DNA of 64,000 nt, from positions 1 to 64,000 of the forward strand of contig JAOTVL010000003.1 in the NCBI GenBank assembly GCA_029863525.1, read 5' to 3'. The position numbers and the translations under genes are program-made. Positions 1-64,000 of this stretch are shown here, piece after piece. Under the pieces are notes generated by a model. That model was not told where the DNA came from. It saw only the letters and a program-made list of their open reading frames with translations, and made no database searches. Positions within the stretch are counted from its first letter, which is position 1, and every line of letters begins with the position of its first letter. The DNA comes from Gemmatimonadota bacterium. Lineage in GTDB: Bacteria > Gemmatimonadota > Gemmatimonadetes > Longimicrobiales > Gaopeijiaceae.

Positions 1-1326
1 CTCCTTGAGCTCCTGGATCGCGATCGGCGGCAAGAGCCTCGTGAAGAGCAGGAACCAGAAGCCGAACCAGGCGAAGCTCCCGACCATGATCATCATCTCG
101 GTGACCGACGGTCGGTAGATGCCCCACGCGAACGGCTCGTACTCGTGGTGGAGCGAGGTCACCACGATGACGTACCGCTCGAACCACATCCCGATGTTGA
201 CGAAGATCGAGATCACGAAGAGCGCTGGAATCGAGTGGCGCACCCGCTTGAACCAGAGCATGACCGGGACGAAGCCGTTGCAGACGAGCATCGTCCACGT
301 CGCCCACCAATACGTGCCGAAGAGGCGGTTCCAGAAAGCGGTCCGCTCGATCTCCTCACCCGAGTACCAGGCGAGGAAGAACTCCGAGAGGTACGCGTAG
401 AAGACGATCATCGACGTGAAGAGGCAGAGCTTCGCCATCGCGTCGAAGTGCTTGACGGTCAGGTATGCCTCGAGCCCGAAAATCTTCCGGAGCGGCACGG
501 TGAGCGTGATGACCATCGCGACGCCGGAGAAGATGGCGCCGGCCACGAAGTACGGTGCGAAGATGGTGGCGTGCCAGCCCGGGACGATCGCCATGGCGAA
601 GTCCCACGAAACCACGGAGTGCACGGAGAGCACCAGCGGCGTCGCCAGCGCGGCGAGGAAGATGTACGCCTTGCCGAAGTGGTGCCACTGGGTGTCGGTG
701 CCCTGCCAACCGAGCGAGATCACACCGTACAGCTTGCGGCGTAACCCCGTGGCACGGTCACGCGCCGCCGCGAGGTCGGGGATGGTCCCGAGATAGAAGA
801 AGACCGCCGACACCGTGAAGTAGGTGGTGACCGCGAAGACGTCCCAGACCAACGGTGACTTGAAGTTCGGCCACAGGAAGCGGGAGTTCGGATACGGGAT
901 CAGCCAATACGCGTGCCACACGCGGCCGACGTGGATGAGCGGAAAGAGCCCGGCCGTCATGACCGCGAAGACGGTCATCGCTTCGGCCGCGCGGTAGATC
1001 GACTGCCGCCACGGCGCGCGAAAGAGGAACAGAATCGCCGAGATCAGCGTCCCGGAGTGAGCGATACCGACCCAGAAGACGAAGGTCGTGATGTAGACGC
1101 CCCAGCCGACCGGCGACATCAGCCCGCTGACGCCGATCCCCTTGTAGATCTGCCAGAACCAGCCGGTGAGGAACATCCCGACACCGGCCGCCGCCAGCCC
1201 GAAGAGCATCCACCAGCCCTTGCCCGGCGTACCGAGGATCTTGAGGACGTCACGGTTGACGTCGTCGAGGCGGTGGACGTCCGGGTGGGTGAGCGCCCCG
1301 CGCTCCTCTCTCGTTCCGACGGCCAT
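1..1326 (-). CDS. actC: Alternative complex III subunit ActC, NrfD/PsrC-like integral membrane protein (partial, runs off left edge)
   Basis: Minus-strand translation from CAT at 1324-1326 reads MAVGTREERGALTHPDVHRLDDVNRDVLKILGTPGKGWWMLFGLAAAGVGMFLTGWFWQIYKG..., multi-TM NrfD-like; no stop before window edge so absent from ORF track; directly downstream of actB. Confidence 0.88.
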   Translation of the reverse strand, partial: MAVGTREERGALTHPDVHRLDDVNRDVLKILGTPGKGWWMLFGLAAAGVGMFLTGWFWQIYKGIGVSGLMSPVGWGVYITTFVFWVGIAHSGTLISAILFLFRAPWRQSIYRAAEAMTVFAVMTAGLFPLIHVGRVWHAYWLIPYPNSRFLWPNFKSPLVWDVFAVTTYFTVSAVFFYLGTIPDLAAARDRATGLRRKLYGVISLGWQGTDTQWHHFGKAYIFLAALATPLVLSVHSVVSWDFAMAIVPGWHATIFAPYFVAGAIFSGVAMVITLTVPLRKIFGLEAYLTVKHFDAMAKLCLFTSMIVFYAYLSEFFLAWYSGEEIERTAFWNRLFGTYWWATWTMLVCNGFVPVMLWFKRVRHSIPALFVISIFVNIGMWFERYVIVVTSLHHEYEPFAWGIYRPSVTEMMIMVGSFAWFGFWFLLFTRLLPPIAIQELKE

Positions 1327-1327
1327 C

Positions 1328-4300
1328 CTAATGCCCTCCGGAGACTTCGTGGAAGGTGACCTTCTTCAGGTAATGCACGGCGGGCTGGGTGTTGATGAAC
1401 TCGTCGAGCACCTTGTACGTGCGCTCGTTGTCGATCGCCACGGATACCGCCGACTCCGGGTCGCGGAGATTGCCGAACACGATGGCCTCGGCGGGGCACG
1501 TCTGCTGACACGCAGTGACGATCTCGCCGTCCCGGACCGGGCGCCCTTCCTCGAGCGCCGCCCTGTTCTCCGCGTCGCGGACGCGCTGCATGCAGAAGGA
1601 GCACTTCTCCATGACGCCGTTGCCGCGGACCGTCACGTCGGGGTTCCACTGCCAATTCATCGGCTCGGGGACGTTCTCGTCCGTGTACCGGTACCAGTTG
1701 AACACGCGGACCTTGTAGGGGCAGTTGTTCGCGCAGTACCGAGTGCCGACGCACCGGTTGTAGACCTGGGCGTTCACGCCCTCGGGCGTGTGGTAGGTGG
1801 CGAAGACGGGGCAAACCGGCTCGCACGGCGCGTTGCCGCAATGCTGGCAGAGCATCGGCAGGAAACGCACGTCGAGCTCGGAGGCGTGCGTCGCGTCCAC
1901 GTGCTCGTAGTAACGCTCGATGCGCATCCAGTTCATGTCACGGCCCATCTGCACCTGCTGCTCGCCGACCCACGGCACGTTGTTCTCGGCCTGGCACGCC
2001 GTCACGCACGCGCTGCACCCGGTGCACTTGTCGAGATCGATCGCCATCCCCCAACGCGGCTGCTCGTGCGACGCCGCGTAGAGGCCGTGGTCGGCGCCCG
2101 GTAGGGGGAACGCGGTCGCCGCTCCGTCCTCTGCCGGCACCGGCTGCACGCCCCCGTATCCTTGCAGCTCTTGGAGCTCCTCGTGGTGCGCTCCCTCCTC
2201 CTCTTCGGCGTGCCCGAGATCGGCGAGCGCGACGGCCGGGGCGATCGGTCGATCGTACTGATCGTTCGAGCCCTCGATCGTCGCGAGGCGACGGCGTGCG
2301 CCCGTCGTCTCGACAGACACGGTCGTCGCCATCGTCACGAACGCGCCCGAGGGCTGCTCGGCGGTCGCCGGCAACAAGGTCATGGCGTTCACGCCGGTCC
2401 CGGTCGCCCAGCGGCCCATGTCGGTGTGCCCGGTACCCATCTGGAGCGCCACGACGTCCTCACGGATGCCCGGGTACGGCCACAGCGGAACGTCAACCGA
2501 ACCGTGCGGGGACGTCACCCTGACGATCTCGCCCTCGCGAAGCCCACGGGCCTCGGCGGTGGCCGGGTTCATCTCCAGCCAGGAGTGCCAGGTGATCTTC
2601 GACACCGGGTCCGGCAGCTCCTGCATCCACGGCGAGTTGGCGAACTCGCCGCCACCGAAACGGGGCGACGGGTAGACCACCAGCGCCAGGTCACCGTCGC
2701 CATCGAGCGCGGGCACGTCGAAGGTGAGCGCCTGATCCGGGGCCCTGAGGGGCGGCGTCGACATACCCGCGCCCATCATCGCCGAATGATCGACGAAGCC
2801 GTCGCGCAGGTGCGACGTCCACATGGTCGCGAAGTCGCCCATCGACGCGTCGTGCATCGCCTCGTGGCGCCCGCGCAGATACTCGTAGAACGTGGCCGCG
2901 CCCATGTCGGCCTCCACGTTCGCCGCAACGGCGAGCAGCACGTCACCGGCCTGCTTCGAATCGAAGTGCGGCACGGGCTGCATGACCGGCTGCAAGATCG
3001 CCATGACACCCGGTCGGGGCATGGCGTCGTCCCACGACTCGAGGAAGTGGCGATCGGGGAGAATCAGGTCTGCCATCGCCGCGGTCTCGTCCATCGCCGA
3101 GGCGAAGGAGACCTTGAAGCGCACCTGCTCGAACGCCTCGCGGAAGCCGGAGGACGGCGGGAGTGAGAACGCAGGGTTCGTACCGTGCACGAGGGCGACG
3201 CCGACCCGACCACCCGCCATCGCGTCGATCGCGTCGGCGATCTCCGAGAACGACGAGGAAGCGGCCGTCGGGCCGTTTCCGACGGTGACCGTCCGGCCGA
3301 CGTCGCCGGCCACGTCGTTGAGAATCAGCACCGCGAGGTTCGCGGCGGTGGCGTTCCGATGGTGCGCGCCGACGCCCGGCCCCATCGCCAGGCTGGGACC
3401 CTCCGCGGCGAACCGGTCGGCCAGCTCGGTGAGGACCTCTTCACTGATCCCCGAGGCTTCCGCCGCCTGCCCGATGCTGTACGAGCGTAGGAGGTTCGCG
3501 TACGGGCCGGAAGCGTTCGCACCCGCGAGATGCGCGGCCATGCCGAGCGCGACGATCGCCTCCGAGCCAGGCCGGATCGGCAGCCACTCGTCGGCGTTGA
3601 GGCCGGTGGTCGAGAGGCGGGCGCCGAGGTAGACGAAGCGTCCCTTGGTCGCCGCTTCCTCGCCGTGTCCTTCGACGGCGCTCATACGCGCCAGCCCCCG
3701 ATTGTGAGCGACCGGCGACGACCCCGTGTCGATGAAGTCCGAGCCGAAGGAGAGCAGCAGGCGGGCCGCTCCGATGTCGTAGTGCGGCAACTGGTCGACA
3801 CCGTATGCGATGCGGGTCGCTTCGCGCAGCGGCGCATCGGACACCGCATCGTGATGCACACGGGTCCCGCCGACGGCTCCCACGAAACGATCGACCAGAT
3901 CGTTCATGGTCGGGCCCATCTGGGCCCCGATGAACATGACGTTCCCAGAGATCCCGATCCGCGCGGCGAGCAGCTGCTCCGCTTCCTCCCAAGTACCTTG
4001 CCGGAACTCGTCTCCCTCACGAATCATCGGGCCGTGGAAGCGGTCCGGATTGTAGAGGTGCTGCAGCGTCGAGTGCCCCCTCACGCACAGCCCCCCCTGA
4101 GAGACGGGGTGGGACGGATTGCCTTCGACTTTGACCGCTCTACCCTCGCGCGTGCGCACCCACATTCCGCACTCGGCCGAACATCCCCGGCACGTCGTGG
4201 CGTACCAGGTGGCGACGCCGGGCGTGATCTCCTCGGGATGAACCACGTAAGGAAGGAGGCGCTCGACTTCTCCCGGGCCACAGCCCGCGACGGTGGCGCT

Positions 4301-4372
4301 CGCGCCACCGACACCGAGGACCTTGAGGAAGTCGCGCCGCTTCAGGCCGTCGGTCTTGATGCCGTCAGTCAT
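1328..4372 (-). CDS. actB: Alternative complex III subunit ActB: molybdopterin-oxidoreductase-like domain fused to 4Fe-4S ferredoxin domain, TAT-type N-terminus
   Basis: 1014 aa ORF; KRRDFLKVLGVGGASATVAGCG signal; DKCTGCSACVTACQAENNVPW, CQHCGNAPCEPVCP, NRCVGTRYCANNCPYKVR cluster motifs. Confidence 0.93.
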   Translation of the reverse strand: MTDGIKTDGLKRRDFLKVLGVGGASATVAGCGPGEVERLLPYVVHPEEITPGVATWYATTCRGCSAECGMWVRTREGRAVKVEGNPSHPVSQGGLCVRGHSTLQHLYNPDRFHGPMIREGDEFRQGTWEEAEQLLAARIGISGNVMFIGAQMGPTMNDLVDRFVGAVGGTRVHHDAVSDAPLREATRIAYGVDQLPHYDIGAARLLLSFGSDFIDTGSSPVAHNRGLARMSAVEGHGEEAATKGRFVYLGARLSTTGLNADEWLPIRPGSEAIVALGMAAHLAGANASGPYANLLRSYSIGQAAEASGISEEVLTELADRFAAEGPSLAMGPGVGAHHRNATAANLAVLILNDVAGDVGRTVTVGNGPTAASSSFSEIADAIDAMAGGRVGVALVHGTNPAFSLPPSSGFREAFEQVRFKVSFASAMDETAAMADLILPDRHFLESWDDAMPRPGVMAILQPVMQPVPHFDSKQAGDVLLAVAANVEADMGAATFYEYLRGRHEAMHDASMGDFATMWTSHLRDGFVDHSAMMGAGMSTPPLRAPDQALTFDVPALDGDGDLALVVYPSPRFGGGEFANSPWMQELPDPVSKITWHSWLEMNPATAEARGLREGEIVRVTSPHGSVDVPLWPYPGIREDVVALQMGTGHTDMGRWATGTGVNAMTLLPATAEQPSGAFVTMATTVSVETTGARRRLATIEGSNDQYDRPIAPAVALADLGHAEEEEGAHHEELQELQGYGGVQPVPAEDGAATAFPLPGADHGLYAASHEQPRWGMAIDLDKCTGCSACVTACQAENNVPWVGEQQVQMGRDMNWMRIERYYEHVDATHASELDVRFLPMLCQHCGNAPCEPVCPVFATYHTPEGVNAQVYNRCVGTRYCANNCPYKVRVFNWYRYTDENVPEPMNWQWNPDVTVRGNGVMEKCSFCMQRVRDAENRAALEEGRPVRDGEIVTACQQTCPAEAIVFGNLRDPESAVSVAIDNERTYKVLDEFINTQPAVHYLKKVTFHEVSGGH

Positions 4373-4387
4373 CTGTTTGTCCTCGGC

Positions 4388-4960
4388 CTAGTAGTGGCAG
4401 ACCGAGCAGTCGACCGACGCCTGGGCCTCGCCCGTGACCGGATCCGGCTGACGGTGACATTCGATGCACCAGCCCATGTTGTTGCCACCCCATGCCGGGT
4501 CGCGTTCGACGAGCACGCCCATGGTCTGCACCTCGCCATGACACTGCTGGCACTCGAGGCCCGCGTTGACGTGCCGCATGTGCGGGAAGTGGGCGTGATC
4601 GGAGATCTTATAGATACGGCGCCACGGGATCGGCTCTCCGCGCTCCCAATAGCCTCGGAGCCTCGCGATCTCGGTCTGGGCCTGTTCGGTCTGTCCCGCG
4701 ACGACCTGATGGCAACCCCAGCACGACGCCACCGACGGGATGCCCGCATCGACCGAACGCTCCGCCGAGAAATGGCAGTACTGGCAGTTCATGTTGTTCT
4801 GGCCGGGCTCGGCGCCTGCGTGCTGATTGTGCAGGAAGCCGATCGGCTGCCCAGTTTCGGCCGCGGCCTCGGCGCCTTCCGTGTCACCACCCTGAACGAA
4901 GGCCAGGGCCCCCAAGGCGAACACGCCGGCGAGACCGCCGATCAGCCAGTGCGTCTTCAT
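4388..4960 (-). CDS. actA: Alternative complex III subunit ActA, pentaheme cytochrome c
   Basis: 190 aa with five CxxCH motifs (CQYCH, CWGCH, CQQCH, CIECH, CSVCH) and N-terminal hydrophobic segment; immediately upstream of actB. Confidence 0.9.
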   Translation of the reverse strand: MKTHWLIGGLAGVFALGALAFVQGGDTEGAEAAAETGQPIGFLHNQHAGAEPGQNNMNCQYCHFSAERSVDAGIPSVASCWGCHQVVAGQTEQAQTEIARLRGYWERGEPIPWRRIYKISDHAHFPHMRHVNAGLECQQCHGEVQTMGVLVERDPAWGGNNMGWCIECHRQPDPVTGEAQASVDCSVCHY

Positions 4961-5213
4961 TCGAAGCTGCTGCTCCTTCGCGCATCGGATACGCCCGAGT
5001 ACGCGGGCGCAAGGCAGGGTTTTCCGCGTCGCACAACGCTTGTGAAAAACGGAACAAGCCCCGGAAACGGACTGAACCTACCCGATCGCGCCGGTTCAGG
5101 TCAAGGCGCGAATAAGCCGATTCTCCTGGCATGGGCGGCCGGATTCCAGAACCTTTTGAAGAGGGCCGGTGTTATACTTTTTCGCCTTCGACGAACCCGG
5201 ATGAGGCGGCTCA

Positions 5214-6197
5214 TTGTCCGACACGACAACTGCCACGCCGACGAGGGAATCACGCGCCTCGCTGGAGTTGCTCGACCACCTCGTCCAGGAGGTCGAGACC
5301 GTCTTCCACGGAAAGAGGGAAGTGGTTCGGCTCGCGGTCGCTGCACTGCTCGCTCGCGGGCACATCCTGTTCGAGGATGTGCCCGGTGTAGGAAAGACCA
5401 CTCTATCGCACGCACTCGCGAAGACGTTGGGTCTCGGCTTCCGCCGCATTCAATTCACGTCCGATCTACTGCCGTCGGACGTCCTCGGCGTCTCCGTCTA
5501 CAACCCGAGGACGACCGATTTCGAGATCCGAAAGGGCCCGATTTTCACCAATGTCGTCGTAGCCGACGAGATCAATCGTGCGCCCCCTCGCACGCAGAGT
5601 GGCCTCCTCGAGGCGATGCAGGACGACCGCGTCACGATCGATGACCAGACCTTCGAGCTGCCTCAGCCGTTCCTCGTCATGGCGACGCAGAATCCGCTCG
5701 AGCACCACGGAACGTATCCGCTTCCCGAGAGCCAGCTCGATCGTTTTCTGATGCGCATCACGATCGGCTACCCCGACGGAGAGGCCGAACGACGCATCCT
5801 GACGGAGTCGAGATCCTTGGAGCCGACGGTCGACCGGCTTCAGACGGTCCTTTCGCCCAAGCAGGTCCTGGCGCTCCAGGACCGGATCGAGGAGGTGGAC
5901 GTCGACCCGGCCATCCTCGACTACCTGATGGCGATCGTGGAGCGTACGCGCACGACACCGAAGCTGCGCATGGGCGTGAGCCCTCGGGGAAACATCGCCG
6001 TGTATCGTGCGGCTCGGGCCTTCGCCCTGACGAGCGGCCGCACGTACCTCGTGCCTGACGACGTCCGGGACCTGATCATTCCTTGCCTGGCGCACCGAAT
6101 CCTGCCCGCGGGCGCGTCGGGGACGACCTTCGACACGCACGACGAGGCCGCGACCATTCTCGAAGGGATTCTCGAAGAGGTCGAGGCTCCGCTCTGA
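5214..6197 (+). CDS. MoxR-family AAA+ ATPase
   Basis: GVGKTTLSHALAKTLG Walker A, ADEINRAPPRTQSGLLEAMQ, MATQNPLEHHGTYPLPESQLDRF. Confidence 0.95.
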   Translation: MSDTTTATPTRESRASLELLDHLVQEVETVFHGKREVVRLAVAALLARGHILFEDVPGVGKTTLSHALAKTLGLGFRRIQFTSDLLPSDVLGVSVYNPRTTDFEIRKGPIFTNVVVADEINRAPPRTQSGLLEAMQDDRVTIDDQTFELPQPFLVMATQNPLEHHGTYPLPESQLDRFLMRITIGYPDGEAERRILTESRSLEPTVDRLQTVLSPKQVLALQDRIEEVDVDPAILDYLMAIVERTRTTPKLRMGVSPRGNIAVYRAARAFALTSGRTYLVPDDVRDLIIPCLAHRILPAGASGTTFDTHDEAATILEGILEEVEAPL

Positions 6198-7339
6198 TGG
6201 AGCCCGCGGCCAGCGTGGCCGCGCACGACCGGCGCGGACGAGACGGCTGGGCGGTACTCCCACTCCGCCTCTGGACGGGGATCCGCGAAGGGTGGGCCCG
6301 GGTGCGAGCCTGGAGGCGCATCCACTTCACTTCCGGCGGTCTCGTCTTCACCACGGGCACGATGGCGGTGGGGTTCGCGGCGATGAACACGGGCAACAAT
6401 CTGCTTTACCTGTTGCTGGGATCCATGCTGGGCTTCATCGCCGTGAGCGGCTGGCTCTCCGAGCAGACCATTCGAGGACTCCGGGTAGAGCGCCGCGGCC
6501 CGCGCTCGGTCACGGTCGGCCACGATCTCCGCCTCTTCTACGAGGTGACGAACCAGAAGACGCGGCTTCCGTCCATGGCGATCGAGATCTCGGAGTCCGG
6601 CCTCCCCGAGAAGGCCTTCCTCGCGCACGTGCCACCGGGTGGGCACGCGACGGTACGGTCGGTGAACAGCTTCGTGCGCCGGGGCATCTATCCGCTCGGC
6701 ACCGTCACGCTTTCCACGGGCTTTCCGTTCGGTCTCTTCAAGAAGGAGCGGGACGTGCAGATCCCGGGTGAGATCGTCGTTTGGCCACGGACCGATCGCC
6801 GGGTGCGCGAGCCGAGCCCAGGGGCGGGGCGAGTACCTCGGGTCGGGATCAACGCGCGCGGAGCGTCCGGTGCGCGCGGCGAGTATCGCAGTCTACGCGC
6901 GTATCGGATCGGGGACGATTCGCGCGACATCCACTGGAAATCGTCCGCTCGACTCCGCGAGCCGGTTCTACGGCAGTACGAGCGCGACGGAGCCGAAACG
7001 CGTTGGATCTGCCTCGACGCTCGGGGTGAGCCCGGAGACGCGGCGGAGGTCGCCATCGAGGTCGCGGCGGCGCTCGCGGCACAGGCCGTTTTACAGCACC
7101 GGCCCTTCGCGCTCGTCACGGACACCGAGGTCTTGGAGGCGGGAGACGGAGCCGGGCATTTGGAGCGCGGGCTCGACATGCTCGCGCGCATCGATTTCTC
7201 GCCGGACGCGGCCGCACCGGTCCCGCCCGTCGATCCGAACGTGTGTGTCCTGGTGTCGATCGACGGTCGGCGCGGGTTCGGCGACCTGATGGTGGTCGGG
7301 CGAGGGGCGACCCTCGACTACTCGGAGGCGGCCGGGTGA
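6197..7339 (+). CDS. DUF58 domain protein
   Basis: ATG at 6197 overlaps MoxR stop; GDDSRDIHWKSSARLREPVLRQYERD is the DUF58 signature region. Confidence 0.88.
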   Translation: MEPAASVAAHDRRGRDGWAVLPLRLWTGIREGWARVRAWRRIHFTSGGLVFTTGTMAVGFAAMNTGNNLLYLLLGSMLGFIAVSGWLSEQTIRGLRVERRGPRSVTVGHDLRLFYEVTNQKTRLPSMAIEISESGLPEKAFLAHVPPGGHATVRSVNSFVRRGIYPLGTVTLSTGFPFGLFKKERDVQIPGEIVVWPRTDRRVREPSPGAGRVPRVGINARGASGARGEYRSLRAYRIGDDSRDIHWKSSARLREPVLRQYERDGAETRWICLDARGEPGDAAEVAIEVAAALAAQAVLQHRPFALVTDTEVLEAGDGAGHLERGLDMLARIDFSPDAAAPVPPVDPNVCVLVSIDGRRGFGDLMVVGRGATLDYSEAAG

Positions 7340-9354
7340 ACCTCCGCCTGCTCCATCGCCGCCTCGTCGTGCTCATGGGTCTCGCGGGACTCCTCGCGTT
7401 CGCCGGGGGCGCGGGGTTCGAGTGGTTTTCGACGCTCCTCGCCACGGGCGCGCTGGTTGCGGCCCTCTTCTGGCATCCGGATCCGGAGCTCTCCACGCGA
7501 CTCGAGCGTCTCTGGCTGCCGCTCGCCACGCTCCTGGTCCTCCGGGCGCTCTTCCACTTCGTGATCCTGCGGGACGACATCGTCATTCCCGTCGTCGACC
7601 TCTTGCTCCTCCTGCTCTCGGCCGAGGCGCTCCGCTCGCTCGACGCGCCGAACGACCTGCGCCTCTATGCGCTGTCTTTCGCGCTCATACTGGCGTCGAC
7701 CGCGTACCGACCCGGTATCCTCTTCCTCGTCGCCTTCGTCTCGTACGTGGCGCTCGCCACCCTCGCCCTCATGGTCGGACACCTCAGGCGTCAGAGCGAG
7801 CGGTACGAGATCAAGAACGTGCCGCTCGGCCGATCGCTCCTGGCCACGACTGGCGCGCTCTCGGGCGTGATCATTCTCGTGGCGCTCTTCGTCTTCGTGA
7901 CGTTCCCAAGAGTGTCCCAGGGTTGGGCAGGCCGCGGTGACACGCCGGCGAGCTCGATCGCCGGCTTCAGCGATCAGGTCTCGATCGGCGAGCACGGATC
8001 GACCATCCTCGCCAATCCCGAGATCGTGCTGCGTGTGGAGTTCCCCGACAGTCAGCCACCGAACGTCGGAGGGCTCCACTGGCGCGGGCGCTCGTACGAC
8101 CGGTTCGATGGCGTCCGGTGGACCCGGTCGGGGAACCTCCCTCCGTCGGCCGCGCCCTCGTCGTGGTACCGGGATCGGTGGGGTGGAGAGATCGTCGAGC
8201 AGAGGATCTTCGGCTCGGCGCTCGACACGAGGGTCCTCTTCGCGCTCCACCCGGCGCTCGAGATCGATTCGAACAATGGCATCCAGCCCTTGTTCGACAA
8301 CGCCGGCGACTTCGTGTACTGGGGCTCCGGCGCGCCGGCGTACACAGCGTACTCGCGAGCGACGCGACCTCCGGCCGACGACCTGCGGACGCCCGGACGT
8401 GGGTACCGGCCTTCGGAGGAGCACTTCCTCCAGCTCCCCCGCAGGCTCGACCCCCGGATTCCGGCGCTCGCCGATTCGCTCACCGCGGGCCTGGACAACC
8501 GCTACGACCAAGCGCTCGCGATTCAGCGCTGGCTGCAGTCCTTCACCTACACGCGGCAGCTGCCCGCGACCGCACGCGAGACGACGCTGCAGCACTTCCT
8601 CTTCGAACGTCGGGCGGGTCACTGCGAATACTTCAGCACCGCCATGGTGGTCATGCTCCGCTCGCTCGGGATCGAAGCGCGCAACGTGAACGGATTCCTC
8701 GGCGGTCAGTGGAACGACTTCGGGAATTATCTCGTGGTGACCCAGAACGAAGCCCATTCCTGGGTCGAAGCGTGGTTCCCCGGCTACGGCTGGATCACCT
8801 TCGATCCGACGCCCGCGGGCGTCGGGACGGCGGAAGCGGTGTCGTCCTGGTTCTGGCCGGGACGCATCCTCTTCGACGGGATTCAGCACCGCTGGAACAA
8901 GTGGGTGCTCGACTACAGTGTCGACGACCAGTTCGACATCTTCGCCGGGCTCCTCGGAACGCGGACCGTCGAAGAGGTGATCTCGTCGGCAGGGGACGCC
9001 ACCGAGCCGGCCGGTCCGAGCCCTTGGATCGCGCTCGCGTTCCTGCTCTTGGCCGCGGCCGGCCTGTATTGGGCCCGCGGCGGCGGCCCGGACTTCGACC
9101 CGTGGACACGCATGTACCTGCAGCTTCGTACCGCGTCCGCCCGCGCGGGCATCGGTGGGAGTCCCGGCGTGACCCCGCTCGCGCTCGTGCGGAGGATCTC
9201 CGAGGAGGGCGGCCCGGCGGCGGCTCCCGCCTCGCGGGTGGTCGACCTGTACCTGAGAGCTCGTTACGGAAGCGAGGAGCTCGGCGAATCGGACCTTCGT
9301 GAGATGAGAGAGGCGCTCTCGGCGGCACGGCGCTTGCTGCACTCCAAGCCGTGA
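7336..9354 (+). CDS. TgpA-like transglutaminase (DUF3488 + transglutaminase core)
   Basis: GTG start overlapping the DUF58 stop; TM N-terminus; RRAGHCEYFSTAMVVMLRSLGIEARNVNGF...NEAHSWVEAWFPGYGWITFDPTP. Confidence 0.92.
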   Translation: MNLRLLHRRLVVLMGLAGLLAFAGGAGFEWFSTLLATGALVAALFWHPDPELSTRLERLWLPLATLLVLRALFHFVILRDDIVIPVVDLLLLLLSAEALRSLDAPNDLRLYALSFALILASTAYRPGILFLVAFVSYVALATLALMVGHLRRQSERYEIKNVPLGRSLLATTGALSGVIILVALFVFVTFPRVSQGWAGRGDTPASSIAGFSDQVSIGEHGSTILANPEIVLRVEFPDSQPPNVGGLHWRGRSYDRFDGVRWTRSGNLPPSAAPSSWYRDRWGGEIVEQRIFGSALDTRVLFALHPALEIDSNNGIQPLFDNAGDFVYWGSGAPAYTAYSRATRPPADDLRTPGRGYRPSEEHFLQLPRRLDPRIPALADSLTAGLDNRYDQALAIQRWLQSFTYTRQLPATARETTLQHFLFERRAGHCEYFSTAMVVMLRSLGIEARNVNGFLGGQWNDFGNYLVVTQNEAHSWVEAWFPGYGWITFDPTPAGVGTAEAVSSWFWPGRILFDGIQHRWNKWVLDYSVDDQFDIFAGLLGTRTVEEVISSAGDATEPAGPSPWIALAFLLLAAAGLYWARGGGPDFDPWTRMYLQLRTASARAGIGGSPGVTPLALVRRISEEGGPAAAPASRVVDLYLRARYGSEELGESDLREMREALSAARRLLHSKP

Positions 9355-9385
9355 CGAGCGCCCCCCGAACTTCTATCGTCCTGAT

Positions 9386-9682
9386 ATGAGCCTGTCCCGA
9401 CGCGCCCACGAATCAGAGCCCGGCCTCCACATCGCGACGATCGCGCACGAAGGTCTACTCTGGGACGCCTACCTCGAGTTCGACGACGACCCGCGACGCC
9501 CGAGGAGCTTCCGGGCCAAGCTGCGCTTCGAGCCACCCACCGGCCAGGAAGGCCCTCCGGGTGCCGAGACCACGGTCATCATCATCGAAGACAGCTACGA
9601 AGAGGCCGTCGCCAAGGCCCGCCGCTTCGACAACCGCGAGCTCCAAGCGCTGCTGCGGTCCGCACTACCCGAAGAGGAGTAG
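9386..9682 (+). CDS. Conserved hypothetical protein, 98 aa
   Basis: Good ATG ORF downstream of the MoxR/DUF58/TgpA operon; no recognised family. Confidence 0.6.
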   Translation: MSLSRRAHESEPGLHIATIAHEGLLWDAYLEFDDDPRRPRSFRAKLRFEPPTGQEGPPGAETTVIIIEDSYEEAVAKARRFDNRELQALLRSALPEEE

Positions 9683-9797
9683 CGCCGGACGGTAGGAGGC
9701 GCCGGCTCGAGGCCACCGCAGGTTGGCCGCACGAGCCCCGCGGTGTCGCCGACGCGGAGCAGTGGACGATGCCGAAGCCCGCGAACTAGCCGACGCA

Positions 9798-9904
9798 GGA
9801 GGCGCGAGGCGCGAGGCGCTCGACTGGCAAGGCACGAGGAGGAAGGCGTAGCAGCGCTACGTCGACGACGAGTAACGCCGCCAGACGAGATGCATCGCGT
9901 CTCC
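9798..9904. repeat. Nested imperfect palindrome between convergent genes
   Basis: GGAGGCGCGA (9798-9807)/TCGCGTCTCC (9895-9904); CTCGACTGGC (9819-9828)/GCCAGACGAG (9880-9889); CGTAGC-agc-GCTACG (9847-9861); three tandem GAGGCGC copies at 9799-9819. Confidence 0.65.
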
Positions 9905-11157
9905 TAGGCTTCCTTGATCCACCTCCAGAGCTCAGGAACCGTCGGCCTCTTCCCGGCCATGAGGATCCCCACCTTGTAGATGCGCCCCGCAACCCACGCG
10001 ATCCCGACCGTCGCGAGAGCCATCAGTAGGAACGAGAGCCCGATCTGCCACGCGGGCACCTGGCCGCCGGCCACCCGCGCCCACATGAGGATCGGCGTGA
10101 ACGGCGGGAACAGCGACAAACTGGTCGAAAGAGGCGTGTTGGGATTCTCGATGACGCCGATCACCATGATGATCGGGACCACGAGCAGGAGCAGGATCGG
10201 AAACTGCGCTTGCTGCGCCTCCTCGTCGCTGTTGCACATCGCGCCGACGGCCGCGTAGAGGCCCGAGTACATGAAGAAGCCCAAGACGAAGTAGCCGACG
10301 AAGAGGGCGATCAGCCCGATACCGGGCAGAGCCTCCGCGATCTCGCTCAGGTCCGCCATGTCCGGCCGGGCGGCGATGAGCGCCGGGAGGCCGCTGGCGA
10401 ACGCGAGCACCCCGAGGCCGAGCCAGATCGCCATTTGGGTCATGCTCACCGCGCCCACCCCGATGATCTTCCCGAGCATGAGATGCCACGGCTTCATCGA
10501 CGAGATGATGACCTCGACGATCCGGTTGGTCTTCTCCTCGAGCGTGGCCCGCATGACCGAGATGGCGTAAAGCAGGATCACCATATAGAGGATGAAGGAG
10601 CCGCCGTAGGCCACGAAGAACTGCGGATCGCCGGCGTCGGATCCGTCCTCCGCCGACAACATCTCGACCCGGAGCTCTCCACCGCTCAGCATGGCCTCTA
10701 CGTCGACGTCCCGCTGCTCGAGCTGAAATCCCAGCGCCGCCCTCGACACGGAGCTGCGGAGCGTGAGCTGCCGGATCGGGTTCGGCCGCGACCTGGTGTA
10801 CAGAATGGCCTCGCCCGTCTCGAGCGTGAGCTCATCGAGCATCATGAAGCCGCCGATCACGTCGTCGGCCACCGCTCGCCTCAGCTCGGTGACGACTTCG
10901 GAGCGCCATCGCTCCTCCGTGACGTTCCAGCCTGCTTCCTCGAGCATCGGGGCCAGCCGCTCGTACAGGACACCGGTCCCGTCTACGATGGCGAGGTCCC
11001 GATCCGCTTGTTCCCCCTGCCCGGCGAAGTAGGCGGGCAGAATCACGAGCCCGGCCATGAACAGAGGAGCGATGATCGTCGCGGCAATGAACCACCGTGA
11101 CCGCACCCGCTGCAGGTACTCGCGACGGATCACCGCCCGTACCTCGGGCAAGATCAT
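9904..11157 (-). CDS. ABC-2 type exporter permease (NatB-like)
   Basis: MILPEVRAVIRREYLQRVRSRWFIAATIIAPLFMAGLVILP with large extracytoplasmic loop and C-terminal TM helices; ATG overlaps upstream ATPase stop. Confidence 0.88.
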   Translation of the reverse strand: MILPEVRAVIRREYLQRVRSRWFIAATIIAPLFMAGLVILPAYFAGQGEQADRDLAIVDGTGVLYERLAPMLEEAGWNVTEERWRSEVVTELRRAVADDVIGGFMMLDELTLETGEAILYTRSRPNPIRQLTLRSSVSRAALGFQLEQRDVDVEAMLSGGELRVEMLSAEDGSDAGDPQFFVAYGGSFILYMVILLYAISVMRATLEEKTNRIVEVIISSMKPWHLMLGKIIGVGAVSMTQMAIWLGLGVLAFASGLPALIAARPDMADLSEIAEALPGIGLIALFVGYFVLGFFMYSGLYAAVGAMCNSDEEAQQAQFPILLLLVVPIIMVIGVIENPNTPLSTSLSLFPPFTPILMWARVAGGQVPAWQIGLSFLLMALATVGIAWVAGRIYKVGILMAGKRPTVPELWRWIKEA

Positions 11158-12254
11158 CGGTCGTCCTCCCAAAACGTCGCCGCTGCGCCGACGCCCGCCG
11201 GAACGCCCGCATCGCCCGCGGCGTCGACGCCCGCGTGCCGTACGAAGATCTCGTGAAGCCTCGGTTCGACCAGCTCGAAACGCAGAAAGCGCGCGCCGGC
11301 GTCGACCCCTCGTCGTAGGATCGCCTGATGATCCGCGCCGTCCCGAAGGAGAAGATGCAGCCCTCCCTCGACCGGCTCGACCCGGTCGATCTCCGGTCCA
11401 CGCAGCCACTCGTCCGGACCCTCGAATTCGACCGCGATCACGCCCTTTCGCTCCGCCGCCTTGAGCTGGCGCAGGTCTGCGTCGAGGACCTTCCGCGCGT
11501 TCGAGATCAAACAGACCCGCTCACAGAGCCGTTCGGCCTGATCCATGAGGTGCGTAGAGAAGAGGATCGTCGTGCCGCGAGCGTGGAAGTCACGCACGAT
11601 CTCCTCGAGCACATCCTGATTGATCGGGTCGAGACCGGAAAACGGCTCGTCGAGGATGAGCAGCTCCGGCTCGTGGATCACGGTCCCGATGAACTGGATC
11701 TTCTGCTGCATCCCCTTGGACAGATCCTCGACCTTCCGGTCCGCCCAGGAGCCGATCCCGAGCCGATCCATCCATGTGCCTCCTCGGCGTCGGCCCTCGG
11801 CCCGGGGCACTCCACGGATCTCGCCCAGGAAGGTGATGAGCTCGAGGCACTTCATCTTCTTGTAGACCCCGCGCTCCTCGGGCAGGTATCCGACCTTTTC
11901 GCGGCGGGTTCGATCGGGATCCGCTCCGAACAGCGAGACCGAACCCTCGTCCGGGTTCAGGATCCCCATGATCATGCGGATGGTCGTGGTCTTGCCCGAG
12001 CCGTTCGGACCCAACAGCCCGTAGATGACGCCACGCGGCACCTCCAAATGGAAGTCCTCGACCGCCGTGTGCGATCCAAACCGTTTGGTCACGCCTTGCA
12101 GGCGTACGGCGAAGCCGTGGTCGCTCAATCCGCCTCCCTTTTGAGCATGAGCCCGAAACCGCGCGTTTTTCGGCACTTCCGGTACGTCGTCCCCCCGACC
12201 TTCCTTCACGACGTACCGCAATTTCGAGTCATCACTTAGATTTCTCGGCTGCAC
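11154..12254 (-). CDS. ABC transporter ATPase (NatA-like)
   Basis: GLLGPNGSGKTTTIRMIMG Walker A; LSKGMQQKIQFIGTVIHEPELLILDEPFSGLDP; start may be internal (about 12127). Confidence 0.92.
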   Translation of the reverse strand: MQPRNLSDDSKLRYVVKEGRGDDVPEVPKNARFRAHAQKGGGLSDHGFAVRLQGVTKRFGSHTAVEDFHLEVPRGVIYGLLGPNGSGKTTTIRMIMGILNPDEGSVSLFGADPDRTRREKVGYLPEERGVYKKMKCLELITFLGEIRGVPRAEGRRRGGTWMDRLGIGSWADRKVEDLSKGMQQKIQFIGTVIHEPELLILDEPFSGLDPINQDVLEEIVRDFHARGTTILFSTHLMDQAERLCERVCLISNARKVLDADLRQLKAAERKGVIAVEFEGPDEWLRGPEIDRVEPVEGGLHLLLRDGADHQAILRRGVDAGARFLRFELVEPRLHEIFVRHAGVDAAGDAGVPAGVGAAATFWEDDR

Positions 12255-12275
12255 GGTAACTATCGAGGAGTATAG

Positions 12276-12467
12276 ATGGCCATCTATCGTACGCTCTACT
12301 ACACGGACGTCAGCGTCGGCGTGGGCGGGCGCGTAACGATTCCGCAGGACATGCGTGAAGATCTGGGGATCGACGAGGGCGATTCTCTCACGGTCCGGGT
12401 CGAGGAGAACCCACGCGGGGGTCGCCAGATGGTCGTATGGCGCTCCGAGCAGCAGCCCGAAGGCTAG
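12276..12467 (+). CDS. SpoVT/AbrB-domain DNA-binding protein, 63 aa
   Basis: GGRVTIPQDMREDLGIDEGDSLTVRVEE swapped-hairpin signature; GAGGAG RBS. Confidence 0.8.
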   Translation: MAIYRTLYYTDVSVGVGGRVTIPQDMREDLGIDEGDSLTVRVEENPRGGRQMVVWRSEQQPEG

Positions 12468-12503
12468 CGGCTCGTCGGGTCGCGCCCTCCCGGGCTCGAT
12501 CCT

Positions 12504-13850
12504 TCATCTGACTCCGCCTTCGAGCTCGACCCAACGCAGGAGCTCGAGGAGCGGTCCCCGCCCGTCGTGTAGCCACCATGGCGGGGGAAAGGAGAGCGCG
12601 CCGAACGGGACGACTCTGGACGCGCCCACACGACCCAGCGCTTCGGCGAGCTCCGCCGCGCGCCCCGCCAATCCCGCATATCCGACCGACTGCAGATGCG
12701 GACCCAGCGGCTCCAGGAGCTTGGACAGCAGGCTGGCATCGTCGACTGCGCGAACGCGAATCGCGCGCGGGCCACTCCACGGTCCGTCGGTCGGCTCCGG
12801 CTCGAACAGCACGCTCCACGAGCCCGCCTGCCCTCCGTGATGGACCTCCATCCCCCCCTGACCCGCCATCATCTCGGCCGTGCCCCGCAGCTGCTGCAGG
12901 GCGGATGCGTCCTCCATCGTCGAGGGCGGCCCCGGCAGCTCGCGCTCCAACGCCTCGAGAGCCTCGGCGAGGAGCAGGGCGAACCCCTCCGGCGGAATCG
13001 CGCCCCCCCGCTCGACGTAGATCAGCTGAGGACACACGCACCCGCGCTGCTCGAAAAGCACGACCGAGCGCGCGATTTCCCGGACGACCTGGGGGTACGC
13101 ATCGCGACCCACGATTCCGACACCGACCCGATGGTGGTACGTCACGACGCGTGTCGTGGCCGGAGCACGAGCCCGAAGCGTCGACACGGTTTCGTCGGAG
13201 CCATACACGACCGCCACGTCCGCGGCGTCCAGGACGACCTGCTCGAGCTCGGTCGTGCCTCCTGGCCAATAGACGACCGCGAGCGCGTCGGCCAGCGCAG
13301 GATCCTCCTTCCGGAGACCCTCGGCGAAGAGCGTGGGAAGGACCCGGTCGCCCGCGCCCGGCTTGAGTAGCGTGGGAGCCTTCACGCTCAAGCTGCGAAG
13401 CAGCGCGTTGACGCCCACGCCGGGAACGCTTCCGGATACGATCTGGACACACAGGGATGGACCGACCGCCATCTCGAGTCGTCGAGAGGCCGAATCGTCG
13501 CCGGGTCTGAAGGCCAGGCCATCCAGGAGCGTCGGGTCGCCCAATTCCTGTCGAAGAAGCGCGCCGAGACGCTCACCGGTCCAGTCGCGGGCCATCCCGT
13601 CGAGGACGGTACGCGCCATCGGCACCGACAGGTGAGCCTCCGTGGGAAGCACCTCCAAGGCACGCATCCGGAGCTCATCGGCTTCGTCGAGGAAGCGGGC
13701 CCCAACGCGTCCGAGCGCGTCACGGATCTCCGCCGCGGGGCGGGCGCGCAGGGTGTGGGTCCTCGCCCGCAGACGCGCGATGATCCGCCGGAGGTCCTCC
13801 AGGTCCGGCTGCGCCGGGGCTCCCGAGCCGAAGCCGACCGAGCCGCTCAT
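12504..13850 (-). CDS. LuxC-like acyl-CoA reductase
   Basis: MSGSVGFGSG... start at 13850 overlapping luxE-like stop; VSGSVPGVGVNALLRSLSVKAPTLLKPGAGD, VLFEQRGCVCPQLIYVERGG match the LuxC family. Confidence 0.87.
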   Translation of the reverse strand: MSGSVGFGSGAPAQPDLEDLRRIIARLRARTHTLRARPAAEIRDALGRVGARFLDEADELRMRALEVLPTEAHLSVPMARTVLDGMARDWTGERLGALLRQELGDPTLLDGLAFRPGDDSASRRLEMAVGPSLCVQIVSGSVPGVGVNALLRSLSVKAPTLLKPGAGDRVLPTLFAEGLRKEDPALADALAVVYWPGGTTELEQVVLDAADVAVVYGSDETVSTLRARAPATTRVVTYHHRVGVGIVGRDAYPQVVREIARSVVLFEQRGCVCPQLIYVERGGAIPPEGFALLLAEALEALERELPGPPSTMEDASALQQLRGTAEMMAGQGGMEVHHGGQAGSWSVLFEPEPTDGPWSGPRAIRVRAVDDASLLSKLLEPLGPHLQSVGYAGLAGRAAELAEALGRVGASRVVPFGALSFPPPWWLHDGRGPLLELLRWVELEGGVR

Positions 13851-14980
13851 CGGCGCTGCCCAGCCGCGCTCATGAGTTCGTCCATCGCGCGCGAGCATCC
13901 TCTCGGCTCCGCGCCCGTGGCGCGACCCCGCAGCCGAACCCGCCCTTGCTCGATGGCGCCGACGTCCTCGGTGAGGACGTGGCACACCGAGCCGAGGTTG
14001 GCCAGGTCGAAGAACGCCAAGACCCCCTCTTGGCCGTCCGGCAACGGAGCCAGCGTCGTCGGGTCGAGCGCGCGCACCGCGAGCCACGGGGGGGGACGAT
14101 GAACACCGAATGCCTCGGCTCCCTCGGTGAGGACCGGCTCATAGAGCTGAGAAAGAAGCTCGGTCATCCCGTACTCGTTCACGATCCGAGCTCGGGGGAC
14201 CCCGGTCGAGCCTTCGATGTCCCGGTACAGCTCTTCCCGTGACACGGTTCGACGCACCCCCTTGAAGCCTCCGGTCTCCATGATCCGACTGCCCTCCGGG
14301 AGCCGACTCAGCGCATTTCCTCCATCTTCGACCAAGTGCAGGAACGAGAGCGCTGTGCCGAGCAGGAGTACGGGTTCACCCGAGGCGCGGATCTCGGCGA
14401 CTCTGTCGCTCGCATGCTCGACCCAACCGCCGTCCTTACCCATGAGCCAAACCACCTCCGAGGCGAGCCTCTCGGCCGCCGCTCCGACCATGAAGGAAAG
14501 AGAGGAATCGGGAACCTCGTCGGGAGAGGGCACGAGCGAGAGGAACACGATCGAGGCTCGGTCCGGTAGGAGACCTCTCCGAAACGGCTCCACGAGCGAC
14601 GCGCGGTACAGATCGAGGCGGGGCACGACGTGCCGCCCTCGGGATTGCCTCCCCTCGGTCGTCCCGCTGGTTCGGAACAGCGCGCGTGTCGAGGCGTCGA
14701 CCGAAGAGTCGGAGCCGGACGAGTCGAAAAGGAAATGCTTGAAGGCCGCGGCGGGCACGGCGGGAATGTCCTCCCACCTGGCGACGCTCGTCGGTGTGAC
14801 CCCGCGGCGCTCACACAACGCCCTGTAGGGGGAGCACGCCTCGAACTGGACCTCGAACGCGGCACGGGCCCGGCGATCGAACTCCTCCGGACTCCAGCTC
14901 TCCCAATTGCCTTCCGTGAGCCGAGCCCGGAGCGCTTCGACCATCGTCTCGAACGCGCCCGCGTGATTGTCGTCGTTCAT
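13847..14980 (-). CDS. LuxE-like acyl-protein synthetase
   Basis: IPAVPAAAFKHFLFDSS, FRTSGTTEG, ETGGFKGVRRTVSREELY, NEYGMTELLSQLY typical of LuxE/PaaK-like family. Confidence 0.88.
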   Translation of the reverse strand: MNDDNHAGAFETMVEALRARLTEGNWESWSPEEFDRRARAAFEVQFEACSPYRALCERRGVTPTSVARWEDIPAVPAAAFKHFLFDSSGSDSSVDASTRALFRTSGTTEGRQSRGRHVVPRLDLYRASLVEPFRRGLLPDRASIVFLSLVPSPDEVPDSSLSFMVGAAAERLASEVVWLMGKDGGWVEHASDRVAEIRASGEPVLLLGTALSFLHLVEDGGNALSRLPEGSRIMETGGFKGVRRTVSREELYRDIEGSTGVPRARIVNEYGMTELLSQLYEPVLTEGAEAFGVHRPPPWLAVRALDPTTLAPLPDGQEGVLAFFDLANLGSVCHVLTEDVGAIEQGRVRLRGRATGAEPRGCSRAMDELMSAAGQRR

Positions 14981-15044
14981 GGCCAGAATCTAAGTCCGAA
15001 GGACTCGCTCCCGGGCTCGACGGACAACACGAAGAGGTGCGTGC

Positions 15045-17477
15045 GTGTCTCCTTTGCTGAGCGAGTCTCGCTCTCAGCCCATGTATCGGAGTTCTCGTAT
15101 GCAACCGTCGGCCTCCTGCGCCGTCGTTTCAATATTGGTGGTCTCGGCACTCTGCGCCGGATCGCCCCACGACGCCTTTGCCCAACAGTCCGAGGAAGAC
15201 CGGTTGGCGGGAGCACCGATTGCGCTCGTCGCCCACCGTTTGAGCGAGGTCGACATCGAGCTCGACGGTCGACTCGACGAGTCGATCTGGTCCTCTGCGA
15301 CACCGATCAGGGACTTCACCCAACAGGAACCCGTCGAGGGTGGGGTGCCCTCCGAGGAGACGGAGATCCGCGTCCTGTACGACGAGGACGCTCTCTATAT
15401 CGGGGCCGTCATCTACGACGATCCCGAGGGCATTCTCGCCTTCCAACGAGCGCGTGACGCACCGCTGAGCACAGACGACCGCTTCATGTGGATCCTGGAC
15501 ACCTTCCGCGACGGTCGTACCGGCTACTTCTTCGAGATCAACGCCGCCGGCCTCATGGGCGACGGCGTCATGACGGGGGGTGGTGGGGGCGGTGGATTCG
15601 GGGGCGGCGGATTCGGGGGCGGCGGGACGAACAAGGCTTGGGACGGCATCTGGGAAGCGCGGACCCACATCCGGGACGACGGTTGGTCCGCCGAGATCCG
15701 CATTCCCTTCCGTACGTTGAACTTCAACCCGGGACAGACCTCCTGGGGGATCAACTTCCAGCGCACGATTCGTCGCCGGAACGAGGAGATCCTCTGGCGT
15801 GGCTGGCGTCGTAGTGAAGGCCTGCGGAGTCCGGTATTCGCGGGCGAGTTGGCGGGGCTCCAGGGAATGTCGCAGGGGATGGGCCTCGAAGCGGTCGCAT
15901 CCGCGATCCAGAATTACCGAAACGTACCCACGAACGCCGACCCGACGACGTACCCGAGCGACGTCAGTCTCGACGTGAACTACAGCGTCACGTCGAGCCT
16001 GCGCGCTTCGGTGAGCGTGAACACGGACTTCGCCGAGGTCGAGAGCGACTCGCGGCGCGTGAACCTGACGCGCTTCCCCCAGCGCTTTCCGGAACAGCGC
16101 GACTTCTTTCTGGAGGGCTCCGGAGTCTTCTCCTTCGCACCGCGAAGCGGGCCGGAGCCGTTCTACTCCCGGAAGGTCGGCCTCAACCAGGGCCAGCAGA
16201 TCCCGATTATCTACGGGACTCGGCTGACGGGTCAGGCCGGAGCGTACGAGCTCGGCTTCTATCAGATGGGCACGGCCGAGCACGAGTACTTCGACAACGC
16301 CAGCCTCATCGACCGAACCGTGCCCAGGGAGAGCTTCACGGTCGGTCGGGTGCGCCGAAAGCTCTTCGAGCAGTCCGCGCTCGGGGTGATCTACACGCGT
16401 CGGGCGACATGGAGGGATCCGACCGATCCGGGGGCCACGGACCCGATCGACCAGCACACCGCCGGAGTCGACCTCGATTTCAGCACGCGGAACTTCCTCG
16501 GCGACAAAAACCTCGAGCTCGAGGCCTTCCTCGCGTGGAACTCGAACCCGCTCGCCGCGTCCGACCTCGACTATGCGGACCATACGTTCCGCGACCTGTC
16601 GTCGCACGGGCTTCGCTTGAACTATCCGAACGACGTCTGGACGGCGCACATCTCGTACCGCCAATTCGGCGACGAATACAACCCCGCCCTGGGCTTCGTG
16701 ACACGGAACAACTTCCGGCGCATCGAGCCTAACATCGGGTGGTCGCCTCGGACGCCCGGCATTTCGTGGCTCCGTCGGCTCGACTTCTCCGTCCAATTCC
16801 GGGAGCAGGTCAGCCTCGACAAGGATCAGCCTCGCGCGAGCGCCGTTCTCCTCACGGGGCTGGGCGGCGCCGAGGAGCGTGAGTGGGAGTTCAAGGTGCT
16901 CGGTCTCAACTTCGAGACCGGCGACAACCTCGACTTCACGGCGACCCGCACCTACGAATACCTCGACCGCACGTTCGAGCCGAGCGACGACCTCTTCATC
17001 GCGCCGGGAGGCTACACCACCTGGAACTACCGCCTCAACGGCCGCACCGCGGGGCAACGCCGCGTCTCGTTCTTCGGCGGCCTCAACTGGGGTGGCTTCT
17101 GGGACGGCGATCGCGTCGGGTACTTCGGCCGCGTCAGCTTCCGCCCCAACCCCGGTATCACCCTCTCGACGAACGTCCAGTTCAACGACGTCACGCTGCC
17201 GGACGGCAGCTTCACCGCCTCGCTCTACGAGTTCGAGACGAACTGGAATCCGTCTCCCCGGGTCGCGATCACGAGCCAGGTCCAATACGACGACCAATCC
17301 GAGATCGTGGGGCTGTTCGCCAGGCTTCGCTGGATCGTAAAGCCGGGCAACGACGTCTATCTCGTCTTTTCTCAGAACTGGCGGTACGACCCGCTCGACC
17401 TCTTGGACCCGCAGCGGGACTTCATCACGCTCTCACGCGGCGCGTCGATCAAGGCGAACTACACCTACCGTTTCTAA
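15045..17477 (+). CDS. DUF5916 outer-membrane beta-barrel protein with N-terminal carbohydrate-binding-like domain
   Basis: 810 aa with signal sequence (likely start 15081 or 15099); VEGGVPSEETEIRVLYDEDALYIGAVIYDD; RDFFLEGSGVFSF; alternating beta-strand C-terminus ending in F. Confidence 0.87.
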   Translation: MSPLLSESRSQPMYRSSRMQPSASCAVVSILVVSALCAGSPHDAFAQQSEEDRLAGAPIALVAHRLSEVDIELDGRLDESIWSSATPIRDFTQQEPVEGGVPSEETEIRVLYDEDALYIGAVIYDDPEGILAFQRARDAPLSTDDRFMWILDTFRDGRTGYFFEINAAGLMGDGVMTGGGGGGGFGGGGFGGGGTNKAWDGIWEARTHIRDDGWSAEIRIPFRTLNFNPGQTSWGINFQRTIRRRNEEILWRGWRRSEGLRSPVFAGELAGLQGMSQGMGLEAVASAIQNYRNVPTNADPTTYPSDVSLDVNYSVTSSLRASVSVNTDFAEVESDSRRVNLTRFPQRFPEQRDFFLEGSGVFSFAPRSGPEPFYSRKVGLNQGQQIPIIYGTRLTGQAGAYELGFYQMGTAEHEYFDNASLIDRTVPRESFTVGRVRRKLFEQSALGVIYTRRATWRDPTDPGATDPIDQHTAGVDLDFSTRNFLGDKNLELEAFLAWNSNPLAASDLDYADHTFRDLSSHGLRLNYPNDVWTAHISYRQFGDEYNPALGFVTRNNFRRIEPNIGWSPRTPGISWLRRLDFSVQFREQVSLDKDQPRASAVLLTGLGGAEEREWEFKVLGLNFETGDNLDFTATRTYEYLDRTFEPSDDLFIAPGGYTTWNYRLNGRTAGQRRVSFFGGLNWGGFWDGDRVGYFGRVSFRPNPGITLSTNVQFNDVTLPDGSFTASLYEFETNWNPSPRVAITSQVQYDDQSEIVGLFARLRWIVKPGNDVYLVFSQNWRYDPLDLLDPQRDFITLSRGASIKANYTYRF

Positions 17478-19195
17478 AGAGCGGCCACACCGTTCACGCC
17501 GCGGCCGCCGAGGCGTCCCGTGTGCTCGCCGTCCCGTAACGTGAGCACCCCGTTGACCACGACGTGGGGAATGCCGACCGGGTACTGGTGCGGATCGTCG
17601 AACGTGGCGCGGTCCGCGACCGTCGTCGGATCGAAGACTACGAGGTCCGCGTAGGCCCCTATCCGGATCTCGCCGCGATCCGCGAGGCGGAGCTTGCGAG
17701 CGGGCATCTGCGTGATCTTGTGGATGGCCGATTCGAGCGTGAGCGCCCGGGTGTCACGAGCGTAGTGGCCCAGGAGCCGAGCGAACGATCCATAGCCGCG
17801 CGGGTGCGGTGATCCGGTCGACAAGGGCCCGTAGGGTGCGTACGCCCCTCCATCGGAGCAGAGCATGCCGAGCGGATGGGCGAGGATCTTGGCGGTGTTC
17901 TCCTCCCCCATCCCATGGCCGATCATGCCGACGCTCCCGCCGTTCGCCTCCAGGAGCTGGAGCGTAAGGGCGTACGGTTCGGTCGCGCGTTCGTCCGCGA
18001 GGTCGCCCAGGCGCCGTCCACGAGCCCACGAGGTGGCGTCGTTCGTGCTCGAGATCTGGACGGAGTTCCAGTCCCCGAGAAGCGCGACCTTGTCGCGACA
18101 CGCTGCCTCGAGACGAGCCGCGCTCTCCGGGGCGCGCAGACGGCGCAGAAACGCGGCGTTGCCCCCGGATCGGGACTCGCTCGGGAAGAGGTTCGAGAGT
18201 CCCGTCGCGTACGCCGTGTAGGGATACCGATCGAAGTGAACGTCGACGCCGTCCGCGCGAGCACGGTCGATGAGGTCGAGTGCGGCGTCCGCCTTCCAGT
18301 AGTTCCGTTGTCCCTGCGCCTTCAGGTGCGAGATCTGAACGGGCACACCCGCGAGTCGACCCACGTGGAGCGCCTCCGCCACGGCACCGAGGAGCCGGTC
18401 GTCTTCGTTGCGCATGTGCGACGCGTAGGGGTAGCCGGTGCCCCGAAGCACGCCAGCGAGCGCGGCGAGCTCCGCCGCGTCCGCGAAGCCGCTCGGCGCA
18501 TACTCGAGCCCCGACGATAAGCCCACGCAGCCCCGCGCGATCTGGTCGGAGAGCAACTCCTGCATGCGTGCGACCTCCGCGTCCGTCGCGGGTCGGTCTT
18601 CGTTGCCCACGACGAGGCCGCGCAGCGCGCCGTTGCCGACCATCGTGGCGACTCCGACCGCCGGACGTTCGCGGCCGATCCGCTCGACGAAGCCCGCGGG
18701 ATCACGGAAATCGATCACGACGCCCTGCCGCTGGTAGCGGTCGCGCGTCGATTCGAACTGGGCGTCCGACCAGGGCCCGATGGAGCCGCCGTCCTGCCCG
18801 ACCACCTCGAGGGTGACTCCCTGGCGAATGCGGCTCTCGGCGCGGTTGTTCACCAAAAGCGACAGGTCGGCGTGCGAGTGGATGTCGATGAATCCGGGAG
18901 CGAGCGCTCCGCCCCGCGCATCGAGCTCATCAGAACCCGCGGGAAGGTCGCCACCGATGGCCGAGATCCGGTCGCCCGTCACGGCGACATCGACGACTCG
19001 GCCAGCCGCTCCGGTGCCGTCGAACACGGTGGCGCCGCGGACGACCAGGTCGGCTCGGCTGCCGAGACCGACCGGACCCCCGCTTCCGAGTGCGGCATCG
19101 AGGTCGCCGTGGCCGACACCCAGCAGAGCGTCGGGGGTGGCCATAGCTCCGGCTCCCACCACCCCGGCCACGCGCACGAACGTCCTTCTCTTCAT
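17474..19195 (-). CDS. N-acyl-D-amino-acid deacylase / D-aminoacylase-like amidohydrolase, TAT-type signal
   Basis: MKRRTFVRVAGVVGAGAMATP...; GFIDIHSHADLSLLVN, GLSSGLEYAPSGFAD, YPYASHMRNEDDRLL. Confidence 0.88.
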   Translation of the reverse strand: MKRRTFVRVAGVVGAGAMATPDALLGVGHGDLDAALGSGGPVGLGSRADLVVRGATVFDGTGAAGRVVDVAVTGDRISAIGGDLPAGSDELDARGGALAPGFIDIHSHADLSLLVNNRAESRIRQGVTLEVVGQDGGSIGPWSDAQFESTRDRYQRQGVVIDFRDPAGFVERIGRERPAVGVATMVGNGALRGLVVGNEDRPATDAEVARMQELLSDQIARGCVGLSSGLEYAPSGFADAAELAALAGVLRGTGYPYASHMRNEDDRLLGAVAEALHVGRLAGVPVQISHLKAQGQRNYWKADAALDLIDRARADGVDVHFDRYPYTAYATGLSNLFPSESRSGGNAAFLRRLRAPESAARLEAACRDKVALLGDWNSVQISSTNDATSWARGRRLGDLADERATEPYALTLQLLEANGGSVGMIGHGMGEENTAKILAHPLGMLCSDGGAYAPYGPLSTGSPHPRGYGSFARLLGHYARDTRALTLESAIHKITQMPARKLRLADRGEIRIGAYADLVVFDPTTVADRATFDDPHQYPVGIPHVVVNGVLTLRDGEHTGRLGGRGVNGVAAL

Positions 19196-19253
19196 CTCTT
19201 CGCTCCTCCTGGGACCCCGTCCGTTCGTCCTCTCCCTACCCCGGCCACACCCT

Positions 19254-19523
19254 CTACCCCCTTCGCACCCTCCCCGGCTCCAATCCGCCCGCATGGAGGA
19301 TATTCTCCTGCAAGCGAGCCGCTTCCTCGTCGGTGAAATCGAGGAGTCTTCGGACTCCCTCTTCGGCTGCCGTGTAGGCTTCTTCAGGGAAATCGCCCCC
19401 CTCCGCATGCGCGAGCGCCGCACGAAGCGCGCCGGTCTCCCGTTCCGCCTTCTCAAGGGCCCGTCGAAGGCGGTTCAACGCCTTGCGAGCCTCCGATTCC
19501 GCTGAAGTCATGGGGACCATCAT
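19254..19523 (-). CDS. Hypothetical coiled-coil-type protein, 89 aa
   Basis: ORF rich in A/E/R/L heptads; no recognised family. Confidence 0.45.
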   Translation of the reverse strand: MMVPMTSAESEARKALNRLRRALEKAERETGALRAALAHAEGGDFPEEAYTAAEEGVRRLLDFTDEEAARLQENILHAGGLEPGRVRRG

Positions 19524-19585
19524 GAGGCAAGCCCGCGCGCCATGAAACCCCGGAACAGATGAGGCGAGCGGGGTACGGTGCGGCC

Positions 19586-20575
19586 ATGACCGGAATCGAC
19601 CGATACGAGCTGATCGTGGTGGGCGCGGGACCGTGCGGCATCGCCGTGGGCGCCGCCGCCGAGCAGGCCGGCATCTCCTGCGTGCTCTTCGACAAGGGAT
19701 GCCTCACCGCGTCCGTGGTGGACTACCCCTACTACATGACCTTCTTCAGCACCGCGGTCATGCTCGAAGTGGGCGGCGTCCCCTTCACGATCCCGGACTC
19801 CAAGCCGACACGCCGGGAGGCGCTCGCGTACTACCGAAGGGTGGTCGCGCACTGGGGCATCGACGTCCGTCAATACGAGGAGGTCACGGAGATCGAGGGC
19901 TCGGAAGGGGACTTCACGGTCAAGACGGTTCGAGCCGACGGTTCCGCGCGTATCTACGCCGCCTCCGCCGTCGTGGTCGCGACCGGTGGGTTCCAGGCGC
20001 CGAACTTCCTCGGTGTCCCCGGCGAAGATCTGCCCAAGGTCCGTCACTACTACCGGGAGCCGTACCCCTATTTCGACCGGGACGTGCTGGTGGTGGGCGC
20101 GGGCAATTCCGCCGTGGAGTCAGCGCTCGAGATGTATCGCAACGGGGTTCGCGTCTCGCTGGTCCATTTTCTCGACAAAGTCGACCGAGGCGTGAAGCCG
20201 TGGGTCGTGCCCGACATCACGAATCGGCTCGAGCGCGGTGAGATCCCCGTGTACTGGCGGCACAGAGTGTCCCGGATCGAGCCGGGTTCGGTCGTTCTCC
20301 GTTCAGAGAAGGACGGGGAGGAAACGGAGATCGCGAACGATTTCGTGGTCGCCATGACCGGCTGGCGCTCGGATCACCGGCAACTCGAGGCGCTCGGCGT
20401 GGACATCGACGGCGAAACCGGTATCCCGTCGCACGATTCGAACACCATGCGAACCAACGTGCCCGGAATCTACATCGCGGGCGTGATCGCCGCCGGTCAC
20501 AACGCGAACAAGATTTTCATCGAGAACGGTCGCGAGCACGGCGCGCTCATCGTGGCGGATCGCGTGCGCGGCTGA
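19586..20575 (+). CDS. ypdA: YpdA-family putative bacillithiol disulfide reductase (FAD/NAD(P))
   Basis: YELIVVGAGPCGIAVGAAAEQAGISCVLFDKGCLTASVVDYPYYMTFFSTAVMLEVGGVPF is characteristic of YpdA; second GAGNSAVESALE nucleotide-binding motif. Confidence 0.85.
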   Translation: MTGIDRYELIVVGAGPCGIAVGAAAEQAGISCVLFDKGCLTASVVDYPYYMTFFSTAVMLEVGGVPFTIPDSKPTRREALAYYRRVVAHWGIDVRQYEEVTEIEGSEGDFTVKTVRADGSARIYAASAVVVATGGFQAPNFLGVPGEDLPKVRHYYREPYPYFDRDVLVVGAGNSAVESALEMYRNGVRVSLVHFLDKVDRGVKPWVVPDITNRLERGEIPVYWRHRVSRIEPGSVVLRSEKDGEETEIANDFVVAMTGWRSDHRQLEALGVDIDGETGIPSHDSNTMRTNVPGIYIAGVIAAGHNANKIFIENGREHGALIVADRVRG

Positions 20576-20682
20576 CGCTCGCGGGCGGTGCCCGATCTCG
20601 CTAGAGTGAGACCTGCGTCAGTCGGCGCTGGATCGGGTTGGTCGCCGACCCTTCGGTTCTCGAACTCCAACGGCGGGTCAAG

Positions 20683-21648
20683 ATGGAACCTCGGGTCCAG
20701 AAGCACGAGGAGGCTCGAATTGCCGCGCTCCACGAGCTCGGCATCCTCGACACACCGCCCGAGGAGCGGTTCGATCGGCTGACACGCCTGGCTCGTCGGC
20801 TCTTCGACGTGCCCATCGCGCTCGTGTCCCTCGTGGACTCGGACCGGCAATGGTTCAAGTCCCGAGCGGGCCTCGAGGCCACGGAGACCCCGCGCGAAGT
20901 CTCGTTCTGTTCGCACGCCATCGGCGGCAGCGACGTCATGGTGGTGACGAATGCGGCCCACGACGAGCGCTTCAGCCACAACCCCCTCGTCGCCGATCCG
21001 CCGAGCATCCGCTTTTACGCCGGCGCCCCGGTCAAGGGCCCTGACGGAAGCAGCCTCGGGACCCTGTGCATCATCGACCACGAGCCGAGGGAGCTGGGAC
21101 CCGAGGACGCGGAGCTTCTGAGAGATCTCGCCGAAATGGTGGAGAACGAGCTGCGTGCCGTGCAGCTCGCGACGCTCGACGACCTGACGGGCCTCACGAA
21201 CCGACGTGGGTTCAACGCGATCGCCTACCACACGCTCGCGCTGTGCCGGCGGGTAGATCAGCCGGCCGCGCTTCTCATGTTCGACCTCGACGAGTTCAAG
21301 GAGATCAACGACACGATGGGGCACGCCGAGGGCGACCGGGTGCTCAAGCGATTCGCCGACCTCCTCCTCCGTTCCTTTCGGGACTCCGACGTCGTGGCGC
21401 GCCTGGGCGGCGACGAGTTCTGCGTACTCCTGAGTGGCACGAACGCGGACCAGGCCCCTCGGGCTCTCTCCCACCTGGACGAAGATCTCCGACGGGATGA
21501 TCGCGGACCGAAGATCCGCTACAGCGTCGGCGTCACCGACTTCGATGCGAAGAAGCATCCCAGCGCAGCCGCCCTCCTGGATGCCGCGGACGGGCGGATG
21601 TACGAAGACAAAGCGGAGAAGGAGAAGAGGAACACCGGCCGGGCCTGA
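20683..21648 (+). CDS. GAF-GGDEF diguanylate cyclase
   Basis: GAF domain (ERFDRLTRLARRLFDVPIALVSLVDSDRQWFKS) then DDLTGLTNRRGF and RLGGDEF; I-site RDSD five residues upstream of GGDEF. Confidence 0.92.
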   Translation: MEPRVQKHEEARIAALHELGILDTPPEERFDRLTRLARRLFDVPIALVSLVDSDRQWFKSRAGLEATETPREVSFCSHAIGGSDVMVVTNAAHDERFSHNPLVADPPSIRFYAGAPVKGPDGSSLGTLCIIDHEPRELGPEDAELLRDLAEMVENELRAVQLATLDDLTGLTNRRGFNAIAYHTLALCRRVDQPAALLMFDLDEFKEINDTMGHAEGDRVLKRFADLLLRSFRDSDVVARLGGDEFCVLLSGTNADQAPRALSHLDEDLRRDDRGPKIRYSVGVTDFDAKKHPSAAALLDAADGRMYEDKAEKEKRNTGRA

Positions 21649-21766
21649 TGGGCCCGCCCCCCGGCGTCAGGTCACGGTCGTGTGCGGGAACGCGACACGA
21701 TGTAAGAGACGGGGCCGCTCTGTCGCGACCACCCGCTCGTCTATAGGCTTCGGGAGAGACGATCCG

Positions 21767-22438
21767 ATGACCCGAAAGAGACCCTCCATGCGCCAAATTC
21801 GCCTGTTTCCCCTCGCCGTCGCCCTGGCGCTTGGTGGCTGTGCGACGGAAGAGGGTGCCGAAATGCCCGACCCTATGGACCAGGCGGTTCCCGAAACGAC
21901 CCTGGGTCCCGCCGACGGTCTCGACCTTCCGGCGGTCGATCTGGACCGGGTTCGGGTCGGTGACCCGGCCCCGGATTTCACGTTGACCTCGCTCGCCGGC
22001 CCGCCTGTCACACTCTCGCAGTACCGCGGCACGAAGGACGTGATCCTCGTCTTCTACCGGGGGCATTGGTGACCCTACTGCGCCCAGCAGCTCGGTGAGC
22101 TGCAAGGAATGCTGAGCGAAGCTCAGAGGGACGAGACGGAAATCGTCGCGGTCGCATCCGACGATCCGTCGGATCTACAACGCATGGTCGACCGGGTGGC
22201 CGAGGAGAACGACGGCTTGACCCTGGATTATATGCTCCTTTCGGATCCGGACGCCGCGGTCATCAATCGCTACGGACTCTTCAATCAGGACGATCCCCGC
22301 GGACGTGCGATCCCGCATCCCACGACGTACGTGATCGACCGGGATGGTGTGGTTCGCTGGAAGATGACCGAGGTGAACTACCGCATAAGGCCGGAGAACG
22401 AGGACATTCTCGCCGCCCTCGAGGATCTCGGGCGGTAA
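21767..22438 (+). CDS. Peroxiredoxin-like (AhpC/TSA, redoxin) lipoprotein, predicted selenoprotein with Sec encoded by TGA at 22070-22072
   Basis: Upstream and downstream ORFs are in the same frame, separated only by TGA: ...DVILVFYRGHW-U-PYCAQQLGELQGMLSEAQRDETEIVAVASDD...; Sec replaces first Cys of WCPYC; signal LFPLAVALALGGC; hairpin follows the TGA. Confidence 0.9.
22087..22103 (+). promoter_or_regulatory. Candidate bacterial SECIS hairpin for the peroxiredoxin-like selenoprotein
   Basis: GCAGCTC-GGT-GAGCTGC: perfect 7-bp stem, GGU triloop, loop begins 22 nt after the UGA. Confidence 0.75.
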
Positions 22439-22481
22439 GCGCGGACTCGGCTTCGAGAAGGCCCGAGCCGGGCGGTTCGCG

Positions 22482-23522
22482 TCAGCGCGCCAGTGGCTCC
22501 GGGAATCCCAGGGGCACATCGATCCGCGAGTCCCCGAGAAGCACGCTTTCAGCCTCGCGCCGAACCCGTGCGAGGGCGAGCACTCCTCCGGCCCGAGGAG
22601 AGTGCACCGACGACGTGACGGTGCCCACGACCTTGCCCGAGCCATCTGCCGCCCGCAGCTCCGTGCCGGGTTCGGGTAGGGTCGCTTCGCCGAGCGCGAG
22701 CCGTCTCAACTCACGGTTCACATGGCCGCGATCGCGGATGCGGACGATCACCTCTTGGCCGGTGTAGCATCCCTTCCCGTGGTCGATGGCACGGTCGACG
22801 ATCCCCGCCTCCGGGGGCAGCGTCTCGTGGTCCATGTCCGGTCCGAAGGCGGGACGGCCCGCCTCGACCCGGAGCGTCGTCCACGCCTCCGAGTCTCCCT
22901 CGATGGCGCCTTCACCGACGAGAGCGCGGTGGAGCGCGGCCACCGGCTCCGCCGGACCGTACACGATCCAAGCCAGAGGCCAAACGTCCTCGGTCCGGGC
23001 GACGACGAGACCAGATGCCGGGCTACCGGCGCACCGCCACTCGCCCTCGGCGCAGCGCTCGAGCCACTCCGGATCGACGCGGAGGCCGAGTGCCAGCTTG
23101 GACAACGCCGCGGCGGCCTTCGGTCCGACCACGCCGAGGCTCGCACGCTCGGCACCGAGCTCCCTGACCCTGGCGAATCGGGGTGGCAAAAACTTCGCGA
23201 GGTGGGCGGCCAACCCCTCATGACCGGCGCTGGGGACGTCGAGCAAGAAGCCGATGGCCTCCTCGTCGCCCAGGAGGAGCGCCCACAAATCGCTGATCAT
23301 CTTGCCCTTGGGCGTCAGCACCGCATGGTACGTCGCCGTCCCACCATGGACGTCGCCCTCGACGACGGTAGGGGGGCCAGGAATAACACCCGTCAGAATG
23401 CCCGAGAGCATCTGTGCCGGGGCCTTCCCCGCCACCGAGAGAAGAGCCCGATCACTCCGCTCGAAGACGGCCATCCCCTCGGTCGCGCCCAGGTACGCGG
23501 CCGATGCGGCGGTCGCACTCAC
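22482..23522 (-). CDS. ygfZ: YgfZ/GcvT-like folate-binding protein
   Basis: KGCYTGQEVIVRIRDRGHVNRELRRL signature; GTG start overlapping the upstream gene's stop. Confidence 0.9.
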   Translation of the reverse strand: MSATAASAAYLGATEGMAVFERSDRALLSVAGKAPAQMLSGILTGVIPGPPTVVEGDVHGGTATYHAVLTPKGKMISDLWALLLGDEEAIGFLLDVPSAGHEGLAAHLAKFLPPRFARVRELGAERASLGVVGPKAAAALSKLALGLRVDPEWLERCAEGEWRCAGSPASGLVVARTEDVWPLAWIVYGPAEPVAALHRALVGEGAIEGDSEAWTTLRVEAGRPAFGPDMDHETLPPEAGIVDRAIDHGKGCYTGQEVIVRIRDRGHVNRELRRLALGEATLPEPGTELRAADGSGKVVGTVTSSVHSPRAGGVLALARVRREAESVLLGDSRIDVPLGFPEPLAR

Positions 23523-24373
23523 GATGGATCCACGTTCTCGTCGAACCGACCGGCCCGAAGATCTTCCACCATCTCCTGCACGTGCGTCTTGTCCTCGGCG
23601 CTCGGCGACACCCGCAGGTATGCCTCGAGCTGATCGGCCGCCTCGCCGTGCCGACCCAAACGCGCCAAGAGGAGGCCCCGGGATCGAGACTGGAGCGGCG
23701 CGGTCGGCGTGATCATCAGAAGCCGCTCGACGACCGCCAACGCCCGTCGATCGTCGCCGATCTTCACGTAGATGCCCTTCAGATTGGTGAGCAGCCGAAT
23801 GAGCATGTCCCGCTTCGTCGCCATACGGAGGAACTGATCGCGCATCGCGACCATCCCGCCGTAGCCCTGGTCGAGAAGCTGCTGCGCTTCGTCCTCGAAC
23901 CGGATTTTCCCCCCATCGAACGGATCGATCAGGAGCCGCAGCTCGTCCCCCGCGTACCGAACCAGGAAATGGCCGGGGAAGTTGACCCCCTCCAAGGGAA
24001 GGTCCAGGCGCCACCCGATCTCGAGCAACACGATCCCGAGGGTCAACGGAATCCCCACGCCCCGGTCCAGGACGTCGTTGAGAAAGGAGTTCCGCGGATC
24101 GTAGTACGCGTCGCGGTTGCCCGAGAACTTTCGCCGACCATAGAGCGTGCGGATGAGCTCGTCGAGCATCAAGAGGGGAGCGCTCTCGTTGGCGAGGCGA
24201 TCCTTGACCTCTTCCGCGACTTGATCCAATCGCGCGAGGTACAGCTCCACCGAGAGCTGAGGATACTCCTCCTTCGCCACCAACAGCGCAGCCCTGGCCA
24301 GCCCCATGTCCGACTCGGAGCTGGAGATCTCCTCGGCGAGGAGTCGACGGGGTGATTTCTGCGGGACGCTCAC
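23519..24373 (-). CDS. SirB1-family transglutaminase-like/TPR protein
   Basis: YYDPRNSFLNDVLDRGVGIPLTLGIVLLEIGWRLDLPLEGVNFPGHFLVRY; GTG start. Confidence 0.88.
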   Translation of the reverse strand: MSVPQKSPRRLLAEEISSSESDMGLARAALLVAKEEYPQLSVELYLARLDQVAEEVKDRLANESAPLLMLDELIRTLYGRRKFSGNRDAYYDPRNSFLNDVLDRGVGIPLTLGIVLLEIGWRLDLPLEGVNFPGHFLVRYAGDELRLLIDPFDGGKIRFEDEAQQLLDQGYGGMVAMRDQFLRMATKRDMLIRLLTNLKGIYVKIGDDRRALAVVERLLMITPTAPLQSRSRGLLLARLGRHGEAADQLEAYLRVSPSAEDKTHVQEMVEDLRAGRFDENVDPS

Positions 24374-24532
24374 GTCAAGGAGCCGTTCGCTGGGCGGAGG
24401 GAAATCGGGATTCTCGGTTGGCACACGTGCCGTGCGCGATGAATTAGCTTCGTTGATCGATTTCGCGTACCCGTCGAAGGCCGAGGGTTTCCGTGGAGCG
24501 GGGCGCGAATACTGGCTTGAAGGAGGTAGGCG

Positions 24533-25594
24533 ATGGCGAACGAGCCGCGGGATCGACGGCCGGAGATCCGACTGTCCCAGCTCAGCCACGGCGCCGGTTG
24601 AGCGTGTAAACTCGGCATGTCCGAGCTGGCGCAGGTCCTGCGCCACGTTCTCCCGGTTCCGGATCCCAACGCCCTCGTCGGCCACACGACGGGGGACGAC
24701 GCCGCCGTGTATCGTCTATCCGGCGACCGTGCGCTGATCGTCACCGCCGATTTCTTCACCCCGATCGTCGACGACCCCTATGACTTCGGCAGGATCGCGG
24801 CGGCCAACGCCCTCTCCGACGTGTACGCCATGGGGGGCAAACCCCTCTTCGTGCTGAACCTGGTCGGCTTTCCCCGCTCTCTCCTCGCCGACGGCATTCT
24901 CGACGAGATCCTGCGAGGGGGGAGCGACGTGACGCGTGGCGTGGGCGTGCCGACGCTCGGTGGTCACACGATCGACGATCAGGAGCCGAAGTACGGCTTG
25001 GTCGCGATCGGTGAGGTACACCCCGACAGGATCGTGACCAACACCGCCGCGCGACCGGGGGACGTGCTCGTGCTCACCAAGCCGATCGGCTCCGGCGTGA
25101 TCGCGACCGCCATCAAGAAGGGCGCGGCGACGGTCGACACCATCGCCGAGGCGGTCGACGTCATGTCGACATTGAACGCGGCGGCGGCCGAGGCGATGGG
25201 GACCGCCGATGTGCGAAGCGCGACGGACGTCACCGGCTTCGGCCTCCTGGGTCATCTTCGCAATCTCGTCCGAGCCTCCAAATGCGCGGCCGGGATCGAC
25301 GCCGCACACGTCCCACTCCTCAGCGGCGCGCGCTCCCTGGCCGAAGCCGGTCACGTGCCCGGCGGGACGAAGCGAAACCTGGCGGATGTCGCGTCCGACG
25401 TGAGCTTCGCGGACGAGGTCGACGAGGTCACGCGCACACTCCTCGCCGACGCCCAGACGTCGGGTGGACTTCTCATGTGCGTCGCACCGGAACGACTCGA
25501 CGGACTGCTCGCCGACCTGGCCGGCAAGGCACCCGCCGCCGCGGTCATCGGCAGGGTCGTCGCGGGACCCGCCGGGCACATCGACATCGAGTAG
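24533..25594 (+). CDS. selD: Selenide, water dikinase SelD, predicted to be a selenoprotein (Sec at TGA 24599-24601)
   Basis: ATG 24533 behind AAGGAGG; MANEPRDRRPEIRLSQLSHGAG-U-ACKLGMSELAQVLRHVLPVPDPNALVGHTTGDDAAVYRL...; TGA sits at the conserved Cys/Sec site of the SelD catalytic loop; continuous frame with ORF 24617..25594. Confidence 0.95.
24628..24644 (+). promoter_or_regulatory. Candidate bacterial SECIS hairpin for selD
   Basis: GGCGCAG-GTC-CTGCGCC: perfect 7-bp stem, GUC triloop, loop begins 34 nt after the UGA; alternative nearer hairpin CTCGG-CATGT-CCGAG at 24611-24625. Confidence 0.6.
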
Positions 25595-25640
25595 CGCAGG
25601 CGATCCCAGCAGTAGCTCGGGGACCTTTCCGGGGCTCTAC

Positions 25641-28262
25641 CTAGCGGCGATCCGCACGGCGCTCGTCGGACTTCTTCTTCGAGACTCTCTTCCCCGCGCT
25701 CTTCTTCCCGGAGGCCTTCTTCGCCGCGCTCTTCTTCCCGGAGGCCTTCTTCGCCGCGGATTTCTTCGCGGCGGGCTTCTTCGCCGAGGCCTTCTTCCCG
25801 TTGGCCTTCCCCTCACCGGACTTCGAGCTCGCCACACGCTTGGCGACCTTGCCGTCCCCGAGCGCGATCGCGATCACGTCGTCCAGCGTTTCCGCGAGGT
25901 GGAACGTCACCGACTTCCGCACATCCGCGGGGATGTCCTCGAGGTCGGCCTCGTTGTCGATGGGCACGATGATCTGCTTGATCCCGGCCCTCACGGCGCC
26001 GAGCACCTTCTCCTTCACTCCCCCGATGGGCAGCACGCGGCCGGTGAGCGTCAACTCTCCGGTCATCGCCACGTCCCGGCGGACCTTCCGACCGGAGACG
26101 GCCGAAACCAGCGCGGTGGCCATCGTGATCCCCGCCGAGGGTCCGTCCTTGGGGATTGCGCCCGCCGGCACGTGGATGTGGACCTCTCGCTTGGTCAGTG
26201 CATCCTCCGGAATCCCGAGTGTATCGGCGTTCGCCTTGGCATAGGAGAGCGCTGCGCGCCCGGATTCCTTCATGACGTCGCCGAGCTGACCCGTGAGCAC
26301 GAAGCCCCCTTCGCCCGGCATCACGCTGGCCTCGACGAACATGATGTCCCCGCCCATCGGCGTGTAGAACATGCCGGTCGCGACACCGCGCGTATCGTGC
26401 TCGGCCATGCGCTCGGGGTGCACCCGGGGCCGTCCGAGGAGCTCGCGCACGTCGTCGGGCGTCGCCTCGACCTTGTCGAGCTTACCCCCTGCGATCTGGC
26501 GAGCCACCTTCCGCGCGAATTTGCCGACCTCGCGCTCGAGCTGCCGTACACCGGCTTCGCGCGTGTACTTCTGGACGATCGTGAGGATGGCCTCGTCGGT
26601 CATCTTCAGTTCGTCTTCCTTCAGGCTGTTTTCCTTCCGCTGCCTCAGAAGCAGATAGCGCTTCACGATCTCGAGCTTCTCGGCTTCGGTGTACCCGGAG
26701 AAGTCGACGCGCTCCATGCGGTCGAGCAATGGCCCCGGAATCCGATCGAGGTAGTTCGCCGTCGCGACGAAGAGCACTTCGGAGAGGTCGAACGGAATCC
26801 CGAGGTAGTGGTCGACGAATGTCGAGTTCTGGGCCGGGTCGAGAACCTCCAGAAGCGCCGAGCTCGGATCGCCCTGGAACGACGTGCCGAGCTTGTCCAC
26901 TTCGTCCAGCAGGAAGACTGGGTTCTTGCTCTTCGCCTGCCTCATGCCCTGGATGATCCGCCCCGGCATCGCCCCGACGTACGTACGCCGATGACCACGA
27001 ATGTCGGCTTCGTCACGTGCGCCGCCGAGTGAAATCCGTACGTACTCCCGCCCCAGCGAACGCGCGATCGACTTCGCGATCGACGTCTTTCCGACACCCG
27101 GAGGGCCGACGAAAAGGAGAATCGGTCCTCGGCCCTGCCCGTGCTCGACCTCGTGGATGTCGACCTTGACCTGATCGGGGACGTCGGCCTCGTCCACGTC
27201 CACGTCCTCTTCCTCGGACTCGGCTTCGGCCCGATCCAGTGCGAGCTTCCGAACCGCCAGGAACTCCAGGACACGGTCCTTCACGTCCTCGAGGCCGTAG
27301 TGGTCGTCGTGCAGGATTCGCTCGGCGACCGCGAGGTCGATCTTCTCCTCGCTGCGCACGTTCCACGGCAGCTCGGTGATCCATTCGAGGTAGGTCCGGA
27401 TGACCTGGTACTCGGCCGACTGCGGGCTCGTCCGCTCCAGGCGACGCAGCTCTCGGTCGACCTCCGAGCGTTGCTCCTCACTGAGCTCGAGCTCTTCGAG
27501 CCGCTGACGCATCTCTTCGACGTCGTCACGCTCTTCCTCCTCGCCCAGCTCTTTCTGAATCGCCTTGAGCTGCTCCCGGAGGAGCATTTCCCTTTGGCGT
27601 TCCCCCAGCTCGGATTGGACTTTGGCCTGGATGTCCTCCTGGGCGTCGAGGCGCGCGAGCTCCCGCTCGACAGCGAGCAGGCAGGCCCGCATTCGTTCCT
27701 CGTCGTCGAGTAGCTCGAGCAGCTCCTGCTTGTCGGGTGTTTCGAGCTCGAGGTAGAACGCCACGAGGTCAGCGAACGGTCCCGGCTCGTCCACGCCCTG
27801 AATCAGCTGATTGAGCGCCTCCGCCGGCACGCCTCTCCGCGTGCCCAACTCCGCCGCGCGATCACGCAGCTCGGTATCGAGCGCCTGGAAGGCCGGATCG
27901 TTCGGATCGCGGGGCTCGAGCGTCTCCATATCGAGGAGGATGGCGTGCAACATCGACTGCCCCTCCTGGTGATACGAAACGGCTTGAGCGCGCCCCTCAC
28001 CCTGGACCAGAAGCTGCACGCCACCACGAACGCGGTGCGTTTGGATGATGCGAACGACGGTTCCGACCGAATAGAGATATTCGGCCGCGGGATCGTCGAC
28101 GTTCTCCCGTTGGGCAACGGCGAAGAGCCGTCGGTCGCCGTCGAGCGCTTCTTGGACGGCCTCGACCGTCCCGGGACGGCCGGCCGAGATCGGCACGGCC
28201 ACACCCGGGTAGACGACAGTATCGCGCAGAGGCAGGACAGGCAGCGTGAACCGCTCGGCCAT
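25641..28262 (-). CDS. lon: ATP-dependent Lon protease with Lys/Ala/Ser-rich C-terminal tail
   Basis: MAERFTLPVLPLRDTVVYPGVAVP start; GPPGVGKTSIAKSIARSLGR; KDGPSAGITMATALVSAVSGRKVRRDVAMTGELTLTGRVLPIGGVKEK; tail KKASAKKPAAKKSAAKKASGKKSAAKKASGKKSAGKRVSKKKSDERR. Confidence 0.95.
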   Translation of the reverse strand: MAERFTLPVLPLRDTVVYPGVAVPISAGRPGTVEAVQEALDGDRRLFAVAQRENVDDPAAEYLYSVGTVVRIIQTHRVRGGVQLLVQGEGRAQAVSYHQEGQSMLHAILLDMETLEPRDPNDPAFQALDTELRDRAAELGTRRGVPAEALNQLIQGVDEPGPFADLVAFYLELETPDKQELLELLDDEERMRACLLAVERELARLDAQEDIQAKVQSELGERQREMLLREQLKAIQKELGEEEERDDVEEMRQRLEELELSEEQRSEVDRELRRLERTSPQSAEYQVIRTYLEWITELPWNVRSEEKIDLAVAERILHDDHYGLEDVKDRVLEFLAVRKLALDRAEAESEEEDVDVDEADVPDQVKVDIHEVEHGQGRGPILLFVGPPGVGKTSIAKSIARSLGREYVRISLGGARDEADIRGHRRTYVGAMPGRIIQGMRQAKSKNPVFLLDEVDKLGTSFQGDPSSALLEVLDPAQNSTFVDHYLGIPFDLSEVLFVATANYLDRIPGPLLDRMERVDFSGYTEAEKLEIVKRYLLLRQRKENSLKEDELKMTDEAILTIVQKYTREAGVRQLEREVGKFARKVARQIAGGKLDKVEATPDDVRELLGRPRVHPERMAEHDTRGVATGMFYTPMGGDIMFVEASVMPGEGGFVLTGQLGDVMKESGRAALSYAKANADTLGIPEDALTKREVHIHVPAGAIPKDGPSAGITMATALVSAVSGRKVRRDVAMTGELTLTGRVLPIGGVKEKVLGAVRAGIKQIIVPIDNEADLEDIPADVRKSVTFHLAETLDDVIAIALGDGKVAKRVASSKSGEGKANGKKASAKKPAAKKSAAKKASGKKSAAKKASGKKSAGKRVSKKKSDERRADRR

Positions 28263-28590
28263 GATTTCGTCACTCTCCTGACCCGTATCCTCGTCTTCGA
28301 GGTCCGGGTTGAGGTCTTGTTCAGACAGGGTTTTTGCTCCGGCTCTCGTCCACGGGTCAACGTGCTCACCGCCGTCCACGGTGGTTCGTGGGAGGCGGTC
28401 GGGCGCCGGATCGGGAGAGCATTGCACGATCCTTGCCACGCAAAAAGGCCGAATTCGTGCCCGAATCGCAGGTCGGTCTGCCAATCTGGCGCCGCGGGCG
28501 ACGCAGCTTCGCGCCACTTTTTCGCCCCGGCGGCGGCAGTTAGCTTGGCACCTCGTTTCTCCTCGCGCCACCGGCAGTGGGGTTGTTCCA

Positions 28591-29255
28591 TGAGCGAGCT
28601 TCTCGAGGGCATCACTTGGTTTCGGGGTTCTTCGATCCGAATCCGGCGCGCGGGTCTCGAAATCCTGATCGATCCGATCGGAGTCGATGAGGATTCGGAG
28701 GCCGACTTCGTGCTCCTCACGCATCCGCACTACGACAACTTCTCCGAGGACGACATCGCGCGCGTTCGCGGTGACCGCACCGTACTGGTGGCTCCGGCGT
28801 CCATGAAGAAGCAGCTGGACGATGCCGACCATTTCATGCGGCCCGGCGACATGCTCCAGCTCGACGCCTTCGACGTGCTGGCGGTTCCCGCCCACAACGT
28901 GAACAAGAAGTTCCACACGCCCGAGCAAGGCTGGCTGGGGTATGTGTTCACGGTCGGCAACACCACCTTCTACCACGCGGGCGACACGGACTTCCTCGAC
29001 GCCATGTACGGTATCCGCTGCGACGTCGCGTTTCTCCCGGTCGGCGGCCACTATACGATGGGCGTCGAGGACGCGGCCCGGGCGGGCGAGGCGTGCGGCG
29101 CCGAAGTCGTGGTCCCCATCCATTGGGGCGAGCCACACGGCACGGACGAGGACATCGAACGTCTCCAGGCCATCTTCTCTCGCGACGTGCACGTGCTCGA
29201 GCCCCAGTCGAATCATCGGGCGCCTGCCCCAACGGACGTCGACGACAACGTCTGA
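28591..29255 (+). CDS. MBL-fold metal-dependent hydrolase
   Basis: MSELLEGITWFRGSSIRIRRAGLEILIDPIG...LLTHPHYDNFSEDD...YHAGDT...VPIHWGEP. Confidence 0.85.
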
Positions 29256-29285
29256 CCCACCTCTGCAGATGACGAAGGAACTCCC

Positions 29286-30983
29286 ATGCGCCCACTTCCA
29301 CTCTTCGCACTCGCTGCGCCGCTCGGGCTCCTGATGACGGTGCCCCCCACGACGGTCGAGGCGCAGGCGACGGCGTCGCAAATGACGGGACCGGTGACGA
29401 GCCCCGCGACTCACAGCGGACGCTCCACTGTCTACGCACCGAACGGGGTCGCCGCCACGAGCCAGCCGCTCGCGACCACCGCCGCACTGAAGATTCTGCA
29501 GGACGGAGGCAACGCGATCGACGCGGCCGTCGCGGCGGCCGCGGTGCTCAATGTCACCGAGCCGCACATGACCGGGATGGGCGGCGACATGTTCGCGATT
29601 CTCTGGTCGGCCGCGGAAGGACGTCTCGTCGGTCTCGACGCCAGCGGAAAGTCGGGATCGAAGGTCGACGTGGATGCGCTCGCGGCGGACGATCCGGACG
29701 GCGTTCCCGGCAGTGGCGCGCGGTCGGTCACGGTGCCCGGAGCGCTCTCCGGCTGGAGCGCGTTGGTCGACACCTACGGAACCATGACGCTCGCACAGGT
29801 GCTGGCACCGGCGATCCGTATCGCCGAAGAGGGCTTTCCAGTGTCGCCGATCATCGCACACGACTGGGCCGGTTCGGTGAACGGGCTTCGTCGCGATGCG
29901 GGCGCGGCGGCAACGTTTCTCGTCGACGGTGAGGCGCCGAGGGCCGGCGATTGGTTCCGCAACCCGGACCTGGCCCGCACGTTCCGACGGGTCGCGGATC
30001 AGGGTCCGGCGACGTTCTACGGGGGTGAGCTCGGACGCGAGATCGTCGCGGGATTAGACGAGCTGGGTGGGTTCTTGACGATCGAGGACCTGGCAAACCA
30101 CGAAATCCGATGGGTCGAGCCGCTCTCGGTCGACTACAAAGGATACACCCTCTACGAGCTGCCGCCGGCAGGTCAGGGGATCGCCGCGCTCCAGATGCTG
30201 AAGATGCTGGAGGGGTACGACTTCTCGAGCATGCGGCACAACTCGGCCGAGTACCTCCACACGCTGATCGAGGCCAAGAAGCTCGCCCACGCCGATCTGG
30301 CCCGCTACGTCGCGGACCCAGACCACATGGACGTGCAGCCCGACGCGCTCTTGGACCCCGACTATCTCGCCGGTAGAGCGTCGCTGATCGACCCCTCACA
30401 CGCGGCGGATCGCCCCGATCCCGGCCGGCTCGTGACCGACTCCGAGACGATCTACCTGACGGTCGCCGATCGACACGGCAACATGATCTCGTTCATCAAC
30501 TCGATCTATGGCTCCTTCGGCTCGCGCGTGGTCGTGCCTGGCACCGGCCTGGTTCTGCAAAACCGTGGGGCGGGGTTCACCATGGAGGACGGGCACCCGA
30601 ACCGGATCGCCGCGAACAAGCGCCCCTTCCACACCATCATCCCGGCGTTCGTCACGAAAGACGACGAGCCGTGGCTCTCGTTCGGCGTCATGGGCGGGTC
30701 GATGCAGCCCCAGGGCCATGTGCAGGTCCTGCTCAACATGATCGAGTTCGGGATGGACCCGCAGGAAGCGATCGACGCGGCACGTTTCCGCCATTTCAGC
30801 GGCACCCGGGTCTCGATCGAGAACCTCGACGCCAGCGTCGCCGCCGCACTCGCGTCGATGGGACACGAGCTCGGCGACCCGGAGGGGGTCGCCTTCGGAG
30901 GCGGACAGGCGATCCTGAAGCTCGTCCGGGGCTGGGCCGCCGGCTCGGACCCTCGCAAGGACGGGATGGCGGCGGGGCATTGA
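29286..30983 (+). CDS. Gamma-glutamyltransferase family Ntn-hydrolase, secreted
   Basis: ILQDGGNAIDAAVAAAAVLNVTEPHMTGMGGDMFAILW; SETIYLTVADRHGNMISFINSIYGSFGS. Confidence 0.93.
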   Translation: MRPLPLFALAAPLGLLMTVPPTTVEAQATASQMTGPVTSPATHSGRSTVYAPNGVAATSQPLATTAALKILQDGGNAIDAAVAAAAVLNVTEPHMTGMGGDMFAILWSAAEGRLVGLDASGKSGSKVDVDALAADDPDGVPGSGARSVTVPGALSGWSALVDTYGTMTLAQVLAPAIRIAEEGFPVSPIIAHDWAGSVNGLRRDAGAAATFLVDGEAPRAGDWFRNPDLARTFRRVADQGPATFYGGELGREIVAGLDELGGFLTIEDLANHEIRWVEPLSVDYKGYTLYELPPAGQGIAALQMLKMLEGYDFSSMRHNSAEYLHTLIEAKKLAHADLARYVADPDHMDVQPDALLDPDYLAGRASLIDPSHAADRPDPGRLVTDSETIYLTVADRHGNMISFINSIYGSFGSRVVVPGTGLVLQNRGAGFTMEDGHPNRIAANKRPFHTIIPAFVTKDDEPWLSFGVMGGSMQPQGHVQVLLNMIEFGMDPQEAIDAARFRHFSGTRVSIENLDASVAAALASMGHELGDPEGVAFGGGQAILKLVRGWAAGSDPRKDGMAAGH

Positions 30984-31005
30984 GCAGCGGGGCCGGACGG
31001 GCCAA

Positions 31006-31860
31006 GTGAGTGGTCGTGGCGACGTCATTCCGTTCGACCAGCTTCCGGATCGCTTCGCCGAGCGCATTGAGGACCCGCCTGTCGACCCGGTGACCCCGCG
31101 GCCGGCGGCCACCATCGTCCTGCTCCGGGATGGGGTGGCCGGGATGGAAGTGCTTCTCATGCGACGCACACGGAACGCCGGATTCGTGCCCGGCGCGTAC
31201 GTCTTCCCCGGGGGCCGCGTCGACGGCACCGATGCCGATGCCCGGCTCGTCGAGCTACTGGCCGACCTTACGGAAGGACAGGCGGCCGACCGTCTCCAGC
31301 TCTACGACGCCGATCCCCCAGCAATCGCGTACTACCTCGCGGCCCTCCGGGAGGCGTTCGAGGAGACCGGGATCCTCGTGGGAGAGCGGCCCGACCGGTC
31401 GCCGCCGCCTACCGCGGCGGAAGACGCCGAGGTCGACTCCGTCCGTGACGCCCTCATGCAGGAGCAAATTTCCTTCGCCGACGCGCTGCGGCGACTGGGT
31501 TGTCGCATCGACGGAGACGCCATCGAGTACATCGCGCATTGGATCACCCCGAAGCCCGAGCCGCGGCGCTACGACACCCGCTTCTTCGCGGCGAAGGTGC
31601 GAGACGCCGCCGAAGCGATCATCGATCCTCGGGAGATGACGGACGCGTTGTGGCTTACCCCCTCCGAGGCCCTCGATAGGCTGGACTCGGGCGACCTTCC
31701 CATGGTCTTTCCAACGATCAAGACCATCGAGCAGCTCTCCGTTTACGAGACGGTGAGTGAGGCGCTCGAAGGCATTGGTGGGCAGCAGGTGCGCACCATC
31801 CTTCCCACGCTGGTGGTGACACCCACGGGGATCAGCCTCGAGATCGACGAAGAGGACTAG
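31006..31860 (+). CDS. NUDIX hydrolase
   Basis: GAYVFPGGRVDGTDADARL...YYLAALREAFEETGILVGE (Nudix box with internal insertion). Confidence 0.87.
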   Translation: MSGRGDVIPFDQLPDRFAERIEDPPVDPVTPRPAATIVLLRDGVAGMEVLLMRRTRNAGFVPGAYVFPGGRVDGTDADARLVELLADLTEGQAADRLQLYDADPPAIAYYLAALREAFEETGILVGERPDRSPPPTAAEDAEVDSVRDALMQEQISFADALRRLGCRIDGDAIEYIAHWITPKPEPRRYDTRFFAAKVRDAAEAIIDPREMTDALWLTPSEALDRLDSGDLPMVFPTIKTIEQLSVYETVSEALEGIGGQQVRTILPTLVVTPTGISLEIDEED

Positions 31861-31966
31861 GCCTTTTTCCTTGCTCGGATGGGGCCGAGGGTGAGATATA
31901 GCGAAGGGCGTCCCCCCGACCCGAAAACGCAGAGAGACGCGGGTCCACACGACCCGTCTTCATGAG

Positions 31967-33745
31967 ATGATGCGACGTTCGATTCAGCTCGGACTCGTGT
32001 ACTTGGCGGTCGGAGCGGTCTTTCCGGTGCCCGGTCACGCCCAGGCGCAGAGCTCGGCGCCCCTCGAAATCCTGTACGGATTCACTCTGATCGACGGTCG
32101 GGGCGGTCCTCCGATCCCGGACGCGGCCATGGCCGTTCGGGGCAACCAGATTCTCACCGTCTCCACTCGGCGGCAGCTGCTCTCGGGCCCCAACGCCCCC
32201 CGCGACGCCAGGGTGATCGACCTCGGGGGCGGCTATGTGATTCCCGGGCTCATCGACACGCACGTGCACCTCTCGACCGCCCCCAACCGCCGCCGCACCG
32301 AAGCACAGCTCGAGCGGCTTCTGTATGGGGGGATCACGGCCGTCCGCGACATGGCCGGCGATGCTCGCGCCCTCGCTTCGATCGCCCGCGATACGCGCCT
32401 CGGTTTGATCGACGGACCGGACGTCCACTTCGCGGCGCTCATGGCCGGCCCGTCGTTCTTCACGGACCCGCGGCCGCAGGCGTCGGCCGCGGGAGAGGTG
32501 CCCGGTGAGGTCGCCTGGCTCCAAGCCATCACCTCGGAGACCGACCTTGTCACGGCCGTGGCCCGTGCCAAGGGGACCTACGCCACCGGAGTGAAGATCT
32601 ACGCGAACCTGGAGCGGGGCGTCGTCGAAGCGATCTCGCGCGAGGCCCACCGCCAGGGGATGAAAGTGTGGGCTCACAGCATGGTCTTCCCCGCACGTCC
32701 GCTGGCCGTGGTCGAGGCCGGAGTCGACGTCGTCTCGCATGTGTGCCGCCTCGCGTGGGAGGGCATGGAGGAAGCGCCTACCGAATACCACCACGACCAG
32801 GTGCCCCTCTACGCGAATTTCAGCGCGGCCTCCCCGGTGTTCTCAGAGCTGTTCGACGCGATGCGCCGAAACGGGACGATGCTCGACGCGACATTGAGGA
32901 TGTACGCGCGGGCTGAAGAGAGCGCCGCGAATGAGCTCTCCGATCGATGCGATGTGGATTTCGCCCGCGCGCTCGTCGCGCGCGCTCATGACGAGGGCAT
33001 TCCCGTAACGGCGGGCACGGACTTCACGTCGCGTCCCGACGATCCGTTCCCGGCCCTGTACGAAGAGATGATCGAGCTCGCCGAGCACGGAGGACTCTCC
33101 GCCATGGAGACCATTCAGGCGGCGACGAGCGTCGCGGCCCGAGCGCTCGGCATCGAGGATACGCACGGCCTGCTCGTGCACGGACGTCCGGTGAGCTTCG
33201 TCCTCCTGGCCGAGGACCCCCTCGCGGACATGGATCACCTTCGAACCGTCCGGGCCGTTTGGAAGAATGGCGAGCGTTTCGACCGGAGCGCGTACCGTCC
33301 GCCTGTGGCGGAAGACGAGCAGAACGCGACGACGACCACGGGTCCCGCATCTCCCGAAGACGCGCTGGAGTACTGGCTGGGACTCTGGCACCGTTACGAC
33401 CTGGATCGCCTTTCCGGCGTCTTCCTCGAGGACCCGACGCTGACTTATTTCCCTTCCGACGCGGAAGGTGTGATCGAAGGGTACGAGGCCGTCGTCGCTT
33501 ACCACGTCGAACAAGGCTTCGTGCCGGGCGGCTTTCGCCCCGACGAAGAGCTGTGGCTCGAAGACACGCTCATCGCGGACTTCGAAGACAGCGCGGTCAT
33601 CAGCGCGGTCTGGCACTTCGGCAACCGCGTGGCCCGGCGGGACGTCGCTCGAGGTCCGATGACCATGGTCATCGTGCGGACCGACGCGGGCTACCGGATC
33701 TCGCACGTGAACATGGCGAATTACCCGCGGTCCCAGCCTCGTTGA
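31967..33745 (+). CDS. Secreted amidohydrolase fused to C-terminal SnoaL/NTF2-like domain
   Basis: GGGYVIPGLIDTHVHLSTAPN...VTAGTDFTSRPDDPFPALYEEM; C-terminal ALEYWLGLWHRYDLDRLSGVFLEDPTLTYFPSDAEGVIEGYEAVVAYH. Confidence 0.87.
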   Translation: MMRRSIQLGLVYLAVGAVFPVPGHAQAQSSAPLEILYGFTLIDGRGGPPIPDAAMAVRGNQILTVSTRRQLLSGPNAPRDARVIDLGGGYVIPGLIDTHVHLSTAPNRRRTEAQLERLLYGGITAVRDMAGDARALASIARDTRLGLIDGPDVHFAALMAGPSFFTDPRPQASAAGEVPGEVAWLQAITSETDLVTAVARAKGTYATGVKIYANLERGVVEAISREAHRQGMKVWAHSMVFPARPLAVVEAGVDVVSHVCRLAWEGMEEAPTEYHHDQVPLYANFSAASPVFSELFDAMRRNGTMLDATLRMYARAEESAANELSDRCDVDFARALVARAHDEGIPVTAGTDFTSRPDDPFPALYEEMIELAEHGGLSAMETIQAATSVAARALGIEDTHGLLVHGRPVSFVLLAEDPLADMDHLRTVRAVWKNGERFDRSAYRPPVAEDEQNATTTTGPASPEDALEYWLGLWHRYDLDRLSGVFLEDPTLTYFPSDAEGVIEGYEAVVAYHVEQGFVPGGFRPDEELWLEDTLIADFEDSAVISAVWHFGNRVARRDVARGPMTMVIVRTDAGYRISHVNMANYPRSQPR

Positions 33746-33756
33746 ACCGGTCACGC

Positions 33757-34362
33757 ATGCACAGAGTCAGTTCTTTCGGGCGACGGAACGCCGCGAACGC
33801 CCACGGACGGGGAGCCGCCCGCCGGGTCGTCGGCTTCATCGTCGCGACCCTGGCGCTGAGTGCGAGCGGATGTGATCGGGGGGACGTCCGCCTCACCGAA
33901 GCCGATGCGTTGCGTGCGGAGGTTACGCTCCGCTCACTGATGGCCGCCTTCGAGAGGGCGGACACCGCGTTGATCGAGGACCTGTTCTGGCCCGCGGCCA
34001 CCTACGACGACTTCCCGAATCAGCATACGTACCAAGGTGTCGCCGAGATCGTCGGGTACGTGACCGGCGTTCACGTCTGGGCGGACGACGTCGTCATGAA
34101 TGTCGGCGAAGTCCATGTCACCGAGGACGGGGCCGTGGCCGAATGGCTTTTTTCCGCCGTTCAGACCCGTCCCATGGGAGATCGGCTCTCCGTCGGCACG
34201 GGTAACGAGGTCGTGCTGAACGGCGTCACGGTGATCGAGCTGGAGGGTGAACGCATCATCCGTGCGGCCGACTACACGGACGCGGGTGCGATGCTGCTCC
34301 AGCTCGGCGGTCGGATCGAAATGCCGGACGGTCGCACGATCGTGCTCGACGCCCGCGAGTAG
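33757..34362 (+). CDS. SnoaL/NTF2-like lipoprotein
   Basis: Signal ending LALSASGC; LRSLMAAFERADTALIEDLFWPAATYDDFPNQHTYQGVAEIVGYV. Confidence 0.7.
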   Translation: MHRVSSFGRRNAANAHGRGAARRVVGFIVATLALSASGCDRGDVRLTEADALRAEVTLRSLMAAFERADTALIEDLFWPAATYDDFPNQHTYQGVAEIVGYVTGVHVWADDVVMNVGEVHVTEDGAVAEWLFSAVQTRPMGDRLSVGTGNEVVLNGVTVIELEGERIIRAADYTDAGAMLLQLGGRIEMPDGRTIVLDARE

Positions 34363-34470
34363 ACGCGGTCCGGGTGGGTGGCGAAGCGCACAGCCCTGAA
34401 ATACTGTCGATGCTCGGACGTTTCACAACCGCGAGCCGACGAGCGCGCGGGTTCACGCGGAGGCCCATCG

Positions 34471-35568
34471 ATGGCGACCAGACGAGACTTCATCAAGACG
34501 ACCGCAGGTGTTGGCGCAGGGGCTGCGCTGGGCGCGTTCCCGAGGTCGCTCGAGGGTGCACCGAACGTGATCGTGCGGCGGGTCACGCCCACGTGCGTCG
34601 CGTCCGGGAACGGCCTGGCGGCGGTCAGCCGTGCGATCGAGGAGCTCGCCGGCGGCGCCAGCACGATCGAGGCCGTCGTACGAGGAGTGAATCTGGTCGA
34701 GGAAGACCCGAACGACAGCTCGGTAGGCTACGGTGGGCTGCCGAACGCCGACGGCGTCGTTCAGCTGGATTCGTCCCTGATGCATGGACCGACGCGGGGC
34801 GCCGGCGCCGTGGCGGCGATCGAGGGCATCAAGCGACCGTCGCTGGTGGCGCTCGACGTGATGCGCTACACCGATCACCACTTGCTGGTGGGTGAAGGGG
34901 CTCAACGGTTCGCCAAGTCCATGGGCCACCCGATCGAGGACCTCCTCACGGAATCCGCGCGCCAGCGTTGGATCGAGTGGCGCGCCCGTCTCTCCGACTC
35001 GGACGACTACCTCACGCCCGCGGAATCAGCCGAGCGGATCGGTCAGCCCTACCGTCGGCCCGGCGACTTCGGCGACGGACTGCTCGATTCCCACGACGGC
35101 TACCGACCGCAGGGCACGATCAACTGCGACATCGTCGACGTCAACGGCGACCTCTCGTCCGTGACCACGACGTCGGGCCTCGCCTACAAGATCCCGGGCC
35201 GGGTCGGCGACTCACCGATCATCGGCGCGGGCCAGTTCTGCGACAACGACGTCGGCGCCGCCGGTTCGACCGGTCGTGGAGAGGCCGTCATCAAGACGTG
35301 CGGAAGTCACACGGTCGTGGAATACATGCGGCAGGGCATGCACCCGAAGGACGCGTGCCTCGAAGCGCTGCGGCGGATCGTCCACGTCACCGTCGAGGAG
35401 CGACTGCTCGGAGAGGACGGGCGCCCCTCCTTCAACGTGAACTACTACGCGGTGAACAAGAACGGTGAGTACGGCGGGGCGGCCATCTATTCCGGTGCTC
35501 GCTTCGCGGTGAGCGTCGACGGGGACTCCCGGCTCGAGGACTCAGCCTATGTCTTTCAGCGCGCCTGA
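34471..35568 (+). CDS. N4-(beta-N-acetylglucosaminyl)-L-asparaginase family protein, TAT-type signal
   Basis: MATRRDFIKTTAGVGAGAALGAFP; EEDPNDSSVGYGGLPNADGVVQLDSSLMHG; QGTINCDIVDVNGDLSSVTTTSGLAYKIPGRVGDSPIIGAG. Confidence 0.9.
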   Translation: MATRRDFIKTTAGVGAGAALGAFPRSLEGAPNVIVRRVTPTCVASGNGLAAVSRAIEELAGGASTIEAVVRGVNLVEEDPNDSSVGYGGLPNADGVVQLDSSLMHGPTRGAGAVAAIEGIKRPSLVALDVMRYTDHHLLVGEGAQRFAKSMGHPIEDLLTESARQRWIEWRARLSDSDDYLTPAESAERIGQPYRRPGDFGDGLLDSHDGYRPQGTINCDIVDVNGDLSSVTTTSGLAYKIPGRVGDSPIIGAGQFCDNDVGAAGSTGRGEAVIKTCGSHTVVEYMRQGMHPKDACLEALRRIVHVTVEERLLGEDGRPSFNVNYYAVNKNGEYGGAAIYSGARFAVSVDGDSRLEDSAYVFQRA

Positions 35569-35667
35569 GTCCGGGAAGGAAGCCGGGCGGACGTTACGCT
35601 CCCGCCACGGCTAAGGCTGCGGCTCGATCGGGACACGAGCTCGGGCCGGCCAGATCGGACGCCGCCG

Positions 35668-36048
35668 TCAGGTCGAGAAGCCGAGGCTTTCGGCGAGCGT
35701 CCGCTGGCGCTCGTCCAGGGTCAGGAAGAGCAACTCGGACGGGGCAGGACTCACGTAGAGGGCGACCGCGAGGTGCCAAAGATCGGCACCCCGCGCGAAC
35801 CCGACGTCGAGGACGCGCCCGATCTCAGGGCCGAGCGGACGGTCCGGGAGGACCCACCGCATCCAGGCCAGGGACCGAGCCTGGAACGCCACCTTCTCCC
35901 GAGCCAGCGTCGACCGGTACTCCGCCTCCAAGAGGTTCGATGAGAGGGGCACGGTCGCCTCGAGCAGACGGGCTCGGATCGAATGCACCTCGGGCTCGTC
36001 GAACGCCACCGCCACGAGGCACGAGGTGTCGACGTAGACGACGCTCAC
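35668..36048 (-). CDS. PIN-domain toxin (VapC-like)
   Basis: VVYVDTSCLVAVAFDEPE...LEAEYRSTLARE...GADLWHLAVAL; ATG overlaps antitoxin stop. Confidence 0.87.
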   Translation of the reverse strand: MSVVYVDTSCLVAVAFDEPEVHSIRARLLEATVPLSSNLLEAEYRSTLAREKVAFQARSLAWMRWVLPDRPLGPEIGRVLDVGFARGADLWHLAVALYVSPAPSELLFLTLDERQRTLAESLGFST

Positions 36049-36317
36049 TCGTCGCGATCGGCGAGGAACCGCTCGAGGGCCCCTGCTCGACTGACCACCG
36101 GCTGAAGAGAGACCGGGTCGTCGCCACCGACGAGGACCCCTAGGCCCTCCAGCATGCGCAATCTGCGACCGAGCTCGTCCTCGGCCCCGCCGATCGGTCG
36201 AATCTCCGCCACCGTCTCCCCGTGATACGAGACGAGCACCGTCTTGCCCTCGCGGACCTTTCGAATGACCTCGCTGAACCGCGCCTTTGCGTCGTACACC
36301 GAATAGATTTCGCTCAT
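36045..36317 (-). CDS. Phd/YefM-like antitoxin
   Basis: MSEIYSVYDAKARFSEVIRKVREGKTVLVSYHGETVAEIRPI. Confidence 0.87.
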   Translation of the reverse strand: MSEIYSVYDAKARFSEVIRKVREGKTVLVSYHGETVAEIRPIGGAEDELGRRLRMLEGLGVLVGGDDPVSLQPVVSRAGALERFLADRDE

Positions 36318-36334
36318 TCGGCAGTATGCCTCAC

Positions 36335-36349
36335 ACTAGTCAGACTAGT
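36335..36349 (-). promoter_or_regulatory. Putative TA operator palindrome overlapping the promoter
   Basis: ACTAGTC-A-GACTAGT perfect inverted repeat; minus strand reads TTGACT-18 bp-CATACT with start ATG 5 nt after the -10-like box. Confidence 0.65.
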
Positions 36350-36377
36350 CAAGATATGAGAAGATCGCCTTCCGCAC

Positions 36378-37412
36378 CTATGCCCTCAGGGCCGACAGTG
36401 TCTGCCAGCTCTGCGCGCGACGGCCCTCCTCGACGTCGTGAACGAGCTCCACGAGGCGTCGGATCAGAGGCGTGTCGACGCCGACGTCCGCACCGAGACG
36501 AGCGATCGGCGTGATTTGCGCGTCGACTTCGGTCTTTCGCTTCCGCACGGCGAGGTCGCGCCAGACGCCGCTATGGCTCTTGGCCGAGGCGCGATTGAAA
36601 TCCACGAGCCGGTCGAGGCTGGCGCTGGCGACCCTGTCGCCTGCGCCCGAGCCGAACGCCGCGGGGTCGAAACCGTCGAACGCTTCGGGCTGCACGCCCC
36701 GCGCCTCTGCGACGGCCACGACCTCCCTCGCCAGCGAGATCATCGCGGGCCGATGCGCGGGTGACGCCAGCACGTCGGCAATCGATGCGTCGGCGAGCGC
36801 GGTCGCGAAGAGCACCGCCCCGTAGGCGAGCTTGCCCCAGAGGTAGCCCCAGATGTTGTCCGTGAGCAGGGCGTCCGGCTCGAACTCGCGAAACAGCTCA
36901 TGCAGTGCCCGGACCCGCACGGTCCGCGATCCGTCGAGCTCGCCCACGACCACCGCGCCGCGGTTGCCGCGGAGCACCACCCCGGGACTCGTGACGTCCG
37001 CCCCGAAGTTCACGAAACAACCCACGGTGCGCCGGGCTCCGACGACGTCGGCGATGTCGAGCTCGTTCAGGCCGTTCTGTACGGATACGACGAAGCCTTC
37101 CGGGTGCAGAAGCGGGCCGATCGTTTTCATCGCGGCCCGCGTGTGGTGACCCTTCACGCAAAGAAGTACGGTACGCAGGCCGGGGTCGACCCACCGAGGG
37201 TCCGCGCAGTAGGCCTCCACGCTGAAGGAATCCACGGGCCCCTCGATGCGCAGACCGTTCTCCCGGATCGCGGCGGCGTGCTCCTCGTCCGCGTCGACGA
37301 AGAGGACTTCGTGGCCGGACCGGATGAGCCACGCCCCGATGGAGCCGCCCATCGCGCCGGCACCCCAGATCACGATCGGGTCCAGGGCGCCCGGCGCACG
37401 ACCGCCTTTCAT
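36378..37412 (-). CDS. 2-dehydropantoate 2-reductase (PanE/ApbA family)
   Basis: VIWGAGAMGGSIGAWLIRSGHEVLFVDAD; KLAYGAVLFATALADASIADVL; SHSGVWRDLAVRKRKTEVDAQ. Confidence 0.88.
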   Translation of the reverse strand: MKGGRAPGALDPIVIWGAGAMGGSIGAWLIRSGHEVLFVDADEEHAAAIRENGLRIEGPVDSFSVEAYCADPRWVDPGLRTVLLCVKGHHTRAAMKTIGPLLHPEGFVVSVQNGLNELDIADVVGARRTVGCFVNFGADVTSPGVVLRGNRGAVVVGELDGSRTVRVRALHELFREFEPDALLTDNIWGYLWGKLAYGAVLFATALADASIADVLASPAHRPAMISLAREVVAVAEARGVQPEAFDGFDPAAFGSGAGDRVASASLDRLVDFNRASAKSHSGVWRDLAVRKRKTEVDAQITPIARLGADVGVDTPLIRRLVELVHDVEEGRRAQSWQTLSALRA

Positions 37413-37468
37413 TGCGAGGTCACCCTCGTCGCAGATCGTAGGCCGACGACGCTCAAGACGAGACCGAC

Positions 37469-39154
37469 TTACATCTGCCGATAGGCCGGTCCGCTCCCGC
37501 CCTCGCGTGGCGTCCACCTGGGACCGAGGACGTCGGTCGCCTTGCAGTCCACACAGTTCGGCGCGTTCACGACCAGCTTGTCGCCGTCTCGTTCGTACAC
37601 CCCGGCGGGACAGAGGTGGACGTACATCTCGGCCATTTCGGGGGTGACATCCTCGCCCACGATCAGGTGGCTGGGAATGTCGTCCCGGGTCTGGTTCCCC
37701 GACTTGTAGACAGCGTCCACCTTCGAAAATGTCAGTCGGCCGTCGGGCGCGAACGGCTCCGCGCTGCCCCCGAGCTGCTTGGGATCGGCGGCATCTTCCT
37801 CGACAGAGATCTTTCGACCGGGAAAGGCTCCCTTGGTGAGGGTCATGAGGCCCGCCTTCACCCCGCCCGAGACGAAGCCCGACTTGAACGCCAGACGCAT
37901 GTTCCGCCGCGCTTTCAGGTCCTTCATGATGGCGCTTTGGTCGACCGCCCGGGTGTATCCCCCCAGCGCATCCCCCGAGGTCTCGCCCTTCTTGAGCGCC
38001 TCGAAGATCTGACGAGCCGCCATGATTCCCGAATGCATGGCGTAGTGGATGCCCTTCAGCGACGAGACCTCGACGTACCCCGCGGCGTCGCCGATCACGA
38101 TCAGACCGTTTCCGTGACGCCGCCCGGGCACCGAATAGTACCCGCCCTCGGGGATCGTCTTTGCGCCCCACTCGATCATCTCGCCGCCCTCCAGGTACTG
38201 CCGGAAGAGCGGGTGGAGCTTCATCCTCTGGAGCGCCTCGTGCACGTCGAACCGGGCGTCGGCATAGTCCAGGCCGACCACCAGCCCGAGCGCCACGAGA
38301 CTGTCGGACAGCGGGTACATGAAACTGCCGCCGAAGGCATCGCTCGGGACCGGCCAGGCCATCGTGTGGATGATCCGATCGAGAGGCTTCTTCACCTCCC
38401 AGAGCTCCTTCACGCCCAGCGCGAAGATCTGAGGGTTCTCGGACGTGACCCCCTGCCAGTCGAACCACGCCTGGGACAGCGGACCCCTCGAACCCTCGGA
38501 GAGCACGGTCACCTTTGCGGTGAGATCGACGGCCGGCATCGCGTCGGCGCCCTGAGGCTGACCGTCACGCCCCAAGCCGGACGGCGTGGTCCGCACCCCG
38601 ATGACGTCGTCCCCGGCGACGAGCAGCGAATCGACGGGGAAGCCCGGGAAGATGTTCACGCCCAGTCCCTCCGCCTGCTCCCCCAGCCACCGAACCATCT
38701 CGCAAATCGAGGCGATCTGATTACCGTGGTTCTGCATGGTCGGAGGCGTCGGAATCCGGATGGACTTCGTCTCCGTCAGGAAGTACACCGACTCCTTCGT
38801 CACGGGACGGCGAAACGGGAGATCCTCGAGAGGCATCTCCGGAAACAGCTCCTGGAACGCGCTCGGGTCGACGACCGCACCGGAGAGGTTGTGCTCCCCT
38901 AGTTGGCCCGCCTTCTCGAGCACCCCGATCTCGATCTCACCGATGCCGCCGCTGCCTTCGTTGTCTTTCGCGACGAGGCGCGCGAGCTCGATCGCCCCCG
39001 CGAGGCCACCCGGTCCCGCTCCCACGAAGACGACGTCCATGGGGGTCGCCTCGGCGTCGGGTTGGTCCGCGACGATGAAACGATCGCGTGGAAGCGGGGG
39101 TTGTTCCGACAGAGGCTGTAGGGTGCCGCGGAGGACGTCGGTGCCCTCGGCCAT
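37469..39154 (-). CDS. Electron transfer flavoprotein-ubiquinone oxidoreductase family protein
   Basis: MDVVFVGAGPGGLAGAIELARL; GEHNLSGAVVDPSAFQELFP; SLKGIHYAMHSGIMAARQIFEAL; C-terminal LCPAGVYERDGDKLVVNAPNCVDCKATD. Confidence 0.93.
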   Translation of the reverse strand: MAEGTDVLRGTLQPLSEQPPLPRDRFIVADQPDAEATPMDVVFVGAGPGGLAGAIELARLVAKDNEGSGGIGEIEIGVLEKAGQLGEHNLSGAVVDPSAFQELFPEMPLEDLPFRRPVTKESVYFLTETKSIRIPTPPTMQNHGNQIASICEMVRWLGEQAEGLGVNIFPGFPVDSLLVAGDDVIGVRTTPSGLGRDGQPQGADAMPAVDLTAKVTVLSEGSRGPLSQAWFDWQGVTSENPQIFALGVKELWEVKKPLDRIIHTMAWPVPSDAFGGSFMYPLSDSLVALGLVVGLDYADARFDVHEALQRMKLHPLFRQYLEGGEMIEWGAKTIPEGGYYSVPGRRHGNGLIVIGDAAGYVEVSSLKGIHYAMHSGIMAARQIFEALKKGETSGDALGGYTRAVDQSAIMKDLKARRNMRLAFKSGFVSGGVKAGLMTLTKGAFPGRKISVEEDAADPKQLGGSAEPFAPDGRLTFSKVDAVYKSGNQTRDDIPSHLIVGEDVTPEMAEMYVHLCPAGVYERDGDKLVVNAPNCVDCKATDVLGPRWTPREGGSGPAYRQM

Positions 39155-39309
39155 GGTGACTCCGTGACGTTTTTGAAACAGGGGGATCCGCACCGAGCGG
39201 CGCGTGTATCGATTCGCCCCTGAAGATCGCGAAGTCGGGACCGGGTCTCTACCCTTGCCCGCCGTCGGACGTCCGTTGAATTCGCAGTTCAACCATCCCT
39301 GAGATCCGC

Positions 39310-40779
39310 ATGACTGAAGCTCGCCCCGGGACCCTCGGTGAACTCAAGGCCGGCGGGTACGCCGGCCGCTCGGTGAAGGACGAGATGCGCGGGAACCTCG
39401 TCCGCAAGCTCAAGGCGGGCGAAGAGCTCTTCCCGGGCGTGCAGGGCTACGATGACACGGTGGTGCCGCAGATCGTCAACGCGGTTCTGGCGCGCCACGA
39501 TTTCATCCTCCTCGGACTTCGCGGGCAGGCAAAGAGCAGGATTCTCCGCCAGCTCGCGCTTCTGCTCGACGAGCACATCCCGATCCTGGCGGGAAGCGAA
39601 GTCAACGACGACCCGCTGCGGCCGCTCTCGAAGTACGGACGACAGCTCGTCGAGGAGCACGGCGAACACACGCCGATCGAGTGGATCGATCGCGACGCGC
39701 GCTATGTCGAGAAGCTCGCGACGCCGGACGTGACCATCGCGGACATGATCGGGGACGTCGATCCCATCAAGGCCGCACGGGGCGGACACATCCTGGCCGA
39801 CGAGCTCACCATTCACTACGGGCTCTTGCCACGCGCCAACCGGGGCATCTTCGCAATCAACGAGCTCCCCGATCTGGCGGGCAAGATCCAGGTCGGCCTC
39901 TTCAACATCCTCCAAGAGGGGGACGTGCAGGTGAAGGGATACCCCATCCGGCTGTCCCTCGATGTCCTCATGGTCTTCACCGCCAATCCCGAGGACTACA
40001 CGGCACGCGGCAAGATCATCACACCACTCAAGGACCGGATCGGCGCGGAGATCCGCACGCACTACCCGGAGGAGCTGGAAACCGGCGTCGACATCACGAG
40101 ACAGGAGGCGTGGGTCGCTCGAGAGGGGACGTGCGTCGAAGTCCCCGACTTCTTGGAAGAGACCATCGAGCGCATCGCGTTCATTGCCCGCGACGACAAG
40201 CGCATCGATCAGCGAAGCGGGGTGAGCCAGCGTATGCCGATCACCGTGACCGAGACGGTCGTCTCCAATGCCGAGCGCCGGGCGCTCCAGCACGGAGAGA
40301 GCGTCGCAGTGCCCCGCGTAGCCGACATCTATGCCGCCCTCCCCGCCATCACCGGGAAGATGGAGCTCGAGTACGAAGGCGAGCTTCACGGTGCGGACCG
40401 GATCTCCCGCGAGATCATACAGCAGTCGTGCTCGCAGACGTTCGACGTGCACGCCGCCGGCGCGGACGTCGAGGACATCATCGACTACTTCGAGACGGGG
40501 GGTGCCCTTCAAATCGGCGAGGATTCGTCTTCTTCGGCGTGCGTGAAGGGGTTCGAGACGGTGCCGGGTCTATTGCCGCTCGTGGAGAACGTGGGCCTGG
40601 CTCCCGCCGCCGCCAGTGACGGACACCGCGCCGCCGCCTGCGAGTTGGTGCTCGAGGCATTGGTAGCCCAGCGTCGGATCAGCAGGAGCTCGGCGGGTTA
40701 CACCCGGGCGCCGCACCAGCATCCGGGTCAGGGGAAGGGATACCAGGGGTTCGACCCCATGGGTGGACTCAACATCTGA
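39310..40779 (+). CDS. AAA+ ATPase, MoxR/magnesium-chelatase-like
   Basis: FILLGLRGQAKSRILRQLALLLDE Walker A; GGHILADELTIHYGLLPRANRGIFAINELPDLAGKIQVGLFNILQEGDVQVKGYPIRL; MVFTANPEDYTARGKIITPLKDRIGAEIRTHY. Confidence 0.9.
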   Translation: MTEARPGTLGELKAGGYAGRSVKDEMRGNLVRKLKAGEELFPGVQGYDDTVVPQIVNAVLARHDFILLGLRGQAKSRILRQLALLLDEHIPILAGSEVNDDPLRPLSKYGRQLVEEHGEHTPIEWIDRDARYVEKLATPDVTIADMIGDVDPIKAARGGHILADELTIHYGLLPRANRGIFAINELPDLAGKIQVGLFNILQEGDVQVKGYPIRLSLDVLMVFTANPEDYTARGKIITPLKDRIGAEIRTHYPEELETGVDITRQEAWVAREGTCVEVPDFLEETIERIAFIARDDKRIDQRSGVSQRMPITVTETVVSNAERRALQHGESVAVPRVADIYAALPAITGKMELEYEGELHGADRISREIIQQSCSQTFDVHAAGADVEDIIDYFETGGALQIGEDSSSSACVKGFETVPGLLPLVENVGLAPAAASDGHRAAACELVLEALVAQRRISRSSAGYTRAPHQHPGQGKGYQGFDPMGGLNI

Positions 40780-40783
40780 GGCC

Positions 40784-42022
40784 CTAGGCCGCTGATCGGT
40801 TGGCTCCGGTCAGCGCCTGATCGAGGTCCTGCCAAAGGTCGTCGACGTCCTCGAGTCCGACCGACAGCCGAAGTAGGTCGTCGGGCACACCCGAGGCCGC
40901 ACGATCGGTCGCTTCCACGACCCGGTGCGTGAGCTGCGCCGGCGCCTGCACGAGCGTGTCGACGGACCCCAGTGAGACCGCACGGGTGATGAGCCCGAGC
41001 GACTCGACGACGCGCGTCGCCTGCCCGGGTCCGCCGCGAACGCGAAAAGACAGCACCGAACCGGGCCCTCGCTGCTGAGTCGACAGGAGTCGACGCTCCA
41101 CGGGGTCGTCCGCGAGTCCCGGGAAATGCACCGAGCGCACTTCGGGGTGTGTCGACAGTCGGGCCGCGAGAATACGGGCGCTCTCCTGCTGGGCCCGAAC
41201 GCGCAGCGGAAGCGTCTGCAACCCGCGATGGAGGAGGTAGCCGGCAAGGGGATGAAGGATGCCCCCGGTCATCATCCGAATCTGACGTAGCCGCTTCGCC
41301 AAGCCATCCGAGCAGGCGACGACGCCACCCATGGCGTCGCCATGCCCGCCCAAGAACTTGGTCGCGCTGTGGAGCACGAGGTCTGCGCCCAACGCGAGCG
41401 GGTTTTGGAGGACCGGTGTCGCGAAGGTGGAATCCACCGCGACGGCGACCGGATGGCCGAGCGATCGCGACGCCTCACGAGCCTGCCGCACGACCGACCG
41501 GATGTCGACCATGGTCAGCGTCGGATTGGCGGGGGTCTCCAGTAGGACGAGCCCCGAATCTGCACGAATCGCACTCCCGATGTCCGCGGGGCGTGCCCAC
41601 GAAACCTCCGAACCGAGCACGCCGGCGGAGAGCAGGTGATCGGTGCCGCCGTAGAGCGGACGTACAGCCACGACGTGGCGACGGGGCGCGCCGTCTTCGG
41701 GCGTTGCGGTAGCCATGATCGTGGCGCTGATCGCGGCCATGCCCGTGGAGAACGCGACCGCCGCTTCGGCCCCTTCGAGCAAGGCCAGCGCCTCTTCGAA
41801 GCCCGCTACCGTCGGGTTGTGGAGGCGGGCATAGACCGGATTCGGCGCGGTGAACGCCCCCTCCAGGAGATCGTCCATCGACTCGGCGATCGACGCCGAG
41901 CTTTGGAAGCCGTAGGTCGTCGAGAGGTCGATCGCGGGAACGTGCGGGGTCCCGACCTCTTCGTCGCGCGGTCCGGATCGGGCGTGTCGCCCCGATCTGA
42001 CTGCCATGGTATCGAATCTCAT
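40784..42022 (-). CDS. Cys/Met metabolism PLP-dependent enzyme (cystathionine gamma-synthase / methionine gamma-lyase type)
   Basis: [21 protein letters not shown] (PLP Lys); [20 protein letters not shown]. Confidence 0.92.
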
Positions 42023-42080
42023 GACACAAATATGTTGATCCTGCTGTACAGATACCACAGTTCCGCATTATATTCGGTCA

Positions 42081-42563
42081 ATGACCATTGGATCCGACTT
42101 TGACCGAATCGATCGAGCCATTCTGAGCCATTTGGCGCAGGATGCTCGGATGACCAACAAGGACCTCGCAGCGGAGGTGGGCCTCTCCCAGTCGGCTTGT
42201 CTCGAGCGTGTACGCCGCCTCGAGGAACGGAAGGCACTGCGCGGGGCGCACGCGGACGTCGATCCGGCGGCGTTCGGAATCGGGGTACAGGCCCTGGTCA
42301 GCGTCCAGCTCGAACGTCACACACGCTCCGCGGTGACCCGATTCGAGAAGACCGCGATCGAGCTACCGCAGGTGGTGACGCTCTACCATACGACGGGGAG
42401 GAACGACTACGTGGCCCACGCAGTGGCACAGGACATGGACCACCTGCGCGACTTCACGCTCGACGCCATCACCAGTCTGCCGGAAGTAGCTCGAGTCGAG
42501 ACCTCACTGGTATTCCGGGCCATCAACAAGTCGGTGTGGCCGGACCTGACGAGGGAGCCGTAG
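42081..42563 (+). CDS. Lrp/AsnC family transcriptional regulator
   Basis: DRIDRAILSHLAQDARMTNKDLAAEVGLSQSACLERVRRLEE; divergent to PLP enzyme gene. Confidence 0.93.
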   Translation: MTIGSDFDRIDRAILSHLAQDARMTNKDLAAEVGLSQSACLERVRRLEERKALRGAHADVDPAAFGIGVQALVSVQLERHTRSAVTRFEKTAIELPQVVTLYHTTGRNDYVAHAVAQDMDHLRDFTLDAITSLPEVARVETSLVFRAINKSVWPDLTREP

Positions 42564-42756
42564 AGAGAATCTGCAGGAAGCGAGCGATGGACGCCAAACT
42601 CGACCTGAGCGCGTATACACTGCACACGGCTCGCCTCGTACTCGGCGCGAAGCGCTTTGCGCGAATCGGATGCGGCCTCTGGGCGATGCGACCGACTACG
42701 CCTTTCGCACCCTCGCGTTCGACGAGGTGCCTGCGACCCGCCGTCGAGCCTTGCGG

Positions 42757-44895
42757 CTAGCGGACGCGGTCCTCTTCGTTCAGATGCGCCCGGTCCTGAA
42801 GGACGACGTAACGGCGGCCCGCCGCGTCGGTCTTGAGGCGAAACGGGTAGAGCGGTAGACCGTCGAGGGTGGCGAAGTACATGTCGCCTTCGTAGGCGGA
42901 GACTTGCAGCTCCATGTCTCCCGTTAGCCAGAGCGTCCCTTCCCGCTCCTCGAGGATCACGAGCCGGTCCCCGTTGAGGTACCGTCCTGCCCACTCGTCC
43001 GCGGGAGCGGGCGTCACCCCACCCGTGATCCGCACTTCGTTCCAGCCAGGCGGCTCGCAGCGGCGCCGCGGAAGTTGCAGCTGACCGGCGCCACGGACGA
43101 GGCGAGGGTCGAACGTCTCGCCCGCCAGACCCAACTCCGATCCGAGGATCTCGAGAAGAAAACGCGCGGATGTCTCCGGCCAGTCGGCGTTCACCGAGCC
43201 CGGCCTCGACCAGAGCACGAAAGCGGTTGCCTTGTCCGGATAGATCTGGAACGCGAGCGCGTCCGTGCCCGAGTTGGCCGCACACATGATGGACATGCGA
43301 CGAACGCCTCCCGGTGCGTCGAGGTGCAGGCCTCCCGCGAACACGGAGGGCGCCGAAGCACGGAGCGCGACCTCTTCCCAAGACGCATTGGCGGCGCCCG
43401 TCCCGACGACCGTCGCGGAGCCATCGATCAACGCTGCCCCGAAGCGAAGCAGGTCGACCGCGCTTGTGACCGTGACGGGGAGCCCGTCCGACTCGTTGTC
43501 GAAGCGGGTGTCGGACATCCCGACCGGGCGTAGCACCGCCTCTTCCACCAACGTCTCGAGCTCTGAAGCCGTGGCACGCTCGAGGACGCGCACGGCCAGC
43601 GGGTAGTCGTACTGGGAAAACGAGAACACCGCTCCCGGTTCGGTAAAGACCGCCCGGTCGTTCAGATCGTCGAGAATGGTCGTCCACACCGAATCGGCCG
43701 GACGGGCGTTGTCGATCCCCGACCTATGCGTGAAAAGCGCCTCGAGTGGGATCGCTCCAAGCTCTTCCTCGAGATCGGGGAGCCACGTGGACAGCGGCGC
43801 GGACACGTCGAGAACGCCTTGTTCGTGGAGCCGCGCTGCGGTCGCGGCGATCAGCACCTCGCTGAAGCCGGGGACGATGAGGGGCCCCTCGACCTCGAGT
43901 GGAGTGGTCCCGGCGAGATCGGACGTACCCACGACTTCGAGATACTCCACCGCGCCGGCGCGGTGCAGGCCGGCGACCACGCCGACCATGCCTCCAGCGA
44001 CGCTCAACTCGGACGCGAGAATCGTCTTCAGCACGGCCAACGCGTTCGAGCTCACACCCGCCGCGTCGGGTGCACCGACGGCCGCCGCGGTCGCCGGTTG
44101 GGGGGCCGGGCGCCCCTCGGTGCGCCCCGCCCCGCCCGAGGGCGATCGGCCCCGACCGTCACTGGGTGCATCCTGGCTCGAGGCGCGCATCAGGTGCTGG
44201 TAGCCCTCCGGCGGCCACCGGAAGCGGACCCCGCCGCCTGCAGCAACCGCCTCGCGGCGCTCTTCCGAGAACTCCTCGTGCAGCTCGCGGACCAGCGCGT
44301 TCGCCCGCTGCTGAAGAAGTGGGCAGCCCTCCTCGAGTCTCATCGCACGCCGGCGTGCCTCGCGACCGAACTCGACAATGAACCGCCGCTGTTCGTCCCA
44401 ACTCTCTTCGATCTGCTCCGCGAAGACACCCCACGCCTCCGCCAGCTCGACGGGCGTGTCGTCCGGTGGGTCCCACGTCGGATACGTCGCTTGCACGTCG
44501 AACTCGAGATCGAACGCCGTGATTCCGCAGGACAGCGTGGTGAACCCCGCCACAGACGCGAGCTGTCGGGTCCGATAGCTCCACCGGTAGGTGTAGCCGA
44601 ATCGAGGGAAGCCCTCGGCCCGGATCTGGCCCCAAACCTCGGCCGCGTTCCTCCCCTGGATCGGGTAGGACTGATCGATCACCCGGATCGAAATCCCCAT
44701 GGGGGTCCCACCCGCCGAGATCCTTTGTCCCGAGACCGGAGCGGCAAGAATCGCGGCGATCAGCACCGTCCAGCAGGCCGGCCGCGCAGCTCGACTTCGT
44801 GTCGTGCTCCAACGCCCCTTGGTCCGTTCCATGGATGCTCTCCGCTCGTCCAGGCTACGGCGGATAGGATGAGGCCCGGAGCGCCGGCCTCGCAA
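42757..44895 (-). CDS. Secreted protein: DUF922-like N-terminal region fused to serine beta-lactamase-like domain
   Basis: VIDQSYPIQGRNAAEVWGQIRAEGFPRFGYTYRWSY (DUF922-like); ARLHEQGVLDVSAPLSTWLPDLEEELGAIPLEALFTHRSGIDNARP (beta-lactamase-like). Confidence 0.7.
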   Translation of the reverse strand: MRGRRSGPHPIRRSLDERRASMERTKGRWSTTRSRAARPACWTVLIAAILAAPVSGQRISAGGTPMGISIRVIDQSYPIQGRNAAEVWGQIRAEGFPRFGYTYRWSYRTRQLASVAGFTTLSCGITAFDLEFDVQATYPTWDPPDDTPVELAEAWGVFAEQIEESWDEQRRFIVEFGREARRRAMRLEEGCPLLQQRANALVRELHEEFSEERREAVAAGGGVRFRWPPEGYQHLMRASSQDAPSDGRGRSPSGGAGRTEGRPAPQPATAAAVGAPDAAGVSSNALAVLKTILASELSVAGGMVGVVAGLHRAGAVEYLEVVGTSDLAGTTPLEVEGPLIVPGFSEVLIAATAARLHEQGVLDVSAPLSTWLPDLEEELGAIPLEALFTHRSGIDNARPADSVWTTILDDLNDRAVFTEPGAVFSFSQYDYPLAVRVLERATASELETLVEEAVLRPVGMSDTRFDNESDGLPVTVTSAVDLLRFGAALIDGSATVVGTGAANASWEEVALRASAPSVFAGGLHLDAPGGVRRMSIMCAANSGTDALAFQIYPDKATAFVLWSRPGSVNADWPETSARFLLEILGSELGLAGETFDPRLVRGAGQLQLPRRRCEPPGWNEVRITGGVTPAPADEWAGRYLNGDRLVILEEREGTLWLTGDMELQVSAYEGDMYFATLDGLPLYPFRLKTDAAGRRYVVLQDRAHLNEEDRVR

Positions 44896-44924
44896 CCCGA
44901 AGACCGACGTAGACCTCGACTACG

Positions 44925-45683
44925 TCACTTGCCCCCGTCCACGGGAAGCACGACGCCGCTGATCCACCCAGCCTGATCCGAGGCCAAGAAGAGGACGGCA
45001 TGCGCAATGTCGGCCGGGGTGCCGAGCCGCTTCAACGCGATTCCCTCGAGCAACCGGTCCTGTCCTTCCGACCCGTACGCGGCCCACTGTCTCTCCGTCG
45101 TCGGATTCGAGAGGACGAAGCCTGGTGCGATGTTGTTCACGGTGATGCCGAACGGACCCAGCTCGTGGGCCAGCTGCCGCGTCAGACCGATTTGTCCGGC
45201 CTTCGCCGAGGCGTACGCCTGGATCCCGGTCTTGCTCACGCCGAGACCGGCCCCGCTCGAGATGTTGATGATCCGCCCCGAGCCGGCCTTCTTCATCCAG
45301 GGAGCGGCCGCCTGGGCGGTCCAAAACGCCGCGGTTTGATTCACCGCGACGATCGACTGCCACTCCTCCGAGGCGACTTCCTCCAATGGCTGACCCACCT
45401 GGCCGAGCACCCCGCCCGCGTTGTTCACCAGGACGTCTAGCCGACCCGTGCGATCGACCGCCTCCTGGACCCAGGCACGTACCGCCGATCGGTCGGTGAC
45501 ATCCACCACGCTTCCGAGACAATGATCGCCGACGATGTCGACGGTCTGGGCGAGCTCCGCCTGCACGACGTCGCACACGAACACGTTGGCGCCCCTCGTG
45601 CCGAAAGCGCCGGCGATGGCTCTGCCGAAGCCGTGTGCGGCACCCGTCACGAGCACCGTTCGGTCCTTGAATTCGAGGTTCAT
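44925..45683 (-). CDS. SDR-family oxidoreductase
   Basis: TVLVTGAAHGFGRAIAGAFGTRGANVFVCD; NAGG; YASAKAGQIGLTRQLAHELGPFGITVNNIAPGFV; ISGVVLPVDGG. Confidence 0.93.
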   Translation of the reverse strand: MNLEFKDRTVLVTGAAHGFGRAIAGAFGTRGANVFVCDVVQAELAQTVDIVGDHCLGSVVDVTDRSAVRAWVQEAVDRTGRLDVLVNNAGGVLGQVGQPLEEVASEEWQSIVAVNQTAAFWTAQAAAPWMKKAGSGRIINISSGAGLGVSKTGIQAYASAKAGQIGLTRQLAHELGPFGITVNNIAPGFVLSNPTTERQWAAYGSEGQDRLLEGIALKRLGTPADIAHAVLFLASDQAGWISGVVLPVDGGK

Positions 45684-46416
45684 GCACGATCCTCCCCGTC
45701 GGCCGCGCGGCCCGGGCGCGGCGCCCAGTCCCTGGTCAGGATCTCTCGTGCCTCGCCAACGGCGACCTTCCAGATCGCGGTCATCTCGTTGTCGCTGCGC
45801 AGGTAGTCACCGCCGAACGATCCGTCGCCGAGAATGTCGCGGAAGCTTCCCGGCGTAAGCTCTTCCCGGTCCGAGAGGTCGACGGGGTTCTTGTGAGCGG
45901 CGGGCGGCGTCACACCTGCGATCCGCGTCCACGGAAACGTCTCCATCCACGAGGCATGAGAAGCGTCGGAGTCGAGGGCGTCGATAGCAGCTCGCACGAG
46001 AGGGGCTTTCCACCAATCGTGCCAGCGGAGCTCGACCCCCTCCCTCCCCTCGGCCCAGGCCTCGACTGCGGGACGCGCCGGGCTGTTACCCCCGTGACCG
46101 TTCACCACGAGGATCCGACGAAAGCCATGCTCGCGCAGGCTCGCGAGGATCTCGCCCAGGACCCGCTCGTACGTGGCGAGGGAGAGCGTGACGGTGCCCG
46201 GGTAGGCCATGAAGTACGGGGTGATTCCGTAGCTTACCACGGGAAAGACGGGCACTCCCAGGGGCGCGGCGGCATCGAGCGAAACCCGCTCGGACAAGAT
46301 CGAGTCGGTGGCCAGGCTGATGTAGGCGTGTTGCTCCGTGCTGCCGAGCGGAAGGACGCACCGGTCGTCGCGCTCCAAGTACGCTTCCACCTGCATCCAC
46401 GTCATCTCATCGATTC

Positions 46417-46420
<4 letters not shown>
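45680..46420 (-). CDS. Creatininase-family amidohydrolase
   Basis: VLPLGSTEQHAYISLATDSILSE; ILVVNGHGGNSPA. Confidence 0.9.
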
Positions 46421-47634
<1,214 letters not shown>

Positions 47635-47668
47635 GGCGGGAAGGTACCCCTCGGGCTAGCATGGTGTC

Positions 47669-48961
47669 ATGCGCTTCACGACGTATTCCAAATACAAGGG
47701 TCGCTGGCTCGACGCGCTCAATCTCGAGTCGCTCCTCGAACACCTCTCGGACTTCCTCATGGACGGGGGATTCGCCGGAGGACCCAATTACCACCCGTAC
47801 TGGGGCTGGTCCGGTGACGAGGACGTCAGCTCCACCGACGCGCTCAAGAACGCCCTGCTGAAGGCCCTCCTGGAAAGCGGACAGCTCACCCCGGAGATGA
47901 TCGAGGAGCTGCGCGGCGAGGGTCAGGGAGACGAGGAGATCCAGCAGAGGCTCGCGGAGTTGCTGGACGACCTCATCAACCGGATGGCCGAGGAGGGCTT
48001 CATCAACCTCGAGACGGGCAACCCGCAGATGCCCGGTGCAACGTACGACGTGACAGGGCAGGGCAAGATCGACGAGGCGAAGCAGGCGGCCCAGCAGGTG
48101 CAGTTCTCGCTCACGCAAAAGGGCATGGACTTCCTCGGGCACCGCGCGCTCAAGGGACTCCTCTCTGCGCTCGGGAAGTCGAGCGCCGGTTCGCACGACA
48201 CGCCGCACCTCTCGACCGGGGTGGAGGCCGAGGCCGCGTCCAAGCCGTACGAGTTCGGGGACACGCTCAACCTCGACATCCCCGCGACGCTGAAGAACGC
48301 GATCGAGCGCGAAGGGCTGACCGTGCCCCTCCAGCTCGACTACGGCGATCTCATGGTCAACCAGTCCGAGTACCGCTCGTCCTGCGCGACGGTCTTGATG
48401 CTCGACATCAGCCACTCGATGGTGCTGTACGGGGAAGATCGGTTCGCGCCGGCCAAGCGGGTCGCGCTGGCGCTGTCGCATATGATCCGGACCCAGTTTC
48501 CGGGTGACACGCTGCGGGTCGTAACGTTCGGCGACCGTGCGCAGGAGATCCCGCTGTCTCAGCTCGCCAAAGCCCAGGTCGGTCCCTTCCACACGAACAC
48601 GGCCGAGGGCATCGAGATCGCCCGGAGGATCCTGACCGCGCAGAAGCAGGACATGCGGCAGATCATCATGATCACCGACGGTAAGCCGAGTGCCATGACA
48701 CTGCCGGACGGTAGGGTCTACACCAATTCGGGCGGCCTCGACCCGATGATCCTGAAGCGGACCTTCCGGGAAGTTTCGGCATGTCGCAAGGGCGGGATCC
48801 TCATCAACACATTCATGCTCGCCCAGGACCCGTATCTGGTTCAGTTCGTCCAGAAGGTGTCCGAGATCGCACGCGGAAAGGCGTACTTCACGAGCACCAT
48901 GACCCTCGGTCAATACATCATGATGGACTTCATGAGAAACAAACGCCGACGGGCCGGGTGA
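47669..48961 (+). CDS. VWA-domain protein, probable partner of AAA+ ATPase at 39310
   Basis: [23 protein letters not shown]-like motif; [34 protein letters not shown]. Confidence 0.87.
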
Positions 48962-48976
48962 CGCCGCGTGGGGAGA

Positions 48977-49708
48977 ATGCCGGGAATGCGTGATCGGCGG
49001 AGCAAGGCAGAGCGGCACGGAGGCGATGCGGACCCGACGCGCGTCGGCTCGCGGATCCTCACGCTGTTGGTGGCGGCGCTGTCCGTCGCGTGCGCGACCG
49101 AGACCCCGCCGCAACGATCGGGCGAGACAGGGGAGGCCGCCCGACCGAACTTCACCATCCGGTTGGACAGCGAGTCGAGTGATTCGTCCCTGTTCCAGCT
49201 CATCGAGGACGATGACGGCATCCGCGTGCAGACCGGACCCGCCGGCATCGCCTACCGCGAAGACGACGCGGTCCTCTCGGGCGACCTGCACGTGCAGGCG
49301 ACGTTCCAGCAGTACGACGCACCGATCGGATACCGAGAGGCGTACGGCATCTTCGTCGGAGGAATCGACCTGACCGGGCCCGACCTCGAATACACGTATC
49401 TGCTGATCCGCCCCACCGGCGACTACTTGGTGAAACGACGCGTCGGCGCCATCACAGAGATTCTCGCCGATTGGACGCCGCATCCGGCCGTACAGACGGT
49501 CCAGGCGGTGGGTGACGAGCCGCGCAACGTCCTCGGTATCGACGTCTTCGACGGACAGACACACTTCGTCGTGAACGGCGACGTCGTCCACACGGCGCCC
49601 GCGTCGCGTGTCCGGCCCTACGGGGTCGCAGGCGTGCGAGTGAACCACCGCCTCGACGTGCGGGTGGACGACTGGCTTCTACGACGGACCTCGGACCAGA
49701 CTCAATAG
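48977..49708 (+). CDS. Hypothetical secreted lipoprotein, concanavalin-like fold likely
   Basis: Signal ending LVAALSVACATE; YREAYGIFVGGIDLTGPDLEYTYLLIRPTGDYLVKRR. Confidence 0.55.
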   Translation: MPGMRDRRSKAERHGGDADPTRVGSRILTLLVAALSVACATETPPQRSGETGEAARPNFTIRLDSESSDSSLFQLIEDDDGIRVQTGPAGIAYREDDAVLSGDLHVQATFQQYDAPIGYREAYGIFVGGIDLTGPDLEYTYLLIRPTGDYLVKRRVGAITEILADWTPHPAVQTVQAVGDEPRNVLGIDVFDGQTHFVVNGDVVHTAPASRVRPYGVAGVRVNHRLDVRVDDWLLRRTSDQTQ

Positions 49709-49736
49709 GCTCGGCGCCACAGGGACACCCTGGCCC

Positions 49737-51068
49737 CTACGTCCCCTCGAGCAAGGGCGGCGGGGCTCGGTCGAGCCGCCTGAGCGCGTGCTTGCGCGCC
49801 ATGATCTCCAGGAAGAGCGCCTCGGCGACGAGCCCGACAACGGCGAGCGTGACGCCGAGCCGAGCGCCGTTCGCCCCCATCGGGCCGAGGAGGAGGGGCG
49901 CCGCCGCCAGAATCACCACCACGCGCAACGCTGCGCCGCGGCCCACGAGGCCGGTGCATCCCGCGCGAACGAAGAGGCCCTGATAATACTGTCGGTGCCC
50001 GTAGAGGACGGGGTAGAGCGCGGCGACTGGGAACGCCAGCCCCGCAGGCTCGAGCAGAGATGGGTCGAGCCGGAACCCCGTCCATAGGATCCACTCCCGG
50101 ATACCTGGGACGGCCAGAACGCCGAGCAGCGCCGTCACGAGGAACGCCGTCCCGGCCGCGTATCTGCGCACGCGCTCGTGTCGAGCCCGGCAATCGACGA
50201 GCGCCAGCGAGGCATGTTGCAGCTGCCCGACCGGTGCCGCGAGGAACCAGGCCACGGCCTCGACCACCGTGAACGCGGCGATGGAGCAGTCGGGTTCGGG
50301 AGTGCGGGCCAGAACGGAGTTGATGATCAACGGCGTGGTCCACCAGAGCACGACGTTCAGCATCAGCGGCGTGGAGAAGGACAGCAAGCGATCTTCGCCC
50401 TCCGACTCGACCGCAGAGAGCTCGGGAACGGTCGGCGTCGGAGCCGGCGAAAGTGACACGATGATGGCTTCCGCGCCGAGTCCAGCGGTGAAGGCAACGG
50501 CTCCCAGCCACGCGCCGACCGGCGTGGTCGTGAGCGCGAACGCAACGACCGCCAGGACACCTGTGCGGGCGCCCGTCGCCAGAGCGATCGGCCGAGTGCG
50601 ATGCCCAGCCACCAAGCGTCCCTGGTGAAGCGCGCGCACCGCGGTGAGCGCCGGAACGGGCCAGAGCGCGGTCATCGCCGACACCGCCTCGTCGAGAATG
50701 GCGTCGTGCACGCCCACGATCCTCTCGAAGATGAAGGTCCCGACGGGAGTGAACGCTACGAGCGCGGCAACGCCCGACAGGACGATCGCAACCACGGTGG
50801 CGAAGCGTCGCACCGGCGTCAGGTCGCCCACGCTGAGGAGACGCTGGGCGGCGACCTGCTGAAGCACGAGCAGTGGAGCGTAGATCACGCCGATGAGCGC
50901 AAAGGCGACGCCGTAGCCCGCGAGCGCGGCGGCAGGGTCGGAGGTTCGCGCCAGCGCGGCCGCGAGCAGGGGGTTGGTCGCGGTCAGCAGGTAGCTCGTC
51001 GCGACGAGCGGAAGGTAGAAGACGAGGAAGCCGCGCGCGTTGATCGGCGAACCCGGCTCGGGGATCAA
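49737..51068 (-). CDS. MATE/MOP-superfamily-like multi-TM transporter, ANKH-like
   Basis: About 12 hydrophobic segments; TTG start at 51068 overlapping the upstream small ORF stop; overall layout and motifs resemble progressive ankylosis (ANK) proteins. Confidence 0.6.
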   Translation of the reverse strand: MIPEPGSPINARGFLVFYLPLVATSYLLTATNPLLAAALARTSDPAAALAGYGVAFALIGVIYAPLLVLQQVAAQRLLSVGDLTPVRRFATVVAIVLSGVAALVAFTPVGTFIFERIVGVHDAILDEAVSAMTALWPVPALTAVRALHQGRLVAGHRTRPIALATGARTGVLAVVAFALTTTPVGAWLGAVAFTAGLGAEAIIVSLSPAPTPTVPELSAVESEGEDRLLSFSTPLMLNVVLWWTTPLIINSVLARTPEPDCSIAAFTVVEAVAWFLAAPVGQLQHASLALVDCRARHERVRRYAAGTAFLVTALLGVLAVPGIREWILWTGFRLDPSLLEPAGLAFPVAALYPVLYGHRQYYQGLFVRAGCTGLVGRGAALRVVVILAAAPLLLGPMGANGARLGVTLAVVGLVAEALFLEIMARKHALRRLDRAPPPLLEGT

Positions 51069-51232
51069 CGGTGTCGCTCGTCTTCGGCGATCTCCGCCTT
51101 GATGCGAGCGACGCCCGACGTCATCTGCGACTCAGCGAGAGCCCGTTTGAACCAGCGCTCCTGCCGACGGGGGTCGACCGGCCTGTAGGTGCGTCGGATC
51201 GGTCCTGTGACGCGACCGTCGGGCGAATGCAT
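51065..51232 (-). CDS. Small hypothetical protein, 55 aa (below ORF-track cutoff)
   Basis: MHSPDGRVTGPIRRTYRPVDPRRQERWFKRALAESQMTSGVARIKAEIAEDERHR; stop overlaps downstream transporter start. Confidence 0.5.
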   Translation of the reverse strand: MHSPDGRVTGPIRRTYRPVDPRRQERWFKRALAESQMTSGVARIKAEIAEDERHR

Positions 51233-51248
51233 CGAAGGGGGTGAGCCG

Positions 51249-51509
51249 TCAGGGCTCCGGCCGGTTCGGGTCCACGTAGCCGTCGTCCTGCTCCTTGGCT
51301 CGCCGGCGGATCCAAAGGCCCGCGCTCGCGACCATGCCCAGCGGGAGGAGGCTCAGGAAGGCCGTGGTGGCGAGAAACGCCACCCGGTTCTCGTCACTGG
51401 AGTCGAAACAGACCGGACAGGCATGGACCGCTTCGGGGAACGCGGCCAGGAAAAGCACCCCCACCGCGAGGGTCCCGACGAGACGAGCCACCCGACCAGT
51501 GCCGATCAT
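51249..51509 (-). CDS. Small membrane protein with CPVC motif, in oxidase cluster
   Basis: MIGTGRVARLVGTLAVGVLFLAAFPEAVHACPVCFDSSDENRVAFLATTAFLSLLPLGMVASAGLWIRRRAKEQDD; overlaps stop of coxIII-like gene. Confidence 0.7.
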   Translation of the reverse strand: MIGTGRVARLVGTLAVGVLFLAAFPEAVHACPVCFDSSDENRVAFLATTAFLSLLPLGMVASAGLWIRRRAKEQDDGYVDPNRPEP

Positions 51510-52126
51510 AGGTAGACCGTCCAGTACAGAACCGGCCACACCAGAACGACGAAGTACCAGAACGCGGAGACCGTGGCGAGCGCCGTCGAGGTGAGCTCCC
51601 CCCTGTCCAGCTTGAAGAACGCCCACCCCAACCCGCCGAGCGCACCGATCGCGTGAACGGCGTGTGTCCCGACGATCAGATAGAAGAAGGCGCCGTACGC
51701 GCTCGACTGCATCGTAAGACCTTCGGCCAGCAGCGCCGCCCACTCGACGCCCTGGAACGCGACGAACACGGTCCCCAGCAGCGTCGCCAGAAGCAATGGG
51801 ATACGTGCGTTGGATGCCTGTTTCTTGTAGGCGAACCAGGCGAGCACGAGAACGATGCCGCTCACGAGGAGCGCAAGCGAATTCAGCGCGGTCTCTTCGA
51901 CGGGAAGACGTGGCTGACCGTAGGGCGGCCACATCTGGCCGGCCGACTGGGATTTGACGATCGCGTGCGCCGAGATCAGTCCCGAGAAGAACATCACTTC
52001 GGTGAATATGAAGATCAGCATGCCGAGGACGCCGCTCGGAATGATTGGCTCGCTCCGTCGAGGAGCGGGCCTCACGTCCATCGGATATGTCGCTGATGAG
52101 CTCATGATCGATCCCGGTTTTTCCAA
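51506..52126 (-). CDS. Cytochrome c oxidase subunit III family protein (second copy)
   Basis: GVLGMLIFIFTEVMFFSGLISAHAIVK; YLIVGTHAVHAIGALGGLGW; SAFWYFVVLVWPVLYWTVYL. Confidence 0.88.
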   Translation of the reverse strand: MEKPGSIMSSSATYPMDVRPAPRRSEPIIPSGVLGMLIFIFTEVMFFSGLISAHAIVKSQSAGQMWPPYGQPRLPVEETALNSLALLVSGIVLVLAWFAYKKQASNARIPLLLATLLGTVFVAFQGVEWAALLAEGLTMQSSAYGAFFYLIVGTHAVHAIGALGGLGWAFFKLDRGELTSTALATVSAFWYFVVLVWPVLYWTVYL

Positions 52127-52165
52127 CTCACTCGTAGGTACACGAGCCTGCCCCGCTCGTTCTCG

Positions 52166-52873
52166 CTACTCGCCAGGCGCGAAGGCCATCACATAGTCGG
52201 CCAACTCGGAGATCTGATCGTCCGTGTAGAGCCCTCCGTAGGCCGCCATCAGGCTCGAGCCCCCTACCGACGCCGCGCCGTTCTCCAGCACGGCTACGAT
52301 TCGATCTCGGTCGCGGTCCGCCCAGAAGGCGGGATCCGTGAAGTTCGCGGGCGGTGGCACGAGCGCTGCTCCGGCCGGGCCGTCGCCCATGCCCTCGGCC
52401 CCGTGACACGTCGCGCAGATCGACCGGTATGCCCCTTCGGCGCTGAACCCGACGGCCACGACCTCCACCGGCTCCGCTTCCTCCACCTCGGCCTCGACTC
52501 CACGCTCGACGGCCGCCTTCGCCGCGATGTTCTCCCAGTTGTTGCCCTCGTGGTTCATCACGTCCGGCGAGATGCCGGCCACCATGAGAAACATCAGGAT
52601 CAACGAGGTCGCGAGCATCCACTTCATGAGCCTCTTTTCCCACTTGAGGTGCATGAAGTTCTGAATGACGAGGTTGGCCTTCACGATCGCGATTCCGAAG
52701 GCGGTCACGAGCGTGATCCACCGGAGACCCGTGAGCTCACCCACCTCCGGACCCGCCACGCTGATCAGGAAGAGCACCACCAAAGCAAGGTAGATGCCGA
52801 GATAGTTGATGTGGTGGTGGCCACCCTCATGACCGTCGCCCGGGTGCTGCTCGATGTCTTTGTTCTCGGACAT
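52166..52873 (-). CDS. COX4/CyoD-like membrane subunit fused to monoheme cytochrome c domain
   Basis: YLGIYLALVVLFLISVAGPEV...VKANLVIQNFMHLKWEKRLM then SICATCHGAEGMGDGPAG...LADYVMAF in one 235 aa ORF. Confidence 0.88.
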   Translation of the reverse strand: MSENKDIEQHPGDGHEGGHHHINYLGIYLALVVLFLISVAGPEVGELTGLRWITLVTAFGIAIVKANLVIQNFMHLKWEKRLMKWMLATSLILMFLMVAGISPDVMNHEGNNWENIAAKAAVERGVEAEVEEAEPVEVVAVGFSAEGAYRSICATCHGAEGMGDGPAGAALVPPPANFTDPAFWADRDRDRIVAVLENGAASVGGSSLMAAYGGLYTDDQISELADYVMAFAPGE

Positions 52874-52879
52874 GTCGCC

Positions 52880-53458
52880 TTACTTCGCGATGTAGAGAAG
52901 CGGGAAGAGGAAGATCCAAACCACGTCGACGAAGTGCCAGTAGATTCCGATCAGCTCGACGCGATGCAGCTCACGACCGCGGTAGGCGTCGAATGCAACG
53001 AAGCCCATGATGATGCCCCCGGCGATCACGTGCAGCGCGTGGAGCCCGGCAGCCGTGTAATAGAAGGACCAAAAAGTGTTCGCGGTGATCGTGTAGCCGT
53101 GTGAGATCTCGTTGGCCCACTCGAATGACTTGATCACGAGGAATGTCAGCGCGCCGAGGATCGTCAAGCCGAGCAGCTTCGCGGCTTCCTTTCCGTTGCC
53201 GCGTTCTGCCGCCTGGTGGGCAAGCACCGCCGTGAAGCTCGAGGTGAGCAGCACGAACGTATTGACGGCGCCGATCCACGTCTGAGTATGAGCGGCAGCG
53301 GCGGCCCATTCGGGGTGCCCGATGCGGTGCATCAGGTACGAACCGAGGAGCCCTCCGAAAATGACGACCTCGGAGGCGAGAACCCACCACACGGCCAAGC
53401 GGCCCGTGGGAATTCCTGTTGCGCTCCGGAGTGTTGCTAGCGGTTTCGCGTGTGCCAT
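52880..53458 (-). CDS. Cytochrome c oxidase subunit III
   Basis: LAVWWVLASEVVIFGGLLGSYLMHR; YYTAAGLHALHVIAGGIIMG; GIYWHFVDVVWIFLFPLLYIAK. Confidence 0.92.
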   Translation of the reverse strand: MAHAKPLATLRSATGIPTGRLAVWWVLASEVVIFGGLLGSYLMHRIGHPEWAAAAAHTQTWIGAVNTFVLLTSSFTAVLAHQAAERGNGKEAAKLLGLTILGALTFLVIKSFEWANEISHGYTITANTFWSFYYTAAGLHALHVIAGGIIMGFVAFDAYRGRELHRVELIGIYWHFVDVVWIFLFPLLYIAK

Positions 53459-55179
53459 CAGGCTGGTTCGTCTTGAGGCCAGTAGTCTTCTTCACGGTCC
53501 GGATGCGCGTACTCGTACGGTCCCCGGTATACGACCGGCATCTGGTCCGGCGGCCAGTTGCCGTGCGGGGGCGGCGACTCCGTGGTCCACTCGAGCGTGT
53601 TCGACTTCCACGGATTCTTCCCGGCCTTTTCTCCCTTGAGCCAGCTGTGGATCATGTTGTAGAAGAAGACCGCCTGGAATGCGAGCATGATCAGGAGCGA
53701 GATCGTGGCGATCTCCCGAAGCTGATACATCTCGGGCCCGGCGAGTTCGGGGAAGTGCTGGAAGTTGTAAATGCGGCGGTGCTGGCCGCCCATCCCCAAC
53801 ACGAACAGGGGAATGAAGATGAAGTTGAACGGGATGATCGTGCCCCAGAAATGGATCTTGCCGAGCGTTTCGTTCATCATCCGCCCGAACATCTTCGGGA
53901 ACCAATACGTGAACCCGCAGAACGTGCCGATGATCGCGATGGGGAAGAACGTGTAGTGGAAGTGGGCCAGCACGAAGTACGTGTCGTGGAAGTAGATATC
54001 CGCGCCGCTCGCGCCCAGGAAGATGCCCGTCACCCCGCCGATGAGGAACTCGGCAATGAAGGCGAGCGCCCAGAGCATCGGGGTCGTCAGGCGGATCGAG
54101 CCCCCGTACAGCGTCGCGATCATCACGAATAGAAGCTCGGCGATCGGCACCGAGATGAGCAGTGTCGTGATCGTGAAGACGTTCGCCATGCGCGGGTCGA
54201 TACCCGCTACGAATTGGTGGTGCGCCCAAACGAAGAAGCTCAACACACCCGTCGCGACCGCCGTGTACAACACCAGCTTGTAGCCGAAAATCTTCTTGCG
54301 CGCGAACGTAGCGATCACATCGACCGTGATCCCGATCGCCGGCAGCAGCACCACGTAGACCTCGGGGTGGCCGAAGAACCAGAAGAGGTGCTGCCAGAGG
54401 ATCGGGTCTCCTCCGCGAGTCGGATCGTAGAAGCCCGTATTCAACACCTGATCGAACAGGAGCATCACGGCACCGGCGATCAGCGGCCCGACCGAAAGCA
54501 TGAAGAGGATGCTCGCGATCACGATCATCCAGCAGACGATCGGGATGTCGTACGCCTTCATCCCGGGTGCGCGCGAGTTCATGAGGGTGGTGATGAAGTT
54601 GATACCACCCAAGAGGAACGCCACGAATTCGAGTGCCACCGCCAGCAACCACAGCGACGATCCCAAGTCCGTGAGGTTGTACGTCGACTCGGCCGAGAGC
54701 GGCGGGTAGGACGTCCACGCTCCCCCGAAGCCACCGCCCTGCACGAAGAGCGAGGCGAGGAGCACCAGCACGCTGACGAAGAAGATCTGGAAGGACAGGC
54801 GGTTGATGCGCGGGAAGACCATGTCGTCCGCGCCGATCATGAGCGGGATCAGGAAATTCCCGAAGGCCGCGATCAGCACCGGCATCGCGAGCCAGAAGAT
54901 CATGATCGACCCGTGGTTCGTGATCAGCGCGTTGTACTCACCCGGCGATACCTGACCGAAGCCCGGCACGGAGATGCCCGGGAAGGCCAACTGCATGCGG
55001 AACACATAGGCCATGTATCCGCCGATCAACCCCATGAACATGCCCGTGAACATGTACTGCATGGCGATGATCTTGTGATCCGTGGACCACAGGTACTTCA
55101 CGAAGAAATTCTGCTCGTGATGATGGTCGTCGTGGCCAGCGGACTCGTGCTGGTGGACGTCGGCTACGGTATCTGCCAT
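53458..55179 (-). CDS. Cytochrome c oxidase subunit I
   Basis: STDHKIIAMQYMFTGMFMGLIGG; WQHLFWFFGHPEVYVVLLPAIGI; WAHHQFVAGIDPRMAN; HDTYFVLAHFHYTFFP. Confidence 0.97.
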   Translation of the reverse strand: MADTVADVHQHESAGHDDHHHEQNFFVKYLWSTDHKIIAMQYMFTGMFMGLIGGYMAYVFRMQLAFPGISVPGFGQVSPGEYNALITNHGSIMIFWLAMPVLIAAFGNFLIPLMIGADDMVFPRINRLSFQIFFVSVLVLLASLFVQGGGFGGAWTSYPPLSAESTYNLTDLGSSLWLLAVALEFVAFLLGGINFITTLMNSRAPGMKAYDIPIVCWMIVIASILFMLSVGPLIAGAVMLLFDQVLNTGFYDPTRGGDPILWQHLFWFFGHPEVYVVLLPAIGITVDVIATFARKKIFGYKLVLYTAVATGVLSFFVWAHHQFVAGIDPRMANVFTITTLLISVPIAELLFVMIATLYGGSIRLTTPMLWALAFIAEFLIGGVTGIFLGASGADIYFHDTYFVLAHFHYTFFPIAIIGTFCGFTYWFPKMFGRMMNETLGKIHFWGTIIPFNFIFIPLFVLGMGGQHRRIYNFQHFPELAGPEMYQLREIATISLLIMLAFQAVFFYNMIHSWLKGEKAGKNPWKSNTLEWTTESPPPHGNWPPDQMPVVYRGPYEYAHPDREEDYWPQDEPA

Positions 55180-55192
55180 CTGTCTTTAGCCC

Positions 55193-55867
55193 CTACGGAG
55201 TGGTCGCTGCCGAGGCAGCGGAGATCCACTGCGCATGCGTGTTCGCGTCTTCGATGTGGATCCGGGCGGCCATGATGCCGTGTCCGATGCCACAGATCTC
55301 CGCGCATTGAATGTCGAAATCTCCGGCCACCGTCGGACGGAACCAGCCGGTGATCGATCGGCCCGGAATGGCGTCCTGCTTGAGCCGGAAGACTGGAACG
55401 GAGAAGTCGTGGAGAACGTCCCTCGACTCGAGCTTGTAGTGGTACGTCTTGTCGATTTCGACGTGGAGATCGTTGGCAGTGTAAATGTCGTCGTCCGTGT
55501 CGAGCACGTTGTCGGGGCCGGGATGCTGGAAAGACCACACCCACTGCTGCCCGATGACCCTGATCGTGGAGTCGGGCTCCGGAAGCTGCTGCTTGACGTC
55601 ATACCAGACGCGAACGGATCCGATGATGATGAAGACGTCGCAGAGCAGAACGAGCGCGTGGGGGATCGTGATCCAGCGCTTGACGTGCTTTTCCTTACCC
55701 GTGAGGTATTGCGACTTCTCGCCGGGGCGCGCCCGGAAGCGCCAGATGAGCCAAAAGAACAGCCCCTCGGCCAAGAGGAACCAGAAGCCGACGAGCACCC
55801 CGATCAACAGGATCAGCCCATCGATGCTCGAAGCGTAGGTCGACGCCTGGAGGAGGAAACGATCCAT
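55193..55867 (-). CDS. Cytochrome c oxidase subunit II
   Basis: GQQWVWSFQHPG; RDVLHDFSVPVFRLKQDAIPGR; CuA motif CAEICGIGHGIM. Confidence 0.96.
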   Translation of the reverse strand: MDRFLLQASTYASSIDGLILLIGVLVGFWFLLAEGLFFWLIWRFRARPGEKSQYLTGKEKHVKRWITIPHALVLLCDVFIIIGSVRVWYDVKQQLPEPDSTIRVIGQQWVWSFQHPGPDNVLDTDDDIYTANDLHVEIDKTYHYKLESRDVLHDFSVPVFRLKQDAIPGRSITGWFRPTVAGDFDIQCAEICGIGHGIMAARIHIEDANTHAQWISAASAATTP

Positions 55868-55870
55868 GGT

Positions 55871-56044
55871 TCAGCCCATCCGGGTGCGGAGAATGATGAA
55901 CAGGGCAGCCAGGCAGAAGAGAACGGCCCCGATCACCGTGATCTTGAACGTCTTCGACGCATCGAGAAGCGCCTCGTTTTGGTCATCGGCAGGCATCGCC
56001 GGAAGCTTCGACGCCTTGGCCTCGGTAACTGCATGCTCGACCAT
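55871..56044 (-). CDS. Small single-TM protein, 57 aa, between coxII and cytochrome c
   Basis: MVEHAVTEAKASKLPAMPADDQNEALLDASKTFKITVIGAVLFCLAALFIILRTRMG; below ORF-track cutoff in this reading. Confidence 0.65.
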   Translation of the reverse strand: MVEHAVTEAKASKLPAMPADDQNEALLDASKTFKITVIGAVLFCLAALFIILRTRMG

Positions 56045-56052
56045 GGAACCGC

Positions 56053-56694
56053 CTATCGAAGAGTCTGGATGTACGCGATGACATCCTGCATCGCCTGATC
56101 GGAGAGCGCGAGGGTGTTCGCGCGCATGGTCACGCCCCAGACGTTCTCTGGATCGGCTCCGCGCGCGCCCGTCCTGAAATTCCTCAGCTGCGTCAGGAGA
56201 TACCAGTCGTCGAGTTGCACCACCGGGGGCGAGTGCAACTCGGGCATCCCCAAGCCTTCGGGTCCATGGCACGTGACGCAGACCGCGTTGTAGATGGCCG
56301 CACCCGCCCCGGCATTTCCGTGCAGGGTGCTGGACGGGTACACAGGCTCGAAGGCGGCGACATACTGTGCGACCGATTCGATGTCGCCCTCTCGGGTCAA
56401 CGAGATCGCCATGGGTCGCATCCGCATTCCGGCGATGTCCTGGAAGTGCCCGCCGCGCCAGCTCTGCTGGAAACCGAGCAGCTGCTCCTCGATGTACCAT
56501 TGAGGCAGGCCCGCGATCGCCGGAGCCTCGATCTCGGCGTTCCCGACGGCACTCTCACCGTGGCACGGGAGACAGGTCTCGTAGAGCTCGGCGCCTCGCA
56601 CCATGCCGACCGGCGGAGGGGTCGCGTCGCAGGCGGCCGCTCCGATGAGGATCAGCGGAAGCGCGGCCCGGATGTGGATGCGAAATCGTGCCAT
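56053..56694 (-). CDS. Diheme cytochrome c lipoprotein
   Basis: Signal LPLILIGAAACDA; two CxxCH motifs (CLPCH, CVTCH) each in a class I cytochrome c repeat. Confidence 0.92.
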   Translation of the reverse strand: MARFRIHIRAALPLILIGAAACDATPPPVGMVRGAELYETCLPCHGESAVGNAEIEAPAIAGLPQWYIEEQLLGFQQSWRGGHFQDIAGMRMRPMAISLTREGDIESVAQYVAAFEPVYPSSTLHGNAGAGAAIYNAVCVTCHGPEGLGMPELHSPPVVQLDDWYLLTQLRNFRTGARGADPENVWGVTMRANTLALSDQAMQDVIAYIQTLR

Positions 56695-56695
56695 C

Positions 56696-56950
56696 TCAGT
56701 CTTGTTGGAGTGGAATCGATTCGTCGATCAGCATGATCGGGATATCGTCCCGTACCGGATAGAGGGCGCTGCCGTCCTCGCGGACCAGCGCCTCGGGAAT
56801 GGGCGAGGTGACCGACTCCCCGCCCCTATTCGTCAAAGAGCCCGCCTCGATCGATGCGTTGAGCTTGGCCAACAGGCCCTCGTCCGCCACACGAAGCGGT
56901 TGCTTCGTTTCGGGACAAACGAGTATGTCGAGCAGTTTTGGGTCGATCAT
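56696..56950 (-). CDS. Trm112/UPF0434-family small protein
   Basis: MIDPKLLDILVCPETKQPLRVADEGLLAKLNASIEAG...DGSALYPVRDDIPIMLIDESI. Confidence 0.9.
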   Translation of the reverse strand: MIDPKLLDILVCPETKQPLRVADEGLLAKLNASIEAGSLTNRGGESVTSPIPEALVREDGSALYPVRDDIPIMLIDESIPLQQD

Positions 56951-57092
56951 GTAGTTGCTCTTCTCGACCGATCGACTCGCCCGGAGGCGAACCCGCCGAT
57001 CGACTACGGTTCGGTTGAAAGAGTAGGCAGGTAGGGAACCGTAGCAAGGCCGCGTAAGTTAAATAGGTCTTACCGCGAAGGGGAACCTCGAA

Positions 57093-57659
57093 ATGGGCGT
57101 TCGTGCTTTCTTTCACAAGTCTCCATTCCTGCGCTTCGGGGCCGTCGTCGTCCTCACGGTCGCGACTCTCGCCGTTTCTGCGTGCGGAAACGGAACCGGG
57201 GGAACCGCCGAGGCTCGTGACGTGGCAACGCCAACGCGTTCGACCGGCGGCACGGCGGGTGGGACCCCGTCTTCCCGAATGCCGGCTCCGGGGCACGCCT
57301 GGGTGATCTTCGGGACGGACACCGTCTTGGCAGAGGTCGCCGCCACACCGGAGGAACGTGCCGAGGGACTGATGTACCGCGACGACGTGCCCGATGGGAC
57401 CGGCATGCTTTTCGTCTTCCAAGACAGTCAGCCGCGCTCGTTCTGGATGGCGAACACGTATGTCGCGCTCGACATCGCGTACATGGACCCGTCGTACCGT
57501 ATCGTGGACATCATCGCGATGGAGCCCCTGGTCACCGATTCCTACCCCAGCAACGCACCCGCCATGTTCGGCCTGGAGGTCCGCCAGGGGTGGTTCGAGG
57601 AGCACGGAATCGGAGTCGGGGCGCAGGCCGAGATCGTGTTCGGAGTCCAGAGGCGATAG
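57093..57659 (+). CDS. DUF192 secreted protein
   Basis: VLAEVAATPEERAEGLMYRDDVPDGTGMLFVFQDSQPRSFWMANTYVALDIAYMD. Confidence 0.9.
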   Translation: MGVRAFFHKSPFLRFGAVVVLTVATLAVSACGNGTGGTAEARDVATPTRSTGGTAGGTPSSRMPAPGHAWVIFGTDTVLAEVAATPEERAEGLMYRDDVPDGTGMLFVFQDSQPRSFWMANTYVALDIAYMDPSYRIVDIIAMEPLVTDSYPSNAPAMFGLEVRQGWFEEHGIGVGAQAEIVFGVQRR

Positions 57660-57682
57660 GCACCGGTCCAAGTCTCCTGTCG

Positions 57683-58888
57683 CTACCTGGCTCTGACGGC
57701 GTCTTTCAAGACGTCCATCAAGGCTGCCACGTCTTCGTCGTCGTTGTAGACGTTCGGCGAGAGTCTCAGAGCGGTCCCCCTGAGTGACGCGGCCACATTG
57801 CGCCTCGCGAGCATGTCGCGCAGCGCGCCCAGATCGACGGCGGTGGGCATGCGCAGGCCGAAGAGATGGCTTCTCCGCCACGCTTCGTCCTCCACCGAGT
57901 AGCCCATCTCGGCGGCCTCGCGGAGGAAGTCGCGCGTGAGCACTCGGCAGTACTCCTGAATCCGGGTGGGGCCCCATTCGAGCAGAAGCTCGAGACTGGC
58001 TGCGGCGATGGGCGCCAGGAAGAAGTTGGAGCGCTCCGAGACGTCGTAACGAACCGCGCCGGGCGCATACGCGTCCTGATAGTCCACCAGATTCTGGAAA
58101 TCGCTGCTCCTGTCCCGCGCGATCCACGTCTCCTCCAGAGGCGTGCCGTCGTCGAACCGAGGGCCGAAGTAGGCCAGCGAAAGCGAGTACGGGCCGAGGA
58201 GCCATTTGTACGTGGCCACGATGAGTGCGTCTGGCCGCACGACCCGAACGTCGAAGTCGAGCGCGCCGACCGACTGGGTGGCGTCGACGATGAACGCCGC
58301 GCCTACGTCCCGACACCGACGCCCGATCTGATCGAGGTCGAACCAGGTGCCATCCGTCCAATGGACGTTGGGTACGGAGACCACGGCGGTCCGAGCGTCG
58401 ATGGCCTCGAGCAATCTCGTGTTCCAGGACCGGCCGCGGTCGGCGCCGTCACCGGGGGCCACCGCCCGGAGCTGGGCACCCGACTCACCGGCCATGCGCC
58501 TCCACGAGTACACGTTGCCGGGGAACTGCTCATGGGTGATGACGATGTTCTGACCTGCCTCGACGTGAAGGTTCCGCGCGGCGGTCGCGACCCCGTAGGA
58601 CACGCCGGGCTGGATCGCCACGCGCATCGGGTCATCCAGGTGGACGAGGCGCGCGAACAACTCTCTCAGTCGGTCTGTGCTCCAGAAATCGGTTGGCGGG
58701 ACGATGCGCGTCGGCACCGTCTTACGTCCAATGGCTTCGACACCGGCACCTTCCGCCACCTTCGGCAGGGGCCCCATGTAGGCACAGTTGAAGTAGGCGA
58801 GGCTGCGCGGGAGCATGAACGCGCCCCGCTGGCACCCCAGCGCCGCCCTGGGAGCCTCCTCCCGAACGCCGACCGCGGGCTCGCTCAC
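57683..58888 (-). CDS. Aminotransferase class V (PLP) family protein
   Basis: YFNCAYMGPLPKVAEGAG; GAAFIVDATQSVGALDFDVRVVRPDALIVATYKWLLGPYSLSLAYF; GTG start. Confidence 0.9.
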   Translation of the reverse strand: MSEPAVGVREEAPRAALGCQRGAFMLPRSLAYFNCAYMGPLPKVAEGAGVEAIGRKTVPTRIVPPTDFWSTDRLRELFARLVHLDDPMRVAIQPGVSYGVATAARNLHVEAGQNIVITHEQFPGNVYSWRRMAGESGAQLRAVAPGDGADRGRSWNTRLLEAIDARTAVVSVPNVHWTDGTWFDLDQIGRRCRDVGAAFIVDATQSVGALDFDVRVVRPDALIVATYKWLLGPYSLSLAYFGPRFDDGTPLEETWIARDRSSDFQNLVDYQDAYAPGAVRYDVSERSNFFLAPIAAASLELLLEWGPTRIQEYCRVLTRDFLREAAEMGYSVEDEAWRRSHLFGLRMPTAVDLGALRDMLARRNVAASLRGTALRLSPNVYNDDEDVAALMDVLKDAVRAR

Positions 58889-58986
58889 TCCTCCTCCTTC
58901 GAGCGCGCGTGGGACGCGGCGTACATGATCAGCCAGAAGAACCCGATGGTGATGACCACCAGGATGATCGTTTCCCACATCGCCAT
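58885..58986 (-). CDS. Small single-TM protein, 33 aa
   Basis: MAMWETIILVVITIGFFWLIMYAASHARSKEEE; stop overlaps the aminotransferase GTG start; below ORF-track cutoff. Confidence 0.5.
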   Translation of the reverse strand: MAMWETIILVVITIGFFWLIMYAASHARSKEEE

Positions 58987-58997
58987 CTCGATTCAGC

Positions 58998-59393
58998 TCA
59001 CAGTTCGGGACACGGAGGGTAGATGCCCAGGCTTTCCACCACGTCGACCAGCTCTTCATACACGCTCTCGGAGCCCGCGGAGTCCGCGTTCTCGGTCCAA
59101 GCGCCGCATCGATCGCCCCGGTCGAAGCTACCCATGTAGCGGATTCGGCCGTTGGGATGATACACCCGAAGCTCGCCATCCCAAGCGCCATCCAACAGGA
59201 AGCCCTCAAGCTCGAGCCGCCCCGGGTCACCCTCGAAGGATCGATAGACGGCCCCCGTGAACGGGAGTCCCGTCGCCGCATCGACGTAGATGCTGTCGCG
59301 GATCTCGAGGCTTTCGAGGTTACGTGTCTCGACCCGATCGCAGGCGGCGAGCGCGGCGCCGACGACGAGCATGAACCGGCAGATCCTACCCAC
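58998..59393 (-). CDS. MORN/YwqK-like lipoprotein
   Basis: Signal LVVGAALAAC; LEGFLLDGAWDGELRVYHPNGRIRYMGSFDRGDRCGAW. Confidence 0.65.
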   Translation of the reverse strand: MGRICRFMLVVGAALAACDRVETRNLESLEIRDSIYVDAATGLPFTGAVYRSFEGDPGRLELEGFLLDGAWDGELRVYHPNGRIRYMGSFDRGDRCGAWTENADSAGSESVYEELVDVVESLGIYPPCPEL

Positions 59394-59399
59394 CGACCC

Positions 59400-61358
59400 T
59401 CATTCTCCTGGGCTGAGCACCGCGCGGGCCGCACCGAACGGCCGTGCCCGGGTGAACACCTCGACCGTCACATCGCCTTCGTCGAGGGCGGCTCTCAGTT
59501 CCGGATCCAGCTCGAGAGATCCCTCGGCCATCAACGTCCGGGGGCCTGACAGGCGGCGTACGACCAGGCGTCCCCCGCCATCGGCATCCGATCTGCGGAG
59601 CACCACCGCCACGACGTCCTCCGGCGCGACCCCCCTGATGACGTAAGAGAACGACACTCGATTGGGCGCGGGGTCGAGCACGAAGAGCCCTTCGATCTCC
59701 ACGCCCCCGTCGGCGGCGTGCACCTCCATCCGGACGGGCGGCGGTGCGGTCGCCGCCGCCGTGAGGGAAGGGGTACTCCACGGCTCCCTTCGGTGGTCGG
59801 TCGTCTGTTCGAAGGCGTGCGCGAGCGCGACCAGACGGTGGTCGTGCAACGTTCGGCCCATCATTTCCATACCTATGGGGAGCCGGTCCTCTGCGAAACC
59901 GACCGGGATGCTGATCGAGGGAAGACCGCTGTTCGCCCCCAAGCTGCAGCTCGAGCCGCGCTGCGGGTCACCGATGACCGCCGGCACGGTCCGAACGGTC
60001 GGAAACACGAGAACATCCACGCCGAAGTGGTCCATGGACGACTCGACCGCGGTGCGCAGCGGCGCTCGCTTGGCGTACGCCTCACGGTACTCGTCGGAAT
60101 CGCGCGTCTCCACCCGATCGCGCGCACGCATTCTCGGTACGAGCGCCTCGTGGATGAGACCCAGATCCAGCATCTCCGCGAGGGAGGAGACCGGCGCCTC
60201 GGGATTCGCGGCCAGATAATCGGCGAAGTCCCACTTGAATTCGAAGTTGATCAGGCCGGAACCGTCGAGGAGGTCGTCCAACTCCGGGATCTCGACGGTG
60301 ATCGTGTCCGCGCCCGACTCCACCATCTCCACGATGGCCGCGCGCACCAGTCGAGCAGCCTCAGCCTCCTCCGGCGCGTCCCCGAAGTACGCCTCGAGAA
60401 TCCCGATCCGAATGCCCGAAAGCGTTCCGGTGTCCAGCGCCTCGACGAACGAGGGAAGGTCTCGACCCGCGACGATCGCGGTCGCGGGATCGGACGGGTC
60501 GTACCCGACGGTCGCGTCCAGGGCGATCGCGAGGTCACGGACGGTTCGCGCGAGCGGCCCCCCGACGTCCTGCGTGTGCGAGAGCGGGATGATCCCGTCG
60601 ATACTCGACAGCCCCTTCGTCGGACGAAGGCCTACGAGGTCGTTCTGCGCCGACGGAATCCGAATCGATCCACAGGTGTCGCTGCCCCAACCGACCGCGG
60701 CGAAGCTCGCGGCTACAGCGGCGCCGGTGCCGCCGCTGGACCCTCCCGGGTTCCGGGCCAGATCGTACGGGTTCCGAGTCTGACCGCCCAGCGATCCGAT
60801 CGTCGTGATCCCGCTCGCGAGCTCGTGCATGTTCGTCTTGCCGAGGATCACCGCACCGGCCGCGCGCAGTCGCGCCACCTGGAACGCGTCGTCGGGCGCC
60901 ACGTTTCCGGCCAAAGCCAGGGAACCGGCACTCGTCGGTAGGTCGAAGGTGTCGTAGTTGTCCTTCAGCACGATCGGGATCCCGTGCATGGGACCGCGCG
61001 GGCCTCGCTCCGCCCGCTCGCGGTCGAGCGCTTCCGCTGTCGCCACCGCGTCGGGGCTCATCCAGATCATCGCGTTGATTTTCGGACCCGACTGATCGAA
61101 CGCGGCGATCCGTGCCAGGTAGGCCCGGGTGATCTCCACGGAGGTCACACGCCCGCTCGACATCGCCTCCTGGAGCTCGGAGATCGAGGCTCCACGCACG
61201 TCGAAGCGAACGCCGGCCGACTCGGCCCGATCCGTCGGCACCGAAACAGGAGATTGAGCACCCAGCGTGCACGGAGGAGCGAGGGTACAGAGAAGCGCGA
61301 GGGTGGTGACGCGCAGGCACGGGGCCGGCGCACGGGCAACGCGTCGTCGGTGGTTCAT
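59400..61358 (-). CDS. Secreted amidase-signature family hydrolase
   Basis: GIPIVLKDNYDTFDLPTSAGSLAL; NPYDLARNPGGSSGGTGAAVAASFAAVGWGSDTCGSIRIPSAQNDLVGLRPTKG. Confidence 0.95.
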   Translation of the reverse strand: MNHRRRVARAPAPCLRVTTLALLCTLAPPCTLGAQSPVSVPTDRAESAGVRFDVRGASISELQEAMSSGRVTSVEITRAYLARIAAFDQSGPKINAMIWMSPDAVATAEALDRERAERGPRGPMHGIPIVLKDNYDTFDLPTSAGSLALAGNVAPDDAFQVARLRAAGAVILGKTNMHELASGITTIGSLGGQTRNPYDLARNPGGSSGGTGAAVAASFAAVGWGSDTCGSIRIPSAQNDLVGLRPTKGLSSIDGIIPLSHTQDVGGPLARTVRDLAIALDATVGYDPSDPATAIVAGRDLPSFVEALDTGTLSGIRIGILEAYFGDAPEEAEAARLVRAAIVEMVESGADTITVEIPELDDLLDGSGLINFEFKWDFADYLAANPEAPVSSLAEMLDLGLIHEALVPRMRARDRVETRDSDEYREAYAKRAPLRTAVESSMDHFGVDVLVFPTVRTVPAVIGDPQRGSSCSLGANSGLPSISIPVGFAEDRLPIGMEMMGRTLHDHRLVALAHAFEQTTDHRREPWSTPSLTAAATAPPPVRMEVHAADGGVEIEGLFVLDPAPNRVSFSYVIRGVAPEDVVAVVLRRSDADGGGRLVVRRLSGPRTLMAEGSLELDPELRAALDEGDVTVEVFTRARPFGAARAVLSPGE

Positions 61359-61471
61359 GCCGGAACATAGGCCCCGACTCCGACCTGTCTCCACCCCTGT
61401 CCCGATTCCAGCGGATCGGATCGAGCCTTCAGCGCCCGCTCGACGAATCCGAGAGAAGCCTCAGGGTCGGC

Positions 61472-64000
61472 TCAGAGCCCAAGCCAATAGTTCATCTTGA
61501 TGATGAAGCGGTTCTCAGCCGGGGCCGCCCACAACGCGTCCCAGTCCCGCCCGAAGTCGAAGTCGCCGAGGTCCGTGCGGCCGACCTGCTGGCGCTGCCA
61601 CACGAAAAAGATCGTCGAGCCCGGGCGATACTCCCAACGGAGCACCGCGTTGCCGATGAGGGACCGAACGTTGAAGTCACGGTCGCTGAAGGCGTAATCG
61701 GCCACCCCGTCTCCATCGAAGTCCACGTGCTGCGCGTCGCCGATCTGACAGATCGTCCCGGTGCAGACGACGTCGTCCGCGACCTCGGTCCCCGCACCGG
61801 GCGTGAAGCGGTCGAACGCGAAACTCTGGGACTCGGAGAGCTGCTTGTACTGCAAGTAATCACCAGACGAGAGCAGCGGCTGGGCGAAGAGCTGAAGCGA
61901 GAGCTTCGGAGTGAACGTCCAGTCGAGCCTGGTCTCCACGGAGAACGTCGTCCGGTCCAAATCGGCGAAGAGGTAGCGGGCCCCGAACGTCGGCGCGTAC
62001 GGCATCGTGGTCGTAGCGGTGACATACTGGTCGCCCGACGTCGACGTCTCCCACTGGGGGTTCACCGAAACGGAGACATTGTCCGAGGGCCGAACACTGA
62101 CCTGACCTCCGATCTTGAACCCTCCGCCCCGCCCGAGCAGGTCGTCGGTGACGTCGACGTTCACGGAGCCCCCGAGCCGCCTACGCCGATCCGAGTTGAG
62201 ATTGACGTTGTAGTTCACGTTCGCGGGGCCGACCATCATCGGCCCGCCGCGCGTGTTCCGCCGGTCCATGGTCTGTGGGCTGTAGCGCACGCTCGAGCGC
62301 ACGCCCCAGTTGTTCAAGAAGGTCCCGTTGGCACTGAGGCTGTAATTGCCGCTGGTCCGTGCCTTGTGCCACGACTCGATGGACCAGGCGTCATCGAGCG
62401 CCTCATGACTCCAGTTGTGGAAGCTGCTCAAGGTGACGTTGTAGTCGCGGAAGACCCTACCTGGTGTGATCTCCTTGTACCCCACGCGAAACCCACCGTC
62501 CAACCGCTCCGCGTTCGTCGAGAAGCCCACGTCGTTGACCTCGAACAGCTTCGAGACTTCGGCCGCCCAGATGGACGCGGTCCAGTGCTCGCCGTTCCGC
62601 TTCTCGACCTGGAGACGCCAGTCCCGTCCGCCGAGCGACGTCTTGGTGGGATCCACCGAGAACCGGGTCGCGTCGGGGCGCTGCAGGAAGTGCGTGGGCG
62701 AGCGCTGAATGCGCTCCATCGCGGCCGCGCTCCCATTCACGTAGCTGCCGGAGAAGAAGCCCCAGACCGCGTAGTTGCGATCGTCCCACTGATGTTCGAA
62801 ACGCACACCCCCGTTGAACGCGGAAGAGGGCAGCCAGTCGAATGTGCCGTCGGCGGGCAATTCGCGATTCATGGCCGTCACCATGCCGCGCACCTGGGTC
62901 TGGCCGTCGTTCACATCCTGCCCCACGCTCACGACCCCAAACTGAGTCCGCGGCTCGACGAGGAACCTGCTTCGCGTGGCGTCCGAGTAGAGTCCCCGAC
63001 CGAATTCGTTTCCGGTGACCGCTGCCAGCGCACCGAGCGACAGCCCGCTTTGAGTCCGACCGGCGAGTTTCGCGGCACCAAGGATCGTCGCGTTGCTCGG
63101 TACGTCGGCGAACTCCGCGTCACCGGGAGCGCCTCCGTGCGGCGCACGGCCGATCCGTCGACTGTAGAAGAGCGTGTTCTGACGACCCGAGAGGCTGAAG
63201 TCGAAGACGCGCGCGTCCTCGACGAAGAATGGGCGCTGCTCGGGAAAGAACGTCTCGAACGCCGTGAGGTTGATCACCGCGGGGTCCGCTTCGACCTGAC
63301 CGAAATCCGGATTGATCGTGGCATCCAGCGTGAACGACGAACCGAGCCCGTAGCTCATGTCCAACCCCACGCGGGAACCGGCCGCGGAGCCGTCGAAGAA
63401 CGGGTCACCCGGCTCCGCCGGTCCGTTCTGGTAGGAAGTCACGACATAGGGAAGAAGCTCCAACCTGCGCGACGGACGCGAAACCTGAACGTTGTCGAGG
63501 CGACCCATCTGGCTGACGATCCCCTTCCGCAGTCGGGAGACCAGCGAATAGTAGCTGCGCTCATTGTTCGCGACCCGGAAGCGGTGGAAGTTCACCCCCC
63601 ACGTCTGCAGATCGTCGGACGCCTCGTACCTGATCTGCGAAAGGGGAATCCGCATCTCGACACTCCACCCCTCGTCGTCGATCGCGACCGCGGAGGTCCA
63701 CACGGCGTCCCAAGCGAAGTCCATCTGGTCGTCGCTGTGGAAGTACGTGTCGCCTTGGACGTTCGCCGCGCTCACCCGAAAGCTGTAACCGGTCAGTCCG
63801 TCGAGGTTCGGGTCGAGGTGGATCGAGAATTGATCGTAGGTGCCGTGGTTGTCACGCCGCGTGAGTCGGCGATCGATCGACGTCGGGTCGTCGTCCCACA
63901 TGCGCGCCGCGACCCAAATCGCTTCGTCTCCGAAGAGGACCCGGACTTCCGTGTCGTGCTCCGCCGCGACGCCCTCCACCGGCTCGCGCTGCGTGAAGCC
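61472..64000 (-). CDS. DUF5916 outer-membrane beta-barrel protein (partial, runs off right edge)
   Basis: GFTQREPVEGVAAEHDTEVRVLFGDEAIWVAARMWDDDP...FFPEQRPFFVEDARVFDFSLSGRQNTLFYSRRIG; frame stays open to base 64000. Confidence 0.88.
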   Translation of the reverse strand, partial: GFTQREPVEGVAAEHDTEVRVLFGDEAIWVAARMWDDDPTSIDRRLTRRDNHGTYDQFSIHLDPNLDGLTGYSFRVSAANVQGDTYFHSDDQMDFAWDAVWTSAVAIDDEGWSVEMRIPLSQIRYEASDDLQTWGVNFHRFRVANNERSYYSLVSRLRKGIVSQMGRLDNVQVSRPSRRLELLPYVVTSYQNGPAEPGDPFFDGSAAGSRVGLDMSYGLGSSFTLDATINPDFGQVEADPAVINLTAFETFFPEQRPFFVEDARVFDFSLSGRQNTLFYSRRIGRAPHGGAPGDAEFADVPSNATILGAAKLAGRTQSGLSLGALAAVTGNEFGRGLYSDATRSRFLVEPRTQFGVVSVGQDVNDGQTQVRGMVTAMNRELPADGTFDWLPSSAFNGGVRFEHQWDDRNYAVWGFFSGSYVNGSAAAMERIQRSPTHFLQRPDATRFSVDPTKTSLGGRDWRLQVEKRNGEHWTASIWAAEVSKLFEVNDVGFSTNAERLDGGFRVGYKEITPGRVFRDYNVTLSSFHNWSHEALDDAWSIESWHKARTSGNYSLSANGTFLNNWGVRSSVRYSPQTMDRRNTRGGPMMVGPANVNYNVNLNSDRRRRLGGSVNVDVTDDLLGRGGGFKIGGQVSVRPSDNVSVSVNPQWETSTSGDQYVTATTTMPYAPTFGARYLFADLDRTTFSVETRLDWTFTPKLSLQLFAQPLLSSGDYLQYKQLSESQSFAFDRFTPGAGTEVADDVVCTGTICQIGDAQHVDFDGDGVADYAFSDRDFNVRSLIGNAVLRWEYRPGSTIFFVWQRQQVGRTDLGDFDFGRDWDALWAAPAENRFIIKMNYWLGL

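Follow-up and report, generated by a model that had tools for sequence, protein, structure and literature searches.

Routine annotation labels the proteins LuxC and LuxE as parts of a fatty-acid reductase. When the genes for both lie side by side with no luciferase genes around them, the question arises of which acid is reduced and where the resulting aldehyde goes. Such a pair is present in a genome of the order Longimicrobiales (phylum Gemmatimonadota), within a stretch of 64,000 nucleotides that is called the window below. The initial annotation regarded the pair as a stand-alone fatty-acid reductase module whose product must serve something other than light emission, such as the formation of fatty alcohols, wax esters, or a secondary metabolite.

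The gene pair and the search for luciferase

The two genes are located on the minus strand and share four bases:

13847..14980, minus strand: luxE-like gene for an adenylating acyl-protein synthetase (377 aa; PF04443)
12504..13850, minus strand: luxC-like gene for an acyl-thioester reductase (448 aa from the ATG at 13850; PF05893)
13847..13850, minus strand: ATGA overlap of the luxE stop and the luxC start, read directly (translational coupling)

Membership in the two superfamilies is clear, with LuxC scoring 215.7 bits against Pfam PF05893 (E 1.3e-63; cut-off 21 bits) and LuxE scoring 70.5 bits against Pfam PF04443 (E 1.6e-19; gathering cut-off 24.9 bits). Profiles built from relatives of the window proteins also matched the corresponding chains of the solved LuxC-LuxE complex 7xc6 over nearly their full length (E 2.6e-53 for LuxC and 8.4e-41 for LuxE), which settles the fold. 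These scores and the gene coordinates confirm that the overlapping pair described by the initial annotation is real. Substitution of catalytic residues had been named there as a finding that would speak against the assignment, but neither of the two cysteines in question is replaced. The catalytic nucleophile of LuxC, Cys271 (codon 13040-13038, minus strand), and the C-terminal acyl-carrying Cys362 of LuxE (codon 13897-13895, minus strand) are invariant in all aligned homologs, including the luminous proteins. At the level of sequence, the family matches, the profile matches to 7xc6, and the retention of both catalytic cysteines suggest that the enzyme is intact. The four-base overlap recurs across many orthologous loci. 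Within the LuxC motif QRGCVCPQ (around 13049-13026, minus strand), the second residue after the catalytic cysteine is Cys rather than Ser, a variant carried by 12 of 50 order members when the window is counted.

The bacterial luciferase family PF00296 was searched for in the genome, which is 83% complete, and one protein was found, encoded on another contig. This protein is an Atu2307/SP_0267-type monooxygenase (TIGR03858 type; 486.7 bits, above the cut-off) and reaches 50 bits with the luciferase-alpha model, for which the cut-off is 600. As a member of another subfamily, it was rejected as a luciferase, and no luxA or luxB gene was found with PF00296 in this 83% complete genome. Inspection of the neighboring genes likewise revealed no luxD adjoining the pair. 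Because there is no luciferase nearby or elsewhere in the genome, the product of the pair does not feed light. The proteins themselves also fall far below the NCBIfam equivalog cut-offs for their luminous counterparts, with 44.8 bits for LuxC where 750 are needed and 59.4 bits for LuxE where 550 are needed.

Distribution and gene neighborhood

A LuxC-specific profile detects orthologs in 43 of the 44 sampled Longimicrobiales genomes, as opposed to 3 of the 107 genomes sampled elsewhere in the phylum. Among 61 relatives, 57 carry a single copy of LuxE and LuxC is present in 58, and three genomes (G022, G024, and G056) have neither protein. The one mismatch between the two (G011) involves a LuxC gene that is truncated at the end of its contig. 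Retention and loss of LuxE and LuxC go together across these relatives, and both are retained even in family f3, where their genes are about 4 kb apart or on separate contigs. Furthermore, the LuxC tree follows the families of the order (f1, which includes the window, f2, and f3). On the basis of this distribution, the joint retention, and the agreement between tree and families, the pair is a core, vertically inherited feature of Longimicrobiales and not a sporadic module or roaming cassette. As a core feature of the whole order, the pair is not a secondary-metabolite cassette.

No neighbor of the pair is common to all three families, of which f3 is poorly read since gene calling in its GC-rich genomes is often in the wrong frame. 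The genes that surround the pair in the window are as follows:

19254..19511, minus strand: small conserved coiled-coil-like protein, 85 aa from the ATG at 19511 (alignment and phylum search)
17474..19195, minus strand: amidohydrolase (Amidohydro_3) with a likely Tat signal (PF07969, 88.4 bits)
15045..17477, plus strand: DUF5916/CBM9-like protein, divergent from luxE (PF19313, PF06452)
12276..12467, plus strand: AbrB/MazE-type small DNA-binding protein, convergent with luxC (PF04014, 33.1 bits)
11154..12110, minus strand: ABC transporter ATPase, downstream of luxC (PF00005)
9904..11157, minus strand: ABC-2 type permease of the exporter type, partner of the ATPase (PF12698, 142.8 bits)

The usual gene order in f1 consists of the small 85-aa protein, sometimes the amidohydrolase, luxE, luxC, and the ABC exporter, with the AbrB-type gene facing luxC (51 loci by synteny). 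The small protein, which ends in GGLEPGRVRR, is encoded at the head of the ancestral operon. Its gene is coupled to luxE in the window's family, and the coupling is translational in many related genomes. The protein is widespread in two families of the order, and a homolog (L064) has no Pfam match. It was rejected as an obligate third component because it is unlinked to luxE in f2, absent from f3, and encoded in one genome that has no luxEC. About 16 related loci have the amidohydrolase gene immediately before luxE, and it was rejected as a fixed partner since only part of f1 has it. In about 28 loci, luxE is separated from its ancestral upstream genes by the DUF5916 gene; the window is among them, with the inserted divergent gene parting the amidohydrolase from luxE. 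The ABC exporter downstream of luxC was also rejected as a fixed partner, because its synteny is kept in f1 only and it is missing from several f1 loci. In f2, the genes ahead of luxE encode an Omp85-like protein, a DUF4390 protein, and a thioredoxin-domain protein, and the neighbors also include an envelope gene for an SLT transglycosylase. At a greater distance in the window, a gene for SelD (selenide, water dikinase; 24617-25594, plus strand; 363 bits, over the cut-off) suggests the use of selenium in this lineage.

Nearest relatives and candidate substrates

In a translated search of annotated plasmids, full-length relatives of LuxC turned up in 27 records, with identities of 28-35%. In the annotated records, luxE-luxC adjoins a gene for a short-chain dehydrogenase (SDR), and several of the operons also carry an NMT1/THI5-type ABC importer or a purine/pyrimidine-type permease. 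Rfam models place a TPP riboswitch upstream of five of the six operons examined, namely those of Pantoea dispersa, Azospirillum lipoferum, A. brasilense, Lactiplantibacillus plantarum, and Niallia taxi; the Priestia operon gave no riboswitch match with Rfam. The TPP-riboswitch luxE-luxC-SDR operons are found in the plasmid records at these positions:

L234, 6478-9230
L235, 6412-12538
L236, 1390-6321
L238, 6520-9263
L239, 4453-10045

In addition to the SDR, these operons encode transporters of the NMT1/THI5-type ABC importer, NCS2 permease, or ThiW kinds. In the Niallia operon, for example, two tandem TPP riboswitches are followed by thiW, the NCS2 permease gene, luxE, luxC, and the SDR gene. 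Plasmid p1 of Pseudomonas silvicola (L260, 3835-7106) has luxE and luxC each in pieces next to an SDR gene that is open, and this luxE-luxC-SDR arrangement is probably a decayed copy.

Profiles of the Longimicrobiales proteins give the riboswitch-type proteins 390-446 bits for LuxC and 351-391 bits for LuxE, compared with 169 and 124 bits, respectively, for the luminous proteins of a lux reporter plasmid. Phylogenetic trees, whose sampling comprises plasmid records and one phylum and leaves out the LuxE/LuxC proteins of Bacteroidota, split the order plus the riboswitch type from luminous and other types with support values of 98 (LuxC) and 99 (LuxE). Within this group they form sister lineages, which is moderately supported (94 for LuxC and 87 for LuxE), and the order does not fall inside the riboswitch clade. 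A first LuxC tree that included one very long branch had placed the riboswitch type beside two of the order's families with weak support.

The riboswitch-type operons probably represent a salvage pathway for a thiamine-precursor carboxylate. LuxE and LuxC would turn the carboxylated precursor into an aldehyde, which the SDR would then convert to the alcohol. A search of the literature found no description that links LuxE or LuxC with thiamine or a TPP riboswitch. These sister operons offer a directly testable thiamine salvage function, proceeding from carboxylate to aldehyde to alcohol.

Another clue regarding the substrate comes from one residue of the LuxE protein:

14174..14176, minus strand: LuxE Glu269 codon, in the A5-type motif NEYGMTE (homolog alignment)

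Glu269 precedes the Tyr of this motif and is Glu in 48 of 48 order members, whereas all six riboswitch-type LuxE proteins carry Met. In a profile alignment its counterpart in malonyl-CoA synthetase 4fut is the Arg of LERYGMTE, and the corresponding residue of malonyl-CoA synthetase binds the substrate and forms salt bridges to the bound product (PMC6122825). Since the invariant Glu269 aligns with this substrate-binding position, its charge appears more compatible with a polar substrate than with an alkyl chain.

From the riboswitch-type sister group and Glu269 together we infer a polar substrate. The interpretation we favor, to which we grant not quite an even chance, is that the pair is a core ATP- and NAD(P)H-dependent two-subunit carboxylic acid reductase of Longimicrobiales that acts on such a compound. 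By analogy with the luminous family, LuxE would activate the free carboxylic acid with ATP and pass the acyl group to its C-terminal Cys362, from which LuxC would receive it on Cys271 and reduce it with NAD(P)H to the aldehyde. A polar carboxylic acid that bears an amine, a hydroxyl, or a heteroaromatic ring would be a likelier substrate than a long-chain fatty acid, and the protein pair would function as a vertically inherited housekeeping enzyme with no link to light.

In one genome from another family of the class (G147; L099, 7733-10744), luxE-luxC is preceded on the same strand, at a distance of a few bases, by a QueE-like gene (254 bits). QueE is 7-carboxy-7-deazaguanine synthase, which makes a heteroaromatic carboxylic acid, and this single case could be a hint at the substrate.

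The best-surviving alternative is that the pair is a true long-chain fatty-acid reductase, with the fatty aldehyde entering an order-specific membrane or envelope lipid either directly or as the alcohol. To our knowledge, the only LuxE-LuxC pairs that have been characterized biochemically are the luminous ones, and these act on long-chain acids. A core, order-wide enzyme that lacks a fixed operon partner fits a role in lipid synthesis, and the Omp85-like, DUF4390, and SLT transglycosylase genes near the f2 pairs are envelope genes. However, the scores are far under the luminous equivalog cut-offs, the trees separate the pair from the luminous proteins, and the acidic residue predicted for the LuxE pocket is invariant. 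Two candidate consumers of a fatty aldehyde are also lacking. The WS/DGAT wax synthase family PF03007 is absent from the window genome, with two matches above the cut-off in 151 genomes, both outside Longimicrobiales; the plasmalogen desaturase family CarF/PEDS1 (PF10520) is likewise absent from the window genome and was found in one order member and five other genomes among the 151. Both families were rejected as aldehyde consumers on these grounds. A literature search returned nothing relevant on LuxE/LuxC and Gemmatimonadota lipids. Overall, we consider a fatty substrate unlikely, albeit with a chance large enough to be taken seriously. The initial annotation was correct about the gene pair itself; its fatty-acid label is unsupported because nothing but the family name had suggested the substrate, and the fates it proposed for the aldehyde are likewise unsupported.

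A second alternative is that the pair salvages a carboxylated thiamine precursor, such as the pyrimidine carboxylate, in the way that the sister operons appear to, but without riboswitch control. The sister relationship in both trees is in its favor, as are the TPP riboswitches, NMT1/THI5-type importer, ThiW, and NCS2 permease of the sister operons. Nothing direct, however, links the Longimicrobiales pair to thiamine. No Rfam match to a TPP riboswitch is present in the window or at 20 luxE loci, and TPP control of the pair was therefore rejected. In the six genomes of the order examined, TPP riboswitches instead precede thiC (five genomes) or a TenA-like gene (one genome), and in most of these genomes thiC supplies the pyrimidine. 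The exception is an f2 genome (G037; L264, 7243-8135), and the five with thiC belong to f1 and f3. The NF006393-type SDR is absent from the window genome and was found in two sampled order members, and so this protein was rejected as a partner for being nearly absent from the order. Neighbor maps of the order's loci revealed no thiamine transporter beside luxEC. In addition to Glu269, LuxE differs from the sister type at alignment columns 160 and 205, both of which are invariant in the order. Salvage of a thiamine precursor by this pair is consequently improbable.

Least credible, and in our judgment very improbable, is membership in an envelope or glycan modification pathway of the kind found in flagellar glycosylation islands, for although LuxE and LuxC occur in such islands of Aeromonas (group II; PMC7874193) and a flagellin-linked LuxE-LuxC cluster with an ACP and a ketoreductase exists in another Gemmatimonadota genome (G078, with a similar LuxE in G183), the flagellar-type LuxC reaches only 35-50 bits against the order's profile and no ACP, AMP ligase, or glycosyltransferase adjoins the pair. 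The proteins of these two genomes (G078 at L096, 7890-12736; G183 at L095) represent a distant LuxE-LuxC type, accompanied in G078 by genes for the ACP, the ketoreductase, and an AMP ligase near the flagellin genes.

Implications and comparison with known systems

We also put forward, tentatively, a broader proposal that we judge somewhat more apt to fail than to hold. A separate LuxE-LuxC branch may be devoted to polar, non-lipid acids, with a riboswitch sub-branch that salvages a thiamine precursor in several phyla and a Longimicrobiales sub-branch that serves as the core enzyme for a second, amine-bearing or heteroaromatic acid. Should a branch of this type exist, the luminous fatty-acid reductase would be one specialized branch of an older and more general family of acid reductases. 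If many non-luminous pairs use other acids, annotations as fatty-acid reductases would be misleading, and to ask how the bacterial light operon arose would be to ask about a carboxylic acid reductase that predates it. The order-wide presence of the pair also points to a hitherto unrecognized step, involving an aldehyde, in the core metabolism of this order.

Several known systems can be placed beside this pair. The LuxE homolog AS87_03730 of Riemerella anatipestifer, which is conserved across strains (PMC4772473), is similar in belonging to the LuxE family in a non-luminous host, a comparison made by description only. The LuxC and LuxE proteins of flagellar glycosylation (Aeromonas group II, G078, and G183) share both families with the Longimicrobiales proteins and are also non-luminous, but they have the distant form of LuxC, are accompanied in G078 by an ACP, a ketoreductase, and flagellar genes, and do not constitute an order-wide core. 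With the luminous LuxC-LuxE fatty-acid reductase (7xc6, and the lux reporter operon of plasmid pox38), the pair shares both subunits, the fold family, and the catalytic cysteines. It differs in its identity of approximately 20-22%, its failure to reach the equivalog cut-offs, the lack of luxA and luxB in the window genome, and its position in a separate clade.

Most similar are the TPP-riboswitch operons of Pantoea, Azospirillum, Niallia, Lactiplantibacillus, and Priestia, which have the same LuxE-LuxC subfamily, gene order, and catalytic cysteines and form the sister group in both trees. Unlike the Longimicrobiales pair, they possess a TPP riboswitch (except for Priestia, where no match was found), an adjacent SDR, and a precursor-type transporter, and their LuxE carries Met in place of Glu269.
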